DNA of 64,000 nucleotides from an uncultured Mediterraneibacter sp. (lineage in GTDB: Bacteria > Bacillota > Clostridia > Lachnospirales > Lachnospiraceae): the NCBI RefSeq assembly GCF_944377805.1, contig NZ_CALWFZ010000003.1, positions 62,001 to 126,000 of the forward strand, in the 5' to 3' direction. Position 1 is the stretch's first letter. Each line of letters opens with the position of its first letter. Under the pieces are notes generated by a model. The model searched no databases, was not told the origin of the DNA, and worked only from the letters and a program-made list of their open reading frames with translations. Made by a program: the position numbers and the translations under genes. Below are positions 1 through 64,000 of this stretch, piece by piece.

Positions 1-2525
1 AGTTTCTTTCCGGCGAAAACAAGGCTGACAGATGCATTTCCCTGCTCGTCGAACTGTTCAGCCATAAGCTGGGGAGCAAGGATGAGATCGCCTGCCTCTC
101 CCCGGACGCCGAAGACCTGGGTGATCATGGTCATCATGAACCAGCTCGCGGCTCCTGTCAGATAGTGATACATTCCGCGGCCGTCCGAGCGAAAATATTC
201 CGGAATTCCCGGATAGATACGGCTGGTGTCAAAATTCAGCGCGGTCTCTGCCAGTGTTTTCAGCGCTTTCCACCCTTCTTTCGCAAAACCACGTCGGTAC
301 AGTGCATTGGCATACATCACAGTCATATGTGAGAATACGGCGCCATTTTCTTTTTCGCCGTATGCAAAGCCGAACATACGTCCCATGTCAAATTTGAGTT
401 CATGGAAATCTGTATTCAGCCGGTAGCCGCCTATCTCTTTCCGGTAGAGATAACGGTCTGCGCTGTTTACGATTCTGCGGACCTGCTGTTCGGAAGCTAC
501 ATTTCCCATAATGGAGAATACCTGCCCTGTGAGCATCATACGCACCTCATTCGGGAAAAATCCTTCCACCGCATGGCCGTGATCATCGTAGTAACTGTTA
601 AACCACCCTCCATCCGCTCCTCCGTCGATCCATTCGTGATCCTGAATATATCCTGTGAGCCAGTCAGCTTTGTGTTCCAGATTTTCCGCCAGCTCGGACA
701 GACGGACGGTAATACGTCTGCCGCTGATCCGGTGTCGGCAGCTTTGAGTATAACTTGCGAGCAATTCCTTTTTGGCCTCTGTGTTCTCAAATAATCCGGT
801 ATCGTCATTGAGCAGGATCTGCAGTTCTTCGATCAACTCTGCTTCAGCTGCGGGAGAGCGGCTGTCAATAAGCCGGATCATTGAGGCGAGCTCACGGAGA
901 TTTCCAGCATAGGCGCAGGTAAAAGCGACACTTTCCCCGTGTTCGGGAGCCATATCCAGTGCATCGTTCCAGTCGGCTCCCCGCAGACGATAGATATTAT
1001 GGTCACCGACCTCATAAAAGGCAGTCAGCTGCTGGATCAGAAGATGTTCCAGTATGGTTCCGGTGTAGATAGCATTGTCCTCTGTGCGCAGTAGACTGCC
1101 CTGTCCGATATCCCACAGAGTATCAATCTGTGTCCCTCTGTCTGCCTGGGAATCTTTAAAATAAGGAATCTGTCTGTTCAAGATATCGATATCCCCGGTT
1201 TGGTCGATATAGAGTTTCGTAGTCATCTGCGGCCAGAGCGCATGATCCATCCATACTCGTGTAATCCCGTTGCGGTCTGCGATAAAATTGCCGTCTCCGT
1301 CTCCGATGATTGTTGCGTTGGTGCCGTCAATCCGCACTCCGCCAAAGTTTTTCTCTATCATCCGCCCCACTCCGTCGGGATCCATGAGAAGGAGAGAGAG
1401 GCAGTCCTGCCAGAGATCTCTCCATCCACGTCCGCCTCTTCCGTAGTCATGGTGGGGAAGGAAAGAACATCCGAACAGACGCCGAAGTAAAGGCTGGAAA
1501 CAGACCCACTTCATCAGCCGGTCAAAACCGGTATCTCCGGTATAAAAATCTATGTTGACTTTTTCTTTCCACCATGATTTCGTCTCTTCAAGGGCTTTTT
1601 GTACCTTATCCGAAGTATTGTATTTTTCAAAAATACGATCAATGGACTCTCTGTTATTTTCTACCCCGAGGAACAGGATGTATTCCGTCTCTTCACCGGG
1701 GGCAAGCCGGATCCTGGGAAAACGGAAAGCCCCCATTGCTTCTTTGCCTGCGGCTGTGGAACCTGCCGGCACACCGGAGCAGTTTTCGTAGACAGATCGT
1801 GGGTGCGTGTAGGTGCCGCCCTCTCCAAGAAAGTCCTCTACAGTGGGGTAGAAACTTTCAGGAGCCTGTCCGTCGCCGCGGCACCCGCATACATAATAGA
1901 TATTTGTGTTGGAACGGTGTCCCCGCTCATCAAAAGACATCGTCGGGCGGACAAGAACTCCGCGGGAATCTGTCCTGATGTGGTGAAGCATGGAAGTTAC
2001 GTTTCTGTGATCCCTGATATTATCAGCGCTCCGGCCGTAGATCGGAACTGCGGCGTATGGGATTAGATCCTTTGTACTGTCTGATCGGTTACGGACAGTA
2101 ATGTACATGATCTCCACATTGTCGTTTACAGGAATAAAGGAAGTGATCCGTGTCTCAAGGGACAGGACAGAAGAGATCCTCTCCAGTGTATGCCACATGA
2201 ATCCCGCTGTGATCCTGCTGTTATCCTGAAGGCCCGTAAATTTTGCCGCTTCCTGTTCTGCAGACATGCCTGCCGCGGAGAAAATTTCTCCCTTTTTACA
2301 TACAAGCCAGAAATTTCTAACAGAACGGTTATTATGGAGATTTTCTGCGCTGACGGGTTCCAATAAGAAGGTTTCCTGATCCGTTTTGGAATCACCGCCC
2401 AGATTCGGAGTGAGAGAACTCTTCAATCCTGTTTCTGACGCAAGCGGAAAATAAAGATAACTTGTATTTTCCGGCTGTTCTATGGAAAAACTGCCGTACT
2501 CATCAATAAACTGCAGATGTTTCAT
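1..2525 (-). CDS. GH94 family glycoside phosphorylase, 3' end cut by the window edge
   Basis: The reading frame is open from an ATG at 2525 down to base 1 (841 codons visible), so the C-terminus is missing. The translation has the beta-sandwich N-terminus followed by the (alpha/alpha)6 barrel of GH94 (former GT36) inverting phosphorylases: a glycine/arginine-rich GRGGRGWRDLWQD stretch, then GADWNDALD, whose first Asp (residue 518) corresponds to the family's general acid. Such enzymes split a beta-glucoside with inorganic phosphate to give a sugar 1-phosphate in the cytoplasm; there is no signal peptide. It is divergent from a sugar ABC importer and the GH3/GH16 genes, so I infer it phosphorolyses an imported beta-glucan oligosaccharide. 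Candidates are laminaribiose/laminari-oligosaccharide or sophoro-oligosaccharide phosphorylase; the sequence does not let me decide. Start supported by GGGGAG eight bases upstream. Confidence 0.85.
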   Translation of the reverse strand, partial: MKHLQFIDEYGSFSIEQPENTSYLYFPLASETGLKSSLTPNLGGDSKTDQETFLLEPVSAENLHNNRSVRNFWLVCKKGEIFSAAGMSAEQEAAKFTGLQDNSRITAGFMWHTLERISSVLSLETRITSFIPVNDNVEIMYITVRNRSDSTKDLIPYAAVPIYGRSADNIRDHRNVTSMLHHIRTDSRGVLVRPTMSFDERGHRSNTNIYYVCGCRGDGQAPESFYPTVEDFLGEGGTYTHPRSVYENCSGVPAGSTAAGKEAMGAFRFPRIRLAPGEETEYILFLGVENNRESIDRIFEKYNTSDKVQKALEETKSWWKEKVNIDFYTGDTGFDRLMKWVCFQPLLRRLFGCSFLPHHDYGRGGRGWRDLWQDCLSLLLMDPDGVGRMIEKNFGGVRIDGTNATIIGDGDGNFIADRNGITRVWMDHALWPQMTTKLYIDQTGDIDILNRQIPYFKDSQADRGTQIDTLWDIGQGSLLRTEDNAIYTGTILEHLLIQQLTAFYEVGDHNIYRLRGADWNDALDMAPEHGESVAFTCAYAGNLRELASMIRLIDSRSPAAEAELIEELQILLNDDTGLFENTEAKKELLASYTQSCRHRISGRRITVRLSELAENLEHKADWLTGYIQDHEWIDGGADGGWFNSYYDDHGHAVEGFFPNEVRMMLTGQVFSIMGNVASEQQVRRIVNSADRYLYRKEIGGYRLNTDFHELKFDMGRMFGFAYGEKENGAVFSHMTVMYANALYRRGFAKEGWKALKTLAETALNFDTSRIYPGIPEYFRSDGRGMYHYLTGAASWFMMTMITQVFGVRGEAGDLILAPQLMAEQFDEQGNASVSLVFAGKK

Positions 2526-2611
2526 TTTGTCTCCCCTTTCTTGATTCAGTATTTATGGGGAATTATATAAGAATCTGTGTACGGCAAAAATCAAAAAAGC
2601 AGGTAAAAATA

Positions 2612-2663
2612 TCAGAATCATGACCTAAAATAAAAAAATGCCCAAAACGGGTCATGAATCTGA
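2612..2663. promoter_or_regulatory. 14-bp inverted repeat between the divergent GH94 and binding-protein genes (candidate operator)
   Basis: TCAGAATCATGACC (2612-2625) is matched by GGTCATGAATCTGA (2650-2663), its reverse complement with one mismatch, across a 24-bp A/T-rich spacer. It sits centrally in the 246-bp divergent region. A TATAAT at 2707-2712 lies downstream on the plus strand with a poor -35 (TATATT at 2684-2689), and a TATAAT on the minus strand lies at about 2564-2569. Weak -35 boxes beside a dyad fit an activator or dual regulator; no regulator gene for this locus is inside the window. Confidence 0.5.
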
Positions 2664-2771
2664 CATTTTTTTGAAATTTATAATATATTGAAGCATGAAA
2701 TTGAGCTATAATCTCACCATCGCAGGCAGGGCGGGAGTCCTGCAGATAATAAAATACAGGAGGAATGAATA

Positions 2772-4154
2772 ATGAAAAAGAGAGCATTTGCTGTCTTAAT
2801 GGCAGCGGTTACAGCAGTAGGACTGCTAGCAGGCTGCGGCGGAGGATCCGATGCAGGATCAGGAGGAGCCGAAAGTGGTGAAGAGGGCAAAGTTATCAAT
2901 ATCTACAGCTGGAATGATGAATTTCGTACCCGTCTGGAGGCAGTGTATCCAGAAGTTGAGAGTACATCTGATGACGGAACGGTGACCACGCTGAAAGACG
3001 GAACAGAAATCCACTGGGTGATCAACCCGAATCAGGATGGAGTCTATCAGCAGAAGCTTGATGAGGCACTTATGAATCAGGTGGATGCAGCTGCAGATGA
3101 CAGGATTGATATTTTTTTATCTGAAACAGATTACGTTTACAAATATACGGATGCGGATGCAGATGTAGCCATGCCGCTCACTGATCTGGGAATCGACCCG
3201 GATACGGATCTTGCAGATCAGTACGATTTTACTAAGACAACGACTTCCGATCAGGACGGCGTCCAGAGAGGTTCTACATGGCAGTGTTGTCCGGGGGTAC
3301 TTGTATACCGTAGAGACATTGCCAAGGATGTGTTCGGTACGGATGATCCGGCAGCAGTCGGTGAAAAAGTCAGAGACTGGGATACTCTGAAAGTGACAGC
3401 TGAGGAGTTAAAAGCAAAAGGATATTATACATTCTCCTCCTATGCAGATACATTCCGCGTGTACAGCAACAGCATCAGCGAGCCGTGGGTGACTTCCGGT
3501 GAGACAACGGTTAAGGTGGATCAGAAGATCATGGACTGGATAGAAAGTTCAAAAGAATGGTTGGATGCCGGTTATCTGGACAAGACAGTAAAGGGTCAGT
3601 TTAATGACGACTGGAATAAAGCAATGGGTTCCTCATCAAAGGTATTTGCATTTCTGCTTCCGCCGTGGGGAATAGACTTTACTCTCAGCCCCAACTGGGA
3701 TGGAGACACAGGCGCATGGGCGGTTACAAATCCACCGCAGGAATATAATTGGGGCGGCTCATATATCCATGCGGCAACAGGTACGGATAATCCGGAGCAT
3801 GTAAAAGACATCATTCTTGCAATGACGGCAGAAAAGGATACATTGCTGAAGATTTCTCAGGATTATCTTGACTTTACAAATACAGTAAGTGGTATGGAAG
3901 AGGCTGCTGCGAACGATACATATGCATCTGATTTCCTTGGAGGACAGAACGCTTATGAGTATTACGCGCCCGTTGCAGAGAATATCCAGATCGCTCCGCT
4001 TTCTTCTTATGACCAGGGATGTGTGGAGTTAATCCAAAACGCTTTCAGCGATTACTTCCAGGGCAATGTAGACTTTGACAAGGCAAAAGCGAACTTTGAA
4101 ACAGCGATAAAAGAACGTTATCCGGATATAACAGAGATTCAGTGGCCGGAGTAA
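2772..4154 (+). CDS. Carbohydrate ABC transporter substrate-binding lipoprotein
   Basis: A 460-residue extracellular solute-binding protein of the family 1 type. A lipoprotein signal peptide is clear: KKR, a hydrophobic run, and lipobox LLAGC with Cys22 as the lipid-anchored residue, followed by a Gly/Ser/Asp-rich tether. The mature part has the bilobal sugar-binder features (SETDYVYKYTDADADVAMPL, and a Trp-rich region LLPPWGIDF near residue 300 suited to stacking on sugars). It would capture an oligosaccharide at the outer membrane face and deliver it to the two permeases that follow. No ATPase gene is in the operon, so a shared MsmK-type ATPase elsewhere is inferred. AGGAGG precedes the ATG by seven bases. 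Substrate not proven; GH3, GH16 and GH94 neighbours point to beta-glucan oligosaccharides. Confidence 0.9.
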   Translation: MKKRAFAVLMAAVTAVGLLAGCGGGSDAGSGGAESGEEGKVINIYSWNDEFRTRLEAVYPEVESTSDDGTVTTLKDGTEIHWVINPNQDGVYQQKLDEALMNQVDAAADDRIDIFLSETDYVYKYTDADADVAMPLTDLGIDPDTDLADQYDFTKTTTSDQDGVQRGSTWQCCPGVLVYRRDIAKDVFGTDDPAAVGEKVRDWDTLKVTAEELKAKGYYTFSSYADTFRVYSNSISEPWVTSGETTVKVDQKIMDWIESSKEWLDAGYLDKTVKGQFNDDWNKAMGSSSKVFAFLLPPWGIDFTLSPNWDGDTGAWAVTNPPQEYNWGGSYIHAATGTDNPEHVKDIILAMTAEKDTLLKISQDYLDFTNTVSGMEEAAANDTYASDFLGGQNAYEYYAPVAENIQIAPLSSYDQGCVELIQNAFSDYFQGNVDFDKAKANFETAIKERYPDITEIQWPE

Positions 4155-4165
4155 TGAAGCGAGCG

Positions 4166-4200
4166 GGCTGCCGCGCCGGAAGGCAACCTGTGCGGCGGCC
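4166..4200 (+). other. GC-rich intercistronic hairpin
   Basis: GGCTGCCGC (4166-4174) pairs with GCGGCGGCC (4192-4200) with one G-U. There is no U-tract after it, so it is more likely an mRNA-stabilising or partial attenuation hairpin that lets the binding protein be made in excess over the permeases than a true terminator. Confidence 0.55.
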
Positions 4201-4224
4201 TGAAACAGAAAGGAACGATAGTTT

Positions 4225-5175
4225 ATGAAAAAAAAGCGCAGAAGCGTCAGCTATGCTAAATGGGGGTACATTTTTATCCTTCCGTTTTTTATATGCTTTT
4301 TCATTTTTTCTCTGATTCCTCTGGTGGATACGATCCGGTACAGCTTTTTTGAATATTACCGGTCCGGAATCAAAGAAATTGGACCTAATTTTGTGGGGCT
4401 GCAGAATTATATCAGCCTGCTCGGCTCAGATATGTTGAAATACGCGGGTAACACTTTGATTCTGTGGGTCATCGGATTCGTTCCACAGATCGTTGTGGCT
4501 CTGCTTCTTGCCAACTGGTTTACTGATATCCGCCTCAGGATCCACGGCAAACAGTTTTTCAAGGTGGTCATCTATCTGCCGAACCTGATCATGGCATCAG
4601 CATTTGCAATGCTGTTTTTCGCGATGTTCTCAACAAATGGACCGATCAATTCGATACTGATGTCTCTGGGATGGACCAGCGAACCGATCGATTTCCTCGG
4701 CTCAGTGTTCGGGACAAGATCACTGGTCGGCCTGATGAACTTCCTGATGTGGTTTGGTAACACGACGATTATGCTTATGGCGGCGATAATGGGAATCAGT
4801 CAGGATATATTTGAAGCCTGTGAGCTGGACGGATGTACCAGCGTTAAGAGATTCTTCTATATCACACTTCCGCTGATCCGACCGATCCTTGCATACACAC
4901 TGATCACATCCATCATTGGTGGTCTGCAGATGTTTGATGTACCTCAGATCCTGACAAACGGCCAGGGTAATCCGGACCGAACGTCCATGACACTGATCAT
5001 GTTCCTGAACAGCCATCTGGAGAGCAGAAACTACGGTATGGCGGGCGCGTTGTCTGTATATCTGTTCATTGTAAGCGGTATCCTCTGCTTCTTTGTATAC
5101 AGAATGACAAACGGCAGTGATGGCGGATCAAAGGCATCAAGAAACAGAATAAAAACAGTAAAAAGGGGGAGATAG
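4225..5175 (+). CDS. Sugar ABC transporter permease, MalF-type subunit
   Basis: A 316-residue membrane protein with a short basic cytoplasmic N-terminus, a first helix (YIFILPFFICFFIFSLIPL) and five more transmembrane segments. The cytoplasmic EAA loop that docks to the ATPase is visible as EACELDGCTSVKRFFYITLP around residues 195-215. This is the MalF/UgpA/LacF-like half of a CUT1 carbohydrate importer. It follows the binding protein by 70 bp (with a hairpin in between) and is followed after 3 bp by its partner, so the two permeases are translationally close. AAAGGA lies ahead of the ATG. Substrate inferred from neighbours only. Confidence 0.9.
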   Translation: MKKKRRSVSYAKWGYIFILPFFICFFIFSLIPLVDTIRYSFFEYYRSGIKEIGPNFVGLQNYISLLGSDMLKYAGNTLILWVIGFVPQIVVALLLANWFTDIRLRIHGKQFFKVVIYLPNLIMASAFAMLFFAMFSTNGPINSILMSLGWTSEPIDFLGSVFGTRSLVGLMNFLMWFGNTTIMLMAAIMGISQDIFEACELDGCTSVKRFFYITLPLIRPILAYTLITSIIGGLQMFDVPQILTNGQGNPDRTSMTLIMFLNSHLESRNYGMAGALSVYLFIVSGILCFFVYRMTNGSDGGSKASRNRIKTVKRGR

Positions 5176-5178
5176 AAC

Positions 5179-6024
5179 ATGAAATCTAATAAAGCGAACC
5201 GTGTGCAGACTATCGTGGCTCATGTGGTGCTTATATTCCTGTCATTTTTATGTCTGTTCTTCTTCTATATCCTGATTGTGAATGCGACGCGTTCCCACGC
5301 GGATCTTCAGAAAGGTTTTTCCGCGATTCCGGGAACATATTTTCTGGAGAATCTAAAGAATGTTGCAAGCGACGGAAGCTTCCCAATGTTCAGAGGTATT
5401 CTCAACAGCCTGATTGTATCGACATGTTCAGCCGCACTGTGTACATATTTTTCGTCGCTGACGGCATATGGACTGTATGCATATGATTTCAAAATAAAGA
5501 AAGCGGCATTTACGTTTATCATGGCAATACTTGTCATGCCGACACAGGTGACAGCGATGGGATTCCTGCGACTGATCACGAATATGGGTATGTATGATTC
5601 ACTCCTTCCGCTTATCATACCCTCTATCGCATCTCCGGCTGTATTCTATTTTATGTACAGTTATCTGCAGTCATCCCTTCCGCTGTCTCTTGTAGAGGCG
5701 GCAAGGATCGACGGATCCGGAGAATTCAGGACATTCAACCGGATCGTGCTTCCGATCATGAAGCCGGCGATCGCGGTGCAGGCAATCTTTTCGTTTGTAG
5801 GGGCATGGAATAATTACTTCGTTCCTGCGTTGGTGATTCAGTCCAAGGACAAGATGACAGTTCCGATTCTGATCGCAACGCTTCGAGGTGCGGATTACAT
5901 GAACTTTGATATGGGAAAAATCTATATGATGATCACAGTAGCAATTGTACCGATCATTATTGTATATCTGCTTCTCTCCAAATACATCATCGCGGGCGTA
6001 ACCCTCGGGGGTGTTAAAGAATAG
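5179..6024 (+). CDS. Sugar ABC transporter permease, MalG-type subunit
   Basis: A 281-residue protein with six predicted membrane helices and the EAA loop LVEAARIDGSGEFRTFNRIV near residues 172-190, which in this family contacts the nucleotide-binding subunit. It has the C-terminal GGVKE motif (TLGGVKE) typical of MalG-like CUT1 permeases. It starts three bases after the stop of the previous permease and is preceded by GGGGGAG, so it is surely co-transcribed. With the other permease it forms the membrane channel for the oligosaccharide caught by the 2772-4154 lipoprotein. Confidence 0.9.
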   Translation: MKSNKANRVQTIVAHVVLIFLSFLCLFFFYILIVNATRSHADLQKGFSAIPGTYFLENLKNVASDGSFPMFRGILNSLIVSTCSAALCTYFSSLTAYGLYAYDFKIKKAAFTFIMAILVMPTQVTAMGFLRLITNMGMYDSLLPLIIPSIASPAVFYFMYSYLQSSLPLSLVEAARIDGSGEFRTFNRIVLPIMKPAIAVQAIFSFVGAWNNYFVPALVIQSKDKMTVPILIATLRGADYMNFDMGKIYMMITVAIVPIIIVYLLLSKYIIAGVTLGGVKE

Positions 6025-6047
6025 AAAAACAGAGATAAACTGAAAAG

Positions 6048-6095
6048 CCGCCATAGGGCGATCCTTCCGAAATCCGCAGGAGAACGCTATGGCGG
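6048..6095 (+). terminator. Hairpin between the permease and GH3 genes (partial terminator)
   Basis: CCGCCATAG (6048-6056) and CTATGGCGG (6087-6095) are perfect complements, with a further GATCCTTCC-type inner pairing, followed by ATTTCTTATA. The tail is only moderately U-rich, so incomplete termination that lowers GH3/GH16 expression relative to transport is the likeliest effect. Confidence 0.5.
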
Positions 6096-6141
6096 ATTTC
6101 TTATACTACTACTAAAATTTATTACAGATTAAGAGGTAAGA

Positions 6142-8598
6142 ATGATGAGAAAATGGACACACAGCGGCAGTCTGAAACAGGAGCTGTCCGATCGCGAAGA
6201 AAAACACAGAACTCTGGCGAAAAGAGCGGCAGCAGAAGGGATTGTGCTCCTGAAAAATGAGGGTGTGCTCCCACTGAAGCTCTCAGACCCCGTTGCCCTG
6301 TTCGGCAGCGGTGCGGAGAAGACAGTAAAAGGCGGTATCGGCTCCGGCGATGTCAATAACAGGAAAAGCATTTCTATTTACAGGGGCATAAAAGAAGCCG
6401 GAGCAACGGTTACAAGTGAGGACTGGATCAAGAGCTATGATAAACTCTATAAAGAAGCCAGAGAAGAATGGAAAGAAAAGATACTGGAAGATGCGCGCCA
6501 TGTGCAGAACCCTTTTGACGCCTATGCGGCAAATCCTTTTGTCCTCCCGGATGGACGCAGGATCACGGCGGCAGATCTGAAAGGAGCCACTACAGCCATT
6601 TATATGATCAGCCGGATCTCTGGAGAGGGAAAAGACCGCCGTCTTGAAGAAGGCGATTACTACCTGAGCAGTCGGGAACGGGAGGATATATTGTATCTTG
6701 ACAGGTTTCATATACCGATGATACTGATCCTGAACTCCGGTGGCCCGGTTGAACTGACAGATATCCTTCAGGAAGCGAAAAATATCCGTGCGGTTCTTAA
6801 TATTTCTCAATTGGGACAGGAGGGAGGACATGCAGTTGCGGATATTCTTTTTGGCAGAGCGGTGCCGGAAGGAAAACTAACGGCAACATGGGCCCGCCGG
6901 TATGAGGATTATCCGTTCTCAGATACATACAGCTATCTCAACGATGATCTGGAGAAAGAAGAGTACAGGGAGGGCATCTATGTAGGATACCGTTACTTTG
7001 ACAGCTTTGGCGTAAGACCGCTGTTCTCTTTCGGATACGGCCTTTCCTATACATCGTTCGGGCTGGAATTCCGTGATCTGCTGACAGAGAAATCTTTAAT
7101 CCAAATACGGGCTGCGGTTGCGAATACAGGAAACTGTTATGCCGGAAGGGAAGTAGTGCAGATCTATGTATCGTTGCCCAAAGGAGGAATTAAGAAAGAG
7201 AGCAGAAGACTTGCAGGTTTTGCGAAGACAGACCGCATAGAGCCGGGAGAGAATCAGGAAGTAACCGTGGAGATCCGACAGAAGCAGCTGGCTGTATTTT
7301 CCGAAGAGCAGCAGGCATGGATCGTGGAAGCGGGAACGTATGGCGTATGGGTTGGAAACAGCCTAGACTCTGCCGTGCTTTCGGCGTATCTTACGGTTCC
7401 CCGGGAAGTAGTTCTGGAGAAAACACATCGGATCTGCCCCCGGAAAGAGTTGTTTGAGGAATTGTGCACAGACGGCTCCCGAAACAGCGAAAGCGGAACA
7501 GGAGAAGGAAAGGAAAAAGAGATACCGGTATATGAATTCGTACCATGCGGCGAGCCGGAAAGACAGTATGTACCACCGACAGAAGAACGATATCCTGTGG
7601 AGGATCTGATCCCGCTTCTGTACGGAAACATTACAGAGGGGGCAAGTACACTGGGATCAGCAGGAAGCCGCGTGCCCGGTTCAGCAGGGGAGACGACAGA
7701 GGCGTTGGAAATGAAGTATCGGATCCGTTCTCTGATCATGGCGGACGGACCGGCGGGTCTTCGGCTCAGACAAAGTTATCAGGTGGACAAAGAGGCAGAT
7801 TCTGTTTACGGCACTGGTGTCCTTGGATCTCTGGAAAATGGGTTTTTGGAACCGATGAAAATCCACGAAAATGCGGATACTTATTATCAGTATTGTACGG
7901 CGTTTCCAGTAGGAACTGCTCTGGCACAGACCTGGGATCCTGAGCTGCTCTGTGAATTCGGACGTGCAGTTGCGGAAGAAATGAGAGAATTCTATGTAGA
8001 TCTCTGGCTGGCTCCCGGCATGAATATCCAGAGAAATCCTCTCTGTGGACGTAACTTTGAATATTTCTCGGAAGATCCACTTCTCTCAGGCGTACTCGCA
8101 TCCGCAGTCACCAGAGGAGTGCAGGACAAAACGGGATGCGGTGTGACCATCAAACATTTTGCCTGCAATAATCAGGAAGATAATCGGATGGGAGTGGATG
8201 TCTGTGTTTCTGAGCGTGCGCTTCGGGAGATCTATCTGCGAGGGTTTGAGATTGCGGTAAAGGAGAGCGCGCCGGTGGCGATCATGTCCTCCTACAATCT
8301 GATTAATGGAGTTCATGCGGCAAACAGTCGTGATCTGTGCACGATCGTTACGCGGGAAGAGTGGGGATTTCAAGGAGTAATCATGTCAGACTGGAATACG
8401 ACAGTGCCGGAAGACGGAAGCGTTCCGTGGAAATGTGCGGCTGCCGGAAATGACATTATTATGCCCGGGAATAGTGGTGATGATGAGAACATACGGCAGG
8501 CATATGCGAACGGCGAATTGTCAGAGAAGGAGATACGCGAATGTGTGGGCAGAATCATAAAATTAGTGAAAAAACTAGGTCAGGAGGTGAAGGGGTAA
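6142..8598 (+). CDS. GH3 beta-glucosidase with reversed domain order
   Basis: An 818-residue glycoside hydrolase family 3 enzyme without signal peptide, so cytoplasmic. The usual order is inverted: the alpha/beta sandwich domain comes first (VALFGSGAEKTVKGGIGSGD near residue 50; GQEGGHAVADILFG near 230), then a fibronectin-III-like domain (about 320-410), a variable linker, and only then the TIM-barrel domain with KHF (Lys671-His672) and the nucleophile Asp750 in IMSDWNTT. GH3 enzymes remove terminal beta-glucosyl units with retention. The reversed order is known in some rumen and gut Firmicutes beta-glucosidases. It would hydrolyse imported beta-gluco-oligosaccharides, alongside GH94 phosphorolysis. 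AAGAGG precedes the ATG; a second ATG follows at once. The stop overlaps the GH16 start (TAATG). Confidence 0.93.
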   Translation: MMRKWTHSGSLKQELSDREEKHRTLAKRAAAEGIVLLKNEGVLPLKLSDPVALFGSGAEKTVKGGIGSGDVNNRKSISIYRGIKEAGATVTSEDWIKSYDKLYKEAREEWKEKILEDARHVQNPFDAYAANPFVLPDGRRITAADLKGATTAIYMISRISGEGKDRRLEEGDYYLSSREREDILYLDRFHIPMILILNSGGPVELTDILQEAKNIRAVLNISQLGQEGGHAVADILFGRAVPEGKLTATWARRYEDYPFSDTYSYLNDDLEKEEYREGIYVGYRYFDSFGVRPLFSFGYGLSYTSFGLEFRDLLTEKSLIQIRAAVANTGNCYAGREVVQIYVSLPKGGIKKESRRLAGFAKTDRIEPGENQEVTVEIRQKQLAVFSEEQQAWIVEAGTYGVWVGNSLDSAVLSAYLTVPREVVLEKTHRICPRKELFEELCTDGSRNSESGTGEGKEKEIPVYEFVPCGEPERQYVPPTEERYPVEDLIPLLYGNITEGASTLGSAGSRVPGSAGETTEALEMKYRIRSLIMADGPAGLRLRQSYQVDKEADSVYGTGVLGSLENGFLEPMKIHENADTYYQYCTAFPVGTALAQTWDPELLCEFGRAVAEEMREFYVDLWLAPGMNIQRNPLCGRNFEYFSEDPLLSGVLASAVTRGVQDKTGCGVTIKHFACNNQEDNRMGVDVCVSERALREIYLRGFEIAVKESAPVAIMSSYNLINGVHAANSRDLCTIVTREEWGFQGVIMSDWNTTVPEDGSVPWKCAAAGNDIIMPGNSGDDENIRQAYANGELSEKEIRECVGRIIKLVKKLGQEVKG

Positions 8599-9404
8599 TG
8601 TCAGAAGAAAATGTGAAGCGTTGGAAGGAAAGTCTGCAGGACGATACAGTTTTGTCTTATGAAGGTTATAAACTTGTATGGGAAGAACAGTTCCAGAGCG
8701 ATACCCTGAACAGAAATGACTGGAATGTGGAGTTGCATGAGCCGGGATGGGTGAACAATGAACTGCAGGAATATGTTGATTCTCCGAATAATATTTATAT
8801 CAGGGATGGAAAACTTGTACTGAAACCAATAAGGAAAGTAGATAAGGATGGCAGCGTATCCTATACCTGTGGACGAGTAAACACACGGTATAAGCACGAC
8901 TTCCAGTATGGACTTTTTGAGGCAAGGGCAAAAGTGCCGGAAGGAAGAGGATTTCTCCCGGCATTTTGGATGATGCCTACGGAGGAATATTTTTATGGAC
9001 AGTGGCCGCGCTGCGGAGAGATTGACATTATGGAAGTTCTTGGAAATGACACAAAGACTTCTTACGGAACACTTCATTTTGGGGAACCGCATTGTGAGAG
9101 TCAGGGAAGTTATACTCTTAAAAAGGGAACATTTTCAGATAGGTATCATCTGTTTGCCGTTGAATGGAAACCGGGAAAGATCCGCTGGTATGTTGACGGC
9201 AGACTGATTCACATGGAACATAACTGGTATTCCGTGACGGAAGGCGAAGGGAAAAAGCCTTATCCCGCCCCATTTGATCAGCCGTTCTATATCATATTTA
9301 ATCTTGCTGTCGGAGGAAACTGGCCAGGCAGGCCGGATGGATCAACGGATATTGAAAATGCCGAATTTTGTATCGACTATGTAAAAGTATATCAGAAGGC
9401 ATAA
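8598..9404 (+). CDS. GH16 endo-beta-glucanase, cytoplasmic (laminarinase-like)
   Basis: A 268-residue GH16 beta-jelly-roll enzyme. The catalytic signature GEIDIMEVLG is intact: Glu141 (nucleophile), Asp143 and Glu146 (acid/base). The spacing E-x-D-x-x-E belongs to the laminarinase-type subgroup, which cuts beta-1,3 or mixed beta-1,3/1,4 glucans. Trp-rich subsites are present (FWMMPTEEYFYGQWPRCG). Remarkably, the N-terminus (MSEENVKRWKESLQ) carries no signal peptide, so it should act on oligosaccharides already imported. I chose the ATG at 8598, overlapping the GH3 stop by one base, because GGAGGTGA lies ahead of it; an earlier GTG-type start would fall inside the GH3 frame. No clear terminator follows. 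Confidence 0.9.
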   Translation: MSEENVKRWKESLQDDTVLSYEGYKLVWEEQFQSDTLNRNDWNVELHEPGWVNNELQEYVDSPNNIYIRDGKLVLKPIRKVDKDGSVSYTCGRVNTRYKHDFQYGLFEARAKVPEGRGFLPAFWMMPTEEYFYGQWPRCGEIDIMEVLGNDTKTSYGTLHFGEPHCESQGSYTLKKGTFSDRYHLFAVEWKPGKIRWYVDGRLIHMEHNWYSVTEGEGKKPYPAPFDQPFYIIFNLAVGGNWPGRPDGSTDIENAEFCIDYVKVYQKA

Positions 9405-9425
9405 TGTACATGGAAAAATCTTCAG

Positions 9426-9454
9426 TTGTAAAAACAATATAACTGGAGTATAAT
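9426..9454 (+). promoter_or_regulatory. Sigma-A-type promoter of the 6S RNA gene
   Basis: -35 TTGTAA (9426-9431), 17-bp spacer, -10 TATAAT (9449-9454). The start point should lie near 9461-9463, just ahead of the structured RNA. Confidence 0.75.
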
Positions 9455-9461
9455 ACTTGTA

Positions 9462-9694
9462 GAGTTAACAGAGAACTTAACCTGAGATGTACGACAACCC
9501 TGTAATTTTGAACCTACATTTTCTGAAAAGGGATTCCTATATTTCTGTGTAATATGTCAGGCCTCCAATGTGCAGTGGACGACAGAAAAGCAGATGCGGT
9601 TGCCCACCTGGCTGCGGCTAGGACTCAAAATACAGGACCGGCATTTTGGGGGACTACAAAAGATAAAGGCGGTCGTCTTGTACGGCCGCTTTTT
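9462..9694 (+). ncRNA. ssrS: Probable 6S RNA
   Basis: A 440-bp stretch without coding potential has a consensus promoter at its start and a terminator hairpin at its end (AAAG-G-CGGTCGT / ACGGCCG-CTTTTT, about 9665-9694). Its 5' part contains CTGAGATGTACGACAA, which resembles the start of enterobacterial 6S RNA (CUGAGAUGUUCGCAAGC). CCTGTAATTTTGA (about 9499-9511) is complementary to TCAAAATACAGG (about 9627-9638), with one bulge, giving the long interrupted hairpin typical of 6S RNA. 6S RNA mimics an open promoter and sequesters the housekeeping RNA polymerase holoenzyme. Other structured RNAs remain possible; a covariance-model search would settle it. Confidence 0.6.
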
Positions 9695-9749
9695 GTGACG
9701 GCGACGATCCAAAGTCCGGACTTGCCCGAGACCTTGGCGACCTCTTACA
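9688..9749 (+). repeat. Conserved 62-bp non-coding element, copy A
   Basis: Directly behind the 6S terminator is a stretch nearly identical to bases 50741-50801 (differences at about six positions and one single-base gap). Shared blocks include GGCGACGA, CCAAAG, CCGGACT, CCGAGACCTTGG and CTTACA. Inside it are a palindrome (AAGTCCGGACTT) and CCAA/TTGG arms that could form a small hairpin. I do not recognise a named family. Confidence 0.7.
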
Positions 9750-9847
9750 ATCCCGGATGTGCCTGCTGGCATTCCCGGAGATTCGACTGAGAAATAGAAG
9801 ACAGTTTTTGATGAACTGTATCAGAAACAGACCAGAGAGCTTTTGTT

Positions 9848-10708
9848 ATGGAAAAGAAAAGAAAGATCAAAGATCAGGTAATCAAGTTTATAGAGACGGT
9901 GAATTCTCATCATACAGGCGCCTACGCGGCTCAGGCGGCCTATTTTTTTGTGCTGTCGCTGATACCGATTATTCTGCTTCTGTTATCAATGGTGCAGTAT
10001 ACGGATGTGACGATGAACGACGTGCTAAATGCCGTCCTCCCGGTGTTTCCGGATTCTGTCTCATGGCTGATACGAAGCATTGTGATTCAGGTGTATGAAA
10101 AGGCGGATCAAATGATTCCCGTCACAGTGATTGTGGCTCTGTGGTCGGCGGGGAGAGGAGTACTGTCAGTCACTTCAGGCTTAAACTGTATCTATTCTAA
10201 TACAGAGACGAGAAACTACTTTTATCTGCGGATGAGAGCTTCGATATATACAGTCCTTTTTCTGCTGGCAATCATGATCTCTCTGGTTATCTCGGTATTT
10301 GGAAACAGTATCAGCGCCATTGTCTATGAATATGTACCTTTTCTGAGCAAAGTGGTAGATTTCATCATGCGTATCCGGACACTGGTCACACTGATTGTGC
10401 TGACCGTATTCTGGGATCTTGTATATAAATTTCTTCCGAACAGGGCGCATATGGCAAAAGCCACTCTGAGGGGACAGCTCCCGGGGGCTATATTTACGGC
10501 ATTCGGATGGCAGCTTTTGTCTTTCATTTTTTCATTTTATCTGGAAGTATTCACAGGTTTTTCGGATATGTACGGAAGTATGACTACGCTCATCCTGATT
10601 CTGCTCTGGCTCTATGGATGCATGTATATCATTCTGCTTGGAGGCGAACTGAACGCGCTTCTGGAGCGTTTTTCCAAAAGGGGAGTATCGGCGGAAAAGC
10701 AGGGTTGA
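9848..10708 (+). CDS. YihY/BrkB-family inner membrane protein
   Basis: A 286-residue polytopic membrane protein of the YihY/virulence factor BrkB family. After a basic N-terminus (MEKKRKIKDQVIKFIETVNS) come six hydrophobic segments and the family hallmarks HHTGAYAAQAAYFFVLSLIP near residue 20, VALWSAGRGVLSV near 100 and YKFLPNRA near 195. Members were once mislabelled ribonuclease BN; the molecular role is not established, with transport or flippase-like functions suggested. It stands between the 6S RNA and the pheST T-box; the promoter of the T-box transcript overlaps its stop codon, so it is a separate unit. No strong promoter of its own is visible, so the transcript may start far upstream. 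Confidence 0.88.
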   Translation: MEKKRKIKDQVIKFIETVNSHHTGAYAAQAAYFFVLSLIPIILLLLSMVQYTDVTMNDVLNAVLPVFPDSVSWLIRSIVIQVYEKADQMIPVTVIVALWSAGRGVLSVTSGLNCIYSNTETRNYFYLRMRASIYTVLFLLAIMISLVISVFGNSISAIVYEYVPFLSKVVDFIMRIRTLVTLIVLTVFWDLVYKFLPNRAHMAKATLRGQLPGAIFTAFGWQLLSFIFSFYLEVFTGFSDMYGSMTTLILILLWLYGCMYIILLGGELNALLERFSKRGVSAEKQG

Positions 10709-10732
10709 CAAACAGAAAACCTGTGTTAAAAT
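10705..10732 (+). promoter_or_regulatory. Promoter of the pheST transcript
   Basis: -35 TTGACA (10705-10710, overlapping the stop codon of the preceding gene), 16-bp spacer, -10 TAAAAT (10727-10732). Confidence 0.7.
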
Positions 10733-10765
10733 GGAAGAGTGAACCGGTCGGATACGGCTGGAAAT

Positions 10766-11012
10766 AAGAAATGTAAAAGCGATGATCGTGTAAAGTAGAG
10801 ACCCATTTTCTATCAGAGAGAGAAAATCACCGGCTGAAAGTTTTCTTTAGTTCAGATGGCAATCGAATTTCCCACGGGAGCTGTGTCTCTGAATCAAGTA
10901 GGAGATGACGCATGCTGTACGTTACACAGATATGAGTGTCCGCGCTTATTGTGCGGGAAACAGGGTGGTACCGCGAGTATTAGGCCTCGTCCCTTTTTGG
11001 GACGGGGCTTTT
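10766..11012 (+). promoter_or_regulatory. T-box riboswitch, phenylalanine type
   Basis: The leader carries the T-box hallmark TGGTACCGCG (10966-10975), which pairs with the uncharged tRNA acceptor end, then an intrinsic terminator (GCCTCGTCCC 10984-10993 / GGGACGGGGC 10999-11008 followed by TTTT). The 5' part has the usual GCGATGATCG...AGTAGAG opening of stem I. A TTC at 10869-10871 in the probable specifier loop fits phenylalanine, matching the pheS-pheT genes downstream. Binding of uncharged tRNA-Phe should favour the antiterminator and raise synthetase synthesis. Confidence 0.92.
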
Positions 11013-11058
11013 CTGATGGGAATTTATACGGAGCATACTGAAAGGAGCAGGAGAGAAG

Positions 11059-12078
11059 ATGAAAGAGAAACTGGAACAGATCAAGGCGGAGGCGGCCGCG
11101 CAGATTCAGGCATCCGATATTCCGGAAAAACTGAATGATGTGCGTGTGAAATTCCTTGGCAAAAAGGGTGAGCTCACCGCTGTGTTAAAGGGAATGAAGG
11201 ACGTGGACCCAAAAGACCGTCCGAAGATCGGACAGATGGTAAATGACACAAGGGCGGAGATCGAGGCGCTCCTGGAAGAAACCAGGATAAAAATGGAACG
11301 GGTTATCCGCGAGAGGAAGATGAAAGAAGAGGTTATCGACGTGACTCTTCCGTCCAGGAAAAATGTCATGGGGCACCGCCATCCAAATACAATCGCTCTC
11401 GAGGAAGTAGAGCGCATCTTCGTGGGTATGGGCTACGAAGTAGTGGAAGGACCGGAAGTGGAGTATGATGAGTATAATTTTGAGAAGCTCAATATTCCGG
11501 CGGATCATCCGGCAAAGGATGAGCAGGATACATTTTATATCAATAAGGACATCGTGCTGAGGACGCAGACGTCTCCGGTTCAGGCCCGTGTCATGGAACA
11601 GGGAAAACTGCCGATCCGCATGATCGCGCCTGGAAGAGTGTTCCGCTCTGACGAGGTGGACGCGACCCATTCTCCGTCGTTTCATCAGATTGAGGGGCTT
11701 GTCATCGATAAGAATATCTCCTTTGCTGATCTGAAGGGAACTCTGGAAGTATTCGCAAAAGAACTGTTCGGACCGGAGACGAAGACAAAGTTTAGGCCTC
11801 ATCACTTTCCGTTCACAGAGCCCAGTGCAGAGGTGGATGTAAGCTGCTTTAAGTGTGGAGGAAAAGGATGCCGCTTCTGTAAGGGATCCGGCTGGATTGA
11901 GATTCTCGGCTGCGGTATGGTGCATCCTCATGTGCTGGAGATGTGCGGCATTGACCCGGAGGAATACGGGGGCTTTGCTTTCGGCGTAGGGCTTGAGCGT
12001 ATCGCGCTTTTAAAATATGAGATCGACGACATGAGACTTCTGTATGAGAATGACGTCCGTTTCTTAAAACAGTTCTAG
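11059..12078 (+). CDS. pheS: Phenylalanyl-tRNA synthetase alpha subunit
   Basis: A 339-residue class II aminoacyl-tRNA synthetase subunit that carries the active site for charging tRNA-Phe. An N-terminal coiled coil (residues 1-85) for tRNA binding is followed by class II motif 1 (MGHRHPNTIALEEVERIF), motif 2 (APGRVFRSDEVDATHSPSFH) and motif 3 (GVGLERIALLKY). A small CFKC-x4-CRFC insert near residue 258-269 could bind zinc. Length is normal for the family. It is controlled by the phenylalanine T-box upstream and followed after 46 bp by pheT, its obligate partner in the alpha2-beta2 enzyme. GAAAGGAGC precedes the ATG. Confidence 0.98.
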   Translation: MKEKLEQIKAEAAAQIQASDIPEKLNDVRVKFLGKKGELTAVLKGMKDVDPKDRPKIGQMVNDTRAEIEALLEETRIKMERVIRERKMKEEVIDVTLPSRKNVMGHRHPNTIALEEVERIFVGMGYEVVEGPEVEYDEYNFEKLNIPADHPAKDEQDTFYINKDIVLRTQTSPVQARVMEQGKLPIRMIAPGRVFRSDEVDATHSPSFHQIEGLVIDKNISFADLKGTLEVFAKELFGPETKTKFRPHHFPFTEPSAEVDVSCFKCGGKGCRFCKGSGWIEILGCGMVHPHVLEMCGIDPEEYGGFAFGVGLERIALLKYEIDDMRLLYENDVRFLKQF

Positions 12079-12124
12079 TTTAAAATTATGAGTTTGGCAA
12101 TATGAGGAAGGAAAGGTTATAGAG

Positions 12125-14545
12125 ATGAATACTTCATTATCATGGATTAAAGCATATGTTCCGGATCTTGATGTGAGCGCGCAGGAATATACCGACGCGA
12201 TGACGCTCTCCGGGACAAAAGTAGAGGGGTATGAGAGACTGGACGCGGATCTCGATAAGATCGTGATCGGACAGATCGTAAAGATCGAAAAACATCCGGA
12301 TGCGGATAAACTGATTATCTGCCAGGTGAATATCGGAACAGAGACGATTCAGATCGTTACGGGAGCACCAAATGTAAAAGAAGGAGACAAGATTCCGGTT
12401 GTGCTGGACGGCGGACGCGTGGCGGGCGGCCACGAGCCGGGGCAGAAAGCTGAAGGCGGCATCAAGATCAAGAAAGGGAAACTCCGCGGCGTGGAGAGCA
12501 ACGGCATGATGTGCTCTATAGAGGAACTGGGTTCTACCCGTGAGATGTATCCGGAAGCGCCGGAGTACGGTATATATATCTTCCCGGAGGATGCTCCGGT
12601 GGGAGAGAGCGCTATCAAAGCGCTCGGACTGGACGACGCGGTTTTCGAGTACGAGGTTACGTCCAACCGCGTGGACTGCTTCAGTGTCATCGGTATTGCA
12701 AGAGAGGCGGCGGCCACATTCCGCAAGGAGTTCAGGCCTCCGGAAGTAACTGTGACGGGAAATGACGAGAATGTCAACGACTATGTAAAGGTGACCGTGG
12801 AAGATACAGATCTGTGTCCCCGTTATTGCGCGAGAGTGGTGAAAAATATTAAAATCGGACCGTCTCCGAAATGGATGCAGAGAAGACTTGCTTCTGTCGG
12901 AATCCGTCCGATCAACAACCTGGTAGATATTACGAACTATGTGATGGAAGAGTACGGACAGCCTATGCACGCCTACGATCTGGATACTATCGCGGATCAT
13001 CATATCATCGTAAAGACGGCCAAAGACGGGGATAAGTTTACGACGCTGGACGGCCAGGAGAGAACGATGGATGAGAACGTTCTCATGATCTGCGACGGAG
13101 AGAAAGAGATCGGTATCGCCGGTATCATGGGCGGTGAGAACTCCATGATCACAGACGATGTAAAGACGATGCTTTTTGAGGCTGCCTGCTTTGACGGTGT
13201 GAACATCCGTAAATCCAGCAAGAGGATCGGTCTTCGTACTGATGCTTCCGCCAAATTCGAGAAGGGACTTGATCCGAACAATGCTCAGGCAGCCATTGAC
13301 CGTGCTTGCCAGCTCGTGGAGGAGATGGGAGCAGGAGAGGTAGTCGGCGGTATGGCGGACGTATACGGAAAGAAGAAAGAGCCGGTGAGAGTGCCCTTTG
13401 ACGCGGAAAAAATCAACGCGCTTCTGGGAACCGAAATATCAGAAGAAGAGATGCTCGGATATTTCAAAATGATTGACCTTAAGTATGATGCGGACGCAAA
13501 AGAGGTGATTGTGCCGACGTTCCGTCAGGATCTGTTCCGTCTTGCCGATCTGGCGGAGGAAGTAGCGAGATTTTACGGATATGACAATATCCCCACGACA
13601 CTGCCTTCCGGCGAGTCCACGACAGGAAAACTTTCCTTCAAGCTCCGGATCGAGCAGACAGCAAGAGATATTGCGGAATTCTGTGGTTTCAGCCAGGGCA
13701 TGACTTATTCTTTCGAAAGCCCGAAAGTATTTGACAAACTGCTTCTGCCAAAGGATTCCCCGCTTCGCAGTGCCATCCAGATCATGAACCCTCTCGGAGA
13801 AGACTATAGTATTATGAGAACGACTTCCCTGAATGGAATGCTCACCTCTCTTGCGACGAACTATAACAGAAGAAATAAAGACGTACGTCTGTATGAGCTC
13901 GGGAATATCTATATCCCGAAAGAACTTCCGGTTAATGAACTTCCGGACGAGAGGATGCAGTTTACTCTCGGTATGTATGGTGAGGGAGACTTCTTTACGA
14001 TGAAAGGTGTCGTGGAAGAATTCTTTGAGAAGATCGGTATGAGAAACCGTGAGAAATATGATCCGAACGCTGGAAAAACATACCTTCATCCGGGCCGCCA
14101 GGCAAATATTATTTATGACGGCAAAGTGGTCGGATATTTGGGCGAGGTTCACCCGGAAGTGGCGGATACTTACGGTATCGGAACGAGGGCATACATCGCT
14201 GTGATCGATATGCCGCAGATTCTGCCCTACGCTACATTTGACAGGAAATATACGGGAATCGCGAAATATCCGTCTGTCACAAGAGATATCAGCATGGTTG
14301 TTCCGAAGTCTGTTCTGGCAGGGCAGATCGAAGAGGTAATAGAGAAGAGAGGCGGAACGCATCTGGAGAGTTTCCAGCTGTTTGATATTTATGAAGGATC
14401 TCAGATCAAGAAAGGATTCAAGTCTGTGGCTTACTCAATCGTATTCAGGGCTAAGGACAGAACGCTTGAAGATAATGACGTCACATCCGCTATGAAGAAG
14501 ATCCTCAGCGGACTGGAAGAACTGGGGATTGAATTGCGCCAGTAA
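12125..14545 (+). CDS. pheT: Phenylalanyl-tRNA synthetase beta subunit
   Basis: An 806-residue subunit of full length. In order: an OB-fold tRNA-binding domain (around residues 40-150, VIGQIVKIEKHPDADKLIIC), the B3/B4 editing domain that hydrolyses mischarged Tyr-tRNA-Phe (about 210-400), the B5 domain (about 405-475), a degenerate class II core, and the C-terminal ferredoxin-fold anticodon-binding (FDX-ACB) domain starting near YPSVTRDISMVV (about 715). It forms the alpha2-beta2 synthetase with pheS and shares its T-box-controlled transcript. AGGAAAGG lies upstream of the ATG. Confidence 0.98.
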   Translation: MNTSLSWIKAYVPDLDVSAQEYTDAMTLSGTKVEGYERLDADLDKIVIGQIVKIEKHPDADKLIICQVNIGTETIQIVTGAPNVKEGDKIPVVLDGGRVAGGHEPGQKAEGGIKIKKGKLRGVESNGMMCSIEELGSTREMYPEAPEYGIYIFPEDAPVGESAIKALGLDDAVFEYEVTSNRVDCFSVIGIAREAAATFRKEFRPPEVTVTGNDENVNDYVKVTVEDTDLCPRYCARVVKNIKIGPSPKWMQRRLASVGIRPINNLVDITNYVMEEYGQPMHAYDLDTIADHHIIVKTAKDGDKFTTLDGQERTMDENVLMICDGEKEIGIAGIMGGENSMITDDVKTMLFEAACFDGVNIRKSSKRIGLRTDASAKFEKGLDPNNAQAAIDRACQLVEEMGAGEVVGGMADVYGKKKEPVRVPFDAEKINALLGTEISEEEMLGYFKMIDLKYDADAKEVIVPTFRQDLFRLADLAEEVARFYGYDNIPTTLPSGESTTGKLSFKLRIEQTARDIAEFCGFSQGMTYSFESPKVFDKLLLPKDSPLRSAIQIMNPLGEDYSIMRTTSLNGMLTSLATNYNRRNKDVRLYELGNIYIPKELPVNELPDERMQFTLGMYGEGDFFTMKGVVEEFFEKIGMRNREKYDPNAGKTYLHPGRQANIIYDGKVVGYLGEVHPEVADTYGIGTRAYIAVIDMPQILPYATFDRKYTGIAKYPSVTRDISMVVPKSVLAGQIEEVIEKRGGTHLESFQLFDIYEGSQIKKGFKSVAYSIVFRAKDRTLEDNDVTSAMKKILSGLEELGIELRQ

Positions 14546-14567
14546 TTGTTGTAATATACATGGAGAT

Positions 14568-14595
14568 GCACCGCATGGTTTATGCCGTGCGGTGC
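14568..14595 (+). other. Hairpin between pheT and queA
   Basis: GCACCGCA (14568-14575) and TGCGGTGC (14588-14595) are perfect complements with two more G-C pairs inside. No U-tract follows, so it is a weak terminator or a processing/stability element rather than a full stop. Confidence 0.45.
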
Positions 14596-14631
14596 TGCTG
14601 CGTTATGACGAAATAAGAAAGGAAGATACGC

Positions 14632-15657
14632 TTGAAGACAAGTGATTTTTATTATGATCTGCCCCAGGAGCTGATCGCGCAGGATCCTTTGGAGGACCGC
14701 TCCGCATCCCGGCTCATGGTACTCGATAAAGAGAGCGGAGCAGTGGAACACCATGTGTTTCGTGAAATTATTGATTATCTGAATCCGGGAGACTGTCTGG
14801 TCGTCAATGACACGAAAGTGATCCCGGCAAGACTGATCGGAGCGAAGGAGGAAACCGGCGCCAAGATTGAAGTGCTGCTTTTAAAAAGAGGAGCGGGAGA
14901 CGTATGGGAGACCCTGGTAAAACCGGGACGTAAGGCGAAGCCGGGAACGAGGATCAGTTTCGGAGACGGCCTGCTTATCGGGGAGGTGACAGATGTGGTG
15001 GATGAGGGGAACCGCCTGATCCACTTTGAGTATGAGGGGATCTTTGAGGAGATCTTAGACCGCCTCGGGCAGATGCCTCTGCCGCCGTATATCACGCATC
15101 AGCTAAAGGATAAAGACCGGTATAATACAGTGTACGCGAAGCATTCAGGCTCAGCTGCGGCGCCTACCGCAGGGCTTCACTTTACGCCGGAACTCTTAGA
15201 AGAGATTGAAGAAAAAGGGGTCGGCATCGCCAGAGTGACGCTTCATGTGGGGCTTGGCACTTTCCGCCCGGTAAAGGTGGACGATGTGGAAAATCACCAT
15301 ATGCACTCTGAATTTTACATGATAAGCGAGGATGCGGCGGATAAGATCAACCGCGCGAAGGAGCGCGGCGGCCGGGTGATCTGCGTGGGCACTACGAGCT
15401 GCCGTACCATTGAGTCCGCCGCGGACGGGAACGGGCGCTTAAAGGAGTGCAGCGGCTGGACGGAGATTTTTATTTATCCCGGATACCGGTTTAAAATTCT
15501 GGATGGACTTGTCACAAATTTTCATCTGCCGGAATCCACTCTCATCATGCTCGTATCAGCTCTGGCAGGAGAGGAGCATGTGCTGTCGGCCTACGGAGAG
15601 GCTGTAAGAGAGCGGTACAGATTCTTCAGCTTTGGCGACGCAATGTTTATAAAATAA
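14632..15657 (+). CDS. queA: S-adenosylmethionine:tRNA ribosyltransferase-isomerase
   Basis: A 341-residue QueA. It transfers and isomerises the ribosyl part of S-adenosylmethionine onto 7-aminomethyl-7-deazaguanine at the wobble position of GUN-anticodon tRNAs, giving epoxyqueuosine. Family markers: the N-terminal [36 protein letters not shown] near residue 172, [10 protein letters not shown] near 205 and [16 protein letters not shown] near the C-terminus. It begins with TTG, supported by AAAGGAAG six bases upstream; no nearby ATG would keep the conserved N-terminus. It is 86 bp behind pheT, separated by a hairpin, and may be read through from pheST. Confidence 0.96.
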
Positions 15658-15665
15658 GATGACTG

Positions 15666-16166
15666 TTAAGGTTTTTTCTGTTTTTCTCTTACAAGTTCTA
15701 TAGCCTCTTTGCCTGAGAGATGTTCGATTGTCATTTCCAGCATACACAGAGGTTTCCATTCCCGCTCGATGGCGCTTTCCCGGTTGACGGAGGTGTCATC
15801 GGGCGCATATTTTACCGCCAGTTTTTCTATGGCAGAGCGCTTCCGGTCATCATCGTTGATCACCTGTATGCTGCCAAAAGCAATGACACTTCTGAAGTAG
15901 GTCGTGTACTCTTCGGGTACGATATGATCCTGATCGATGACGCAGAAAGAGACTTTAGGATTTCTCATAATAGAATCGATCTTATGACCGGATTTTGCAC
16001 TGTGAAAATAGAGTTTCTCTCCGTCATATACATAGCTGATGGGCACGGCGTAAGGGTACCCGCTGTCTCCGCAGAGCGCGAGGACGCCGGAAGTTCCTTT
16101 GTATAATATATCGTCACAATCTTTTTCTGATAATTTCTGTTTTTTTCTTCTCATTTCACGAAACAT
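15666..16166 (-). CDS. NimA-like pyridoxamine 5'-phosphate oxidase-fold flavoprotein
   Basis: A 166-residue split-barrel protein of the pyridoxamine 5'-phosphate oxidase-like family, close to NimA 5-nitroimidazole resistance proteins and putative flavin-nucleotide-binding proteins. MFREMRRKKQ, the motif GVLALCGDSGYPYAVPISYVY, YFHSAKSGHKIDSIMRN and VCFCV-type strands match this group. The start ATG at 16166 is backed by AAGGAGA seven bases upstream. The actual substrate is unknown; nitro-compound reduction is a family-based possibility, not shown. It converges on queA (8 bp apart) and is divergent from the M26 protease gene. Confidence 0.82.
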   Translation of the reverse strand: MFREMRRKKQKLSEKDCDDILYKGTSGVLALCGDSGYPYAVPISYVYDGEKLYFHSAKSGHKIDSIMRNPKVSFCVIDQDHIVPEEYTTYFRSVIAFGSIQVINDDDRKRSAIEKLAVKYAPDDTSVNRESAIEREWKPLCMLEMTIEHLSGKEAIELVREKQKKP

Positions 16167-16225
16167 CTGCTTTTCTCCTTTTTTCTGAGCTGGTTATTTC
16201 TGGTATCAATACCAATAATATCATA

Positions 16226-16254
16226 TTGTCTGTAAAAAAGAAAACAGATACAAT
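16226..16254 (+). promoter_or_regulatory. Promoter of the M26 protease gene
   Basis: -35 TTGTCT (16226-16231), 17-bp spacer, -10 TACAAT (16249-16254). A small dyad GGTAT-CA-ATACC lies just upstream at 16202-16213. Confidence 0.55.
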
Positions 16255-16297
16255 CAGTCTGGCATAATGAAGATAAGTGAAAGGACTGAGACAAAAT

Positions 16298-19200
16298 ATG
16301 GGAAGACTAAGAGCCTTACTGACGGCGGCAGTATTGACGCTGGGACTCTTATGGAAGGGAGCGGACGTATATGGAGCAGGAGCACCGGTTCTGTCGGTTG
16401 AGCCCCATTCATCAGAGATAGTCCCTGGCGAGGAGGTTATCCTTACATTCGCGCTTGGCGGATATGATGAGATTCAGGATGGACTTCGCGCGTTTAAGGC
16501 GTCGATTGAGTATGATCAAGAAGTCTTTGAGGCGGCAGGAGAAGATGATTTTCAAACGCTGAATCAATGGGAACAGTTTCGCTACAACGCGAAAAACGGT
16601 CAGATGGCAGTGATACATAAAGGCGGAAGCGTTGCCGACGAGGAGATATTTCGACTGACATTGACCGCAAAAAAATCTATCGCGCTGCGCGAAACAAGTA
16701 TTCTGGTGAAAGACATTTCCATATCAGAGGGAAAGGAAGACCTCCTGCCTGAAGATGTGTCACTTCTGCTGACAACAGCTTCCGGTACAGATGAGGAGCC
16801 CGAAGGCGATGCCGGAATACCGGGAGACGACGGCAGCCCGGAGGAACCGGAGGATGAGGATGGCGCTGACTCGCCGGGAGCAAACGGAAGCGCCGGCGAA
16901 TCCGAAACGGGCGATGGCGCCGGTGATTCTGACGGAGATACAGGCCATCCGGATTCAGAACAGACAGCGGGAGAAGAGCCGGGAGCAGGTACAAAAGCAG
17001 AGGCAGAAACAGAAGCTGAAACAGAAAATCCCGGGGCAGTACAGACCGGGGATACAGATGGCGGGATCATTCTTTTTGTCATGCTGCTCATATCTCTGGC
17101 AGTATTGGGAGGGATTCTGGCCGCAAGAAAGAAAAAAGAGAATAAGAACGGACCGAAGGTACTTGCCGGAGTGATTCTCGGCAGCATGCTTGCCGTATCG
17201 GCGGGCGTCCGGACTGAGGCGTCTGGAGTAAAGGGCGATGTAGACAGAAACGGGAATATAGATTATACAGATGTGGAATTGACTCAGAAACATCTGATTG
17301 ATCTTGAGCTTCTCGAACAGGACGCACAGAAACCGGCGGATCTCAATGATGACGGGCAGATTACAGTGACTGATCTGGCACTTCTCGTCCACAGGATTGA
17401 AAACCAGCCGGATATCGAGGCGCCGTCAAAACCGGAGGAACCTTCGGAGCCTGAGGAGGAGATACGGGAGGCCATCGAGCTGAAGGATATTACAAGTACC
17501 ACTCTGTATTACAGCGAAGGCGGGAAGACAGAAGAGATAGACATACTGGATATTACAAGAGGACTTCCGGAAGATCCGGAGAATTATTATGCGGTGATCG
17601 GGATGGAGAGCCTGCCGGATCTCTATACGGGAATCTCAGAATTCAGACAGGAGAAAAGCGGAGCAGTATCAGTTGTGATCGATCAGGAAGATATGATTCA
17701 GTATGATGACGATGGAAACCGTATAGAGGAATATGCTTTCCCGGTTGCCTACAGAGATAAGGAAGGCGAGCATCCTCTGATAAAGAGTGCCAGGGAGCTG
17801 CTTGAGAAGATGGCTGCCGATCCGAAGGGAACGTTCGAGCTGACGGAGGATCTGGACGCCTCGGGGATTTCTGCGGATGCTCCTGCGATAGCAGGCACAT
17901 TTACAGGAGAATTGGATGGAAACGGATTTAGGATACGAAACCTGCCGACTTCACTGTTTGGCACGCTGAGCGGGGCGCATATCCATGACCTTGTGATCGA
18001 AGACGCATCGATCACCGCTCAGAGAAGTGGAATCCTTGCCAATTTTATCCAGAGACAGTCTGTCGTAGAAAATGTTTTCATTGTAGATTCCTCGGTGTCC
18101 AACAGTGTGGATGAGATGGGAGCTTTTGCCGGAAAGATTTCGGATTCTACAATACGCAGGAGCGCTTCTGTCAATGTTTCATTAAGAGGACTGGTGGCGG
18201 TCGGAGGAATTGCCGGTAAGACTGAGTCGGGAGCTCTGATCGAAGACTGCTATGTTACAGGTAAGGTGCAGGGAACTTATGATCATCCCAGTCTCGGAGC
18301 CAGAACAGGCGGGATTGCCGGGTGGCACGGCGGAGGAAAGATCAGCCGCTGTTATACGAAGGCAGAGATCGTTGCTCCGGCGAAAAAAGGAAACGGCGGC
18401 ATCATCGGCGGACCGAATACAGGAAACCCGGTGATCGAGTACAGCCTGAGTATGAGCACGGGATCAGGTTACCGGATCGCAGGATTCGATGTACTGGATG
18501 GTGTGAAAGAGGTATATGAGTATTCCGACTCCGGCAGTACGACAAATGTAACAGAGTCCAACGGAGGCAAAGTGAAAGAGACGGAGGCGGTCTATGAGCG
18601 GACGTTTTATGAAGACACCCTTGGTTTTGACGGAAAGATATGGGATCTGGGAGGACTTGCTCTTAAGAAACTTCCGCAGCTTGCAGATTCCCCTGCCTGG
18701 GATAACAACTATGGGATTCCTTCTTACAGTGAAGTGAAACGCCATGAAGACTATCGGGCAGAGCGGGAGATGGCTTATGCCAATATGGCGGAAATAATGC
18801 CGTTTGCGGATACGGCCCTGTGGATTGAATATGGAAACGGACTGTCCGAATCAGACGCCCTTGCAGTTAAGAAGATCAAATATGTGATTCCACTTGATGA
18901 GCAGGGGGCATATGTGGCGGGAATCCACAGGACAACTCCGGGAAAAGCCGTAAAAATACGGGTCATATTTGAGGATGATACGAGACAGGATTACGCCTTG
19001 TCTGAACCTAAATTAGTGGGAAATATCGTGGCGTCTTACAGAATGGAAGGACAGCAGTTTTCTTATCAGTTCCACAATTATGCGGCGGCTTTCGACGGGA
19101 GTGTGATATCCGATCTGACGGCGCTGGCTTCTGCGTATGACTATAATACAGAAATCGCGGGGATCACGCAGGAAGATGAGAGTCGGCTGTATACGGATTA

Positions 19201-22200
19201 TTACAGCGAGAGCGTGAAAGGAAAACTAGAGCGTGTGCTGTCAGATCTGTTTGCTTCTCAGGAGAGGTATCCGTCCTACTGTGAACACCCGGCAGTGCAG
19301 GCACTGACAGAAGAACGCATGAAAGACGAGGATGCACTGAAACAGCATCTGTACGCCTACAATTATTATGATAAATGGTACCACATCAATTACGGCGGAG
19401 TGATATTGAGCGATCTGATGTTTTTCGGAAGGGAAGTACTGCCGGAGAATATCAATGCTTCTCACCTTACAGAGCAGCTACTGAATGTTTCGTCAGACTG
19501 GAGAACAACAAAACAGACGGTAACATTCTATAACAATGTACTGAAAAATATCACAGGGAAAGATTTTATGGAATTCCTGGGCGGTTTCGCAAAAAGCATC
19601 GCCGGTTATGAGGATGCCAATACATGGTTTGCGGACACATTTGACGGCATCTTAGTGGAACAGAAAGCAGCCGGTGATGAGGGCAGGATACGCTATCGTA
19701 TCTGGGACAATCTAAAAGGTCTGCCGGAGGGCAGAAAAAATATTGTGCTGCCTGTTCTGACCGCTCCTCAGGAGGATATGTATCTGATCTCTGTTCCGTC
19801 CCAGATCGTGATCGGAAGCATGAACCGGTATGAGACGTATCTTAAGAAGGACGGACAGGAACGGGAGAGGATCCGCGCCATCGCGGAGGAGTATGCCGGA
19901 AAGATGGGAATATTCTACGGGGTATCTTCCCGGTGGATGAGTAATTCAGCGGAGCAGCTGAACAGTTTTGTAAACCTGCAGTTTGATACAAGGCTTTCTT
20001 TCCCGGAAAGTCCGGCGGCTGCGGCAGGAGCACAGGAAAAAGGCGTAACACGGGATCCGGTTATGAAATGGGTATACGAATCTGTCGATATGCTGAGCGC
20101 CCTGAACGGCAGCGCGGCAGTCGCAGACGGCACGATCGTGATCTGGATGTGGAGCCCGGCTCTGGGAACCGATAACTATACATTCTTCACGTTCAGTCAT
20201 GAGACGGCCCACAACCAGGACGGAAGATATTTTTACGGCGGAGCCGGAAGAAGAAACGGAACCGGCGGGGAAGCCCATGCGGACGGCAATATTGCCCAGG
20301 AGATGCGGGACGGCATCATGGTGTTCAACATATCAAAGAACATGGATATAGGCACCGAGATGACGAATAATTTCAGTTACGAACGGATCGACTCCGCTGA
20401 GAAAGTACACAGTTACTATGAGAAGATGTTTGAGACGGGGTATGTGCTGGATTACCTGGCAGCGCAGGCTTTCTTTGAACTGACCCCGCAGCAGCAGGCG
20501 GCGGTGGCAGTACAGGCGGAGCATACCGCAGGAGGAAAAGCATCCATGAGTACCACTTACAAAAAGCTTACGGCGGATGAGATCGGCGCCATGAATCTGA
20601 ACAGTATGGAAGCATTGTGGGATCATAAAATCTCAATACGGAATGCATCGTCTTATCCGGAGAAGGTGGGCACAGCCACAGACGGAAGCTACGGCTTCGA
20701 GTCGTTTTACACAATGAACTGGTATCAGTCGCACAATGACAGCGGCTCGCCGGATACTCATTCGTTCAAGCGACTGGGGCAGGAGATGCTTGCTCTTGCA
20801 GGATATGAGAAAGGGTATCAGGTATACATATCCGCACTCAGTGAAAACGATCTGGACGCGCTGCGCAAGATTACCGGTGATCCGAATATCACATGGAGAG
20901 ACTACAAGCTGAACCGCTATCGCGAAGTGGCTCAGAAGCTGGATCAGATCCCGTATTTTGATAAAGACGAAATTATTGCACAGTTTAAGGCGGCATTTGA
21001 GGCCGATACAGTGAACGGAAATACAAATCAGAGCTTCGAGACGAAACGGATGATCTACGGCATGGTCAAGCGTGTAACGGGGGATTTCAGCACCGGCGGT
21101 ATCTATGAGAGCCCGACGGTGATCCCGGTTACATCAGCGGAAGAACTGATCCAATACGCCGCGCAGAACCCATACGGATATTACAGGCTGGAACAGGATA
21201 TTGATTTTACTGATATAACAGCTCTTGGCGGAAGTTATATCCCGGGAAGATTCATCGGAGTGCTGGACGGAAACGGTCATAGTCTGACCGGAATGAAGTA
21301 TCCGCTGTTCGGGGATCTGCAGTATGCGCAGGTAACAGATCTGACCATTTCCGCACCTTCTTATGCAGGGGATGCACAGGCTCTCTTCGCGGTGAAAACA
21401 AAGAAAGTGACACTTGGAAATATAAAAGCAGCGGGCACGGATATGCCGCTTCCACTTGTGAAGACTAAGACGGAAGGATACTATGAGTACGGCGATATGA
21501 GCGTGACGGTGGAGGACAGAAAGATCACGACAGTGGAAGAATTCCTCGCAATCGGCGCTTCTGCAGAATCACTGAAAAAGCAGTATGTGCTCGAGGCGGA
21601 TCTTGACTTCGGCTCGGCGGCGTCTTCTGATTTTGCAGTGGCCGGAACATTTTCCGGGGAACTGTCGGGAAACGGCCATACCATCTCCGGACTGGACGCG
21701 GTGCTCTTTGAGAGAATCGACGGGGCTTACGTCTCGGATCTGACGATCAAAGGGACGAACCTTGCTCAAAATACTCAGAAAGGCGCCCTTGCCAATGATA
21801 TCAGGAATTCAATTGTGGAAGACATCAGAGTGAAAGATCTGACGATCCGAAACGACGCCAATCAGGTGGGCGGCCTTGCCGGAACCATTTCAAACAGCGA
21901 GATAAGACGGGTTTCGGCGGAGGAGATCTCGATCCGCTCCAATAATACCATAGGCGGCGTTGCAGGCCAGTTCGATGGCAGGATCATGGAGGACTGTATT
22001 GTTACCGGCGCCATCGAAGGTACAATCCGTCACCAGATGGGCGCCCGTGTCGGAGGAATCACCGGATGGCAGGGCGGCGGAATCATACGCAGGGTAGTGA
22101 CAAAAGTCAGCATCACAGCTCCGGATCCGGTGGGTAACGGGGGCATCATCGGCGGACCACAGAGTGGAAGTGTGGCGGTGGAAAGCGCAGTCAGTCTGAG

Positions 22201-22447
22201 CACCGGGGCCAGTGCAAACAGGATTTCCGGGTGGGATGTGCTCGGTATTACAAGCAGTGCATACGAGCTGGAGACTTCAGACAGCCAGAGCAGTATGAAT
22301 GAGACAAACGCGGACCGTGTATTCGCGGTCACGGAAGAACAGGCGAAAGAAAAAGCATTCTATACGGAGACTCTTGGCTGGAGCGAGGGTGTGTGGGATT
22401 TTGACAGCCTTGTGGCGGACGGGATACCGGCGCTGAAAATTCTGTAA
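16298..22447 (+). CDS. Giant secreted M26 (IgA-protease/Zmp-like) zinc metallopeptidase with cohesin-like and dockerin parts
   Basis: About 2049 residues. In order: signal peptide (1-27); a cohesin-like beta domain (about 28-160); an acidic Pro/Gly/Glu linker; VQTGD plus a membrane helix and RKKK (about 246-282), then a second hydrophobic segment (about 286-306); a type I dockerin with two calcium loops, DVDRNGNIDYTD and DLNDDGQITVTD (about 311-370); a GLUG-type repeat block (about 528-800); the M26 catalytic region; then further GLUG blocks (about 1605-2049). Zinc site: HETAH at 1301-1305 in FSHETAHNQDGRYFYGGAGR, with the downstream glycine-rich GGEAHADG segment offering the glutamate ligand, as in streptococcal IgA1 proteases and ZmpB/C. 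An N-terminal anchor is known in that family. I prefer ATG 16298 over GTG 16277 because AAGGA and a good signal peptide fit it. Target protein unknown; mucosal glycoprotein or immunoglobulin cleavage is conjecture. Confidence 0.88.
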   Translation: MGRLRALLTAAVLTLGLLWKGADVYGAGAPVLSVEPHSSEIVPGEEVILTFALGGYDEIQDGLRAFKASIEYDQEVFEAAGEDDFQTLNQWEQFRYNAKNGQMAVIHKGGSVADEEIFRLTLTAKKSIALRETSILVKDISISEGKEDLLPEDVSLLLTTASGTDEEPEGDAGIPGDDGSPEEPEDEDGADSPGANGSAGESETGDGAGDSDGDTGHPDSEQTAGEEPGAGTKAEAETEAETENPGAVQTGDTDGGIILFVMLLISLAVLGGILAARKKKENKNGPKVLAGVILGSMLAVSAGVRTEASGVKGDVDRNGNIDYTDVELTQKHLIDLELLEQDAQKPADLNDDGQITVTDLALLVHRIENQPDIEAPSKPEEPSEPEEEIREAIELKDITSTTLYYSEGGKTEEIDILDITRGLPEDPENYYAVIGMESLPDLYTGISEFRQEKSGAVSVVIDQEDMIQYDDDGNRIEEYAFPVAYRDKEGEHPLIKSARELLEKMAADPKGTFELTEDLDASGISADAPAIAGTFTGELDGNGFRIRNLPTSLFGTLSGAHIHDLVIEDASITAQRSGILANFIQRQSVVENVFIVDSSVSNSVDEMGAFAGKISDSTIRRSASVNVSLRGLVAVGGIAGKTESGALIEDCYVTGKVQGTYDHPSLGARTGGIAGWHGGGKISRCYTKAEIVAPAKKGNGGIIGGPNTGNPVIEYSLSMSTGSGYRIAGFDVLDGVKEVYEYSDSGSTTNVTESNGGKVKETEAVYERTFYEDTLGFDGKIWDLGGLALKKLPQLADSPAWDNNYGIPSYSEVKRHEDYRAEREMAYANMAEIMPFADTALWIEYGNGLSESDALAVKKIKYVIPLDEQGAYVAGIHRTTPGKAVKIRVIFEDDTRQDYALSEPKLVGNIVASYRMEGQQFSYQFHNYAAAFDGSVISDLTALASAYDYNTEIAGITQEDESRLYTDYYSESVKGKLERVLSDLFASQERYPSYCEHPAVQALTEERMKDEDALKQHLYAYNYYDKWYHINYGGVILSDLMFFGREVLPENINASHLTEQLLNVSSDWRTTKQTVTFYNNVLKNITGKDFMEFLGGFAKSIAGYEDANTWFADTFDGILVEQKAAGDEGRIRYRIWDNLKGLPEGRKNIVLPVLTAPQEDMYLISVPSQIVIGSMNRYETYLKKDGQERERIRAIAEEYAGKMGIFYGVSSRWMSNSAEQLNSFVNLQFDTRLSFPESPAAAAGAQEKGVTRDPVMKWVYESVDMLSALNGSAAVADGTIVIWMWSPALGTDNYTFFTFSHETAHNQDGRYFYGGAGRRNGTGGEAHADGNIAQEMRDGIMVFNISKNMDIGTEMTNNFSYERIDSAEKVHSYYEKMFETGYVLDYLAAQAFFELTPQQQAAVAVQAEHTAGGKASMSTTYKKLTADEIGAMNLNSMEALWDHKISIRNASSYPEKVGTATDGSYGFESFYTMNWYQSHNDSGSPDTHSFKRLGQEMLALAGYEKGYQVYISALSENDLDALRKITGDPNITWRDYKLNRYREVAQKLDQIPYFDKDEIIAQFKAAFEADTVNGNTNQSFETKRMIYGMVKRVTGDFSTGGIYESPTVIPVTSAEELIQYAAQNPYGYYRLEQDIDFTDITALGGSYIPGRFIGVLDGNGHSLTGMKYPLFGDLQYAQVTDLTISAPSYAGDAQALFAVKTKKVTLGNIKAAGTDMPLPLVKTKTEGYYEYGDMSVTVEDRKITTVEEFLAIGASAESLKKQYVLEADLDFGSAASSDFAVAGTFSGELSGNGHTISGLDAVLFERIDGAYVSDLTIKGTNLAQNTQKGALANDIRNSIVEDIRVKDLTIRNDANQVGGLAGTISNSEIRRVSAEEISIRSNNTIGGVAGQFDGRIMEDCIVTGAIEGTIRHQMGARVGGITGWQGGGIIRRVVTKVSITAPDPVGNGGIIGGPQSGSVAVESAVSLSTGASANRISGWDVLGITSSAYELETSDSQSSMNETNADRVFAVTEEQAKEKAFYTETLGWSEGVWDFDSLVADGIPALKIL

Positions 22448-22451
22448 ATGA

Positions 22452-22490
22452 AAGAGCGTTATGAAATTAAGATCATGACGCTCTTCTTTT
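22452..22490 (+). terminator. Intrinsic terminator after the M26 gene
   Basis: AAGAGCGT (22452-22459) and ACGCTCTT (22478-22485) pair, extended by ATGA/TCAT, followed by CTTTT. Confidence 0.85.
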
Positions 22491-22494
22491 ATGC

Positions 22495-22543
22495 TTGACT
22501 CAAGTCCGATTTCGGACTATAATCCCAAGTACGAAATCGGACT
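22495..22543 (+). promoter_or_regulatory. Promoter with two tandem palindromic operators ahead of the MarR regulator
   Basis: -35 TTGACT (22495-22500), 17-bp spacer, -10 TATAAT (22518-22523). The spacer holds AGTCCGA-TT-TCGGACT (22503-22518), a perfect 7-2-7 palindrome. A second copy, AGTACGA-AA-TCGGACT (22528-22543, one mismatch), lies between the -10 box and the Shine-Dalgarno site. Centres are 25 bp apart. This layout fits autorepression by the MarR protein encoded directly downstream. Confidence 0.85.
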
Positions 22544-22557
22544 AAGGAGTGATAACA

Positions 22558-23013
22558 ATGGAGATACATCAGGAAACAGAAGTTCAGAAATTTAACAGGT
22601 TATACAAGGAACAGGACGATCTCTATCATGACATCGCACTGTATGCGGGAATGTCAGACAGCGCATGCTCTATCCTGTATGCGATTTGTGTGCTGGGAGA
22701 CGGATGCCTGCAGAGAGATATCTGCCGGGAAGCGTTCACGAGCAAGCAGACGATCAATTCTTCTGTGCGCAATCTGGAGAAGAAAGGCATTCTGTATCTG
22801 GAAAAAGGAACAGGCAGAGATAAGAATATTTTTCTGACAGACAAAGGCAGACAGCTGGTTGAGGGGAAGATACGTCCGGTCATAGAGCTGGAGAATGCTT
22901 CTTTACTTGGCATGAAACCGGACGAGCGGGAGATGTTTATCTGTCTGTATGAGAAGTATGTGGAGAATTTCCGCAGAGGAGTGAAAAAAATGATCGGGGA
23001 GAAGAAAGGATGA
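22558..23013 (+). CDS. MarR-family transcriptional repressor of the downstream exporter
   Basis: A 151-residue winged-helix protein of the MarR family: helical dimerisation ends flank a helix-turn-helix (DICREAFTSKQTINSSVRNLEKKGIL, described here by residues about 64-88) and a wing (EKGTGRDKNIFLTDKG). Such proteins repress efflux genes until a small ligand binds. The start at ATG 22558 is set by AAGGAG eight bases upstream; an in-frame GTG at 22549 lies inside that site. Its stop overlaps the next gene by four bases (ATGA), so regulator and both exporter halves form one operon that it probably controls through the tandem operators in its own promoter. Confidence 0.9.
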   Translation: MEIHQETEVQKFNRLYKEQDDLYHDIALYAGMSDSACSILYAICVLGDGCLQRDICREAFTSKQTINSSVRNLEKKGILYLEKGTGRDKNIFLTDKGRQLVEGKIRPVIELENASLLGMKPDEREMFICLYEKYVENFRRGVKKMIGEKKG

Positions 23014-24758
23014 AGACAGTATTTCGTTTTTTAAAACCATACAGGCGCTTATGTGCTTTTGCAATCCTTGCCATGCTGTTAGATGTGGCGGGCGGTCTGC
23101 TGGTACCTAAGCTTACGGCAGACATGATCAATATCGGGGTGGAAAGTGGAAACCTTGACTATATTATCGGAAAGGGAATCGCCATGCTGGCGGTTACGAT
23201 CCTCGCAGGGGCAGGAGCGCTATTAGGCAGCTGGCTGTGCGCCGATCTGTCCGCAAAACTGGGACGGGATATGCGAAATGCCGTCTATGAGAAATCGCTT
23301 ACATTTTCGGCCCATGATTTCAGCCGGTTCGGAACCGGCTCTATGATCACGCGCACCCTAAATGACATTAATATCATCCAGCAGTCGGTTGTCTGGTGCA
23401 TCCAGATGGTGCTGCCGGTTCCGGCAGTGTGTGTGATGGGCGTCGCTATGGCGTTTGCTATCGATACAGCGATGGGATTCCTGTTGATCGGTGTGACTGC
23501 GCTGATCATCGTGCTGGCACTTATTGTGACGCGCAGGGCGTCCGAGATATTCGGCAGGCTGCAGCAGCTTCTCGACCGGATGAACGTTGTGCTCCGGGAA
23601 AATCTGACAGGTGTGCGTGTGATCCGCGCATTCCGAAAGGAAAAGGATGAGGAAAAGAGGATGAGGAAATCCTTTGAAGATTACGCAGAGACTTCAATCA
23701 GTGCGAATCTTCTGTTCGCCGGACTGGAAAGCACAGCATTTTTCGTGATCAATATCTGTATTGTCGTCATTTTGTGGCTGGGAGGTGATCGGATCGGAGC
23801 CGGATATATGGAAATCGGAGATATTACAGCACTTACGGAATATTCGATCCTGATCCTGTTTTACATCATTATGGCACAGATGGTCATTATACTCCTGCCG
23901 AGAGCACGGGTCTGCATCCGTCGTATTCAAGAAGTTCTTGAGACAGAGCCGGATATATGTGACGGGAAGAATGGCGCGGGTGAAATAGGGCTGTCTGCAC
24001 ATGCAGAAGATATCATAGTCAGGTTTGACCATGTTTCGTTTCGATTTCCGGATGCGGACGGGTATGCTCTTTCTGATCTTGATTTTATATGCCGGAGAGG
24101 GGAGACCACAGCCGTGATTGGCGGAACCGGGTGCGGAAAGTCCACGCTTGCACAACTGATTCTGCGTTTTCATGATGTAACGGAAGGTTCTGTTGAGGTC
24201 AGCAGTATGGATGTCCGGGATATGACTCAGGAAGAGTTGCGCAGCCGGATTGCCTATGTTCCCCAGAAGGCGTGGCTGTTCTCGGGTACGATCGCGGACA
24301 ATCTCCGCTATGGAAATGAAGGAGCATCGGAGGAAGAGATGCGCCGTGTACTCTCTGTTGCACAGGCGGATTTTGTGAGCAGCCTGGCAAACGGACTGGA
24401 CGCCCATGTTGCCCAGGGAGGAACGAATTTTTCCGGTGGACAGAAGCAGCGGCTTTCTATTGCCCGGGCGTTGATGAAAAAGGCGGATCTGTATATTTTT
24501 GACGACAGCTTCTCGGCGTTGGATTTTAAGACGGATGCGGCTCTGAGAAAAGCGCTGAAACAGGAGATGGCTGACGCTGCGGCGCTTATTATTGCCCAGA
24601 GGATAAATACGATCCTGAATGCGGATCAGATTATTGTATTGGACGAGGGCAGGATCGCGGGGATCGGAAGACATGAAGAACTGATGGAGAAATGCAGTAT
24701 CTATCGGGATATCGCGAGATCACAGATGAAAGGAGGAACATCACATGGCAGAGAATGA
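23010..24758 (+). CDS. Heterodimeric multidrug-type ABC exporter, subunit with degenerate catalytic site
   Basis: A 582-residue half-transporter: six membrane helices (residues about 15-305) then a nucleotide-binding domain. Walker A is GGTGCGKST (371-379, Lys377); the signature SGGQ is canonical (475-478); but the Walker B end reads IFDDSF, so Asp499 stands where the catalytic Glu belongs. This pattern matches the degenerate-site half of heterodimeric exporters such as BmrC or TM287. It overlaps the marR stop by four bases and the next half-transporter by 14. Together they should pump drugs or lipophilic compounds outward. It ends with a C-terminal GGTSHGRE tail. Confidence 0.92.
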   Translation: MKTVFRFLKPYRRLCAFAILAMLLDVAGGLLVPKLTADMINIGVESGNLDYIIGKGIAMLAVTILAGAGALLGSWLCADLSAKLGRDMRNAVYEKSLTFSAHDFSRFGTGSMITRTLNDINIIQQSVVWCIQMVLPVPAVCVMGVAMAFAIDTAMGFLLIGVTALIIVLALIVTRRASEIFGRLQQLLDRMNVVLRENLTGVRVIRAFRKEKDEEKRMRKSFEDYAETSISANLLFAGLESTAFFVINICIVVILWLGGDRIGAGYMEIGDITALTEYSILILFYIIMAQMVIILLPRARVCIRRIQEVLETEPDICDGKNGAGEIGLSAHAEDIIVRFDHVSFRFPDADGYALSDLDFICRRGETTAVIGGTGCGKSTLAQLILRFHDVTEGSVEVSSMDVRDMTQEELRSRIAYVPQKAWLFSGTIADNLRYGNEGASEEEMRRVLSVAQADFVSSLANGLDAHVAQGGTNFSGGQKQRLSIARALMKKADLYIFDDSFSALDFKTDAALRKALKQEMADAAALIIAQRINTILNADQIIVLDEGRIAGIGRHEELMEKCSIYRDIARSQMKGGTSHGRE

Positions 24759-26613
24759 GACAATACAGTATTCGGATGACATGGATCTTGAGATACCGTC
24801 CGATGCGGGGATGACGGTAAAACGTCTCTGGAGGTCTATGGGCAGACAGCGCGTCCGGCTGGTCATCGTGACAGTTTCCGTGATATTTTATACGATACTT
24901 TCTGTGGCGGCCCCGGTGTACAGTGCGAAGATTGTGGATCTGCTCTTTCAGGAGATACGGGCGGCCGTATCAGGGGAACGCACCTTCCGGGTGACATGGG
25001 ATCCTGTGGGACGGGAGATCATGGTTCTGCTTCTGATCTATACAGTGACCGGTATCCTTTATACGTTCCAGAGTTTTCTCATGGCAAGCTTTGCCGAGAG
25101 ACTCAGTCTGGAACTCAGGACAAAGATCAGCCGGAAACTGGATCGTCTTCCGCTGTCGTTTTTTGATAATCATAAGACCGGGGAAGTGCTGAGTCGGGTG
25201 ACAAATGACCTGGACAAAATGTCCGAGGTAATGCAGACCGGGCTTTTAAAGCTGTTTACGGCGGTGGGAATGGTAGTCGGTTCTCTGATCATGATGTTCC
25301 GGTTCCATATCGGACTTACGCTGGTCTTTCTTGTGTTTACCTTGCTGTCTATGGTGTCTACCAGATTTTTTGCAGGAAAGACGCTGCGCTATGCCGCCCG
25401 GAGACAGCAGGCGGTCAGCCGTGTGACTGGTCAGGTGGAAGAGTCCTACAGCGGACGCGCTGTCATAAAGGCGTTTAACCGGGAAGAAAGAAGCGCCGCA
25501 GATATGAGAGAAGCAGTGGAGGAGCTTGCGGAAACCTCGAGAAAAGCAGACTTTATGATGAACGCGGTCAACCCGTTTATCCGACTGGTCAACCGACTCG
25601 GACAGGCGGTGATTGCGGTGTTTGCCGGAAAACTTCTGATCGACGGAGTGCTGAGCGTGGGTGTGTTTCAGGCATTTTTTCAGTATGTGTACCAGGCGTC
25701 CGAACCTCTGACAGAGGCGGCGTATATGATCAATTCCCTGCAGTCTTCCATTGCATCTGTGGAGCGGATCTTCCAGCTGCTGGATGAAGAAGAGATAAAA
25801 CCTGATCCCCGGCAGGGGACGGGAAACGAGGCGGAAACGTCTGTTATAAAGAATGCATCTGCTGCCGCCATGACGGAAGGAAGGGTAGAATTTCGTCATG
25901 TGAAGTTCGGGTATTCGCCGGATAAACTTCTGATGAACGACATCAGTTTCACAGCGCAGCCGGGCCAGAAGATCGCAATTGTCGGAACCACGGGCGCGGG
26001 CAAGACTACGCTTATCAATCTTCTGATGAGATTCTATGATGTAAACGGCGGACAGATCCTGCTGGATGGCAGGGATACTGCAGATATGACTTATGGTGAG
26101 CTGCGGAGTAATTTCGGTATGGTACTGCAGGATACATGGCTCTTTGATGGCACGATAGCAGAGAATATCGCGTACGGACGCCCGGATGCCTCCCGGGAAG
26201 AGATTATTGCCGCGGCGAAAGCGGCGAGGGCAGATTTTTTCATCCGGACACTGCCTCAGGGGTATGATACAAGACTCAGCGGGGATGCGGAGAATATCTC
26301 CGCCGGGCAGCGCCAGCTCCTGACTATTGCCAGAGTGATGCTCTGTGATCCGGCAGTATTGATCCTCGATGAGGCCACATCCAGCGTAGATACCCGAACA
26401 GAGATGGAAATCGGGAAAGCAATGAATGAACTTATGAAAGGCAGGACCAGCTTTGTCATAGCGCACCGACTTTCCACGATCGTTGATGCTGACCTGATCT
26501 TCGTCATGAGGAACGGAGACATCATCGAGCAGGGAAATCACCGGGAACTGCTGAAATCCGGCGGAGCATATGCAGAGTTGTATAACAGTCAATTTGAATC
26601 AACAGATCAGTAA
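24745..26613 (+). CDS. Heterodimeric multidrug-type ABC exporter, catalytically complete Walker B subunit
   Basis: A 622-residue half-transporter: a roughly 30-residue cytoplasmic N-terminal extension, six membrane helices, then an ATPase domain. Walker A GTTGAGKTT (414-422, Lys420), Walker B LILDEATSSVD with catalytic Glu543, H-loop AHRLST. Its signature is NISAGQ (518-522) instead of LSGGQ, so the composite site that pairs it with the partner's Asp499 is the degenerate one. This mirrors BmrCD/TM287-288. It is translated from inside the previous gene's end (14-bp overlap). Function as efflux pump is family-based; the substrate is unknown. Confidence 0.92.
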   Translation: MAENETIQYSDDMDLEIPSDAGMTVKRLWRSMGRQRVRLVIVTVSVIFYTILSVAAPVYSAKIVDLLFQEIRAAVSGERTFRVTWDPVGREIMVLLLIYTVTGILYTFQSFLMASFAERLSLELRTKISRKLDRLPLSFFDNHKTGEVLSRVTNDLDKMSEVMQTGLLKLFTAVGMVVGSLIMMFRFHIGLTLVFLVFTLLSMVSTRFFAGKTLRYAARRQQAVSRVTGQVEESYSGRAVIKAFNREERSAADMREAVEELAETSRKADFMMNAVNPFIRLVNRLGQAVIAVFAGKLLIDGVLSVGVFQAFFQYVYQASEPLTEAAYMINSLQSSIASVERIFQLLDEEEIKPDPRQGTGNEAETSVIKNASAAAMTEGRVEFRHVKFGYSPDKLLMNDISFTAQPGQKIAIVGTTGAGKTTLINLLMRFYDVNGGQILLDGRDTADMTYGELRSNFGMVLQDTWLFDGTIAENIAYGRPDASREEIIAAAKAARADFFIRTLPQGYDTRLSGDAENISAGQRQLLTIARVMLCDPAVLILDEATSSVDTRTEMEIGKAMNELMKGRTSFVIAHRLSTIVDADLIFVMRNGDIIEQGNHRELLKSGGAYAELYNSQFESTDQ

Positions 26614-26630
26614 ACTGGAAGAGGCATAAT

Positions 26631-26665
26631 CCCCCGCGGGAGAGCATATGCTTTCCTTGCGGGGG
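26631..26665 (+). promoter_or_regulatory. Hairpin that buries the ribosome-binding site of the GH18 gene
   Basis: CCCCCGC (26631-26637) pairs perfectly with GCGGGGG (26659-26665); a palindrome AGCATATGCT sits inside (26643-26652). The 3' arm is the Shine-Dalgarno region of the ATG at 26674. It could be the exporter operon's terminator without U-tract, or a translational control hairpin. Confidence 0.6.
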
Positions 26666-26673
26666 TGATTTTA

Positions 26674-27789
26674 ATGATCTATGTAGTAAAAAATGGTGAT
26701 ACTCTGGAAAAAATCTCAAATGAGACACAAATCCCTGTTCAGAAGATCATATCTGATAATCAGTTGATATACAGTGACAGACTTGTACCCGGTCAGGCGC
26801 TGCTCCTTTTAGCAGAGGGAGAGACCGGCGGACTTGGAGAGGGGCTGATCATCGGCGGATATGCCTATCCGTTTATTGATCCGCCTGTGCTGGAGGATGC
26901 GCTTACAGCCCTGAGTGAAATGCTTATGTTTTCCTACGGATTTACATTTGAAGGAAATCTCGTTGCGCCGATGCAGGATGACCAGTGGATGATTGACCGG
27001 ACGAAAAGTGCCGGGGCACAGCCGTGGATGGTTCTGACGCCTCTTTCGTCAGAGGGAGCATTTAATAATCAACTCATAAAAGTTCTTATGGAAAGTCAGG
27101 AACTTCAGGATACGCTGATCGAGCAGATGCTTATAGTGATGCAGGAAAAGGGATATGAGGGAGTGGATATTGATTTTGAATATATCCTGCCGGAGAACAG
27201 GGAGCAGTACGCGCAGTTCGCCGGAAGAGTCCGGGAAACGATGAACGAGTACGGATATAAAGTGACTGTTGCCGTGGCGCCGAAAATCTCAGACCGTCAG
27301 AGGGGAATTCTTGTAGAAGGACTGGATTATGCATTGCTGGGACAGAATGCGGACGCGGTTTTTCTTATGACATATGAGTGGGGATATACTTACGGTCCGC
27401 CTATGGCCGTGGCACCGCTCGATAAAGTGCGGGAAGTGGTGGAGTATGCGGTCGCGCAGATTCAGCCGGGGCAGCTCATACTTGGCATACCTAATTATGG
27501 CTACGACTGGACACTGCCGTATGAGCGGGGAATCACCCGGGCAAGATCGATCGGGAATGTAGAAGCCGTGGAGATTGCGGCAGAAAACGGAGCGTCCATC
27601 GAATATGCCCAGATATCACAGAGTCCGTGGTTCACATACCGGAAGAATGGGATGGAACATATCGTCTGGTTTGAGGATGTGCGGAGTATCACGGCAAAGT
27701 GGGACCTGATCCGGGAGTTCGGCCTGTCGGGAGCGAGGTACTGGAACCTGATGCGCCCGTTTCGTGCAAACTGGCAGCTGGTGAAATGA
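26674..27789 (+). CDS. LysM-GH18 glycosidase (SleL/YaaH-like, spore cortex or peptidoglycan N-acetylglucosaminidase)
   Basis: A 371-residue protein with one N-terminal LysM domain (residues 1-47, YVVKNGDTLEKISNETQIPV) and a glycoside hydrolase 18 barrel. The catalytic motif VDIDFEY is intact (Asp165, Asp167, Glu169). There is no signal peptide, as is usual for spore coat-associated cortical-fragment lytic enzymes of the SleL/YaaH group, which cut peptidoglycan next to N-acetylglucosamine during germination. That role is inferred from architecture. Start at ATG 26674 follows GGGGGTG; an in-frame GTG at 26665 lies inside this site. The last 101 bp overlap the convergent MATE gene. Confidence 0.88.
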   Translation: MIYVVKNGDTLEKISNETQIPVQKIISDNQLIYSDRLVPGQALLLLAEGETGGLGEGLIIGGYAYPFIDPPVLEDALTALSEMLMFSYGFTFEGNLVAPMQDDQWMIDRTKSAGAQPWMVLTPLSSEGAFNNQLIKVLMESQELQDTLIEQMLIVMQEKGYEGVDIDFEYILPENREQYAQFAGRVRETMNEYGYKVTVAVAPKISDRQRGILVEGLDYALLGQNADAVFLMTYEWGYTYGPPMAVAPLDKVREVVEYAVAQIQPGQLILGIPNYGYDWTLPYERGITRARSIGNVEAVEIAAENGASIEYAQISQSPWFTYRKNGMEHIVWFEDVRSITAKWDLIREFGLSGARYWNLMRPFRANWQLVK

Positions 27790-29095
27790 AGTAGTATCCG
27801 ATTCCCAGCGCATCTGCAAGAACCCATCCGATGGGAACAGACCACCAGATACCAACGACACCGAAGACGGGGAGCGCGGACAGGGCATATGCAAGGGCCA
27901 CCCGGGTGCCGAGAGACATAACTGTCAGGATAACAGACATACCCGGTTTTCCCAGTGCACGGTACAGTCCGTAGAGGAGGAAAAGGATTCCGATCAGGGC
28001 ATAGAAAGCGCCTTCGATGCGCAGATAGCGGACGCCCTCGGATATAACAGCGGTTTCACCAGCATCAATGAACAGTGACATCAGCGGACGGGCAAATACG
28101 AAGACAAACAGTGAGATCACAAGACTGAAAGCAACTGATGTCACGACTGCTGTCCGGATGCCTTTCTTGATTCGATCTGTCTGTCCTGCGCCGTAATTCT
28201 GCGCGATAAAGATAGAAAATGCATTTCCGAAATCCTGGACCGGAAGGTAGGCGAAAGCATCAATCTTTACCGCTGCGGCGAATGCTGCCATGACTGTCGT
28301 GCCGAAACTGTTGACCAGTCCCTGTACCGCGAGGATGCCGAGATTCATAATTGACTGCTGCAGGCAGGTAAGGGCAGAGAAATTTGTGATTTCCTTTATG
28401 CGGGATCTGCGCAGGCGTATTTTACCGTCTCTGCGAAGCAGACGGGGGAATTTGATGCGTGTGTAAACGGCAATTCCGATTCCCGATACATACTGGGAGA
28501 TGACAGTAGCCTCTGCCGCTCCTGCCACACCGCGGTTCAGCACAGCGACGAACAACAGGTCAAGCGCAATATTCAACCCTGCGGATATGGCCAGAAAGGC
28601 AAGGGGAACGACAGAGTTGCCCAGAGAGCGCAGAAGAGAGGCAAAAAAGTTATAGAGGAAGATTCCGACCAGTCCCGCAAATATTACGATCAGGTAATCC
28701 TTCATCAATCCTGTTAGTTCCGCCGGCGTGCGCAGAAACCAGATGATCCAGTCGATGCCTGTGAAGACAAGGATATTCAGGACAACTGTTACGACTCCGA
28801 GAAGGACGAACGACGCCAGGATTCCTTCTTTGAGCGCTGTCTCGTCTTTCTGCCCGAATCGGATAGAGAATATGGTTCCACTTCCCATAGCAAGACCAAA
28901 GAGGATCGAAGTTAAAAATGTCATCAGGGAAAACGCCGATCCGACTGCGGCGAGGGCGTCTGCCCCGAGAAACCGCCCGACGATCAGTGTATCCACAATA
29001 TTGTAACATTGCTGCAGCAGATCTCCGAATATCATCGGAATGGCGAAACGCAGCATCGTTTTCATAACGGGACCATGAGTCAGTTCATTTTCCAT
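27689..29095 (-). CDS. MATE-family multidrug/sodium antiporter
   Basis: A 468-residue membrane protein with about 12 hydrophobic helices. It opens with the family start MENELTHGPVMKTMLRFAIP and continues IFGDLLQQCYNIVDTLIVGR; the second half repeats this pattern (residues about 235 onward). MATE proteins expel cationic drugs or metabolites using sodium or protons. The last 30 or so residues (SPAASLHETGASGSSTSLPT...) are not membrane-like and are read antisense to the end of the GH18 gene, so they may be an extension gained by loss of an earlier stop. It is divergent from an Lrp/AsnC regulator, with both -35 boxes in one palindrome. Confidence 0.92.
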   Translation of the reverse strand: MENELTHGPVMKTMLRFAIPMIFGDLLQQCYNIVDTLIVGRFLGADALAAVGSAFSLMTFLTSILFGLAMGSGTIFSIRFGQKDETALKEGILASFVLLGVVTVVLNILVFTGIDWIIWFLRTPAELTGLMKDYLIVIFAGLVGIFLYNFFASLLRSLGNSVVPLAFLAISAGLNIALDLLFVAVLNRGVAGAAEATVISQYVSGIGIAVYTRIKFPRLLRRDGKIRLRRSRIKEITNFSALTCLQQSIMNLGILAVQGLVNSFGTTVMAAFAAAVKIDAFAYLPVQDFGNAFSIFIAQNYGAGQTDRIKKGIRTAVVTSVAFSLVISLFVFVFARPLMSLFIDAGETAVISEGVRYLRIEGAFYALIGILFLLYGLYRALGKPGMSVILTVMSLGTRVALAYALSALPVFGVVGIWWSVPIGWVLADALGIGYYFISPAASLHETGASGSSTSLPTGRTPGSGPTLP

Positions 29096-29146
29096 TTTAA
29101 ATCCACGGCTTTCCTTTTGTAAGTTTTAAATTAACATTCGTAATAT

Positions 29147-29206
29147 ATGATAAGTTCCGACTGATAGAATGTCAACGTTGACTATTATTTTTGCCCCTAA
29201 TATAAT
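29147..29206. promoter_or_regulatory. Divergent promoters of MATE and Lrp/AsnC genes sharing one palindrome over both -35 boxes
   Basis: The 12-bp perfect palindrome GTCAACGTTGAC lies at 29171-29182. Plus strand: -35 TTGACT (29178-29183), 17 bp, -10 TATAAT (29201-29206), reading into the Lrp gene. Minus strand: -35 TTGACA (complement of 29170-29175), 17 bp, -10 TATCAT (complement of 29147-29152), reading into the MATE gene. A protein bound to the palindrome would block both promoters. Confidence 0.85.
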
Positions 29207-29267
29207 ATGAATGATGTCAGAGAGGAACAGGTTATGCCTGATATAAACTGTAAAGGAGGTGCTGCTT

Positions 29268-29726
29268 ATGTTTATGGACGGACTGGACGATTTGGATCAG
29301 AAGATTGTGAAGCTGCTGATTCAGAATGCAAGGCTGTCGTACTCGGAGATAGGGCAGCAGGTCGGGATTTCACGGGTGGCTGTCAAAATGCGTGTGCAGG
29401 CGCTTGAGGAAAAAGGAATCATTGAAGAATATACGACAATCATTAATCCGCAGAGGATCAGCGGCGCGGTTTCCTGTTATTTTGAGATCGAGACAAAGCC
29501 CGACACACTGGCAGAGGTGGCGGAAATTCTGGAGAAAAACGATATAGTTACACAGATTTATCGCGTTACCGGAAAGAGCAGACTTCACGTCCATGCAGTA
29601 GCCTCATCCAATGAAGAGATGGAGAATCTGATCTGTAATACAATGGACAAGCTGCCCGGAATAGTTGAGTGTACCTGCAATACAATATTGTCCAGGATTA
29701 AAGACATCAAGGGACTGCGTCTGTGA
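29268..29726 (+). CDS. Lrp/AsnC-family transcriptional regulator
   Basis: A 152-residue feast/famine regulator: N-terminal winged helix-turn-helix (LDDLDQKIVKLLIQNARLSY, then YSEIGQQVGISRVAVKMRVQ) and a C-terminal RAM/effector domain (from about residue 65) that usually binds an amino acid and assembles dimers into octamers. Start ATG 29268 follows AAAGGAGG by eight bases. It is divergent from the MATE exporter and has a palindrome over its -35 box, so autoregulation and control of the exporter are both plausible. Effector unknown. Confidence 0.9.
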   Translation: MFMDGLDDLDQKIVKLLIQNARLSYSEIGQQVGISRVAVKMRVQALEEKGIIEEYTTIINPQRISGAVSCYFEIETKPDTLAEVAEILEKNDIVTQIYRVTGKSRLHVHAVASSNEEMENLICNTMDKLPGIVECTCNTILSRIKDIKGLRL

Positions 29727-29771
29727 CGCAGGAGGCAAATGTGCAGCAGAGAAGACGATTCAGGATAGAGG

Positions 29772-30917
29772 ATGGGTGTGATGAACAGTTCGAAAGACAT
29801 GAGTATGATCATTCTTAGTTTTACCGGCACAGGAACAGAATTGAACAGGAGGTTATGTGAAAAACTGATAAAAAATTTTCAGATGGAAAAAGACTCAAAT
29901 GCGTGCACCGGTTATGCACCGGCAAAATATGCAGGAGAGGGAATCCTTCCTCTTCCGGATGACAAAGCAGCACTGATCGGCGACAGATGGGGGAAAGCAG
30001 CATATATCTTTATCGGCGCGGCAGGGATCGCTGTACGTTATATTGCTCCGTGGGTGAAGGATAAATATACAGATTCTCCTGTGCTGGTGATCGATGAGAA
30101 AGGAAATTATGTGATCCCTCTGCTTTCCGGTCATGTGGGAGGCGCGGCCGCCCTGGCGGACGAAGTTGCGGATATGATCGGGGCAGTGCCGGTTCACACG
30201 ACAGCCACAGATGTACAGGGGAAATTTGCTGTGGATGTATTTGCCAGAAAGAATGGACTGGTAATTACGGACCGGGAGGCGGCAAAGAAAATATCGGCAG
30301 GAGTGTTAAACGGAGAAAAGGTCGCATTATATATAGAAGATTGTTCTGTCAGTGTCACAGGGACGCCGCCGGAAGAAATTGTGTTATGCAGTTCGTTTGA
30401 AGAAACAGAGAAGTACAATTGCAGGATTATTATAACCGACACTCTGGAACAGGATATGCATGCCCGGAAAAGCGAAGTGAGCGAAACAGACAGGGAAGAA
30501 GATACACTGGTGCTTTTGTCCCGGAATATCGCGGCGGGAATCGGATGCAGGAAAGAGATAGAGGAAGCTGTTCTGGAAAAAGGGTTTCTGGAGATTCTCA
30601 CTGTAAACGGGCTGGATATCAGGCAGGTGAAAAGTATAGCCAGCATAGATCTGAAAAAAAACGAGCCGGCTCTTTTGCGTCTCTGTAAAAAGTACAGTAT
30701 CCTGTTCGAGACATACACGGCTGAAGAGCTAAATGGCGTATCCAATGTCACGGTGACATCGGAATTCGTGAAGAAAGTGACCGGTGTGGACAATGTATGC
30801 GAGCGGGCGGCGCGGCTGAGTTGCGGCGCCGGAAGTATGATGCAGGGTAAGTGCATACGGGAAGGGATGACAGCGGCACTTGTAAAGTGCCCGCTGGAGA
30901 TTATATTTAAAAGATAA
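29772..30917 (+). CDS. cbiG: Cobalt-precorrin 5A hydrolase
   Basis: A 381-residue CbiG of the anaerobic (early cobalt insertion) cobalamin pathway, which opens the lactone ring of cobalt-precorrin-5A with loss of acetaldehyde. The family's central block is plain: IFIGAAGIAVRYIAPWVKDK and VIPLLSGHVGGAAALADEVA (residues about 78-135), followed by a variable linker and the C-terminal CbiG_C domain (NIAAGIGCRKEIEEAVLEKG, then SIASIDLKKNEPALLRLCKK). Another ATG lies nine bases downstream and is equally possible as start. It is 45 bp behind the Lrp gene. Other cobalamin genes except cobK (32996-33826) are not in the window. Confidence 0.93.
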   Translation: MGVMNSSKDMSMIILSFTGTGTELNRRLCEKLIKNFQMEKDSNACTGYAPAKYAGEGILPLPDDKAALIGDRWGKAAYIFIGAAGIAVRYIAPWVKDKYTDSPVLVIDEKGNYVIPLLSGHVGGAAALADEVADMIGAVPVHTTATDVQGKFAVDVFARKNGLVITDREAAKKISAGVLNGEKVALYIEDCSVSVTGTPPEEIVLCSSFEETEKYNCRIIITDTLEQDMHARKSEVSETDREEDTLVLLSRNIAAGIGCRKEIEEAVLEKGFLEILTVNGLDIRQVKSIASIDLKKNEPALLRLCKKYSILFETYTAEELNGVSNVTVTSEFVKKVTGVDNVCERAARLSCGAGSMMQGKCIREGMTAALVKCPLEIIFKR

Positions 30918-30918
30918 A

Positions 30919-30955
30919 AACAGTCGGCGGATTGCTCATCCGCCGGCTGTTTTGT
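30919..30955. terminator. Bidirectional terminator between cbiG and glnB
   Basis: A 14-bp stem (30919-30932 with 30938-30951, one G-U) is flanked by TTTTG on the plus side and, on the minus strand, TTTTTATCTTTT. It can end both convergent transcripts. Confidence 0.88.
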
Positions 30956-30995
30956 GAAGGCTATTGAGAATGTATATATTGGCTTAATTAAGCAC

Positions 30996-31355
30996 TTAGT
31001 CCAGTTGAGACTGGAGCGCGTCGTATCCGGTCTCTTTAGTGCGGATCTTCATTGCGTCTTTGATCTCATAGCTGAAGATCTTTCCGTCGCCCATATCTCC
31101 GGTGTAAGCGGCCTTTTGAATGGCGTCGATCACCTTCTTCTCCCATTCCTCAGAAGATACGACGATTTCGAACTTGACTTTAGGCTGGAGAACGACGTCG
31201 ACTTTTGATCCGCGGACTACTTCTTTATATCCGCGTTGAGCACCGCACCCCATTACCTGCGATACGGTAATTCCGTTGACTTCTATTTTGTTGAGGGCGT
31301 CTTTGACGTCCTCGAATTTTTCTTCTCTGACGATTGCGTCTATTTTGATTAACAT
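30996..31355 (-). CDS. glnB: Nitrogen regulatory protein P-II
   Basis: A 119-residue P-II signal protein of normal size. It begins MLIKIDAIVREEKFEDVKDAL, has the T-loop region around GCGAQRGYKEVVRGSKVDVV (with Tyr at the usual position 51 region) and the C-terminal B/C loop GDMGDGKIFSYEIKDAMKIR. P-II trimers sense ATP/ADP and 2-oxoglutarate, and block the ammonium channel by inserting T-loops. Start ATG 31355 is set by GGAGGA eight bases upstream; a longer open frame upstream runs into amt and is not coding. It follows amt by 46 bp in one operon. Confidence 0.95.
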   Translation of the reverse strand: MLIKIDAIVREEKFEDVKDALNKIEVNGITVSQVMGCGAQRGYKEVVRGSKVDVVLQPKVKFEIVVSSEEWEKKVIDAIQKAAYTGDMGDGKIFSYEIKDAMKIRTKETGYDALQSQLD

Positions 31356-31401
31356 AGTCTGTTCCTCCAATTCTCTTCCTGCTTCAGATATATGCTCCGG
31401 C

Positions 31402-32640
31402 TTAGTCAAAACCGTTAAAGGACGGGTATGCCTGCTCGCCGTGCTGCGTGACGTCAAGGCCTCGCGCCTCATCTCTCTCATCAACACGCAGTTTCGTGAA
31501 GATGCGGATAATACCGATACAGATCAGAGAGCCGATAACCGCGACGGCGATCGTCACGAGAATACTGACAACCTGAGCGATGAAAAGTCTTGTTTCGCCG
31601 AATACGAGTCCATCCCACCGCGCAACAGAGTTGATTGAACTCTGACTGAACAGGCCGGTTGCGATACCGCCCCAGATGCCGCCGATACCGTGGCAGCCGA
31701 ATGCGTCCAGTGAATCGTCTATTTTCAGTTTGTGTTTGATCAGGTTCATTGTAAAATAACAGATCGGGCTGACCAGGGCCCCGATGATAAAGGCTGACCA
31801 GATTGGCACGAATCCGGCGCCGGGAGTGATTGCCACAAGTCCGACTACAAGACCCGTACTTGCTCCTACGAGGGTCGGCTTTCCGTCTTTAACCGTGTCG
31901 ATCAGCATCCAGGAGAGAAGCGCTGTGGCGGCGGAGACGGATGTTGTCATAAATGCGTGGGCAGCAAGGCCGTCTGCCGCAAGTGCGCTTCCGGCGTTGA
32001 AGCCGTACCATCCAAACCACAGAAGAGCGGCGCCGAGAACAACGAAAGGAATATTGTGAATGCGGTAAGAAGTCTTCTCATAGCCGCGTCTTCTGCCGAG
32101 ATAAATGGCGAGTACCAAAGCGCTGATACCGGAACTGATATGTACGACATTGCCGCCGGCAAAATCAACGGAACCGATAGAGGCGAGGAATCCTTCCTGG
32201 CCCCATACCATATGCGCCATCGGGTAATAGACAATGAGTGACCAGAGAGCAATAAATGCAAACAGCGCTTTGAATTTCATTCTCCCGACAACAGCGCCGG
32301 TAATCAGCGCCGGAGTGATCATGGCGAACATCATCTGGAATCCGGCATATACAAGATGCGGAATACTGTCTGAATAGGGACCGGCCTCCCAGCCCACTCC
32401 GTTTAATCCAAGCCACTCAAAACTTCCGATGACTCCTCCGTGATCGCTGCCAAATGCCAGCGAGTATCCGAACAGAGCCCACATAAACACAGAAAGCCCC
32501 ATAATCGCTACGCAGGCCATCATTGTATTCACTACATTTTTCCTCCGGACAAGTCCCCCGTAGAAGAATGCCAGCCCCGGCGTCATGATAAACACGAGCG
32601 CCGAGCAAATCATTATAAATCCTGTGTTTCCAGTGTCCAT
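31402..32640 (-). CDS. amt: Ammonium channel AmtB
   Basis: A 412-residue Amt/Rh channel with 11 membrane helices. N-terminal NTGFIMICSALVFIMTPGLA and FYGGLVRRKNVVNTM, the signature around DFAGGNVVHISSGISALVLA, and the twin-histidine pore residues (His in VVHISSG and in DAFGCHGIGGIWGG) are present. It conducts ammonia/ammonium into the cell and is gated by the adjacent P-II protein. Start ATG 32640 has GGGAGGT upstream; the frame is open further upstream but is leader DNA. A hairpin with a U-tract in the leader suggests transcription attenuation. Confidence 0.96.
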   Translation of the reverse strand: MDTGNTGFIMICSALVFIMTPGLAFFYGGLVRRKNVVNTMMACVAIMGLSVFMWALFGYSLAFGSDHGGVIGSFEWLGLNGVGWEAGPYSDSIPHLVYAGFQMMFAMITPALITGAVVGRMKFKALFAFIALWSLIVYYPMAHMVWGQEGFLASIGSVDFAGGNVVHISSGISALVLAIYLGRRRGYEKTSYRIHNIPFVVLGAALLWFGWYGFNAGSALAADGLAAHAFMTTSVSAATALLSWMLIDTVKDGKPTLVGASTGLVVGLVAITPGAGFVPIWSAFIIGALVSPICYFTMNLIKHKLKIDDSLDAFGCHGIGGIWGGIATGLFSQSSINSVARWDGLVFGETRLFIAQVVSILVTIAVAVIGSLICIGIIRIFTKLRVDERDEARGLDVTQHGEQAYPSFNGFD

Positions 32641-32725
32641 AGAAATACCTCCCGTTTCCAATAGAGCTAACAGATTTTCATGATTTCCCGGGGTTTTGTC
32701 ACAAAAAAGAGTTAAACTGCTTTGT

Positions 32726-32785
32726 GATAATAAAGAAAAGACGCCTGATCGGTGAGGGCTTTCGGCCTCAACATCAGACGTCTTT
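32726..32785 (-). promoter_or_regulatory. Leader terminator hairpin upstream of amt (attenuator)
   Basis: Reading the minus strand, AAAGACGTCTGAT (complement of 32773-32785) pairs with ATCAGGCGTCTTT (complement of 32737-32749), with an inner GAGG/CCTC stem, followed by CTTTTCTTTATT. This is a terminator located about 100 nt before the amt start, i.e. inside the 5' leader. A possible promoter further up (TTGATT-17-TAGACT) is weak. An antiterminating factor, such as an ANTAR protein, or a metabolite-sensing leader would explain it. The rest of the 355-bp gap between amt and cobK is A/T-rich and shows nothing else. Confidence 0.65.
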
Positions 32786-32995
32786 GTCTTGTGGCTAAGT
32801 CTAGCAGATAAGAAAATAAAAATCAAGAAAAAATTGTGAAAAAATAAATTTTTGGTTAAATAATAACAAAAATCAAAATATTTTACAAAATAATCAGTCA
32901 AATTTACAGATTCTGCTCTTCGTGATACAATACTCAGGTGCTGTTGTGATAGAGAAAGTTTGATGATTAATTATAGAAAATTTGGAGAATACAAA

Positions 32996-33826
32996 ATGGA
33001 AAAAGACAGAAATGTACCCGGAATACTGATATTTGCCGGAACGACAGAAGGCCGGGAGCTGGCCGAGTACGCGGCTGGCCAGCCCGTCAGGTGTCATGTA
33101 AGCGTCGCTACGGATTACGGAAAAAGCATACTGAACAATACTGATAACATTTCGGTTCATGCAGGACGTATGGATATGGAACAGATGCGGTATTTTATAG
33201 AAGAAAATGACATCAGCCTTGTAATAGACGCCACCCATCCCTTTGCCAGGGAGGTGACGGAAAATATAAAGAAAGCGTGCCGGAAAGCTTACAGCGGTAA
33301 GGGAACAGAGTATATACGCTGTTTAAGGAAAGCGGCAGACCAAAAGGCGAATAACGCTGTTTATTCAGCCACAGAGCCGGAGATCGTGTCCGTTGGATCT
33401 GTATCCGAGGCGGTGGAATATCTGAAAAAGACAGAGGGCAACATCCTGATCGCGACAGGGAGTAAAGAATTGTCTCTGTATACTGAAATTCCGGACTACA
33501 AAAAGAGGTGTTACGCGCGTGTCCTCTCTACGAGAGCAGCGGTAGAGGAGAGCGTCTCACTTGGATTTGAAGGGAAACACCTGATCGCTATGCAGGGGCC
33601 CTTTTCTGTTGAGATGAACCTGGCACTTCTGCATCAGACGGAAGCATCCTATTTCGTGGGCAAGGAGTCTGGAAAGGCAGGCGGATTTGGAGAGAAGGAA
33701 GAGGCGGCAGGGAGAGCGGGAGCCATTCTTGTAGTCATAGGAAGGCCGGATGAGGACGGCGTGAGCATAGAAGAGGTAAAGGGAATCATCGGGAAAAAAT
33801 TCCTTGCAAACGGTATTCTTCTATGA
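32996..33826 (+). CDS. cobK: Precorrin-6A / cobalt-precorrin-6A reductase
   Basis: A 276-residue CobK/CbiJ enzyme that reduces the macrocycle in cobalamin synthesis with NAD(P)H. Hallmarks: ILIFAGTTEGRELAEYAAGQ at the N-terminus, DATHPFAREVTENIKKAC near residue 80, ATGSKELSLY near 160 and a C-terminal TEASYFVGKESGKAGGFGEK segment. Start at ATG 32996 is preferred because GGAGA lies eight bases upstream; ATGs at 32960/32963 lack one. It reads in the same direction as cbiG but is separated from it by the inverted glnB-amt operon. Its stop codon overlaps the rpsB promoter. Confidence 0.92.
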   Translation: MEKDRNVPGILIFAGTTEGRELAEYAAGQPVRCHVSVATDYGKSILNNTDNISVHAGRMDMEQMRYFIEENDISLVIDATHPFAREVTENIKKACRKAYSGKGTEYIRCLRKAADQKANNAVYSATEPEIVSVGSVSEAVEYLKKTEGNILIATGSKELSLYTEIPDYKKRCYARVLSTRAAVEESVSLGFEGKHLIAMQGPFSVEMNLALLHQTEASYFVGKESGKAGGFGEKEEAAGRAGAILVVIGRPDEDGVSIEEVKGIIGKKFLANGILL

Positions 33827-33832
33827 TATACT
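33804..33832 (+). promoter_or_regulatory. Promoter of rpsB-tsf
   Basis: -35 TTGCAA (33804-33809), 17-bp spacer, -10 TATACT (33827-33832), overlapping the end of cobK. Downstream, TTCTCTGA (about 33862-33869) can pair with TCAGGGAA (about 33901-33908), a leader stem that might serve S2 autoregulation. Confidence 0.7.
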
Positions 33833-33949
33833 GCAAATGTTGCAAAAAAACACGCATGCGGTTTTCTCTGACGGTGCCAAACCCGGTCAGGCGGGCGGTC
33901 TCAGGGAACAAACATGCGGAAGATTAAAAACCAAATGGAGGAAAGAAAC

Positions 33950-34705
33950 ATGAGTGTTATTTCAATGAAACAGCTTTTAGAAGCAGGTGTACACTTCGGA
34001 CACCAGACAAGAAGATGGAACCCGAAAATGGCTCCGTACATCTACACAGAGAGAAATGGTATTTACATCATCGACCTGCAGAAATCTGTAGGAATGGTTG
34101 ATGACGCATATAAGGCCGTTTCTGACATCGCTGCAGAGGGCGGCACAATTCTTTTCGTAGGAACAAAGAAACAGGCTCAGGATGCTATCAAGGCAGAGGC
34201 AGAGCGCTGCGGTATGTTCTATGTAAACGAGAGATGGCTGGGCGGTATGCTCACAAACTTCAAGACGATCCAGAGCCGTGTAAAACGTCTTAAAGAGATC
34301 GAGGCTATGTCAGAGGACGGAACATTCGATGTACTTCCGAAGAAAGAAGTTATCGCACTGAAAAAAGAGTGGGCTAAACTTGAGAAGAACCTCGGCGGTA
34401 TCAAAGAGATGAAGAGACTGCCGGATGCAATCTTCGTAGTTGACCCGAAAAAAGAGAGAATCTGCGTACAGGAAGCACACACACTGGGAATCACACTGAT
34501 CGGTATCTGTGATACAAACTGTGATCCGGAAGAGCTTGACTACGTAATCCCGGGTAACGATGACGCTATCAGAGCAGTGAAACTGATCGTTTCCAAGATG
34601 GCTGACGCTGTTATCGAGGCAAACCAGGGAGCAGCTGCTGAAGCAGAGGAAGAATACTATGAAGTAGAGGCTGCTGAGGAAGCAGAAGAGGCAGTAGAAG
34701 AGTAA
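33950..34705 (+). CDS. rpsB: 30S ribosomal protein S2
   Basis: A 251-residue S2. It starts [20 protein letters not shown] with [20 protein letters not shown] following, and contains [20 protein letters not shown] and [12 protein letters not shown], all strongly conserved. The C-terminus is a Glu/Ala-rich tail (about 30 residues) common in Lachnospiraceae. Start ATG 33950 is set by GGAGG nine bases upstream; an upstream in-frame ATG adds a non-conserved leader. Codon use is biased as in highly expressed genes. Followed after 27 bp by tsf, the standard partner. Confidence 0.98.
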
Positions 34706-34732
34706 TATCTTGATTTAATGGAGGAATTTATC

Positions 34733-35656
34733 ATGGCAATCACAGCAGGAATGGTAAAAGAATTAAGAGAAATGACAGGCGCAGGAATGATGGACTGCAA
34801 GAAAGCCCTTACAGAGACAAACGGCGATATGGACGCAGCTGTTGAGTTCCTCAGAAAGAACGGACAGGCAAAGGCTGAGAAGAAAGCCGGAAGAATCGCA
34901 GCAGAGGGTATTGTTAAGACTGTTGTAAGAGACGACAAGGTTGCAGCTATCGTTGAGGTTAACTCTGAGACAGACTTCGTTGCAAAGAACGATGAGTTCC
35001 AGGGATTCGTTGATACAGTTGTAAATCAGGTTGCAGACAGCAATCCGGCTGACATGGACGCTTTCATGGCAGAGGCATGGGCAGCAGATACATCCAAGAC
35101 TGTAAAAGACGCTCTTGTAGAGAAGATTGCAGTTATCGGAGAGAACCTGAACATCAGAAGATTCGAGAGAGTAGAAGCTGAGAACGGATGCGTTGTATCC
35201 TACATTCACGGCGGCGGACGTATCGGTGTTCTCGTAGTTGCTGATACAGACGTAGTAAACGATGAGATCAAGACATGCCTGAAGAACGTAGCTATGCAGA
35301 TCGCAGCTATGTCTCCGAAGTATGTATCCCGTGATGAGGTATCTCAGGAGTACATGGATCACGAGAAAGAGATCCTTCTTGCTCAGGCTAAGAAAGAGAA
35401 CCCGGAGAAACCGGAAAATATCATCGAGAAGATGATCATCGGCCGTCTCAACAAAGAGATGAAAGAGATCTGTCTGCTTGATCAGGTATATGTACAGGAC
35501 AGCGATCTGACTGTTGCCAAGTATGTTGACAAAGTTGCAAAAGAGAACAACGCGAAAGTTGCGGTTAAGAAATTTGTCCGCTATGAGACAGGCGAAGGTA
35601 TCGAGAAGAAAGAAGAGAACTTCGCTGAGGAAGTAGCAAAACAGATGGGAAACTAA
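34733..35656 (+). CDS. tsf: Translation elongation factor Ts
   Basis: A 307-residue EF-Ts, the nucleotide exchange factor that releases GDP from EF-Tu. It has an N-terminal UBA-like domain (MAITAGMVKELREMTGAGMM, DCKKAL) and the core with the TDFVAKN motif contacting EF-Tu (SETDFVAKNDEF, about residue 78). It ends GEGIEKKEENFAEEVAKQMGN-like, normal for the family. Start ATG 34733 follows TGGAGGA. It shares the rpsB promoter and ends at a strong terminator. Confidence 0.98.
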   Translation: MAITAGMVKELREMTGAGMMDCKKALTETNGDMDAAVEFLRKNGQAKAEKKAGRIAAEGIVKTVVRDDKVAAIVEVNSETDFVAKNDEFQGFVDTVVNQVADSNPADMDAFMAEAWAADTSKTVKDALVEKIAVIGENLNIRRFERVEAENGCVVSYIHGGGRIGVLVVADTDVVNDEIKTCLKNVAMQIAAMSPKYVSRDEVSQEYMDHEKEILLAQAKKENPEKPENIIEKMIIGRLNKEMKEICLLDQVYVQDSDLTVAKYVDKVAKENNAKVAVKKFVRYETGEGIEKKEENFAEEVAKQMGN

Positions 35657-35681
35657 ACTCCGCACTGATATTGTAAAAGAT

Positions 35682-35726
35682 AAGCCCTTATAAATAGCGT
35701 GCATGCGCTGTTTATAAGGGCTTTTT
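35682..35726 (+). terminator. Intrinsic terminator after tsf
   Basis: A long stem (AAGCCCTTATAAA near 35682-35694 with TTTATAAGGGCTT near 35711-35723, extended by GCG/CGC) followed by TTTTT. Confidence 0.92.
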
Positions 35727-35834
35727 ATATCTGCCGGGGCTTTTTAAGAAAAACTTCATAATTTCCCTTCCAAAATATTCCATTTCATCCCGTAGAATCA
35801 TAAGAAAATATGCGAAAGAAAGGGGGAGAGCAAA

Positions 35835-36551
35835 ATAAGTGCGATCACGGTAAAGAATCTGTATAAACTCTACCGGGTGGGAGACTCTGTTGTCCGGGCG
35901 TTGGACGGCGTAAGTTTTGAGATCGGAAAAGGAGAATTCTGCGCGATTGTCGGTACAAGCGGCTCCGGAAAGTCGACGCTGCTCAACATGATGGCAGGAC
36001 TTGAGAAGCCGACGAAAGGCGAGATCATTGTAAACGGCAGCCATATTGAAGCGATGAAAGAAGACGAACTGGTTCGGTTTCGACGGGAAAATGTGGGATT
36101 TATCTTCCAGTCTTTTCATCTTCTCGGCACCATGAATGCTGTGGAAAATGTAGCGCTGCCGCTTACATTCCGGGGAGAACCGCCGAAGGAACGGCTTAAA
36201 AAGGCAGATCGGATGCTGTCTTTGGTAGGTCTTAAGGGACATAAAAACCATATGCCAAACCAGATGTCCGGAGGCCAGCAGCAGAGAGTGGGTGTGGCGA
36301 GAGCGCTCGTCTCAGCCCCGGCTATTATATATGCCGATGAACCTACAGGCAACCTGGATTCCCACACATCTGAAGAAGTCATGAGACTGATGAGAAAAGT
36401 TGTTCGTGAACAGGGGATGACTCTGGTGATGGTGACCCATGACAATCACCTGGCGGAATATGCGGATCGGGTGTTTCATATTATTGATGGCAGGATCGTG
36501 AAGATCGACGTAAACACATCCGGAATACATGAGGAAGGAAAGAGATTATGA
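35835..36551 (+). CDS. MacB/LolD-type ABC transporter ATPase, probable ATA start codon
   Basis: A 238-residue ATPase of the MacB/LolD family, with Walker A GTSGSGKST, Q-loop FIFQSFHL, signature MSGGQQQRVGVARAL, Walker B IIYADEPTGNLDS and H-loop VTHD. The conserved N-terminal strand (SAITVKNLYKLYRVGDSVVR) is encoded upstream of the first standard start (GTG 35877) and lacks any in-frame ATG/GTG/TTG down to a stop at 35793. AGGGGGAG (35821-35828) sits six bases before ATA at 35835, so I place the start there. The next gene overlaps by four bases. With the following secreted protein and FtsX-type permease it forms a mechanotransmission-type ABC unit; export or envelope signalling is the likely role. 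Confidence 0.85.
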   Translation: MSAITVKNLYKLYRVGDSVVRALDGVSFEIGKGEFCAIVGTSGSGKSTLLNMMAGLEKPTKGEIIVNGSHIEAMKEDELVRFRRENVGFIFQSFHLLGTMNAVENVALPLTFRGEPPKERLKKADRMLSLVGLKGHKNHMPNQMSGGQQQRVGVARALVSAPAIIYADEPTGNLDSHTSEEVMRLMRKVVREQGMTLVMVTHDNHLAEYADRVFHIIDGRIVKIDVNTSGIHEEGKRL

Positions 36552-38167
36552 GATATTTCAGAAAAACGGTGTCTCTGCTGCTTGGCATGATTTTGGTACT
36601 GAGCATGTCTGCTTCGGCGGTATACGCGCAGGTGAATTCTGCTTCAGAGACAAAAACTTTAAATCAGATTACTCTGAGCGTCGGAGACGGACAGCAGACG
36701 CCCACTTACAAAGCGGGAGAGAAAGCGGAACTGAAGATTAATGTTCTGAATAAGGGAAACGTAGACGCGCAGAACGTGACGGTTACTCCGGTGATAAGCA
36801 GTACGGAAGACTGGCCTTTTGACATAGACCAGCTCAATTATGACCGGAATCTGGGCGAGATCAAAGCCGGCGGACAGGCGTCGGCCTCCTGGGGAAGCGG
36901 AGACGGAAAACTGACGGTTCGCAGTGATGTGACCGGAAAATCCTATAAGCTGGTGTTTAAACTTACTTATGACGACGGCAAGAACGCATATGAGGCAGAG
37001 AGATATGTGTTCGTAAAAACTGAGGCGAAGAAGAGCGCGTCAGGGAACGGAAACGCAGGAAACAGCCAGAGCGGTTCCCAGACAGGCGGATCTCAGGCGG
37101 GAGGCACATCCGGCGGAGCCGGCACATCTGATCCCGGATACGGCGGATATAGTGTATCCGACGGCGGAGCCGGATATGCGGATATTTCTAACGGGGATCC
37201 TGTTCCTGTTGGGGGAGACGCTTCGGGAGGCGGCTCGGACGGTTCGGTCCCCCGCGTGATCGTAACGGGTTTTGACACAGAGCCGGGTGTGGTGAAAGCA
37301 GGGACTGATTTTAAGCTTGTGATTCATCTGAAGAATACGTCAAAAAAGACAGCAGTCACAAACATGCTTTTCAATCTCCAGGCGCCGGCCACGGGAGAGG
37401 GCGAGGCTGCTGAAGCTCCGGCGTTTCTGCCGGCCTCCGGTTCCAATTCCATTTATCTGGAGAAAATACCGGCGAACGGAACGAAAGATATTTCCATAGA
37501 TCTGAACAGTCGTGCGGATCTGATTCAAAAGCCATACAGTATTACGATGTCGATGAAGTATGAGGACTCAAATGCTTCCCAGTTTGAAGCTGAATCCAGC
37601 CTTGCGATTCCGGTGACGCAGGAGGCCAGATTTGAATTCAGCGATATTCGGATCATGCCGGACGAGGTGGCTGTGGGCGAAGAAGCTAATATTACATGCA
37701 GTCTGTACAACCTGGGCAGAGTAAAGATGTACAATGTGAAGGCCCGGTTTGAGGGAGAAGCTGTAGAGGGAGAAGAGCAGTTCATCGGAAACCTGGAATC
37801 CGGAGCAACGGGCAATATAGACAGCATTGTGACTGCGGCTGCGGAATCTTATGATGAGGATAACTGTAAACTTGTTCTGACCTATGAGGACGACGCGGGC
37901 AAACAATATACCGTAGAACAGCCTTTTACAATGACAGTCACAGCAGAAATGGAGATGGATGACATGGAGATGATGACGGACATGCCGGAAGAGGCGGGGA
38001 GTCCGGTGGGCATTGTCGCGGCAGTTATCGTGGTTCTGGCAGTGGCTGCGGGAATAACGGCAGCGGTATTGTTAAAGATCAGAAAGAGAAAGAGCCGATC
38101 GTTGGAAGAGGAGGAATTGATGGATGAGGTGGAGCGATTTACTGAGGATGAGCGCCGAGAGCCTTAA
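36548..38167 (+). CDS. Secreted, membrane-anchored CARDB-like protein of the ABC triad
   Basis: A 539-residue envelope protein: signal peptide (residues 1-27, ending VYAQ), a first Ig-like/CARDB-type domain (about 35-155, with LKINVLNKGNVDAQNVTV), a Gly/Ser-rich low-complexity linker (about 160-235), two more such domains (about 236-345 and 350-470, each with the VKAGTDFKLVIHLKNTSKKT-type opening), an acidic Met-rich stretch, a C-terminal membrane helix (VGIVAAVIVVLAVAAGITAA) and a basic cytoplasmic tail. CARDB-like domains bind ligands or other proteins outside the cell. It is locked between ATPase and permease genes (4-bp and 44-bp overlaps), so it likely works as their extracellular adaptor. 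No exact function known. Confidence 0.8.
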   Translation: MRYFRKTVSLLLGMILVLSMSASAVYAQVNSASETKTLNQITLSVGDGQQTPTYKAGEKAELKINVLNKGNVDAQNVTVTPVISSTEDWPFDIDQLNYDRNLGEIKAGGQASASWGSGDGKLTVRSDVTGKSYKLVFKLTYDDGKNAYEAERYVFVKTEAKKSASGNGNAGNSQSGSQTGGSQAGGTSGGAGTSDPGYGGYSVSDGGAGYADISNGDPVPVGGDASGGGSDGSVPRVIVTGFDTEPGVVKAGTDFKLVIHLKNTSKKTAVTNMLFNLQAPATGEGEAAEAPAFLPASGSNSIYLEKIPANGTKDISIDLNSRADLIQKPYSITMSMKYEDSNASQFEAESSLAIPVTQEARFEFSDIRIMPDEVAVGEEANITCSLYNLGRVKMYNVKARFEGEAVEGEEQFIGNLESGATGNIDSIVTAAAESYDEDNCKLVLTYEDDAGKQYTVEQPFTMTVTAEMEMDDMEMMTDMPEEAGSPVGIVAAVIVVLAVAAGITAAVLLKIRKRKSRSLEEEELMDEVERFTEDERREP

Positions 38168-39545
38168 ACGGCGGAAACTAAGAGCTTTCCTTACGATCCT
38201 CGGAGTTGTGATCGGTACGGCTTCTATCGTTGTTATGATCTCTCTGGGTCTGGGGCTCCAGCAGTCCATGTATGAGCAGATGGAAATGGACGGCGGAACG
38301 ACCGGACTTACAGTTAGCGGGAAGTCCGGCGATATGATGTACAGTTCTTCCTACGGGAATATGAGCAGTGAAGAAGAGTCTGACAAGTATATTACAGATG
38401 AGACAGTTAAAGAACTGAAAATGCTGGAACATGTCAGAAGTGCTGCTCCGGTGCTTACTTATTCCGCTCTTGCCCTGCAGGGAAAATATGAAGGAAACAT
38501 ACAGCTGTATGGCACCACCGGAGAGGCTTTGGAGTGGATGAATCCGGAACTGGAACCGGGAGGACGTCTGCCGGATGCGGACAGCGCTGAACTGGAGCTT
38601 TTGTTCGGAAACATGGTCATTATGGATTTTACTGAAAAAGGAACGGGCAAGGGATACTGGGACACCGGAGAATTGCCGGATATTGATCTGGCGAGAGACA
38701 AATTCTTTGTAATTCTTGATTCAGACAGCTATTATCAGCAGCAGGAAAGCAGCGGTATGAGCATGGAAAGCTCGGGGGATGAGAGCGGAAATGGTGACTC
38801 CAATACCGTGAAGACGCCGAAGAAGTATGTCCTGAGTGCGTGCGGCGAAATCGCGGGAGGAATGGAGTCGTACAACAGCAATTCTTACTATGTGCTGTGC
38901 GATATTTATAAGCTCAAGGAGTATCTTCAGAAGGAATTCCGTGGGCGTGCGATCCCCGGACAGCCCACTACCCAGAGTGGAAAACCATACAGCCAGTTCG
39001 TCTATTCTTCCGTGTCTGTTCAGGCGGATGATATGGAACATGTGGATGAACTGGCGCAGACGATCCGAGGCATGGGGTATAATGTCTCCACCAATGTTGA
39101 GTATATCAACGGCATGAAGAAGACGCTGGGCATGGTGCAGGCGGTGCTTGGAGGAATCGGGGCAGTGTCTCTGCTCGTGGCAGCCATCGGGATTGCGAAT
39201 ACAATGATGATGTCTATCTACGAGAGGACGAAGGAAATCGGGGTTATGAAAGTAATCGGATGCGGCCTGAAGAATATCCGGCAGCTGTTTCTTCTGGAAG
39301 CGGCGTTCATCGGGTTTATCGGAGGTATAGCCGGTAATGTTCTGAGTTTTGTGATCTCGGGAATTATCAATATGCTCATTCCGGCTGAGAGTCTGTGGGG
39401 CACGGCGGGAAATATTTCCTATATTCCGTTCTGGCTTATACTGGCGTCTATGGGATTTGCCGTGCTTGTAGGCATGGCGGCAGGATATTTCCCGGCGGTT
39501 CGCGCTATGAGGCTCAGTCCGCTGGCGGCGATTCGGAATGAATAG
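38124..39545 (+). CDS. FtsX/MacB-type ABC transporter permease
   Basis: A 473-residue permease: an N-terminal membrane helix (RKLRAFLTILGVVIGTASIV), a large extracellular MacB-PCD-like domain (about residues 60-310), then three helices containing the FtsX domain (GIANTMMMSIYERTKEIGVM near 360) and the C-terminal PAVRAMRLSPLAAIRNE motif typical of the family. It pairs with the 35835-36551 ATPase. MacB-like proteins do not form a classical channel but transmit force to the outside. It begins inside the preceding gene with AGGAGG upstream. An intrinsic terminator follows, so the triad is one operon. Confidence 0.92.
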   Translation: MRWSDLLRMSAESLKRRKLRAFLTILGVVIGTASIVVMISLGLGLQQSMYEQMEMDGGTTGLTVSGKSGDMMYSSSYGNMSSEEESDKYITDETVKELKMLEHVRSAAPVLTYSALALQGKYEGNIQLYGTTGEALEWMNPELEPGGRLPDADSAELELLFGNMVIMDFTEKGTGKGYWDTGELPDIDLARDKFFVILDSDSYYQQQESSGMSMESSGDESGNGDSNTVKTPKKYVLSACGEIAGGMESYNSNSYYVLCDIYKLKEYLQKEFRGRAIPGQPTTQSGKPYSQFVYSSVSVQADDMEHVDELAQTIRGMGYNVSTNVEYINGMKKTLGMVQAVLGGIGAVSLLVAAIGIANTMMMSIYERTKEIGVMKVIGCGLKNIRQLFLLEAAFIGFIGGIAGNVLSFVISGIINMLIPAESLWGTAGNISYIPFWLILASMGFAVLVGMAAGYFPAVRAMRLSPLAAIRNE

Positions 39546-39567
39546 GGCGTAAGATGAATGAAAGAAA

Positions 39568-39615
39568 AAGTTGTATTGCTTTTTGCCGAAAAAAGCAATA
39601 CAACTTCTTATTTTA
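39568..39615 (+). terminator. Intrinsic terminator after the ABC triad
   Basis: AAGTTGTATTGC...GCAATACAACTT form a stem (about 39568-39606), followed by CTTATTTTAT. Confidence 0.88.
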
Positions 39616-39653
39616 TGCCAAAAATATAATGCGATATTTGGAAATATTGCGAC

Positions 39654-39682
39654 TTGTATTGAAAGTTGTTATGTTGTATCAT
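39654..39682 (+). promoter_or_regulatory. Candidate promoter of the ara operon
   Basis: -35 TTGTAT (39654-39659), 17-bp spacer, -10 TATCAT (39677-39682). TTGTAT recurs at 39675-39680, overlapping the -10 box, and might be a repressor half-site. Confidence 0.5.
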
Positions 39683-39749
39683 GATCTCATAGGATTCATA
39701 ACCGTGTTTCCGGCAGGGGTCAGAGGACATAAGGAAAGGGGGACGGCAA

Positions 39750-40856
39750 ATGGGAAAAAAGTACGAACAGATCGTTGCCTGGGTACAGGGGGAGATCGAG
39801 AGCGGACGTTTCAGCCGCGGCGCACGTCTCCCTTCGGAAAACGAGATGATGGAGCGGTTTGGTGTAAGCCGGCAGACGGTCCGGCGGGCAATGGAAGAAC
39901 TGACCGGCAAAGGAATCGTAGAAGGGAGAAGAGGGAGCGGTACATTTGTGACGGTGAACACCCGCAGATACACGGGAAAGGAGATTCGGATCGCGGTGAT
40001 GCTGACCTATGTGGATACATACATTTTCCCGGCTATGATAAAGGGAATGGAGTCCGTGCTTTCTCAGGAGGGGTGTACGCTTCAGATCTCTGTAACAAAC
40101 AATGCGGTGGAAAAGGAGCGGATGCTGTTAAAAGAGTTTATCCGAACACAGTCGGTAGACGGAGTGATCGCGGAGACTGTAAAGAGCGCCCTTCCAAACC
40201 CGAATCTGGAACTGTACAAAGAACTGGAGCATGTCGGGATACCGGTACTGTTTGTCAATAGTTTTTATCAGGAACTTGATATACCGCATGTCAGCATGGA
40301 CGACAGGCGTGCGGGATATCTCGCGGCAAGGCATCTGATTGAATGCGGCCATACCCGCATCGGAGGTATCTTCAAGTCTGATGACGGACAGGGACATTTA
40401 AGATATGCCGGTTACACCCAGGCTTTGATGGAGAGTGACATCAAAGTCCGGGGAGACCAGATTATATGGATTGATACCGAGGAGCTCCGGGAGATGCAGG
40501 AGGAGGGGACGAGATTTCTGAAACGTCTGAAAGACTGCACTGCCTGCGTCTGCTACAATGATGATACCGCCTATAAACTTGTCGGCATGTTTCAGAAAGC
40601 GGGCAGGCGTGTTCCGGATCAGATGTCCATTGTCGGAATTGACAACTCCGCGCTCTCAAAACTGTGTTCGGTTCCCCTGACTTCGGTCAATAATCCAGTG
40701 GAGAGTCTGGGGAGAACTGCCGCGGACAAGATGGTGGGAGCCCTCTGCCGCCGGGAAAAGATGGGATCAACGGAATTTGAGCCTGAACTGATTATGCGAA
40801 ACTCTGTGCAGGTGCTCAGAGAGATATGTGGTAATACTGAATATTCATATACATGA
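39750..40856 (+). CDS. araR: AraR-type arabinose operon repressor (GntR DNA-binding, LacI-like sensor)
   Basis: A 368-residue chimera typical of AraR: a GntR-class winged helix at the N-terminus ([20 protein letters not shown], then [20 protein letters not shown]) joined to a periplasmic-binding-protein-like sensor domain of LacI/GalR type (from about residue 80, with [31 protein letters not shown] and [15 protein letters not shown]). AraR proteins leave their operators when L-arabinose binds. It is the first gene of the run araR-araD-araA, 13 bp before araD, so it probably represses its own operon. AAAGGGGGA precedes the ATG. Confidence 0.93.
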
Positions 40857-40869
40857 AAGGAGAATTATT

Positions 40870-41574
40870 ATGCTGGAAGAACTGAAACAAAAAGTGTATG
40901 AGGCAAACATGCAGCTTCCCAAATACGGCCTTGTGACGTTCACCTGGGGGAATGTAAGCGGAATTGACCGCGAGAGCGGCCTGCTTGTTATCAAACCAAG
41001 CGGTGTGGAGTATGACAGGCTTCGTCCGGAAGACATGGTTGTCGTAGATCTTGAAGGGAACAAGGTAGAAGGAAAATATAATCCGTCTTCTGACACCCCG
41101 ACCCATGTTGTCTTATACAACCGCTTTTCTGAGGTCGGAGGAGTGGTGCATACTCATTCAGCATGGGCCACGAGCTGGGCTCAGGCAGGAAGAGCGATTC
41201 CATGTTATGGAACGACGCATGCAGACTACATTTACGGTGAGGTTCCGTGCGTCAGAAATCTGACGGCGGAAGAAATAGAGGAAGCATATGAAAAAAATAC
41301 CGGTGTTCTGATTGCGGATGAATTTGAACGCAGAAATAAAGATTATAATGCGGTGCCGGCTGTACTGTGTAAGAACCACGGTGTATTTACCTGGGGGAAG
41401 GACGCCCATGAGGCGGTTCACAATGCCGTGGTGGCGGAGGAAGTGGCAAAGATGGCGGCCCGGTGCGAGATGATCAATCCAAACGTGAAACCGGCTCCAC
41501 AGGAACTTCAGGATAAGCATTATTACCGGAAACACGGAGCGAATGCATATTACGGACAGCCTGAAGGTATCTGA
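40870..41574 (+). CDS. araD: L-ribulose-5-phosphate 4-epimerase
   Basis: A 234-residue class II aldolase-fold enzyme converting L-ribulose 5-phosphate to D-xylulose 5-phosphate. The zinc ligands appear in [20 protein letters not shown] (two His) and in the distal HTHADY-like TTHADYIYG and KNHGVFTWG segments; the phosphate-binding [10 protein letters not shown] and KPSGVEY motifs are near the N-terminus. Start ATG 40870 follows AAAGGAG by six bases; an upstream in-frame ATG overlaps araR and lacks conservation. Third step of the pathway after AraA and AraB. Confidence 0.96.
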
Positions 41575-41622
41575 AGGTAAAAGGTTCTGGAAATAAAATC
41601 TATTCACGAGGAGGATATTAAG

Positions 41623-43122
41623 ATGTTAAAAAGAAAAGAGTACAAATTCTGGTTTTGCACAGGGTCTCAGGATCTTTACGGTGATGAGTGCCTCTCTCAT
41701 GTGGCGGAGCATTCGCGTATTATCGTGGAGAAGCTGAACGAATCGGGAAACCTTCCGTATGAGGTAGTCTTAAAGCCGACACTGATTACAAATGAACTGA
41801 TCCGAAAGACGTTCAACGAGGCGAATATGGATGAAAACTGCGCCGGTATCATCACATGGATGCACACGTTTTCTCCGGCGAAATCATGGATATTAGGACT
41901 GCAGGAGTACAGAAAACCTCTGCTCCATCTGCACACGCAGTTCAACCGTGAGATCCCTTATGACACGATTGATATGGATTTTATGAACGAAAATCAGTCT
42001 GCCCACGGAGGACGTGAGTACGGCCACATTTTCACCCGCATGGGAATTGAGAGAAAGGTAATCGTAGGCTACTGGGAGGATGAGAACATTCAGAACAAGA
42101 TTGCTTCCTGGATGCGTACTGCGGTAGGAGTCATTGAGAGCAGTCATGTGCGCGTGATGCGTGTGGCGGACAATATGAGAAATGTCGCCGTGACAGACGG
42201 AGATAAAGTGGAGGCCCAGATCAAGTTCGGATGGGAAGTGGACGCCTATCCGGTCAATGAGATTGCGGAAGCTGTCTCTGCTGTGTCTAAGAGCGATATA
42301 AAGGCTCTCACTGATGAATATTATGATACATATGACATTATTCTTGAGGGCAGAGATCCGGAGGAATTCCGCCGCCATGTGGCAGTGCAGGCTCAGATCG
42401 AGATCGGATTCGAGCGTTTCCTGGAGGAGAAAAATTATCAGGCGATTGTTACCCACTTCGGCGATCTGGGAAGTTTAAAGCAGCTTCCGGGGCTTGCGAT
42501 TCAGAGGCTGATGCAGAAAGGCTATGGCTTCGGCGCGGAGGGAGACTGGAAGACAGCCGCTATGGTGCGGATCATGAAAATTATGACAGAGGGCATGAAA
42601 GACGCAAAAGGAACTTCTTTTATGGAGGACTACACATACAATCTGGTTCCGGGCAAAGAAGGTATTCTTCAGGCTCATATGCTGGAGGTGTGTCCGACGA
42701 TCTCTGAGGGTCCTGTCGGCATTAAGGTTCAGCCGTTGTCTATGGGTGACAGAGAAGATCCTGCGAGACTTGTGTTTACTGCCAAGACAGGCCCGGCGGT
42801 TGCCACATCCCTGATCGATCTGGGAGACAGATTCCGCCTGATCATCAACGATGTCAACTGTAAGAAGACAGACAAACCGATGCCGAAACTTCCGGTAGCG
42901 ACTGCTTTCTGGACTCCGGAGCCGAACTTGCAGACAGGCGCGGAAGCGTGGATTCTCTGCGGCGGCGCGCATCATACAGCTTTCTCCTATGACCTGACCA
43001 GTGAACAGATGGGAGACTGGGCGGCTGCTATGGGAATTGAGGCAGTTTATATTGACAAAGACACTACGATCAGAAATCTCAAAAATGAGCTGAGATGGAA
43101 CGATGCGGCCTACAGAAAATAA
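41623..43122 (+). CDS. araA: L-arabinose isomerase
   Basis: A 499-residue AraA, normal length, interconverting L-arabinose and L-ribulose with a manganese ion. Family markers: EYKFWFCTGSQDLYGDE at the start, WMHTFSPAKSWI near residue 90, LHTQFNRE, and the catalytic/metal region FMEDYTYNLVPGKEGILQAH (Glu307-region) with the C-terminal GGAHHTAFSY segment (His pair). It is 48 bp behind araD in the same operon, with GAGGAGG upstream of the ATG. No terminator is visible behind it, so ddh and araB may also be read from the ara promoter. Confidence 0.98.
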   Translation: MLKRKEYKFWFCTGSQDLYGDECLSHVAEHSRIIVEKLNESGNLPYEVVLKPTLITNELIRKTFNEANMDENCAGIITWMHTFSPAKSWILGLQEYRKPLLHLHTQFNREIPYDTIDMDFMNENQSAHGGREYGHIFTRMGIERKVIVGYWEDENIQNKIASWMRTAVGVIESSHVRVMRVADNMRNVAVTDGDKVEAQIKFGWEVDAYPVNEIAEAVSAVSKSDIKALTDEYYDTYDIILEGRDPEEFRRHVAVQAQIEIGFERFLEEKNYQAIVTHFGDLGSLKQLPGLAIQRLMQKGYGFGAEGDWKTAAMVRIMKIMTEGMKDAKGTSFMEDYTYNLVPGKEGILQAHMLEVCPTISEGPVGIKVQPLSMGDREDPARLVFTAKTGPAVATSLIDLGDRFRLIINDVNCKKTDKPMPKLPVATAFWTPEPNLQTGAEAWILCGGAHHTAFSYDLTSEQMGDWAAAMGIEAVYIDKDTTIRNLKNELRWNDAAYRK

Positions 43123-43127
43123 ATGAA

Positions 43128-43156
43128 TTGAAAACTGCTCTTTCCAACGGTATAAT
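43128..43156 (+). promoter_or_regulatory. Internal promoter in front of ddh
   Basis: -35 TTGAAA (43128-43133), 17-bp spacer, -10 TATAAT (43151-43156), starting six bases after the araA stop. This gives ddh an arabinose-independent promoter. Confidence 0.75.
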
Positions 43157-43200
43157 AACAGCAGATCATTACTATAAGAAACGATAAAGGAGCAGAAAAT

Positions 43201-44187
43201 ATGAGCATTAGAATTGGTATTTTAGGGTATGGAAATCTGGGAAAAGGAGTAGAGTGCGCGATCAGACAGAATCCGGATACAGAGCTGGCGGCAGTATTTA
43301 CCAGACGCCGTCCGGAAGATGTTTCGGTACTGACAGAAGGAGTTCCAGTGTGCGGTATCGGCGACGCGGTAAAGTGGACGGATAAGATTGATGTTATGAT
43401 TCTCTGCGGCGGAAGCGCTACGGATCTGCCGGAGCAGACTCCCGAGTTTGCCCGGATGTTCAACGTGATTGACAGTTTCGATACACATGCCAGGATTCCC
43501 GAGCATTTTGCGAATGTGGATGCGGCGGCGAAGGAAGGCGGCAAAGTGGGTATCATCTCAGTAGGCTGGGATCCGGGAATGTTTTCACTCAACCGCCTGT
43601 ATGCGAACGCGATCCTCCCGGACGGCAAAGACTATACATTCTGGGGCAAGGGCGTCAGCCAGGGCCACTCTGACGCTGTCCGCAGAGTTGCGGGAGTGAA
43701 AGATGCGAAACAATACACCATACCGGTAGAGGCTGCTCTTGAAGCGGTCAGGAACGGGGAGAATCCTGAGCTTGGCACACGCCAGAAACACACGAGAGAG
43801 TGCTTTGTCGTTCTTGAGGAGGGCGCGGACGCGGCGAAAGTGGAGAAAGAGATCAGGGAAATGCCAAACTATTTCTCTGACTATGATACAACGGTTCATT
43901 TCATCAGCGGGGAAGAGCTAAAAAGAGACCACAGCGGCATCCCCCACGGAGGCTTTGTTTTAAGAAGCGGCAGAACCGGTATGAATTGTGAGAACAGCCA
44001 CCTGATCGAGTACAGCCTGAAGCTGGATTCCAATCCGGAATTTACGGCATCCGTGCTGCTGGCATACGCACGGGCTGCCTACAGACTGTCACAGGAGGGG
44101 CAGAGCGGATGCAAAACAGTGTTCGATATTGCCCCGGCATACTTAAGCGCAAAGAGCGGGGAAGAACTCAGAAAGATAATGCTGTAA
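43201..44187 (+). CDS. ddh: meso-Diaminopimelate D-dehydrogenase
   Basis: A 328-residue NADPH-dependent enzyme making meso-diaminopimelate from tetrahydrodipicolinate in one step, bypassing the succinylase/acetylase route to lysine and peptidoglycan. Rossmann motif GILGYGNLGKGVE at the N-terminus; CGGSATDLPEQ, STGWDPG-like SVGWDPGMFSLNR, WGKGVSQGHSDAVRR and IPHGGFVLRSG match Corynebacterium glutamicum Ddh block by block. AAAGGAG precedes the ATG. It lies between araA and araB, with its own consensus promoter directly upstream, so its placement inside the arabinose genes is probably incidental to arabinose use. Confidence 0.96.
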   Translation: MSIRIGILGYGNLGKGVECAIRQNPDTELAAVFTRRRPEDVSVLTEGVPVCGIGDAVKWTDKIDVMILCGGSATDLPEQTPEFARMFNVIDSFDTHARIPEHFANVDAAAKEGGKVGIISVGWDPGMFSLNRLYANAILPDGKDYTFWGKGVSQGHSDAVRRVAGVKDAKQYTIPVEAALEAVRNGENPELGTRQKHTRECFVVLEEGADAAKVEKEIREMPNYFSDYDTTVHFISGEELKRDHSGIPHGGFVLRSGRTGMNCENSHLIEYSLKLDSNPEFTASVLLAYARAAYRLSQEGQSGCKTVFDIAPAYLSAKSGEELRKIML

Positions 44188-44274
44188 ACCGGACGATCGG
44201 CAGGCAGGCGTGTACTGCCTGCTGATCTCTGTAAAATCAAAAGTAAATAATAAAAGAAAAGGAGGAGTGCGGGA

Positions 44275-45879
44275 GTGAGAAGGAAAGAAGACATCAGAGA
44301 AATGATCAGTGCCGGGAAGGCGGTACTTGGTATAGAACTGGGGTCCACAAGAATCAAGGCGGTTCTCATTGACGAGGACAAATCTCCGGTCGCTTCGGGC
44401 AGTTATGACTGGGAAAACCAGTATGTGGATCATATCTGGACTTATGACATTGACGAAGTGTGGCGTGGAGTACAGGGGTGCTATGCGGATCTTGTAAAAA
44501 ACGTGCGGGAAGAGTACGGAGTTGCACTGAACAATCTGGCGGCAGCTGGCGTCAGTGCGATGATGCATGGATACCTGGCGTTTGATGAAAATGACGAACT
44601 GCTCGTTCCGTTCCGAACCTGGAGAAATACGATCACAGGAGAGGCGTCTGAAAAGCTTTCGGAACTGTTTTCCTATCATATTCCTCAGCGCTGGAGCATC
44701 GCCCATTTGTATCAGGCGATCCTGAACGGAGAGGACCATGTGGATAAAGTCAGATTCTTTACCACGCTGTCAGGATACATACACTGGAGGCTTACAGGCC
44801 GTAAAGTGCTGGGAAGCGGGGATGCTGCCGGTATGTTCCCGATCAATATTGAGGCGAAAGATTATGACGGCAGAATGCTGGATCAGTTCGATGAACTTGT
44901 GGCGGAGAAGGGTTTCCCCTGGAAGATCCGTGATCTTCTTCCGAAAGTGCTTCTATCCGGAGAAGACGCCGGGAGTCTTACGGCTGAGGGCGCGAAACTG
45001 CTAGATCCGACCGGCGGCCTTGCTTCCGGCATTTTGATGTGTCCACCGGAGGGCGATGCCGGAACCGGCATGACTGCGACGAACAGCGTGGCTGTGAGAA
45101 CCGGAAACGTCTCTGCCGGAACAAGCGTATTTGCTATGGCGGTTCTTGAGAAAGATCTGACGAAGCCCTATGAAGAGATCGATCTTGTGACTACACCGGC
45201 CGGTGATCTGGTGGCGATGGTTCACTGCAATAACTGTACCTCCGACTTAAATGCGTGGGTCGGACTGTTTAAGGAATTTGCGGAAAGCTTCGGAATTGAC
45301 GTGGATATGAACAAACTGTTCGGCACCCTTTACAATAAAGCCCTTGAGGGAGATCCGGACTGTGGCGGCCTGCTGGCATACAACTATTTCTCGGGCGAAC
45401 ACATCACAGGGTTTGACGAGGGGCGTCCTTTGTTTGTCCGCTCCCCTGAGAGCAGATTCAATCTGGCAAATTTCATGCGGGTGCATCTGTATACCTCCCT
45501 TGGCGCTCTGAAGACCGGCATGGACATTCTTCTGAAAAGAGAGAATGTCAGGCTTGACCGGATGATGGGGCATGGCGGCCTCTTTAAGACGAAAGGCGTA
45601 GGCCAGAGGATTCTGGCAGGCGCCATTGACACCCCGGTCTATGTCATGGAGACGGCGGGCGAGGGCGGCGCGTGGGGAATTGCTCTGCTTGCCGACTATC
45701 TGGTCAGAAAGGAAGACGGCGAGAGTCTGACAGACTACCTTAATCACAAAGTGTTTCACAACTCGGAAGGATCGGGCATGGAACCTGTTCCTGAAGATGT
45801 GGAGGGATATGAGAAGTTTATGGAACTCTACACAGAAGGGCTCAAGATTGAGCGGGCGGCTGTGGAGTGTCAGTTCTGA
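44275..45879 (+). CDS. araB: FGGY-family carbohydrate kinase, probable L-ribulokinase
   Basis: A 534-residue sugar kinase of the FGGY family. N-terminal ATPase motif [19 protein letters not shown], the [10 protein letters not shown] and RTWRN sugar-site region near residue 90-115, and the second domain's [13 protein letters not shown] and [11 protein letters not shown] motifs are all present. It is not close to the E. coli-type AraB; it belongs to the other kinase lineage that replaces it in ara operons of gut anaerobes. Phosphorylation of L-ribulose is therefore inferred from location with araR, araD and araA. Start GTG 44275 is placed by AAGGAGGAG nine bases upstream. A 19-bp perfect terminator stem follows. 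Confidence 0.85.
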
Positions 45880-45899
45880 ATTCTGATTTATCAGGATAA

Positions 45900-45939
45900 A
45901 AAGAGTCTGCGGGAAACAAATGTTTCCCGCAGACTCTTT
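45900..45939. terminator. Bidirectional terminator between araB and aroA
   Basis: AAAGAGTCTGCGGGAAACA (45900-45918) is perfectly complementary to 45921-45939, a 19-bp stem with a two-base centre, with T/A tails on both sides. Confidence 0.93.
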
Positions 45940-45940
45940 A

Positions 45941-47230
45941 TTACAGCAACTCTTCAAACGTATCATAAAATGCCGGATATGATATATCCACGCATTTACT
46001 GTCAAGAATCTTTGTATTTCCCTCTGCAACAAGCGCGGCGATGCTGAACGCCATAGCAATGCGATGGTCGAGCAGAGTGTGTATGGAAGCGCCTTTTAGT
46101 TTTCCTCCGGTGATAATCATGCCATCTTCGGTGGGGGTCACCATACATCCCATAGCCTTCAGGTTGTCGCAGACTGTCTCGATGCGGTCGGTCTCCTTTA
46201 CTTTGAGCTCGGCGGCATCCTTAATTACAGTTGTCCCCTCCGCAACGGCGGCCATGACCGCGATGACAGGGATCTCGTCGATAAGCGTGGGAATAATCTC
46301 GCCCTCAATGGTGGTGCCGTGGAGACGGCTTGTTTTCACGAGGATGTCAGCGAGTTTTTCCCCTCCCTCTGTCCGTTCGTTCAGGAGTGTGATGTCTCCG
46401 CCCATATCTTCGCAGACTTTCAGGATGCCTGCGCGGGTAGGATTGATTCCGACGTTTTGAATCAGAATTTCGGAATCCGGCACAATCAGTCCTGCTGCGA
46501 TGAAATAGGCGGCGGATGAAATGTCCCCTGGGACAGTAATTTTCTGCCCGTAGAGTTCTTTTACGGGGGTGATGCTGACTGTGGCTTTCGTACTGTCCAG
46601 CGCATAGGAGGAGTGGATATTGGCGCCGAACTCCCGCAGCATCAGCTCTGTGTGATCGCGGGATAAAGACGGCTCTGTGACAGAAGTCTCTCCGTCGGCA
46701 TACAGACCAGCCAGCAGGATACAGGATTTGACCTGCGCGGATGCCACGGGAGAGTTATAGTGGATGCCGTGAAGGCTCCCGGGGCAGATATACAGAGGCG
46801 CGCATCCGTTTCTCAAGATGCTGGAGATATTGGCGCCCATCTCTGTCAGTGGTTCGATGATCCGTTTCATCGGTCTCGAATTGAGAGACTCGTCACCGGA
46901 TAATTTGGACTCAAAGGGCTGCCCTGAGAGTATTCCGGAAATGAGGCGGGTCGTTGTGCCGCTGTTTCCCACATCCAGAATATTTGTGGGAGCTGACAGA
47001 CCGTGTATACCCTTTCCGTGAACAACAACAGTATCATCCGTTTCCTCAATCTCGATGCCCAGCGTGCGAAAGCAGCGGATTGTCGAGAGACAGTCGGCGC
47101 CCTCTAAAAAGTTGTGTATCTCAGTCGTTCCGTTTGCAATGGAGCCGAACATCACGCACCGGTGGGAGATGGATTTATCCCCCGGAACAGTGATCTTTCC
47201 CTTCAGTCCTGTTATATTGCATAATTCCAT
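45941..47230 (-). CDS. aroA: 3-Phosphoshikimate 1-carboxyvinyltransferase (EPSP synthase)
   Basis: A 429-residue EPSP synthase, joining shikimate 3-phosphate and phosphoenolpyruvate in the shikimate pathway. The substrate-binding GKITVPGDKSISHRCVMFGS opens the protein; LDVGNSGTTTRLISGILSG (residues about 86-105, the glyphosate-region loop), SRDHTELMLREFG, DISSAAYF and ELKVKETDRIETV (phosphoenolpyruvate-binding Arg) are all intact. It lies behind tyrA on the same strand with a 69-bp gap, so both serve aromatic amino acid synthesis in one operon. The NSGTTTR motif has Thr after Gly where class I enzymes have Ala (NAGTAxR), pointing to a class II-like, glyphosate-tolerant type. Confidence 0.95.
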   Translation of the reverse strand: MELCNITGLKGKITVPGDKSISHRCVMFGSIANGTTEIHNFLEGADCLSTIRCFRTLGIEIEETDDTVVVHGKGIHGLSAPTNILDVGNSGTTTRLISGILSGQPFESKLSGDESLNSRPMKRIIEPLTEMGANISSILRNGCAPLYICPGSLHGIHYNSPVASAQVKSCILLAGLYADGETSVTEPSLSRDHTELMLREFGANIHSSYALDSTKATVSITPVKELYGQKITVPGDISSAAYFIAAGLIVPDSEILIQNVGINPTRAGILKVCEDMGGDITLLNERTEGGEKLADILVKTSRLHGTTIEGEIIPTLIDEIPVIAVMAAVAEGTTVIKDAAELKVKETDRIETVCDNLKAMGCMVTPTEDGMIITGGKLKGASIHTLLDHRIAMAFSIAALVAEGNTKILDSKCVDISYPAFYDTFEELL

Positions 47231-47299
47231 TTGTCTTTTGATCCTTTCCTGTACAATTCGTATTAACTTCCGGCAGAGCGATATGTCTGTGAAGCATCT

Positions 47300-48400
47300 T
47301 TACGTTCCATATACGATATAGTGGTATTTCTGGAGAAGCTCCGCTGCCTTTGCGGAAGAGACTTCGTCGTAGAATTCAATCTTCAGTGCGCCCTCCTCGA
47401 ACTCGCGGTTATGTATAATTCCCACATTCTTGATATTGATATGATTGCTTGCCAGGATCGTGGCGATGGTCGCGATCCCTCCGGCCTCATCGATAATATC
47501 GCAGTAAAAGGCAAACTGCTTTTTGATTGGTCCTGCGGAACTGTTTGGCATGGAATCACGGTAATCTCTTGACGTTTCAAACATGGAATACAGTCTGTCT
47601 TCGTCTCCGCTGTCCACATAGGTCTTTGCCTGTCTGAGCAGGTCGATATAGTCCTCTAAAATCTGAGAGATATTTTCCCGGTTTTTCAGGCAGATCTGCT
47701 GCCACATGACAGGAGAAGATGAGGCGATTCTTGTGATGTCCTTAAATCCTCCGGCTGCCAGCGCTTTCATAAGTTCATCCTTTGTGTCGTGTTCTCTGAC
47801 GTAGTTGACCAGAGTAGACGCGATGATGTGAGGGAGATGGCTGATCGTGCCTGTGATACAGTCGTGTTCCTTATAATCCAGTATGACGGGCAGCGCCTTC
47901 AGCGATGAAACAAAATCGCGGTAAGCATCCACCTTCTCGGAGGGCGCTTTTTCGCTGGGGGTAAGGATATAGTATGCATTTTCGATTAAGTGGGCTTTAG
48001 CATTGGCAAAGCCACTTTTTTCCGAGCCTGCCATAGGATGACCGCCGATAAAGTACTCCTCCATATCAAGGGCTTTAATTTCCTCGTGTATGGAACTTTT
48101 CACGCTTCCCACATCTGTAAGGATGCACCCGTCGCTGACGAGGTCTTTTAACTGTGCCAGGTAAGCGGTGTTGCAGGATACGGGAGCGCACAGAAAGATG
48201 TAGAGACACCCTCTGAAATTATCATCAATAGAAGAGCAGGAGGTGTGAATAATCCCCTCCTGTACTGCCAGCGCAAGTGTCTCGCGGTTTTTGTCATAGG
48301 CGATGATCTCATAATCAGGATAGTATTTCCGAATGGCTTTGGCAATAGAACCGCCGATCAGGCCCAGCCCGATAAAGCCGACTTTATTTGTTGAAGACAT
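47300..48400 (-). CDS. tyrA: Prephenate dehydrogenase with C-terminal ACT domain
   Basis: A 366-residue enzyme oxidising prephenate to 4-hydroxyphenylpyruvate for tyrosine. N-terminal Rossmann fold with GFIGLGLIGGSIAKAI, the prephenate-site HPMAGSEKSGF (residues about 120-130) and helical dimer domain, then an ACT domain (from about 292, GGIATIATILASNHINIKNV) that probably binds tyrosine for feedback inhibition. I prefer ATG 48400 because AAAGGA lies 12 bases upstream; the earlier ATG at 48421 falls in that site. It heads the tyrA-aroA operon and is divergent from the EF-G paralogue. Confidence 0.95.
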   Translation of the reverse strand: MSSTNKVGFIGLGLIGGSIAKAIRKYYPDYEIIAYDKNRETLALAVQEGIIHTSCSSIDDNFRGCLYIFLCAPVSCNTAYLAQLKDLVSDGCILTDVGSVKSSIHEEIKALDMEEYFIGGHPMAGSEKSGFANAKAHLIENAYYILTPSEKAPSEKVDAYRDFVSSLKALPVILDYKEHDCITGTISHLPHIIASTLVNYVREHDTKDELMKALAAGGFKDITRIASSSPVMWQQICLKNRENISQILEDYIDLLRQAKTYVDSGDEDRLYSMFETSRDYRDSMPNSSAGPIKKQFAFYCDIIDEAGGIATIATILASNHINIKNVGIIHNREFEEGALKIEFYDEVSSAKAAELLQKYHYIVYGT

Positions 48401-48514
48401 AGCAGATAGTTGTCCTTTCATTAAGTGTTAATATGATAAATATATCACATTTACAGAATAATCTTAGCACTTTAAGGCGCAAAAGTAAATATATGTGAAA
48501 AATGAATAAAATAG

Positions 48515-48543
48515 TTGTAATTGCACTGTAATTTTAGTACAAT
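48515..48543 (+). promoter_or_regulatory. Promoter of the EF-G paralogue
   Basis: -35 TTGTAA (48515-48520), 17-bp spacer, -10 TACAAT (48538-48543). Confidence 0.65.
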
Positions 48544-48613
48544 ATATCCATGATATGCCGCTCTGACAGATGGAAAGGACGGCAGAATAACTACATAATA
48601 AGGAGGCAGCAGC

Positions 48614-50689
48614 ATGAAGGTTTACAGAACGGACGAAATTAGAAACGTAGTATTGCTCGGACATGGCGGCAGTGGAAAGACGAGTCTCGTTGAGGCGATG
48701 CTGTATGTATCAGGAGCGGCAAACCGTATGGGAAAGATTTCAGAGTCCAACACGGTCAGTGATTTTGATAAAGAGGAGCAGAAACGCGGATTTTCAATCA
48801 GCACAAGCCTGATCCCGATTGAGTGGGAAAAAGCGAAGATCAATATTCTTGATACGCCCGGTTACTTTGATTTTGTAGGCGAGGTAGAGGAGGCGGTCAG
48901 CGCGGCGGACGCGGCAGTGATCGTAGTGTCCGGAAAGGCAGGCGTTCAGGTGGGCACGGAAAAGGCGTGGGAGATCTGTGACAAGTATAACCTCCCGAGG
49001 ATGGTTTACGTTACTGAGATGGATGTGGACGACGCCAGCTTCCGGCAGGTTGTGGAAGATCTGACAAAGAGATACGGAAAGAAAATCGCGCCTCATTTCC
49101 AGCCGATTCGCGAAAATGAGAAGCTGGTGGGATACATTAACGTGATCAAGAACGCGGGGCGCAGGTATACAGGAATCGGACAGAGAGAGGAGTGCGAGAT
49201 TCCGGACTACTGCAAACCTAATCTGGAGATCTTAAGAGACTCGCTTATGGAAGCGGTGGCGGAGACGAGCGAAGAATTTATGGAGCGTTATTTCAACGGA
49301 GAGGAGTTCTCTATTGAGGAGATCCGCGCGGCGATGCGTACGGAAGTGATGGACGGCGATATTGTTCCGGTTGCGATGGGCTCCAATATCCAGGCTCAGG
49401 GCGTGGCGAATCTGCTGTCTGACATTGTAAGGTTTTTCCCGAGCCCGGATAGAAGAAGCTGCGTAGGAATCAACCGCACGACCAATGATATTTTCGAGGC
49501 GAATTATGATTTCTCCAAGGCAAAAACAGCTTATGTGTTTAAGACGATGGTAGACCCGTTCATCGGGAAATATTCATTCGTGAAAGTGTGCTCGGGAGTC
49601 CTGAAAGGGGATGATGTCCTCTACAACGCAGACACAGACGCGGAGGAGAAGCCCGGCAAACTGTATACGATGTGCGGCAACAAGCCGTCGGAGGTCTCAG
49701 AACTGTTCGCGGGAGACATCGGCGCGATCGCAAAACTTGCGAACACGCGCACAGGCGATACGCTGTCTGTGAAAGGGACGCCGGTGTCCTATGCAAGAAC
49801 CGATTATTCCGTGCCGTATACTTATATGAAATATACGGTGAAGAAAAAAGGCGATGAAGACAAAGTATCCCAGGCGCTCTCAAGGATGACGGCCGAGGAC
49901 GTGACGCTGAAAGTCGTCAATGACAGTGAGAACAGACAGACGCTTCTCTACGGTATGGGAGACCAGCATCTGGAAATTACGGCCAGCAAGTTGGCGGCAA
50001 GATATAAAGTGGAGATCGAACTTGAGACTCCGAAGGTGGCTTTCAGAGAGACGATCCGGAAGAATTCAGATGTTGACATGAAGTATAAGAAACAGACCGG
50101 CGGGCACGGACAGTACGGCCATGTCAAGATGAAATTTGAGCCGTCCGGAGATCTGGAGACGCCGTATGTATTTGAAGAGTGCGTAGTCGGAGGGGCTGTG
50201 CCGAAAAATTATTTCCCGGCTGTCGAGAAGGGGCTTCAGGAATCTGTCATCAAAGGACCTCTTGCAGGCTACCCGGTAGTCGGAGTGAAGGCGACGCTCT
50301 ACGATGGATCCTACCATCCGGTAGACTCTTCGGAGATGGCGTTTAAGACAGCGACGATCCAGGCGTTTAAGAAAGGTTTCATGGAGGCGTCTCCGGTCCT
50401 CCTTGAGCCGATCGCTTCCATAAAAGTTACAGTGCCGGACGATTATACCGGAGATATTATGGGAGACCTGAATAAGAGGCGGGGACGCGTTCTTGGAATG
50501 ACCCCGGTGGCAGGAGGAAAACAGGTGATCGAGGCGGATATTCCGATGACAGGACTGTTTGGGTACTGCACGACACTTCGCTCCATGACAGGCGGACGCG
50601 GAACATACGAATATACATTTGCAAGATATGAACAGGCTCCGTCTGACGTACAGGAGAAAGAAATCGCGGCGAGAGCGGCGGAAGAATAA
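48614..50689 (+). CDS. EF-G-like translational GTPase (EF-G2 type) with degenerate G4 motif
   Basis: A 691-residue protein with the five-domain layout of elongation factor G. G1 is GHGGSGKTS (residues 16-24; classical EF-G has GHIDAGKTT), G3 is DTPGYFDF, but G4 reads TEMD (134-137) rather than NKMD. Domain IV and V motifs are present (KKQTGGHGQYGHVKMKFEP, SSEMAFKTATIQAFKKGFME, GRVLGM). This is the second, divergent EF-G lineage found alone and not in the str operon. Its role is unclear in general: ribosome recycling, rescue or stress translation have been proposed for such paralogues. AAGGAGG precedes the ATG, and a strong terminator follows the stop. Confidence 0.88.
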   Translation: MKVYRTDEIRNVVLLGHGGSGKTSLVEAMLYVSGAANRMGKISESNTVSDFDKEEQKRGFSISTSLIPIEWEKAKINILDTPGYFDFVGEVEEAVSAADAAVIVVSGKAGVQVGTEKAWEICDKYNLPRMVYVTEMDVDDASFRQVVEDLTKRYGKKIAPHFQPIRENEKLVGYINVIKNAGRRYTGIGQREECEIPDYCKPNLEILRDSLMEAVAETSEEFMERYFNGEEFSIEEIRAAMRTEVMDGDIVPVAMGSNIQAQGVANLLSDIVRFFPSPDRRSCVGINRTTNDIFEANYDFSKAKTAYVFKTMVDPFIGKYSFVKVCSGVLKGDDVLYNADTDAEEKPGKLYTMCGNKPSEVSELFAGDIGAIAKLANTRTGDTLSVKGTPVSYARTDYSVPYTYMKYTVKKKGDEDKVSQALSRMTAEDVTLKVVNDSENRQTLLYGMGDQHLEITASKLAARYKVEIELETPKVAFRETIRKNSDVDMKYKKQTGGHGQYGHVKMKFEPSGDLETPYVFEECVVGGAVPKNYFPAVEKGLQESVIKGPLAGYPVVGVKATLYDGSYHPVDSSEMAFKTATIQAFKKGFMEASPVLLEPIASIKVTVPDDYTGDIMGDLNKRRGRVLGMTPVAGGKQVIEADIPMTGLFGYCTTLRSMTGGRGTYEYTFARYEQAPSDVQEKEIAARAAEE

Positions 50690-50711
50690 AAGGGGGCGCA
50701 GGCTCCCGGGC

Positions 50712-50747
50712 AAAAAGGCGGGAATCCGTGAGGGTTTCCCGCTTTTT
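50712..50747 (+). terminator. Intrinsic terminator after the EF-G paralogue
   Basis: AAAAAG-G-CGGGAA (50712-50724) pairs with TTTCCCG-CTTTTT (50735-50747). The conserved element copy B begins inside its 3' arm. Confidence 0.85.
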
Positions 50748-50801
50748 GTGATGGCGACGAGCCAAAGCCCGGACTGTCCGAGACCTTGGTGACCGCTTAC
50801 A
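50741..50801 (+). repeat. Conserved 61-bp non-coding element, copy B
   Basis: Nearly identical to 9688-9749, in the same strand sense and again placed directly behind a terminator. CGGA-CTG-TCCG can fold into a small hairpin inside CCAA/TTGG arms. Confidence 0.7.
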
Positions 50802-50828
50802 TATTATGCTAAGAAAACGTTAAGAATA

Positions 50829-50881
50829 TTGTGCTTTATAATCAAAGGTGCTATAATTGCTCTGCTGTTCCTGTGAACAGC
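50829..50881 (+). promoter_or_regulatory. Promoter and leader hairpin of trkA-trkH
   Basis: -35 TTGTGC (50829-50834), 17-bp spacer, -10 TATAAT (50852-50857). A perfect 7-bp hairpin GCTGTTC-CTGT-GAACAGC (50864-50881) opens the leader, followed by AATAATTTT. Confidence 0.7.
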
Positions 50882-50915
50882 AATAATTTTAACTGAATTT
50901 ACAGAGGGAAAAAGT

Positions 50916-52274
50916 ATGAAGATTGTTATCATTGGAGATGGAAAAGTAGGTTATAAACTTGCGAAACAGCTTTCTGTCGAAAACTATGATGTGGTGATGA
51001 TCGACAGCAATGAGAAGAAATTAAAATATGCTGTGGACCGTCTGGACATTGCCTGTGTGACAGGGGATGCGGCGGATGCCCGGGTGCAGAAAGAAGCGGA
51101 CGTACCCCATGCCGATCTCGTGATCGCCTGTACTTCGGCGGACGAGTGCAATATGCTCAGCTGCCTGATTGCAAGGAGACTCGGCGCCAAGCACACCATT
51201 GCCCGCGTGCGTAACCCGATCTATTTCAATCAGATCGGCCTGTTAAAGGAAGACCTTCACCTGAGCATGGCGGTAAACCCGGAGCGGATCGTGGCGGATG
51301 AGATCAGCAGGCTTCTCTTGTTCCCGGATGCCAGCAAAATAGAGACATTTGTAAAAGGAAGGGTAGAACTTGTTGAATTTCCGATCCAGAAAGAGAGCAG
51401 ACTTGTGGATATGTCTCTTGCGGATATGTATGAGAAATTTCAGATCAAGCTCCTCGTCTGTGCGGTAGAGCATTGCGGAGATGTGCTGATTCCTGACGGA
51501 GACTATGTGATCCGGCAGGGAGATAAACTCCACATAGCCGTGTCTCATCAGGAGATGGAGCGTTTCTTTAAACTGCTGGGAAAACATAAGGCAAAGATCA
51601 GAAAGGTAATTATATGCGGAGGCGGACGCGTGGCGTATTATCTAGCGGTACAGCTGTGCGCCATCGGGATGCAGGTGAAGATCATTGAAAGGGATGTCAG
51701 CCGCTGTGAGGAATTGTGCGAACTGCTTCCGAAAGCGACGATCATCAATGGAGACGCGACAGACCATGATCTTTTGCTTGAAGAGGGCATTGAGGACGCG
51801 GACGCTTTCGTCGCGCTTACCGGCATGGACGAGGAAAATATTATCACTTCCCTGTTTGCGAAGAGTCAGGGAAGCGCGAAAATTATTACAAAAGTCAATG
51901 AGGACCGGCGTGCTCTCATGGTAGAGGACTTCGGGATCGACAGTATCGTATCCGCAAAGACAGCCACTGCCGACGCGATCTTAAGCTATGTACGCGCAAG
52001 GAAGAATTCTCAGGGCAGCGCCAATATCGAGACGCTGTACCAGCTTGTAGACGAAAAGGTAGAAGCGTTGGAGTTTATCATAAAGTCCGAGACAGGTTAT
52101 ACCGGAATACCTTTGAAGAATCTGACACTAAAATCAAACAATCTGATCGCGTGCATCGCCAGAAAAAGGGAGATCATTATTCCCGGCGGAGACGACTGCA
52201 TGGAAGCCGGCGACAGCGTGATTGTAGTTACGATGGAAAAACATATCGAAGACATAGAAGATATTTTAGTGTAG
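50916..52274 (+). CDS. trkA: Trk potassium uptake regulatory subunit TrkA
   Basis: A 452-residue cytoplasmic protein made of two RCK units. First NAD-binding motif IIGDGKVGYKLAKQL (residue 4 onward) and its TrkA-C domain (about 140-220); second dinucleotide fold IICGGGRVAYYLAVQL (about 231 onward) with its own TrkA-C domain (about 370-450). TrkA rings gate the TrkH channel in response to nucleotides (ATP/ADP, NAD). It starts behind its own promoter and is followed after 10 bp by trkH. No c-di-AMP riboswitch is evident in the short leader. Confidence 0.96.
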   Translation: MKIVIIGDGKVGYKLAKQLSVENYDVVMIDSNEKKLKYAVDRLDIACVTGDAADARVQKEADVPHADLVIACTSADECNMLSCLIARRLGAKHTIARVRNPIYFNQIGLLKEDLHLSMAVNPERIVADEISRLLLFPDASKIETFVKGRVELVEFPIQKESRLVDMSLADMYEKFQIKLLVCAVEHCGDVLIPDGDYVIRQGDKLHIAVSHQEMERFFKLLGKHKAKIRKVIICGGGRVAYYLAVQLCAIGMQVKIIERDVSRCEELCELLPKATIINGDATDHDLLLEEGIEDADAFVALTGMDEENIITSLFAKSQGSAKIITKVNEDRRALMVEDFGIDSIVSAKTATADAILSYVRARKNSQGSANIETLYQLVDEKVEALEFIIKSETGYTGIPLKNLTLKSNNLIACIARKREIIIPGGDDCMEAGDSVIVVTMEKHIEDIEDILV

Positions 52275-52284
52275 GTGCGTAAAA

Positions 52285-53730
52285 ATGAATAAAAAAATGA
52301 TTGTTTACATACTGGGGAAAATGCTCGGAGTCGAGGGCGCGGTTCTTCTGATACCTGCTCTGGTTTCGCTGATTTACTGGGAGAAGAGCGGTTTTTCATT
52401 TTTGATTGTCAGCGCTGTTCTGGGCATTATTTTCTTTCTCTTTGGACGCAAAAAACCGAAGTGTACCAGGATATACGGAAAAGAAGGTTTCGCCATCGTT
52501 GCTCTTGCGTGGATTCTCTGGTCGCTGTTCGGCGCGCTCCCTTTTGTAATATCCGGAAGCATTCCCAATTACATAGATGCTTTTTTTGAAACGGTGTCGG
52601 GATTTACGACGACCGGATCTACGATTCTCAGTGAGATCGAGAGCCTGCCGATGGGAATTAATTTCTGGCGGTGTCTGACCCACTGGATCGGCGGCATGGG
52701 AGTGCTCGTTTTCGTGCTGATGATCACCTCTCTGGATGATGAGAACTCCATGCCTCTTATGCGCGCGGAGATGCCGGGGCCTGAGGCGGACAAACTTGTG
52801 CCAAAAGCAAGAAACACAGCGGCGCTTCTGTACGGAATGTATTTTGTTCTGACGGCTGCGGAGGTTGTTTTGCTCATGTTGGGCGGAATGAACTTTTACG
52901 ACGCTCTGGTACATTCCTTTAGCACCGCCGGCACGGGAGGATTCTCCAACAGAAACACCAGTGTCGCTTTCTATGACAGCGCTTATATTGACGGAGTAAT
53001 TACAGTGTTCATGATCCTCTTTGGGGTGAACTTTAATGTGTATTTTCTTCTGCTTTTAAAAGACTGGAAGAATGCGCTTAAAAATGAAGAACTCCGGGCG
53101 TATATCGGCATTATTGCCGGATCGATAGCAGTGATAACGCTTAATATTTTAAACATATACGGAAACGTCCTTCATGCGTTCCGCTATGCGTCTTTCCAGG
53201 TTGCGTCCGTTATTACGACAACAGGATTCTACACTGCGGATTATGAACTATGGCCGGAATTGTCGAAGGCCGTATTGCTGACGATCATGTTTATCGGAGC
53301 CTGTGCCGGTTCTACCGGAGGCGGAATCAAGGTCTGTCGTTTTGTGATTCTGTGTAAATCGATCGGGCAGGAAATCCGTAAGATCCTCCATCCCAATGCC
53401 GTGACAGTTGTCAAGCTCAACGGCAAGAGAGTAGGGGCGGATACGATGCGGGGAATCAATGTGTATTTTGCGGCGTATGTCTTTATAGTAGTCGCATCGG
53501 TACTGCTGGTATCCATTGACAATTTTGATTTTGCCACATCGTTCAGCGGAGTGTTGACAACTATCAGCAATGTGGGTCCGGGTATTTCAAAAGTCGGACC
53601 TGTGGAGAACTTCCATATGTTCTCTCCATTGTCAAAGCTTGTGTTCAGTTTCGATATGCTGGTCGGACGACTGGAAATCATTCCGTTTCTGATCATACTC
53701 TCGCCGGCTCTCTGGCGAAAGAAATTTTAA
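52285..53730 (+). CDS. trkH: Trk potassium uptake channel subunit TrkH
   Basis: A 481-residue membrane protein with the four-fold M1-P-M2 repeat of Trk/Ktr channels. Selectivity-filter loops are recognisable around VSGFTTTGST (about residue 108), STAGTGGFSN (about 214), ITTTGFYTAD (about 313) and ISNVGPGISK (about 430). It imports potassium together with TrkA; the genes are 10 bp apart and end at a strong bidirectional terminator. Confidence 0.96.
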   Translation: MNKKMIVYILGKMLGVEGAVLLIPALVSLIYWEKSGFSFLIVSAVLGIIFFLFGRKKPKCTRIYGKEGFAIVALAWILWSLFGALPFVISGSIPNYIDAFFETVSGFTTTGSTILSEIESLPMGINFWRCLTHWIGGMGVLVFVLMITSLDDENSMPLMRAEMPGPEADKLVPKARNTAALLYGMYFVLTAAEVVLLMLGGMNFYDALVHSFSTAGTGGFSNRNTSVAFYDSAYIDGVITVFMILFGVNFNVYFLLLLKDWKNALKNEELRAYIGIIAGSIAVITLNILNIYGNVLHAFRYASFQVASVITTTGFYTADYELWPELSKAVLLTIMFIGACAGSTGGGIKVCRFVILCKSIGQEIRKILHPNAVTVVKLNGKRVGADTMRGINVYFAAYVFIVVASVLLVSIDNFDFATSFSGVLTTISNVGPGISKVGPVENFHMFSPLSKLVFSFDMLVGRLEIIPFLIILSPALWRKKF

Positions 53731-53743
53731 AAATGTGCAAAAG

Positions 53744-53785
53744 CAGGGGCGCCGCACCGGAAAAATTTCCGATGCGGCGCCCCTG
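53744..53785. terminator. Bidirectional terminator between trkH and the P-loop gene
   Basis: A perfect 13-bp stem, CAGGGGCGCCGCA (53744-53756) with 53773-53785, extended inside by GGAAA/TTTCC, with TGTTTCT behind and A/T-rich DNA ahead. Confidence 0.9.
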
Positions 53786-53800
53786 TTTCTATTGGCTCAT

Positions 53801-54223
53801 CTATGAGATAACGTTATAATCCCCGGAATCTATGCCGGAAATCTCCTTTTTATCCGCGCCGATGCTGAGATAAAAGTCAATATTATTTTCAGAGCTTATT
53901 TTATTCAATTTCTGCAGGAAAACAGGGAGACTTTCAAGAGTGATGTTTGCCTGTTTAAGCACACTGTCGATGAAGACGGTTTCGATGTCGTGATTGCCGG
54001 CTACCATGCCGTACAGAAATCCTATAAATTCTTCGAGAGTAAGAATATCGGGATAATCAGCCATACGGATCGCACGGATATTGAAGTCTACCGTATATGT
54101 GTCCTTGTGGCTTTTTCTGATCAATACTACGTTTCCGCTGGAAGTTTTCACCTTCTCATTTGCAAGGTCGATCATTTGCTGTGTTTTTCCGCTGCCCCGC
54201 GGGCCTGTAATTAAATTTACCAT
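53801..54223 (-). CDS. Small P-loop NTPase-like protein of unknown function
   Basis: A 140-residue protein opening MVNLITGPRGSGKTQQMIDL: a textbook Walker A (residues about 6-13, Lys12). A hydrophobic strand ending in Asp, ETVFIDS near residue 90, may be Walker B. There is no recognisable partner domain, and the length is only enough for a minimal nucleotide-binding fold, so it may be a stand-alone ATP-binding protein of the type sometimes labelled PilT-like; I see no support for a motility role. Start ATG 54223 follows AGGAGA by eight bases; an in-frame GTG upstream lacks a site. It stands alone, convergent with trkH and divergent from the Fur-boxed pair. Confidence 0.7.
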   Translation of the reverse strand: MVNLITGPRGSGKTQQMIDLANEKVKTSSGNVVLIRKSHKDTYTVDFNIRAIRMADYPDILTLEEFIGFLYGMVAGNHDIETVFIDSVLKQANITLESLPVFLQKLNKISSENNIDFYLSIGADKKEISGIDSGDYNVIS

Positions 54224-54362
54224 GGCGAATCTCTCCTTTATGTATGTATTGTTTGAGACTTTCACCTCTCAAATTTCTTATATTTATTATACACGAAAGC
54301 CATGTGGGGAACAACTAAAAAAAGGATAAAAATAATATTGATAAATGTTCTCAAAAATTATA

Positions 54363-54415
54363 TTGAAAAGAAAGAGTGATTGTGATAGTATTTACTTAAT
54401 TGAAAATCATTCTCA
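54363..54415 (+). promoter_or_regulatory. Promoter with Fur-type box ahead of the DUF3793-flavodoxin pair
   Basis: -35 TTGAAA (54363-54368), 17-bp spacer, -10 TAGTAT (54386-54391). Just downstream, TGAAAAT-C-ATTCTCA (54401-54415) matches the 7-1-7 Fur box TGATAAT-N-ATTATCA at 13 of 15 positions. Binding here would block transcription in iron-replete cells. Confidence 0.75.
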
Positions 54416-54431
54416 TAATTAAGGAGGAACC

Positions 54432-55019
54432 ATGCCATCTGAAGTCTTGACATATTTTCTGAAAAACAGTGACTGGAAAGTGCGGCTGGAATTCCAGATC
54501 GCGCTTCAGTGCGCTCCCTTTCTGAAAGGCCTGAAAGTATCCTGTGTGATTTCGCTGAACGCTTCCCTGTGCCGGGGGCTTGGGGAGATGTTCCGCGGGT
54601 CGGATATTGCCTATCGGAGACTTTCCTGTTCGGAAGGAAAATGCCTTGTCCTTTTTTACCGTCCGGAAGAACTGGAACGTCATCTTAACGGCCGGAGAAC
54701 CCGTCGCCTGATCAGGGAATACGGATATGAGAATATGAGCTTTCGGAAGATGCTGGAGCGTCTTTCAGACAGGGTCAGTGATTTTGCGGAAAGAGGAATA
54801 GGTTTTCCCCATGAGATCGGAGCTTTCCTTGGATATCCGCCGGAGGATGTGAAGGGCTTTATTGAAAATGAAGGCCGGAAATATCTGATGATAGGATACT
54901 GGAAAGTGTATAGTGATCTTACACATGCCAGAATGGTCTTCAAGGAATATGACCGCGCAAAGGCGTGCGCGGTAAATGAGTTTCTCACCGGAAAAAGCAT
55001 CCGGGAGATCGCCGTGTGA
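54432..55019 (+). CDS. DUF3793-family protein
   Basis: A 195-residue protein I assign to the clostridial DUF3793 family from its C-terminal block FPHEIGAFLGYPPEDVKGFI (about residues 122-141) and GYWKVYSDLTHARMVFKEYD. Function is unknown. Four or so Cys residues lie in the N-terminal half (CAPF, CVIS, LCRG, SCSEGKC), which could suit a metal or cofactor but show no fixed motif. It is followed after 29 bp by a flavodoxin and preceded by a Fur-type box, so a role in iron starvation is inferred. AAGGAGGAAC sits ahead of the ATG. Confidence 0.8.
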   Translation: MPSEVLTYFLKNSDWKVRLEFQIALQCAPFLKGLKVSCVISLNASLCRGLGEMFRGSDIAYRRLSCSEGKCLVLFYRPEELERHLNGRRTRRLIREYGYENMSFRKMLERLSDRVSDFAERGIGFPHEIGAFLGYPPEDVKGFIENEGRKYLMIGYWKVYSDLTHARMVFKEYDRAKACAVNEFLTGKSIREIAV

Positions 55020-55048
55020 CGGCAGAATAACGAAACGGAGGAGAAAAA

Positions 55049-55480
55049 ATGAGCGTATCAGTTGTATATTGGAGCGGAACAGGTAATACACAGGCTATGG
55101 CGGAGGCTGTGGCGGAAGGAATCAGTTCAGCCGGGGCGCAGGCAGAAGTGTTGGAAGTAGGCAGCGCGGATGCTTCAGCGCTCTCCTCGGAGACGGCGTT
55201 TGCCTTAGGCTGCCCGTCTATGGGAGCGGAACAGTTGGAAGAGACGGAGATGGAGCCTTTTGTGGAGGCTTTGGAACCAATCGTCTCGGGGAAAAAGATT
55301 CTGCTTTTCGGCTCTTACGGATGGGGAGACGGAGAGTGGATGAGAGACTGGGCAGAGCGCATGAAAAACGCGGGAGCCGTGCTTATTCGGGAAGAGGGGC
55401 TTATTGCAAATGAAACTCCCGACGACGAGGCTCTTGAGGACTGCCGGCTGGCGGGAAAAGAACTGGCCGAAAGTGTATAA
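55049..55480 (+). CDS. Flavodoxin
   Basis: A 143-residue short-chain flavodoxin, an FMN electron carrier. The phosphate loop WSGTGNTQAM (residues about 8-17) and the later FGSYGWGDGEWM loop around FMN (about 89-100) are intact. Flavodoxins replace ferredoxin when iron is scarce, and this agrees with the Fur-type box upstream of the pair. CGGAGG lies ahead of the ATG. A new promoter follows its stop. Confidence 0.93.
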   Translation: MSVSVVYWSGTGNTQAMAEAVAEGISSAGAQAEVLEVGSADASALSSETAFALGCPSMGAEQLEETEMEPFVEALEPIVSGKKILLFGSYGWGDGEWMRDWAERMKNAGAVLIREEGLIANETPDDEALEDCRLAGKELAESV

Positions 55481-55484
55481 AGCG

Positions 55485-55514
55485 TTGACAAAAACTCTCC
55501 CGTATGCATATGAT
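55485..55514 (+). promoter_or_regulatory. Promoter of the ZIP transporter gene
   Basis: -35 TTGACA (55485-55490), 18-bp spacer, -10 TATGAT (55509-55514), just after the flavodoxin stop. Confidence 0.65.
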
Positions 55515-55601
55515 AGGATAACGAGATAAAATAACCGGATGACGTTGGCCATGCGCTGTAAAAACTATAAAAGGAGTATGGCTGACAGAGGGAGAGAAGA
55601 T

Positions 55602-56384
55602 ATGAACCAGAATACATTGTTGGGAATCTTAATACCATTTGCCGGGACCGCTCTGGGCTCGGCGATGGTATTTTTTATGAAAAAGGAAATGAACGAGCGG
55701 CTTCAGAAGCTGCTTTTAGGGTTTGCGTCTGGAGTTATGATGGCGGCGTCTGTGTGGTCGCTCCTGATTCCGGCGATCGATATGGCGGAGCAGAAGGGCG
55801 GAATCTCATGGCTTCCGCCGGCGGCAGGATTTTTGCTTGGAATGGGATTTCTTCTTTTACTGGATACCCTGACTCCTCACCTGCATTTTACAGATGAGAA
55901 GCCGGAAGGCGTTCCGGCACATTTAAAAAAAACTACCATGCTTGTCCTTGCGGTGACGCTTCACAATATTCCGGAAGGCATGGCGGTGGGAGTTACATTT
56001 GCCGGCGTGCTCTCTGAGAATACGATGATGACGATGGCAGGAGCCTTTGCCCTGTCTATTGGAATCGCCATCCAGAATTTTCCTGAGGGAGCGATCATCT
56101 CCATGCCGTTAAAGAGCCAGGGGTTGACGAAGAAACGGGCGTTTGCCTATGGAGCTTTGTCGGGAATTGTGGAACCGGTGGCCGCCCTTGTGACAATCTT
56201 TCTGACGGGGCTTGTAGTCCCCCTGCTTCTTTACCTTCTGGCGTTTGCGGCCGGGGCGATGATCTACGTTGTCGTGGAGGAACTGATCCCGGAGGCGCAG
56301 AGCGGCGCCCACTCCAACATCAGTACAGTAGGAGTGGCGGCAGGTTTTGTGATTATGATGGTACTGGATGTGGCCCTGGGCTGA
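55602..56384 (+). CDS. ZIP-family divalent metal transporter
   Basis: A 260-residue membrane protein with eight hydrophobic helices. The metal-site helices carry HNIPEGMAVGVTF (residues about 125-137) and QNFPEGAIISMPL (about 157), the canonical H-N-x-P-E-G motifs of the ZupT-like branch. A histidine-containing loop (TPHLHFTDEK) lies before them. It should import zinc, iron or manganese. I chose ATG 55602 because GAGGGAGAG fits it; the earlier ATG at 55578 has its site only one base away. It has its own promoter, so Fur control of the upstream pair need not extend to it. Confidence 0.9.
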   Translation: MNQNTLLGILIPFAGTALGSAMVFFMKKEMNERLQKLLLGFASGVMMAASVWSLLIPAIDMAEQKGGISWLPPAAGFLLGMGFLLLLDTLTPHLHFTDEKPEGVPAHLKKTTMLVLAVTLHNIPEGMAVGVTFAGVLSENTMMTMAGAFALSIGIAIQNFPEGAIISMPLKSQGLTKKRAFAYGALSGIVEPVAALVTIFLTGLVVPLLLYLLAFAAGAMIYVVVEELIPEAQSGAHSNISTVGVAAGFVIMMVLDVALG

Positions 56385-56422
56385 AAAATCCAGAATGAGA
56401 ATCGCCGAAAGTGACGAAAGGC

Positions 56423-56468
56423 ACATTAAAAGAGCGCGGAGGGGGATCCTCTAGCGCTCTTTTAATGT
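56423..56468. terminator. Perfect 15-bp convergent terminator overlapping the nitrilase gene end
   Basis: 56423-56437 and 56454-56468 are exact complements; the minus-strand stop codon (complement of 56451-56453) lies in the loop. Good A/T tails on both strands allow it to end both convergent transcripts. Confidence 0.88.
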
Positions 56469-57278
56469 GTAGACGTCTTCTCTGCGGTGTTGAAAGACGG
56501 GAATCTGCTCCCTTGCCCTGTCGCACTCAGCCAGATTAATATCGACGATGCGAAGCTCTTTCTCTTCATTCATCTCAGAGATGATATTTCCCCAGGGGTC
56601 TGTGATGATACTGTGGCTCCATGAGACGTAAGAGGCATTCTCATCTCTTGCCGGGGCGGTACCGGCGATAAAGACCTGGTTATACACAGCCTGGGAGCAA
56701 AAAAGAAGTTCCCAGTGCAATGGTCCGGTTGTCATATTGAAGGATGCGGGAACAAGGATCAGCCGGGCTCCTTTCAGAGCCATGAGGCGGAAAAGTTCCG
56801 GAAAGCGGATGTCATAGCATACAGCCAGTCCGATTGTGCCGAATTCCGTCTCAAACGTGGTGATGCTTTCGCCGGGGGTTAAAACGGCGGATTCCCGGAA
56901 ATGCTGTCCGCCCTTTATATCGACATCAAAGAGATGCATCTTCCGGTATTTTGCGATCCGGGATCCTTTGCGGTCAAATACATAGGCAGTATTATAGATT
57001 CTGTTGCCGCTGTCTCTTTCAGGGATCGTTCCGGCGGAAAGAAAGAGCCCGTATCTGCGGGCGGCATCTGCGCAGAGCTGCCAGATGGGGCCGCCTTCCT
57101 CCTCGGCATAGCGCGGGAAGCAGGATGCGTCGTACGGGCAGCAGAACATCTCGGGAAGGATAAGAAAGTCCGCGCCTTTATCCGACGCTTCTCGGGCAGC
57201 TTCCATGACGCAGCTGGATACTGCCTGCCTGTCGGTATATACGGGGATCTGTGCCTGCGCAGCGCGTAAAACTGTCAT
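56451..57278 (-). CDS. Carbon-nitrogen hydrolase of the nitrilase superfamily (omega-amidase-like)
   Basis: A 275-residue nitrilase-fold amidohydrolase. The catalytic triad is visible: Glu43 (LILPEMF), Lys113 (YRKMHLFDV) and Cys154 (AVCYDIRFPELFR). YDIRFPELFR and RKMHLFDVDI place it nearest Nit2/omega-amidase-type enzymes that remove ammonia from alpha-keto acid amides; the exact substrate is not known. It overlaps the end of the LacI-type gene by four bases, so the two are co-transcribed, an odd partner for a sugar regulator. Confidence 0.9.
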   Translation of the reverse strand: MTVLRAAQAQIPVYTDRQAVSSCVMEAAREASDKGADFLILPEMFCCPYDASCFPRYAEEEGGPIWQLCADAARRYGLFLSAGTIPERDSGNRIYNTAYVFDRKGSRIAKYRKMHLFDVDIKGGQHFRESAVLTPGESITTFETEFGTIGLAVCYDIRFPELFRLMALKGARLILVPASFNMTTGPLHWELLFCSQAVYNQVFIAGTAPARDENASYVSWSHSIITDPWGNIISEMNEEKELRIVDINLAECDRAREQIPVFQHRREDVYTLKER

Positions 57279-58285
57279 AGTACCACTCCTTTCGGGGGCT
57301 TTGTAGATTCCCGGACAATGAGATGGGCATGGAGCAGGACGGTTCCTATAGACACGCCGTTCATCAGGCTGCTCAGCGCGTAGTAGCCGCTTTTTCCCAG
57401 TTCGGTCCTATCCTGGCGGACTGTGGTCAGAGGCGGTGAGGTGTATGAACTAAGCGGGATGTCGTCAAATCCAACGATACTGATGTCTCTGGGGACCCGG
57501 ACACCCATCTGCTGGCACTGTGTAATAGCTGCGCTGGCAAAGGTGTCCTGGCAGCAGATCAGCGCCGTCATTCCCATTTCCAGAAACCTGGGAAGATGTT
57601 TTTCCATACATTCGGAGAGATAATAAGAACATCCGGCGCAGGAAGGATCTGCTTTGAGCCCGTGGCTGTGCATAGCCTGAAAGAACGCCCTGTGTCTGAC
57701 CTGCATGATGTGCGAGCCCAGAGCGCTGCTTAAGTATCCGATTTTCTGATGTCCCAGTTCCTTTAAATGTTCTACTGCCAGTTCCATTCCCTCGTTATTA
57801 TCGATCCCCACATATGCGGTGGACGGATTCCCGATGATATGATTGTCATAAAGAACAGCGGGAGTGCGGCTTGTCCGAAACTCTTTCATCCAGGGTTCTC
57901 CCAGAGAAAAGCCAAGAAGAAAAGAGCCGGCATAATCGTGCCGGAGCATGAAGATGTCGTAGGAAGTTTCTCTCTGAAGAGAGACGTCTACGGGAACGAC
58001 TTCCACTTCGTACCCTGCCGGTTCTGCCATCTGCCGAAACCCTATGATAATGTCATAGGCAAAGTGATGCGGTTTTTCGTATTGTATATTGTCTTTCTGA
58101 ACCAGGATACAGAGCCGTTTGGCTGGCTTTTTATAGCGCCGCAGTTTCGTGTATCCCATCTCTACAGCGGTCTCGAGAATTTGTTTTTGTAATGTTTCGC
58201 TGATGTCCGGCGCGTCATTGAGAGCTTTTGAGACAGTGCTCTTGGAAATTCCCAGTTTATCAGCAATATCCTGAATTGTCGTCAT
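57275..58285 (-). CDS. LacI-family repressor, probable regulator of the maltodextrin operon
   Basis: A 336-residue LacI/GalR protein: N-terminal helix-turn-helix and hinge (TTIQDIADKLGISKSTVSKA, then LNDAPDISETLQKQI) and a periplasmic-binding-protein-like sensor (GIDNNEGMELAVEHLKELGH, VPRDISIVGFDDIPLSSYTS). It is divergent from the maltodextrin importer, with dyad sequences in between, so control of that operon and of itself is likely. The start is ATG 58285 with GGGGGA upstream. On the minus strand a TTGTTT-17-TATAAT promoter can be read in the shared region. Confidence 0.92.
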   Translation of the reverse strand: MTTIQDIADKLGISKSTVSKALNDAPDISETLQKQILETAVEMGYTKLRRYKKPAKRLCILVQKDNIQYEKPHHFAYDIIIGFRQMAEPAGYEVEVVPVDVSLQRETSYDIFMLRHDYAGSFLLGFSLGEPWMKEFRTSRTPAVLYDNHIIGNPSTAYVGIDNNEGMELAVEHLKELGHQKIGYLSSALGSHIMQVRHRAFFQAMHSHGLKADPSCAGCSYYLSECMEKHLPRFLEMGMTALICCQDTFASAAITQCQQMGVRVPRDISIVGFDDIPLSSYTSPPLTTVRQDRTELGKSGYYALSSLMNGVSIGTVLLHAHLIVRESTKPPKGVVL

Positions 58286-58413
58286 GAATTTTCCCCCTGA
58301 ATTATGGAGCGCATGTAAAAACTACTAAAATTATTATATATAAAAAGAACATTGAAAACAATAGTTTAGATAAGTTTCGATACCGAGATGTGTCAAAAAC
58401 GGGGGAGATAAAA

Positions 58414-58443
58414 TGCACAAAACAAAGAAGTTAAATTTGTGCA
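58414..58443. promoter_or_regulatory. Inverted repeat operator candidate between lacI-type gene and malE
   Basis: TGCACAAA (58414-58421) and TTTGTGCA (58436-58443) are perfect complements 14 bp apart. Further elements in the same region: AAGTTTCG (58372-58379) and its complement CGAAACTT (58527-58534), and a direct repeat CGAAAC at 58517-58522 and 58527-58532. The 269-bp region holds nothing else but the two divergent promoters. Confidence 0.6.
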
Positions 58444-58478
58444 AAACAGATAAAATAGTTTTGGTAAATGAAATTTAG

Positions 58479-58507
58479 TTGACGAATAATACCAACAAGA
58501 TTAAGAT
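58479..58507 (+). promoter_or_regulatory. Promoter of the maltodextrin operon
   Basis: -35 TTGACG (58479-58484), 17-bp spacer, -10 TAAGAT (58502-58507), flanked by the candidate operators. Confidence 0.65.
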
Positions 58508-58554
58508 ATGAATTAACGAAACAATACGAAACTTATGCAAGGGAGGATGGAACT

Positions 58555-59787
58555 ATGAGAAAAAGAGCAGTGTCGGCGGTGACAGCGGCAGTACTGACTG
58601 TGGCGCTGGCTGTAACAGGACTTGCCGGATGCGCGGGTGACGGTGAAAAAGAGTCTGTACGCCTGATGGTCTGGTCGCCCCAGGGGGATCAGTCGGTTGA
58701 CCAGGGGCAGTGGCTGCAGACCTGCTGCAATGCGTTCGCCAAGGAGCATCCGGAGTGGGACATCACATTTGTCTACGGGGTGGCGGACGAGGCGTCATCA
58801 GCAGGCCAGGTGGCGCAGGACGCGGATGCCAGCGCTGATGTGTTTCTGTATGCAAATGACAATCTGACAGCCATGACAGACGCCGACGCTCTGGTGAAAT
58901 TCGGCGGCGCGTACAGAGAAGAGATCGAGGCTGTTAATTCGCAGACCTCCCTCGATTCTGTCACAAAGGACGGAGAAATTTACGGTGTGCCTTTCGCTAT
59001 TAATACATGGTTTATGTTTTACGACAAGAGCGTATTCTCAGAGGAAGATGTGAAAAATCTTGATACAATGCTGGAAAAGGGAGTCGTATCATTTCCGTTT
59101 ACAAACTCCTGGTATCTGGCGTCATTCTATATCGGAAACGGCTGTACACTGTTCGGGGACGGAACAGACGCGTCGGCAGGAGTTGATTTTGGCGGAGAGA
59201 AAGCCCGGGAAGTGACTGATTATCTTATCGATCTGGAATCCAATCCGAATTTCAGGATCGATGCGGACGGTTCGGGTATTGCCGGTATGCGTGACGGCAG
59301 CATTAAGGCGATGTTTTCCGGTTCCTGGGACGCAGCCGCGGTGAAAGAGGCGCTGGGCGATAACATGGGAGTGGCCGCGCTTCCGACTTACACCCTGAAC
59401 GGGGAAGAGAAACAGATGTACTCTTATGCAGGAACAAAAGCAGTGGGTGTGAATACTCAGAGCGATTATATGGTACAGGCAGTGGAACTTGCTATTTTTC
59501 TCGGGAACGAATACTCACAGCGGCTCCATTATGAACTGGAGAACGTAGTCCCGTGCCATACGGATCTTCTCGCCGATGAGGAGATCATGTCGGATGAAGT
59601 AGTCGCGGCGATCAATGACACATTCAGCCGAACATCGATTCTGCAGCCGAATCTGGCTGAGATGAGCAACTGCTGGACTCCGGTTGAAAACATGGGGAAA
59701 GGAATCCGGAACGGGTCGATCACTCATGAGAATTCAGCGGAACAGACAGAACAGATGAATGAAGCGATGAACAGTGATGGAATCTGA
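58555..59787 (+). CDS. malE: Maltodextrin-type ABC transporter substrate-binding lipoprotein
   Basis: A 410-residue MalE-like lipoprotein: signal peptide with lipobox LAGC (Cys26), then a bilobal binding domain with LMVWSPQGDQSVDQGQWLQ, YGVPFAINTWFMFYDKS (hinge region near residue 145) and FSGSWDAAAVKEALGDNMGV (near 260), as in maltodextrin binders. It captures alpha-glucan oligosaccharides for MalFG. It is divergent from the LacI-type gene, has GGGAGGATGG ahead of the ATG, and its end overlaps or abuts the malF start region. Alpha-glucan specificity is supported by the pullulanase at the end of the operon. Confidence 0.9.
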   Translation: MRKRAVSAVTAAVLTVALAVTGLAGCAGDGEKESVRLMVWSPQGDQSVDQGQWLQTCCNAFAKEHPEWDITFVYGVADEASSAGQVAQDADASADVFLYANDNLTAMTDADALVKFGGAYREEIEAVNSQTSLDSVTKDGEIYGVPFAINTWFMFYDKSVFSEEDVKNLDTMLEKGVVSFPFTNSWYLASFYIGNGCTLFGDGTDASAGVDFGGEKAREVTDYLIDLESNPNFRIDADGSGIAGMRDGSIKAMFSGSWDAAAVKEALGDNMGVAALPTYTLNGEEKQMYSYAGTKAVGVNTQSDYMVQAVELAIFLGNEYSQRLHYELENVVPCHTDLLADEEIMSDEVVAAINDTFSRTSILQPNLAEMSNCWTPVENMGKGIRNGSITHENSAEQTEQMNEAMNSDGI

Positions 59788-59803
59788 GGGTGAGGTGACA
59801 AGG

Positions 59804-61183
59804 ATGGGAATATTAAAAAAGAGAGTAAACGAATTTCCAACGCCATATACTTGCGCGAGAGCGATTCAAGAGGGGGGACCTGAGACAAAACTCTCTATGG
59901 TTTTGATGGGACTTGGAAATATTGTTCATGGCCAGGTAATAAAAGGCCTTTTATATCTGACGGTGGAAGTGGCATATATCGTATTCATGATTATGGCGGG
60001 AGCGAACTGTATCGCCATGCTTCCATCGCTTGGGAGCGTTGCCCAGGAAGAAGTGTGGGATGAAGCGCAGCAGATCTACACTTATACAAAAGGAGATCAG
60101 TCCATTTTGATCCTTCTCTTTGGCGTGGCGACCTTGATCATTACATTTCTCGTTGTATGCGCCTGGCGCGGAGCGCTCAGAAGCGCATATAAAGCAGAGC
60201 GCCTTACAAAGGAAGGAAAGCATGTAAATAATTTCGCGGAGGACCTAAAGAGCCTGCTTCATGAAAATTTACACAGGATTCTCATGACGCCTCCGATGTT
60301 CTTTATCGGAGCTTTTACAATTCTTCCGCTGATCTTTATGATCTGCATGGCATTTACAAATTACAGTAAGATCGACAGTCATCTGATGCTCTTTGACTGG
60401 GTGGGGCTTGACAATTTTAAAGCGCTGTTTGACTCTTCGAGCATCCTTGGGAGTACCTTCTGGTCGGTGCTCGGCTGGACTCTTGTCTGGGCGTTTTTCG
60501 CAACGTTTTCCAACTACATATTCGGCATGATCGTATCGCTTCTGATTAACCGCAAAGGAACGAGAGCAAAAGGATTCTGGAGATTCTGCTTCGTGCTCTC
60601 CTGCGCGGTGCCGATGTTTGTATCACTGCTTATCATGCGGACTATGCTCCAGCCGGAAGGCGCTATCAATGTGCTGCTGAGAAATCTGGGGCTGATCGCG
60701 CAGGACGCCAGTCTTCCGTTTTTTACTGATCCGACTTGGGCCAGAGTGACCGTCATTATCGTTAACATCTGGGTCGGCGTTCCATACACACTGCTGCAGC
60801 TTACCGGTGTGCTTCAGAATATCCCTGCGGAACTTTATGAGGCGGCAAAGGTGGACGGCGCCAACGCATTCCAGATCTTTACAAAGATCACGCTGCCGTA
60901 CATGCTGTATGTAACGACTCCGTATCTGATCGTTACGTTTACAGGAAACGTCAATAATTTTAACGTCATCTATCTGCTTTCCGGCGGAGATCCCGTTACG
61001 GATCTGTCGTCAACGGCAGGCAAGACTGACCTGCTGGTAACATGGCTGTATAAGCTGACCATTGATAAACAGTATTACAATATCGGAGCGGTTATCGGTA
61101 TTCTCACCTTTGTAATTCTCGCGATCGCGGCTCTGCTTACTTATCGCAATACAAAGTCATACAAAGAAGAAGGAGGGTTCTAG
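59804..61183 (+). CDS. malF: Maltodextrin ABC transporter permease MalF
   Basis: A 459-residue permease, larger than a usual CUT1 permease because of two extra N-terminal helices (around GNIVHGQVIKGLLYLTVEVAYI and ILILLFGVATLIITFLVV, given here by position about 35-150), as expected for MalF. The core holds six further helices and the EAA loop AELYEAAKVDGANAFQIFTK near residue 345. Start ATG 59804 follows GAGGTG by six bases; longer in-frame starts overlap malE. It is followed by malG after 2 bp. The operon lacks an ATPase gene, so a shared one is needed. Confidence 0.93.
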   Translation: MGILKKRVNEFPTPYTCARAIQEGGPETKLSMVLMGLGNIVHGQVIKGLLYLTVEVAYIVFMIMAGANCIAMLPSLGSVAQEEVWDEAQQIYTYTKGDQSILILLFGVATLIITFLVVCAWRGALRSAYKAERLTKEGKHVNNFAEDLKSLLHENLHRILMTPPMFFIGAFTILPLIFMICMAFTNYSKIDSHLMLFDWVGLDNFKALFDSSSILGSTFWSVLGWTLVWAFFATFSNYIFGMIVSLLINRKGTRAKGFWRFCFVLSCAVPMFVSLLIMRTMLQPEGAINVLLRNLGLIAQDASLPFFTDPTWARVTVIIVNIWVGVPYTLLQLTGVLQNIPAELYEAAKVDGANAFQIFTKITLPYMLYVTTPYLIVTFTGNVNNFNVIYLLSGGDPVTDLSSTAGKTDLLVTWLYKLTIDKQYYNIGAVIGILTFVILAIAALLTYRNTKSYKEEGGF

Positions 61184-61185
61184 TC

Positions 61186-62058
61186 ATGTCAGGAAAGAAA
61201 ATACAGTCGGCAAAGAGAAAGCGTTTTATCAACAATTCGATCGTTCATGTGATTCTGGCCGTGCTGGCGGCTATATGGGTATTTCCGATCGTGTGGGTCA
61301 TTCTGACCAGTTTCCGGGCGGAACAGGGCTCCTATGTGTCGACTTTTCTTCCCCAGTCTTATACTGTGGATAACTATGTGAAGCTGTTTACCGACACGAC
61401 GATCCTCAATTTCCCGCAGATGTTCATGAACACGCTGTTCATCGCGATCTGTTCATGTATCCTCTCGACGTTCTATGTACTGGCGGTTTCTTACTGTCTG
61501 TCCAGGCTGCGTTTCAAGTTGAGAAAGCCGTACATGAACATGGCAATGATCCTCGGACTTTTTCCCGGATTTATGTCGATGATCGCGGTATATTTTATAC
61601 TCAAGGCGATCGGACTTACGGAGGGAAACCTCATCAAGCTGGCGCTGATTCTCGTCTATTCGGGAGGAGCGGCATTAAGTTTTCAGATTGCAAAAGGATT
61701 TTTCGATACAATTCCGGAAGCAGTGGATGAAGCGGCTCTTCTGGACGGATGTACGAGATGGCAGATCTTTACGAAGATCACGCTGCCGCTTAGCAAACCG
61801 ATCGTTATTTATACAGTGCTTACGGCGTTTATGGCTCCGTGGCTCGACTTTATCTTTGCGAAAGTGATCTGCCGCGCCAATTCGGATCAGTATACGATCG
61901 CCATCGGCTTGTGGAGAATGCTCGAGAAAGAGTACATAGACAGCTGGTATACCTGCTTTGCCGCGGGAGCCGTGCTGATCTCGATTCCGATTGCGGCGCT
62001 GTTCCTGTATATGCAGAGATATTATGTAGACGGTCTGTCTGGAGCGGTCAAAGGTTAG
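61186..62058 (+). CDS. malG: Maltodextrin ABC transporter permease MalG
   Basis: A 290-residue six-helix permease, with EAA loop AVDEAALLDGCTRWQIFTKI (about residues 180-199) and the C-terminal MalG mark YYVDGLSGAVKG. It pairs with MalF to import maltodextrins. AAGGAGG precedes the ATG; its stop is 15 bp ahead of the pullulanase start, so all four genes share one transcript. Confidence 0.94.
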   Translation: MSGKKIQSAKRKRFINNSIVHVILAVLAAIWVFPIVWVILTSFRAEQGSYVSTFLPQSYTVDNYVKLFTDTTILNFPQMFMNTLFIAICSCILSTFYVLAVSYCLSRLRFKLRKPYMNMAMILGLFPGFMSMIAVYFILKAIGLTEGNLIKLALILVYSGGAALSFQIAKGFFDTIPEAVDEAALLDGCTRWQIFTKITLPLSKPIVIYTVLTAFMAPWLDFIFAKVICRANSDQYTIAIGLWRMLEKEYIDSWYTCFAAGAVLISIPIAALFLYMQRYYVDGLSGAVKG

Positions 62059-62073
62059 GAAAGGGCATAATAT

Positions 62074-64000
62074 ATGAAGACGGCATTAGAGTGGAAACAG
62101 TACTATTCAAGCCCGGAATTCCGGGAAAACTATATTTATGACAACAATGACCTCGGGGGTATCTGTACGGATAAAGGAACTTCATTTAAACTGTGGAGTC
62201 CTTCGGCAGACAGCGTCACGCTGAATCTGTACCGGGAGGGGAGCGGAGGAAGCGCTTATGCAAGCGCGCCCATGACCCGGGAGAACCGGGGCGTGTGGCG
62301 CTGGAGCACAGAGGAGAAGCTGCATGGAGTTTACTATGACTTCCAAATCGATATGGAAGGGCAAAGCGTGCGCTGTGCCGATCCCTGGGCAAAGGCCTGC
62401 GGGGTGAACGGCAGGCGCAGTATGGCGGTGGATCTGAGAAGAACGGATCCTGAGGGCTGGGATAGAGACTGTCCACCCGAAAAGAGACAGGAGCAGATTA
62501 TCTATGAGCTGCATGTCAAAGAATTCTCCTGGGACGCCTCCGGCGGTTTTCCGAAAGAATACCGGGGAAAATACAAGGCGTTTACCTGTGCGGACACTAC
62601 GCTTTACAATGACGGGCTACATCCGACAGGGCTGAAATATCTGAAAGATCTTGGGATTACCCATGTACAGATTATGCCGGCCTACGATTACGGATCTGTG
62701 AATGAGGAGGGAAGTCCCGAGGAATTTAACTGGGGATATGACCCGGTGAATTATAATGTCCCCGAGGGATCTTATTCTACAGATCCGGCTCACGGCGAAG
62801 TCCGTATCCGCGAGATGAAGGAAATGATTCAGTCGCTTCATCAGCAGGGGTTCCGTGTGATTATGGATGTGGTTTACAACCATACATATTCATTGGATTC
62901 CTGGTTTCAGAGATCGGCGCCCTGGTATTTTTACAGGGTGTTTGACGACGGGAGGATCTCCAATGGCTCGGCCTGCGGCAACGATGTGGCAAGCGAACGG
63001 GAGATGTGCGCCTCCTATATTCTGGAGTCGGTTCTGTACTGGACAGAGGAGTATCATATCGACGGATTTCGTTTTGACCTGATGGGGCTTCTGGACGTAG
63101 AGCTGATGAACCGGATCAGAAGGGCGCTGGACGAGCGGTATGGAAAAGGAGAGAAGCTGATGTTCGGCGAGCCCTGGGCGGCAGACGAGACTGCAATGGA
63201 GAAAGGCGCCGTTCCCGCCCTTAAGAAGAACATCGGGCTTCTGGATGAGAATATCGGGATGTTCTGCGATGATACAAGAGACGCAGTGAAGGGCTCGGCT
63301 CTGAAAATATGGAAACCGGGATTCATCAACGGGGCCAGGGGAAAGGAAGAGGCCATCGCCCGAAGCGTGGAGGCCTGGTGTGAAAAGGAGCCCGGGGAGT
63401 GTTTCGGAGTGAAGGCGCCATCCCAGGTGATTACCTATGTATCGGCTCATGACAACCAGACTCTCTGGGATAAACTCTCCGAGACGCTGCCGGATACAGA
63501 TACGGCAGAGCGGATGCGGCTTAACCGCATGGCAGCTGCTCTGTACATGACATGTCAGGGCACGTTATTCTTTCTGTCCGGGGAGGAGTTTGCCAGGACA
63601 AAGGGCGGACTGGAAGATTCTTACAACGCACCGATCGGAATCAACCGCATTGACTGGGAGAAGGCATGGGAAAACCGCTCTCTTGTCGAGTATTATCAGG
63701 GCCTGATCGGACTGCGCTCACGTCTTCCGGGGCTGTGCGACAAGTCCAGACAGGCTCCGGGGCGGATTCGTGATATAAGAAAGAAGGACGGAGCGGTCAG
63801 TTTTACAGTGGATAATTACAGTCCATCGGGAGAAAGCACTTGGAAAACATTAAAAATTGTTTATAATAGTACGAAAGAAGAGCAGACTGTTTCGGTAGAA
63901 GGTGAGGGATGGGTCGTTCTCTGCAATGGAGAGAACAGCAGACTGTGGAGAGAACGGCATTTTATTAAAAATCAGGCAAAGGTCAGTCCCCAGAGTGTGT
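62074..64000 (+). CDS. Type I pullulanase (GH13), 3' end cut by the window edge
   Basis: The frame is open from ATG 62074 to the window end (642 codons seen). N-terminal CBM48-like beta domain (about residues 30-130, TSFKLWSPSADSVTLNLYRE), then a GH13 barrel with the pullulanase type I motif FNWGYDPVNYNVPEGSYS (near 225-242). Catalytic residues: nucleophile Asp335 (GFRFDLMG), acid/base Glu366 (FGEPW), stabiliser Asp460 (SAHDNQT). No signal peptide, so it debranches alpha-1,6 links of maltodextrins after import. GGAAAGGG precedes the ATG. The missing part should be only the C-terminal beta domain. Confidence 0.95.
   Translation, partial: MKTALEWKQYYSSPEFRENYIYDNNDLGGICTDKGTSFKLWSPSADSVTLNLYREGSGGSAYASAPMTRENRGVWRWSTEEKLHGVYYDFQIDMEGQSVRCADPWAKACGVNGRRSMAVDLRRTDPEGWDRDCPPEKRQEQIIYELHVKEFSWDASGGFPKEYRGKYKAFTCADTTLYNDGLHPTGLKYLKDLGITHVQIMPAYDYGSVNEEGSPEEFNWGYDPVNYNVPEGSYSTDPAHGEVRIREMKEMIQSLHQQGFRVIMDVVYNHTYSLDSWFQRSAPWYFYRVFDDGRISNGSACGNDVASEREMCASYILESVLYWTEEYHIDGFRFDLMGLLDVELMNRIRRALDERYGKGEKLMFGEPWAADETAMEKGAVPALKKNIGLLDENIGMFCDDTRDAVKGSALKIWKPGFINGARGKEEAIARSVEAWCEKEPGECFGVKAPSQVITYVSAHDNQTLWDKLSETLPDTDTAERMRLNRMAAALYMTCQGTLFFLSGEEFARTKGGLEDSYNAPIGINRIDWEKAWENRSLVEYYQGLIGLRSRLPGLCDKSRQAPGRIRDIRKKDGAVSFTVDNYSPSGESTWKTLKIVYNSTKEEQTVSVEGEGWVVLCNGENSRLWRERHFIKNQAKVSPQSV

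Follow-up and report, generated by a model that had tools for sequence, protein, structure and literature searches.

A gene-less repeat of about 90 nucleotides behind intrinsic terminators in Mediterraneibacter, a probable non-autonomous mobile element

The genome of an uncultured Mediterraneibacter sp. (GCF_944377805.1) harbors about 40 copies of a short repeat, which in its full form typically comprises 90 nt, consists of two abutting hairpins (HP1 and HP2) and ends with GATT. Our data suggest that this repeat is probably a gene-less, non-autonomous mobile element of about 90 nt, which would move as a folded single strand, would be served by an enzyme acting in trans and would be targeted to terminators.

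Two copies are located in the window, which is the whole stretch of 64,000 nt that was analyzed (positions 62,001 to 126,000 of contig NZ_CALWFZ010000003.1). They had been described in an earlier note as a non-coding element of 61–62 bp that occurs twice in the same orientation, each time directly behind a terminator. The two copies, their positions, their shared orientation and their location behind terminators were borne out: Positions 9695–9749 and 50748–50801, both on the + strand, are identical in 48 of 55 alignment columns with one gap, and the first base of each copy comes right after a T5 tract, which itself lies behind a GC-rich hairpin. Nothing observed pointed to a coding function. 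The repeat is real, but the unit proved to be longer than described, as copy 1 reaches position 9783 and includes a second hairpin at 9749–9783. Similarly, the hairpin that had been proposed from the arms CCAA and TTGG exists, but these arms represent only the middle of HP1, which according to the fold closes from G 9695 to C 9748. The features are as follows:

9668..9694, + strand: intrinsic terminator (hairpin and T5) of the 6S RNA gene, host target site of copy 1
9695..9783, + strand: element copy 1, full length with HP1 and HP2, 89 nt (boundaries from full copies and relatives, and from the fold)
9695..9748, + strand: HP1 of copy 1, the conserved hairpin (match of covariance model R1 at 9693–9753, 38.9 bits; fold)
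9749..9783, + strand: HP2 of copy 1, the right-end hairpin with terminal GATT (fold; right boundary from 123 copies, in which the flank behind GATT looks random)
50717..50747, + strand: intrinsic terminator (hairpin and T5) of the EF-G paralogue gene, target site of copy 2 (from the sequence)
50748..50801, + strand: element copy 2, consisting of HP1 and lacking the right half that contains HP2 (R1 match at 50745–50804, 37.9 bits; comparison with full copies)

The R1 model was built from 51 sequences in all, which came from other genera except for one copy of the own genus, and in the whole window it yielded exactly two matches at E ≤ 1, namely the two copies. A search of the source genome with copy 2 as query gave 33 matches at E ≤ 10, of which 30 were below 0.01 (copy 2 itself included). 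Since there are 30 such matches in the genome and R1 found only the two places in the window, chance can be excluded as the origin of the similarity. The element had no match in Rfam 15 at gathering score in the window and 16 further loci, and a permissive scan with E up to 10 returned only matches under the gathering scores. In the window, the Rfam scan assigned the 6S RNA (RF00013) to 9476–9656. A T-box leader (RF00230, 118.1 bits) was found at 10773–10997 (+ strand), shortly behind the YihY gene.

The assembly of the source genome comprises 2,277,543 bases in 45 contigs and is 92.6% complete. When 30 of its loci were read, most copies continued behind HP1 into the second hairpin and ended with GATT or a sequence close to it. 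With the right half as query, 40 places matched at E ≤ 1. The number was 41 at E ≤ 0.1 with a covariance model of HP1; four of these 41 belong, by our own reading, to other subtypes or lie within other mobile DNA (one in contig C42, two in C12 and one in C13). Instead of just two copies and no conservation among relatives, which the earlier note had named as the finding that would speak against its idea, there is thus a high copy number in the source genome, and relatives carry HP1. The majority letters of the full copies are G[TC][AG]NN GGCGACGAGCCAAAGTCCGGGCTTGCCCGAGACCTTGGCGACCGCTTAC AATCCCGGAATGTGCCTTTTGGCACTTCCGGTGATT. No inverted terminal repeats were detected in the element consensus and the flank profiles, and no target duplication was detected in the flank profiles or in comparisons of filled and empty sites. 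A well-preserved copy folds from its first to its last base into the two abutting hairpins, with z values of −4.70 as RNA and −4.76 as DNA, whereby the outermost HP1 pairs are open in the DNA fold. Copy 1 of the window reaches z values of −3.06 (RNA) and −2.15 (DNA), and copy 2 folded by itself does not reach significance (z −1.18). An HP1-like hairpin with a far longer stem was observed on contig C13 (L503:1546-1654, − strand), where it lies behind a tRNA-like gene and is followed by tandem repeats.

The element was found in 15 of the 41 genomes searched. All 15 are among the 25 genomes of the genus, and none of the 16 genomes from other families of the order carries it. Element-bearing genomes contain between 1 and at least 22 copies, and the element-bearing contigs from an exact-pattern search mostly bear the name of Mediterraneibacter or of relatives. 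Among 30 6S/YihY loci that were read, two have a full copy (source genome and G072), three have a remnant (G062, G002, and G060) and 25 have none, whereby one of these 25 is without the 6S part. The terminator at 9668..9694 is retained in relatives without the element. Most of the matches listed for the 6S part in the genus search stop at query positions 694–697, i.e., at window positions 9693–9696 in the T-tract, a statement that covers the 6S locus only; the others among the matches listed end at 620 (two), 642, 668, 669, and 702, and those of the source genome and G072 run on. At the EF-G/TrkA locus, both flanks are present in 24 of 30 loci; the element occurs in two of these (source genome, and G069 with a diverged full copy) and is absent in 22. 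By eye, the loci of relatives at the place of the EF-G paralogue mostly show a hairpin with a T-tract and no element. The sites that are shared by distant members of the genus reflect either repeated insertion or an old insertion that was lost elsewhere. Behind the 6S terminator of G060 (L207), the remnant is, by our own reading, interrupted by another insertion that has the ends TTACTATTCACAG...CTGTGAATAGTAA.

Comparison of the fetched copies from six genomes pointed to amplification within single species. The maximum identity between copies at different loci was up to 98.9% in M. glycyrrhizinilyticus BSD, Mordavella An582, excrementigallinarum, and colneyensis, 95.6% in the source genome and 94.4% in pullistercoris. 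Positions 2–5 bear a predominant species signature, with exceptions in each species, and the remainder is nearly constant. The signatures of this tip are GTGA[CT] in the source genome, GTATA in BSD, GTACT in Mordavella, GCAAC in excrementigallinarum, GCG[AC]T in colneyensis, and GCGTG in pullistercoris. The mean divergence from the consensus amounts to 4.6–7.1% for the parts of HP1 and the stems of HP2, 9.8% for the HP2 loop and 46% for the tip, and the changes are mostly transitions (424 versus 172 transversions). Within the genus, pairing is about as frequent as expected from independent columns, the hand-drawn pairs are without covariation, and RNAalifold gave no useful structure for the within-genus alignment. 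Because divergence is even and pairing nearly independent, the inserted copies look unconstrained, and judged from their sequences the resident copies within the genus seem to decay as if neutral. Of the readings that the earlier note had offered, the small dispersed mobile sequence is supported by the copy number, the empty sites and the species-specific amplification. A post-terminator RNA element that works in place is not favored, given that most of the loci read in relatives are without the element and that pairs do not covary within the genus. More generally, it is very improbable that the element acts in cis, as RNA or DNA, and is kept behind terminators by selection, for instance for the control of read-through or as a site for a nucleoid protein. 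Its constant position and orientation and the conservation of the HP1 structure across genera would agree with such a role, but at both loci of the window most of the relatives read lack the element, its pairing and divergence within the genus are those given above, and many copies are truncated or internally deleted.

HP1 is distributed more widely than the full element. Of 299 Lachnospiraceae genomes (one per genus), 18 matched a consensus query of 96 bases at E ≤ 1e-6, the source genome among them, and most of the additional genomes share only HP1 and have a different second hairpin (type B). A type B query matched 60 of the 299 genomes (one per genus) at E ≤ 1e-4 and revealed a further type C. 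For an HP1 alignment, 51 sequences, one per genus, were taken from 82 distinct HP1 sequences. In this alignment, 91.2% of the cells of the 17-pair structure are paired compared to 80.1% in shuffles, and 15 of the 17 pairs are changed on both sides (97 such cells); none of 500 shuffles was as high by any measure. The structure also scored clearly above all slid controls, although it was drawn from the tested sequences and is thereby favored in this control, so that the pairs changed on both sides carry more weight. The structure is weakest at the two outermost apical pairs, which do not form in 14 and 25 sequences. In type B, the arms of HP2 seem by eye to compensate each other's changes. Among the non-canonical cells of HP1, G-T (30) and A-C (35) are about equally frequent, a ratio that favors neither RNA nor DNA as the folded form.

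The position of the element relative to terminators was evaluated for 123 full copies together with their flanks. Each of the positions −1 to −5 is a T in 87–99% of them, and the sequence behind GATT looks random. In a set of 120 distinct full copies (type A), which is a non-random sample since many loci were found via exact or near matches, 117 have five or more T among the eight bases before the element. The upstream 45 nt fold with ≤ −10 kcal/mol in 114 of the 120 copies compared to 44.6 in shuffles, and such a downstream fold was obtained for 15 of 120 compared to 10.5 in shuffles. In the source genome, a strong fold is present upstream of 23 of 25 copies and downstream of 1 of 25. With a stricter rule on the gap between hairpin and boundary, 67 of the 120 type A copies pass versus 39.4 in shuffles; this lower number is probably because A-T pairs reach into the T-tract. 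The element has only one orientation relative to the terminator, directly after the hairpin and T-tract, and in two other genomes its orientation by eye seems to follow the replication arms, as genes do. Types A and B follow strong hairpins, the mean upstream fold being −18.7 for type A (shuffled −8.8) and −16.5 for type B (shuffled −5.8). For type C relatives, a location behind terminators is not evident, with a mean upstream fold of −6.4 (shuffled −4.5) and at least five T in 12 of 27. In two type A cases (L261/L524 and L318), the upstream hairpin is not a gene terminator and corresponds to a GGGGACGTAGT-type repeat of the genus.

In several loci, the element is followed directly or nearly directly by another copy, either whole or in part (L320, L364/L451, which are the same place, L369, L379, L395, L450, L459, and L466). 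Because the right end of the element is itself followed by a second copy or piece in these loci, the choice of terminators may be a matter of mimicry: With its hairpin and T-tract, a terminator is similar to the element's right end, where HP2 is followed by TGATT or GTT, and this similarity would also account for the head-to-tail copies. Since the ends of the element are the ends of hairpins, the pairing of HP1 is conserved, and inverted repeats and target duplications are missing, we propose a folded single strand of DNA or RNA as the form in which the element moves. An enzyme acting in trans would recognize HP1 and HP2 of this strand and would join the element to the 3′ side of a hairpin that is followed by T residues. 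Insertion behind terminators would spare the genes of the host. Among the possible mechanisms, our first choice is the version with single-stranded DNA, similar to that of HUH enzymes, although no enzyme for it was found. With considerably more reserve, one may extend this to a class that spans the family, namely minimal mobile elements of about 90–100 nt made up solely of two abutting hairpins, whose mobility would depend on a folded single strand with a conserved internal loop (A[CT]GAG opposite CGA[CA], which is possibly a tandem G-A motif) and a GCTTGC apex. Terminators would mimic their right end, and the class would represent a new kind of terminator-seeking parasite that is served by a putative enzyme.

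The enzyme might alternatively be a reverse transcriptase that copies RNA of the element at the T-tract, either a group IIC enzyme acting in trans or by target-primed copying, in which the A-rich 3′ tail of minus-strand RNA would lie on the T-tract. We regard this retrotransposition as rather unlikely. In its favor, group IIC introns make no target duplication, and likewise the element has neither target duplications nor inverted repeats. Moreover, its left junction is exact and its right ends are variable. Truncated copies are common; by eye, about 15 keep the T-tract end and six keep only the right end, in a tally that excludes loci brought in solely by the left-half pattern and is not an unbiased census (L025 keeps the right end, and L078 and L521 resemble full copies that have diverged). 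However, selection for retention of the terminator would yield an equal truncation bias. Half copies are truncations, diverged full copies, or internal deletions, several of them between GGCGAC repeats. One site occurs in a full form (L329 or L289) and a short form (L064), which differ by 36 nt between two GGCGAC repeats, whereby the flanks of L329 are 98–99.5% and those of L289 93% identical to those of L064.

Bacterial-C group II introns insert just after rho-independent terminators and thereby spare genes (PMC8919778), and this insertion right after an intrinsic terminator is shared by type A and similarly by type B. These introns are large ribozymes with domain V and a reverse transcriptase, whereas the element has 90 nt, consists of two plain hairpins and leaves no room for a reverse transcriptase; a gene between split element ends was found in none of the loci fetched. 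Domain V (RF00029) was not detected at gathering score in the window nor in the permissive scan of 9660–9800. Under the threshold used and with strict filters, it was also missing in the high-copy genomes G012 (at least 22 copies), G022 (15), and G002 (10), which argues against retrotransposition. The copy number of the element does not vary with the domain V matches, and a link to group II introns was rejected. On contig C42 of the source genome, there is a long frame (L500:2093-4126, − strand) that by our own reading runs from an ABC-permease-like part into a part similar to a group II intron reverse transcriptase, and the sole domain V match of the genome adjoins this frame.

Ends-only, palindrome-associated members of IS200/IS605 (PATE) have two hairpins, neither inverted repeats nor target duplications, and are presumably moved in trans (PMC7290912); the element has the same anatomy with hairpins at both ends. 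A Y1_Tnp match is present in 49 of 58 genus genomes. Nevertheless, dispersal of IS200/IS605 or REP type by a Y1 transposase of the genus appears quite unlikely. The source genome has no match to a Y1 (HUH) transposase at E ≤ 1e-5 in its 92.6% complete assembly, and G001, a member of the genus, has eight Y1 matches and no element. The Y1 genes of about 275 aa in 19 loci (L143, L149, and 17 similar ones) are flanked by GGGGACGTAGT-type inverted repeats that are unrelated to the element, and a second group of Y1 genes in the genus has yet other flanks. In the three of these 19 loci whose neighboring genes were read, the Y1 gene is located between a glycyl-tRNA synthetase-like and an M18-type peptidase-like gene. 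The flanks of IS200-size Y1 genes, checked in 50 loci, contained one strong element match (L124). Furthermore, ends-only elements target a bare tetra- or pentanucleotide, in contrast to the hairpin and T-tract targeted here, and neither a full IS nor any other autonomous element with the same ends, its halves split by a gene, was seen in the loci fetched.

REP sequences with TnpA-REP (RAYT/TIRYT) are similar to the element in being short extragenic hairpins with many copies. The foot of REP hairpins carries a conserved GTAG-type tetranucleotide, and TIRYT are Y1 proteins with GGGG-type inverted repeats (PMC8266576; PMC6006769). The element has no GTAG-type foot, its tips are mostly G[TC][AG]NN and species-dependent, and its copies do not flank the Y1 genes read in the genus. 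As these Y1 genes bear other repeats, the REP/RAYT link was rejected. Overall, Y1 transposases are not a good fit as the mover, given that the source genome is without a match and that the RAYT-like ones read have their own repeats.

BOX, RUP, and MITEs are short, non-coding, intergenic repeats with multiple copies. The element shares these properties and differs from them by the lack of terminal inverted repeats, by its strict position behind terminators and by a two-hairpin plan that is kept across many genera; from a MITE of a DDE transposon, it also differs by the missing target duplications. Because it fails a tested feature of each, the element was assigned to neither group IIC introns nor ends-only IS605 elements, and we consider it a new variant among the small non-autonomous mobile repeats. 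In the open-licence literature, titles and abstracts and a search with six short stretches of the element yielded no description of it. Terminators are safe landing places, a role in which they are best known as targets of group IIC introns. If our explanation is true, another machine reads a hairpin with T-tract as an insertion site. The element could then be used to trace the history of strains of common gut bacteria, and it would be a source of post-terminator sequence that annotation ignores. With the enzyme in hand, it would offer a natural system that places short cargo behind genes and leaves them unbroken.

The R1 model matched 2 of 398 genomes of the phylum at E ≤ 1e-5, both from Lachnospiraceae and the source genome included, in a scan that had stricter filters and for which few Lachnospiraceae were drawn. 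The 61-base HP1 query gave no match in 20,395 E. coli records and in 72,556 plasmid records, and one match in 50,697 phage records, whereby the open frames of the matching record look chromosomal by our own reading. Two type A patterns had no match in the viral collections, and a gapped HP1 pattern matched two viral-contig stretches. On contig C12 of the source genome (L499:2160-3753, − strand), HP1-type hairpins lie directly upstream of a Tn916-type xis and overlap the 3′ end of int, the stop codon of int being within such a hairpin (xis and int were named by Pfam). In eight xis loci from viral contigs, no HP1 match was present in the fetched stretches. HP1 at the Tn916-like element was therefore read as a passenger, and an origin of the element from an ICE was rejected. 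It is hardly credible that recombination, gene conversion or hitch-hiking with other mobile DNA alone spread the element. Related hairpins do occur at xis/int of the Tn916-like element and inside a 231-bp repeat of G175, but the eight xis loci lack them, the flanks of the copies in the source genome look mutually unrelated, and the left junction is exact. The G175 repeat (L461, L463, and L467) is about 231 bp long, has the inverted ends GTAACTATTCAG...CTGAACAGTTAC and, by our own reading, contains a type B element as passenger; the idea that this repeated flank is itself the autonomous element was rejected, as it is a repeat with inverted ends that carries the element.
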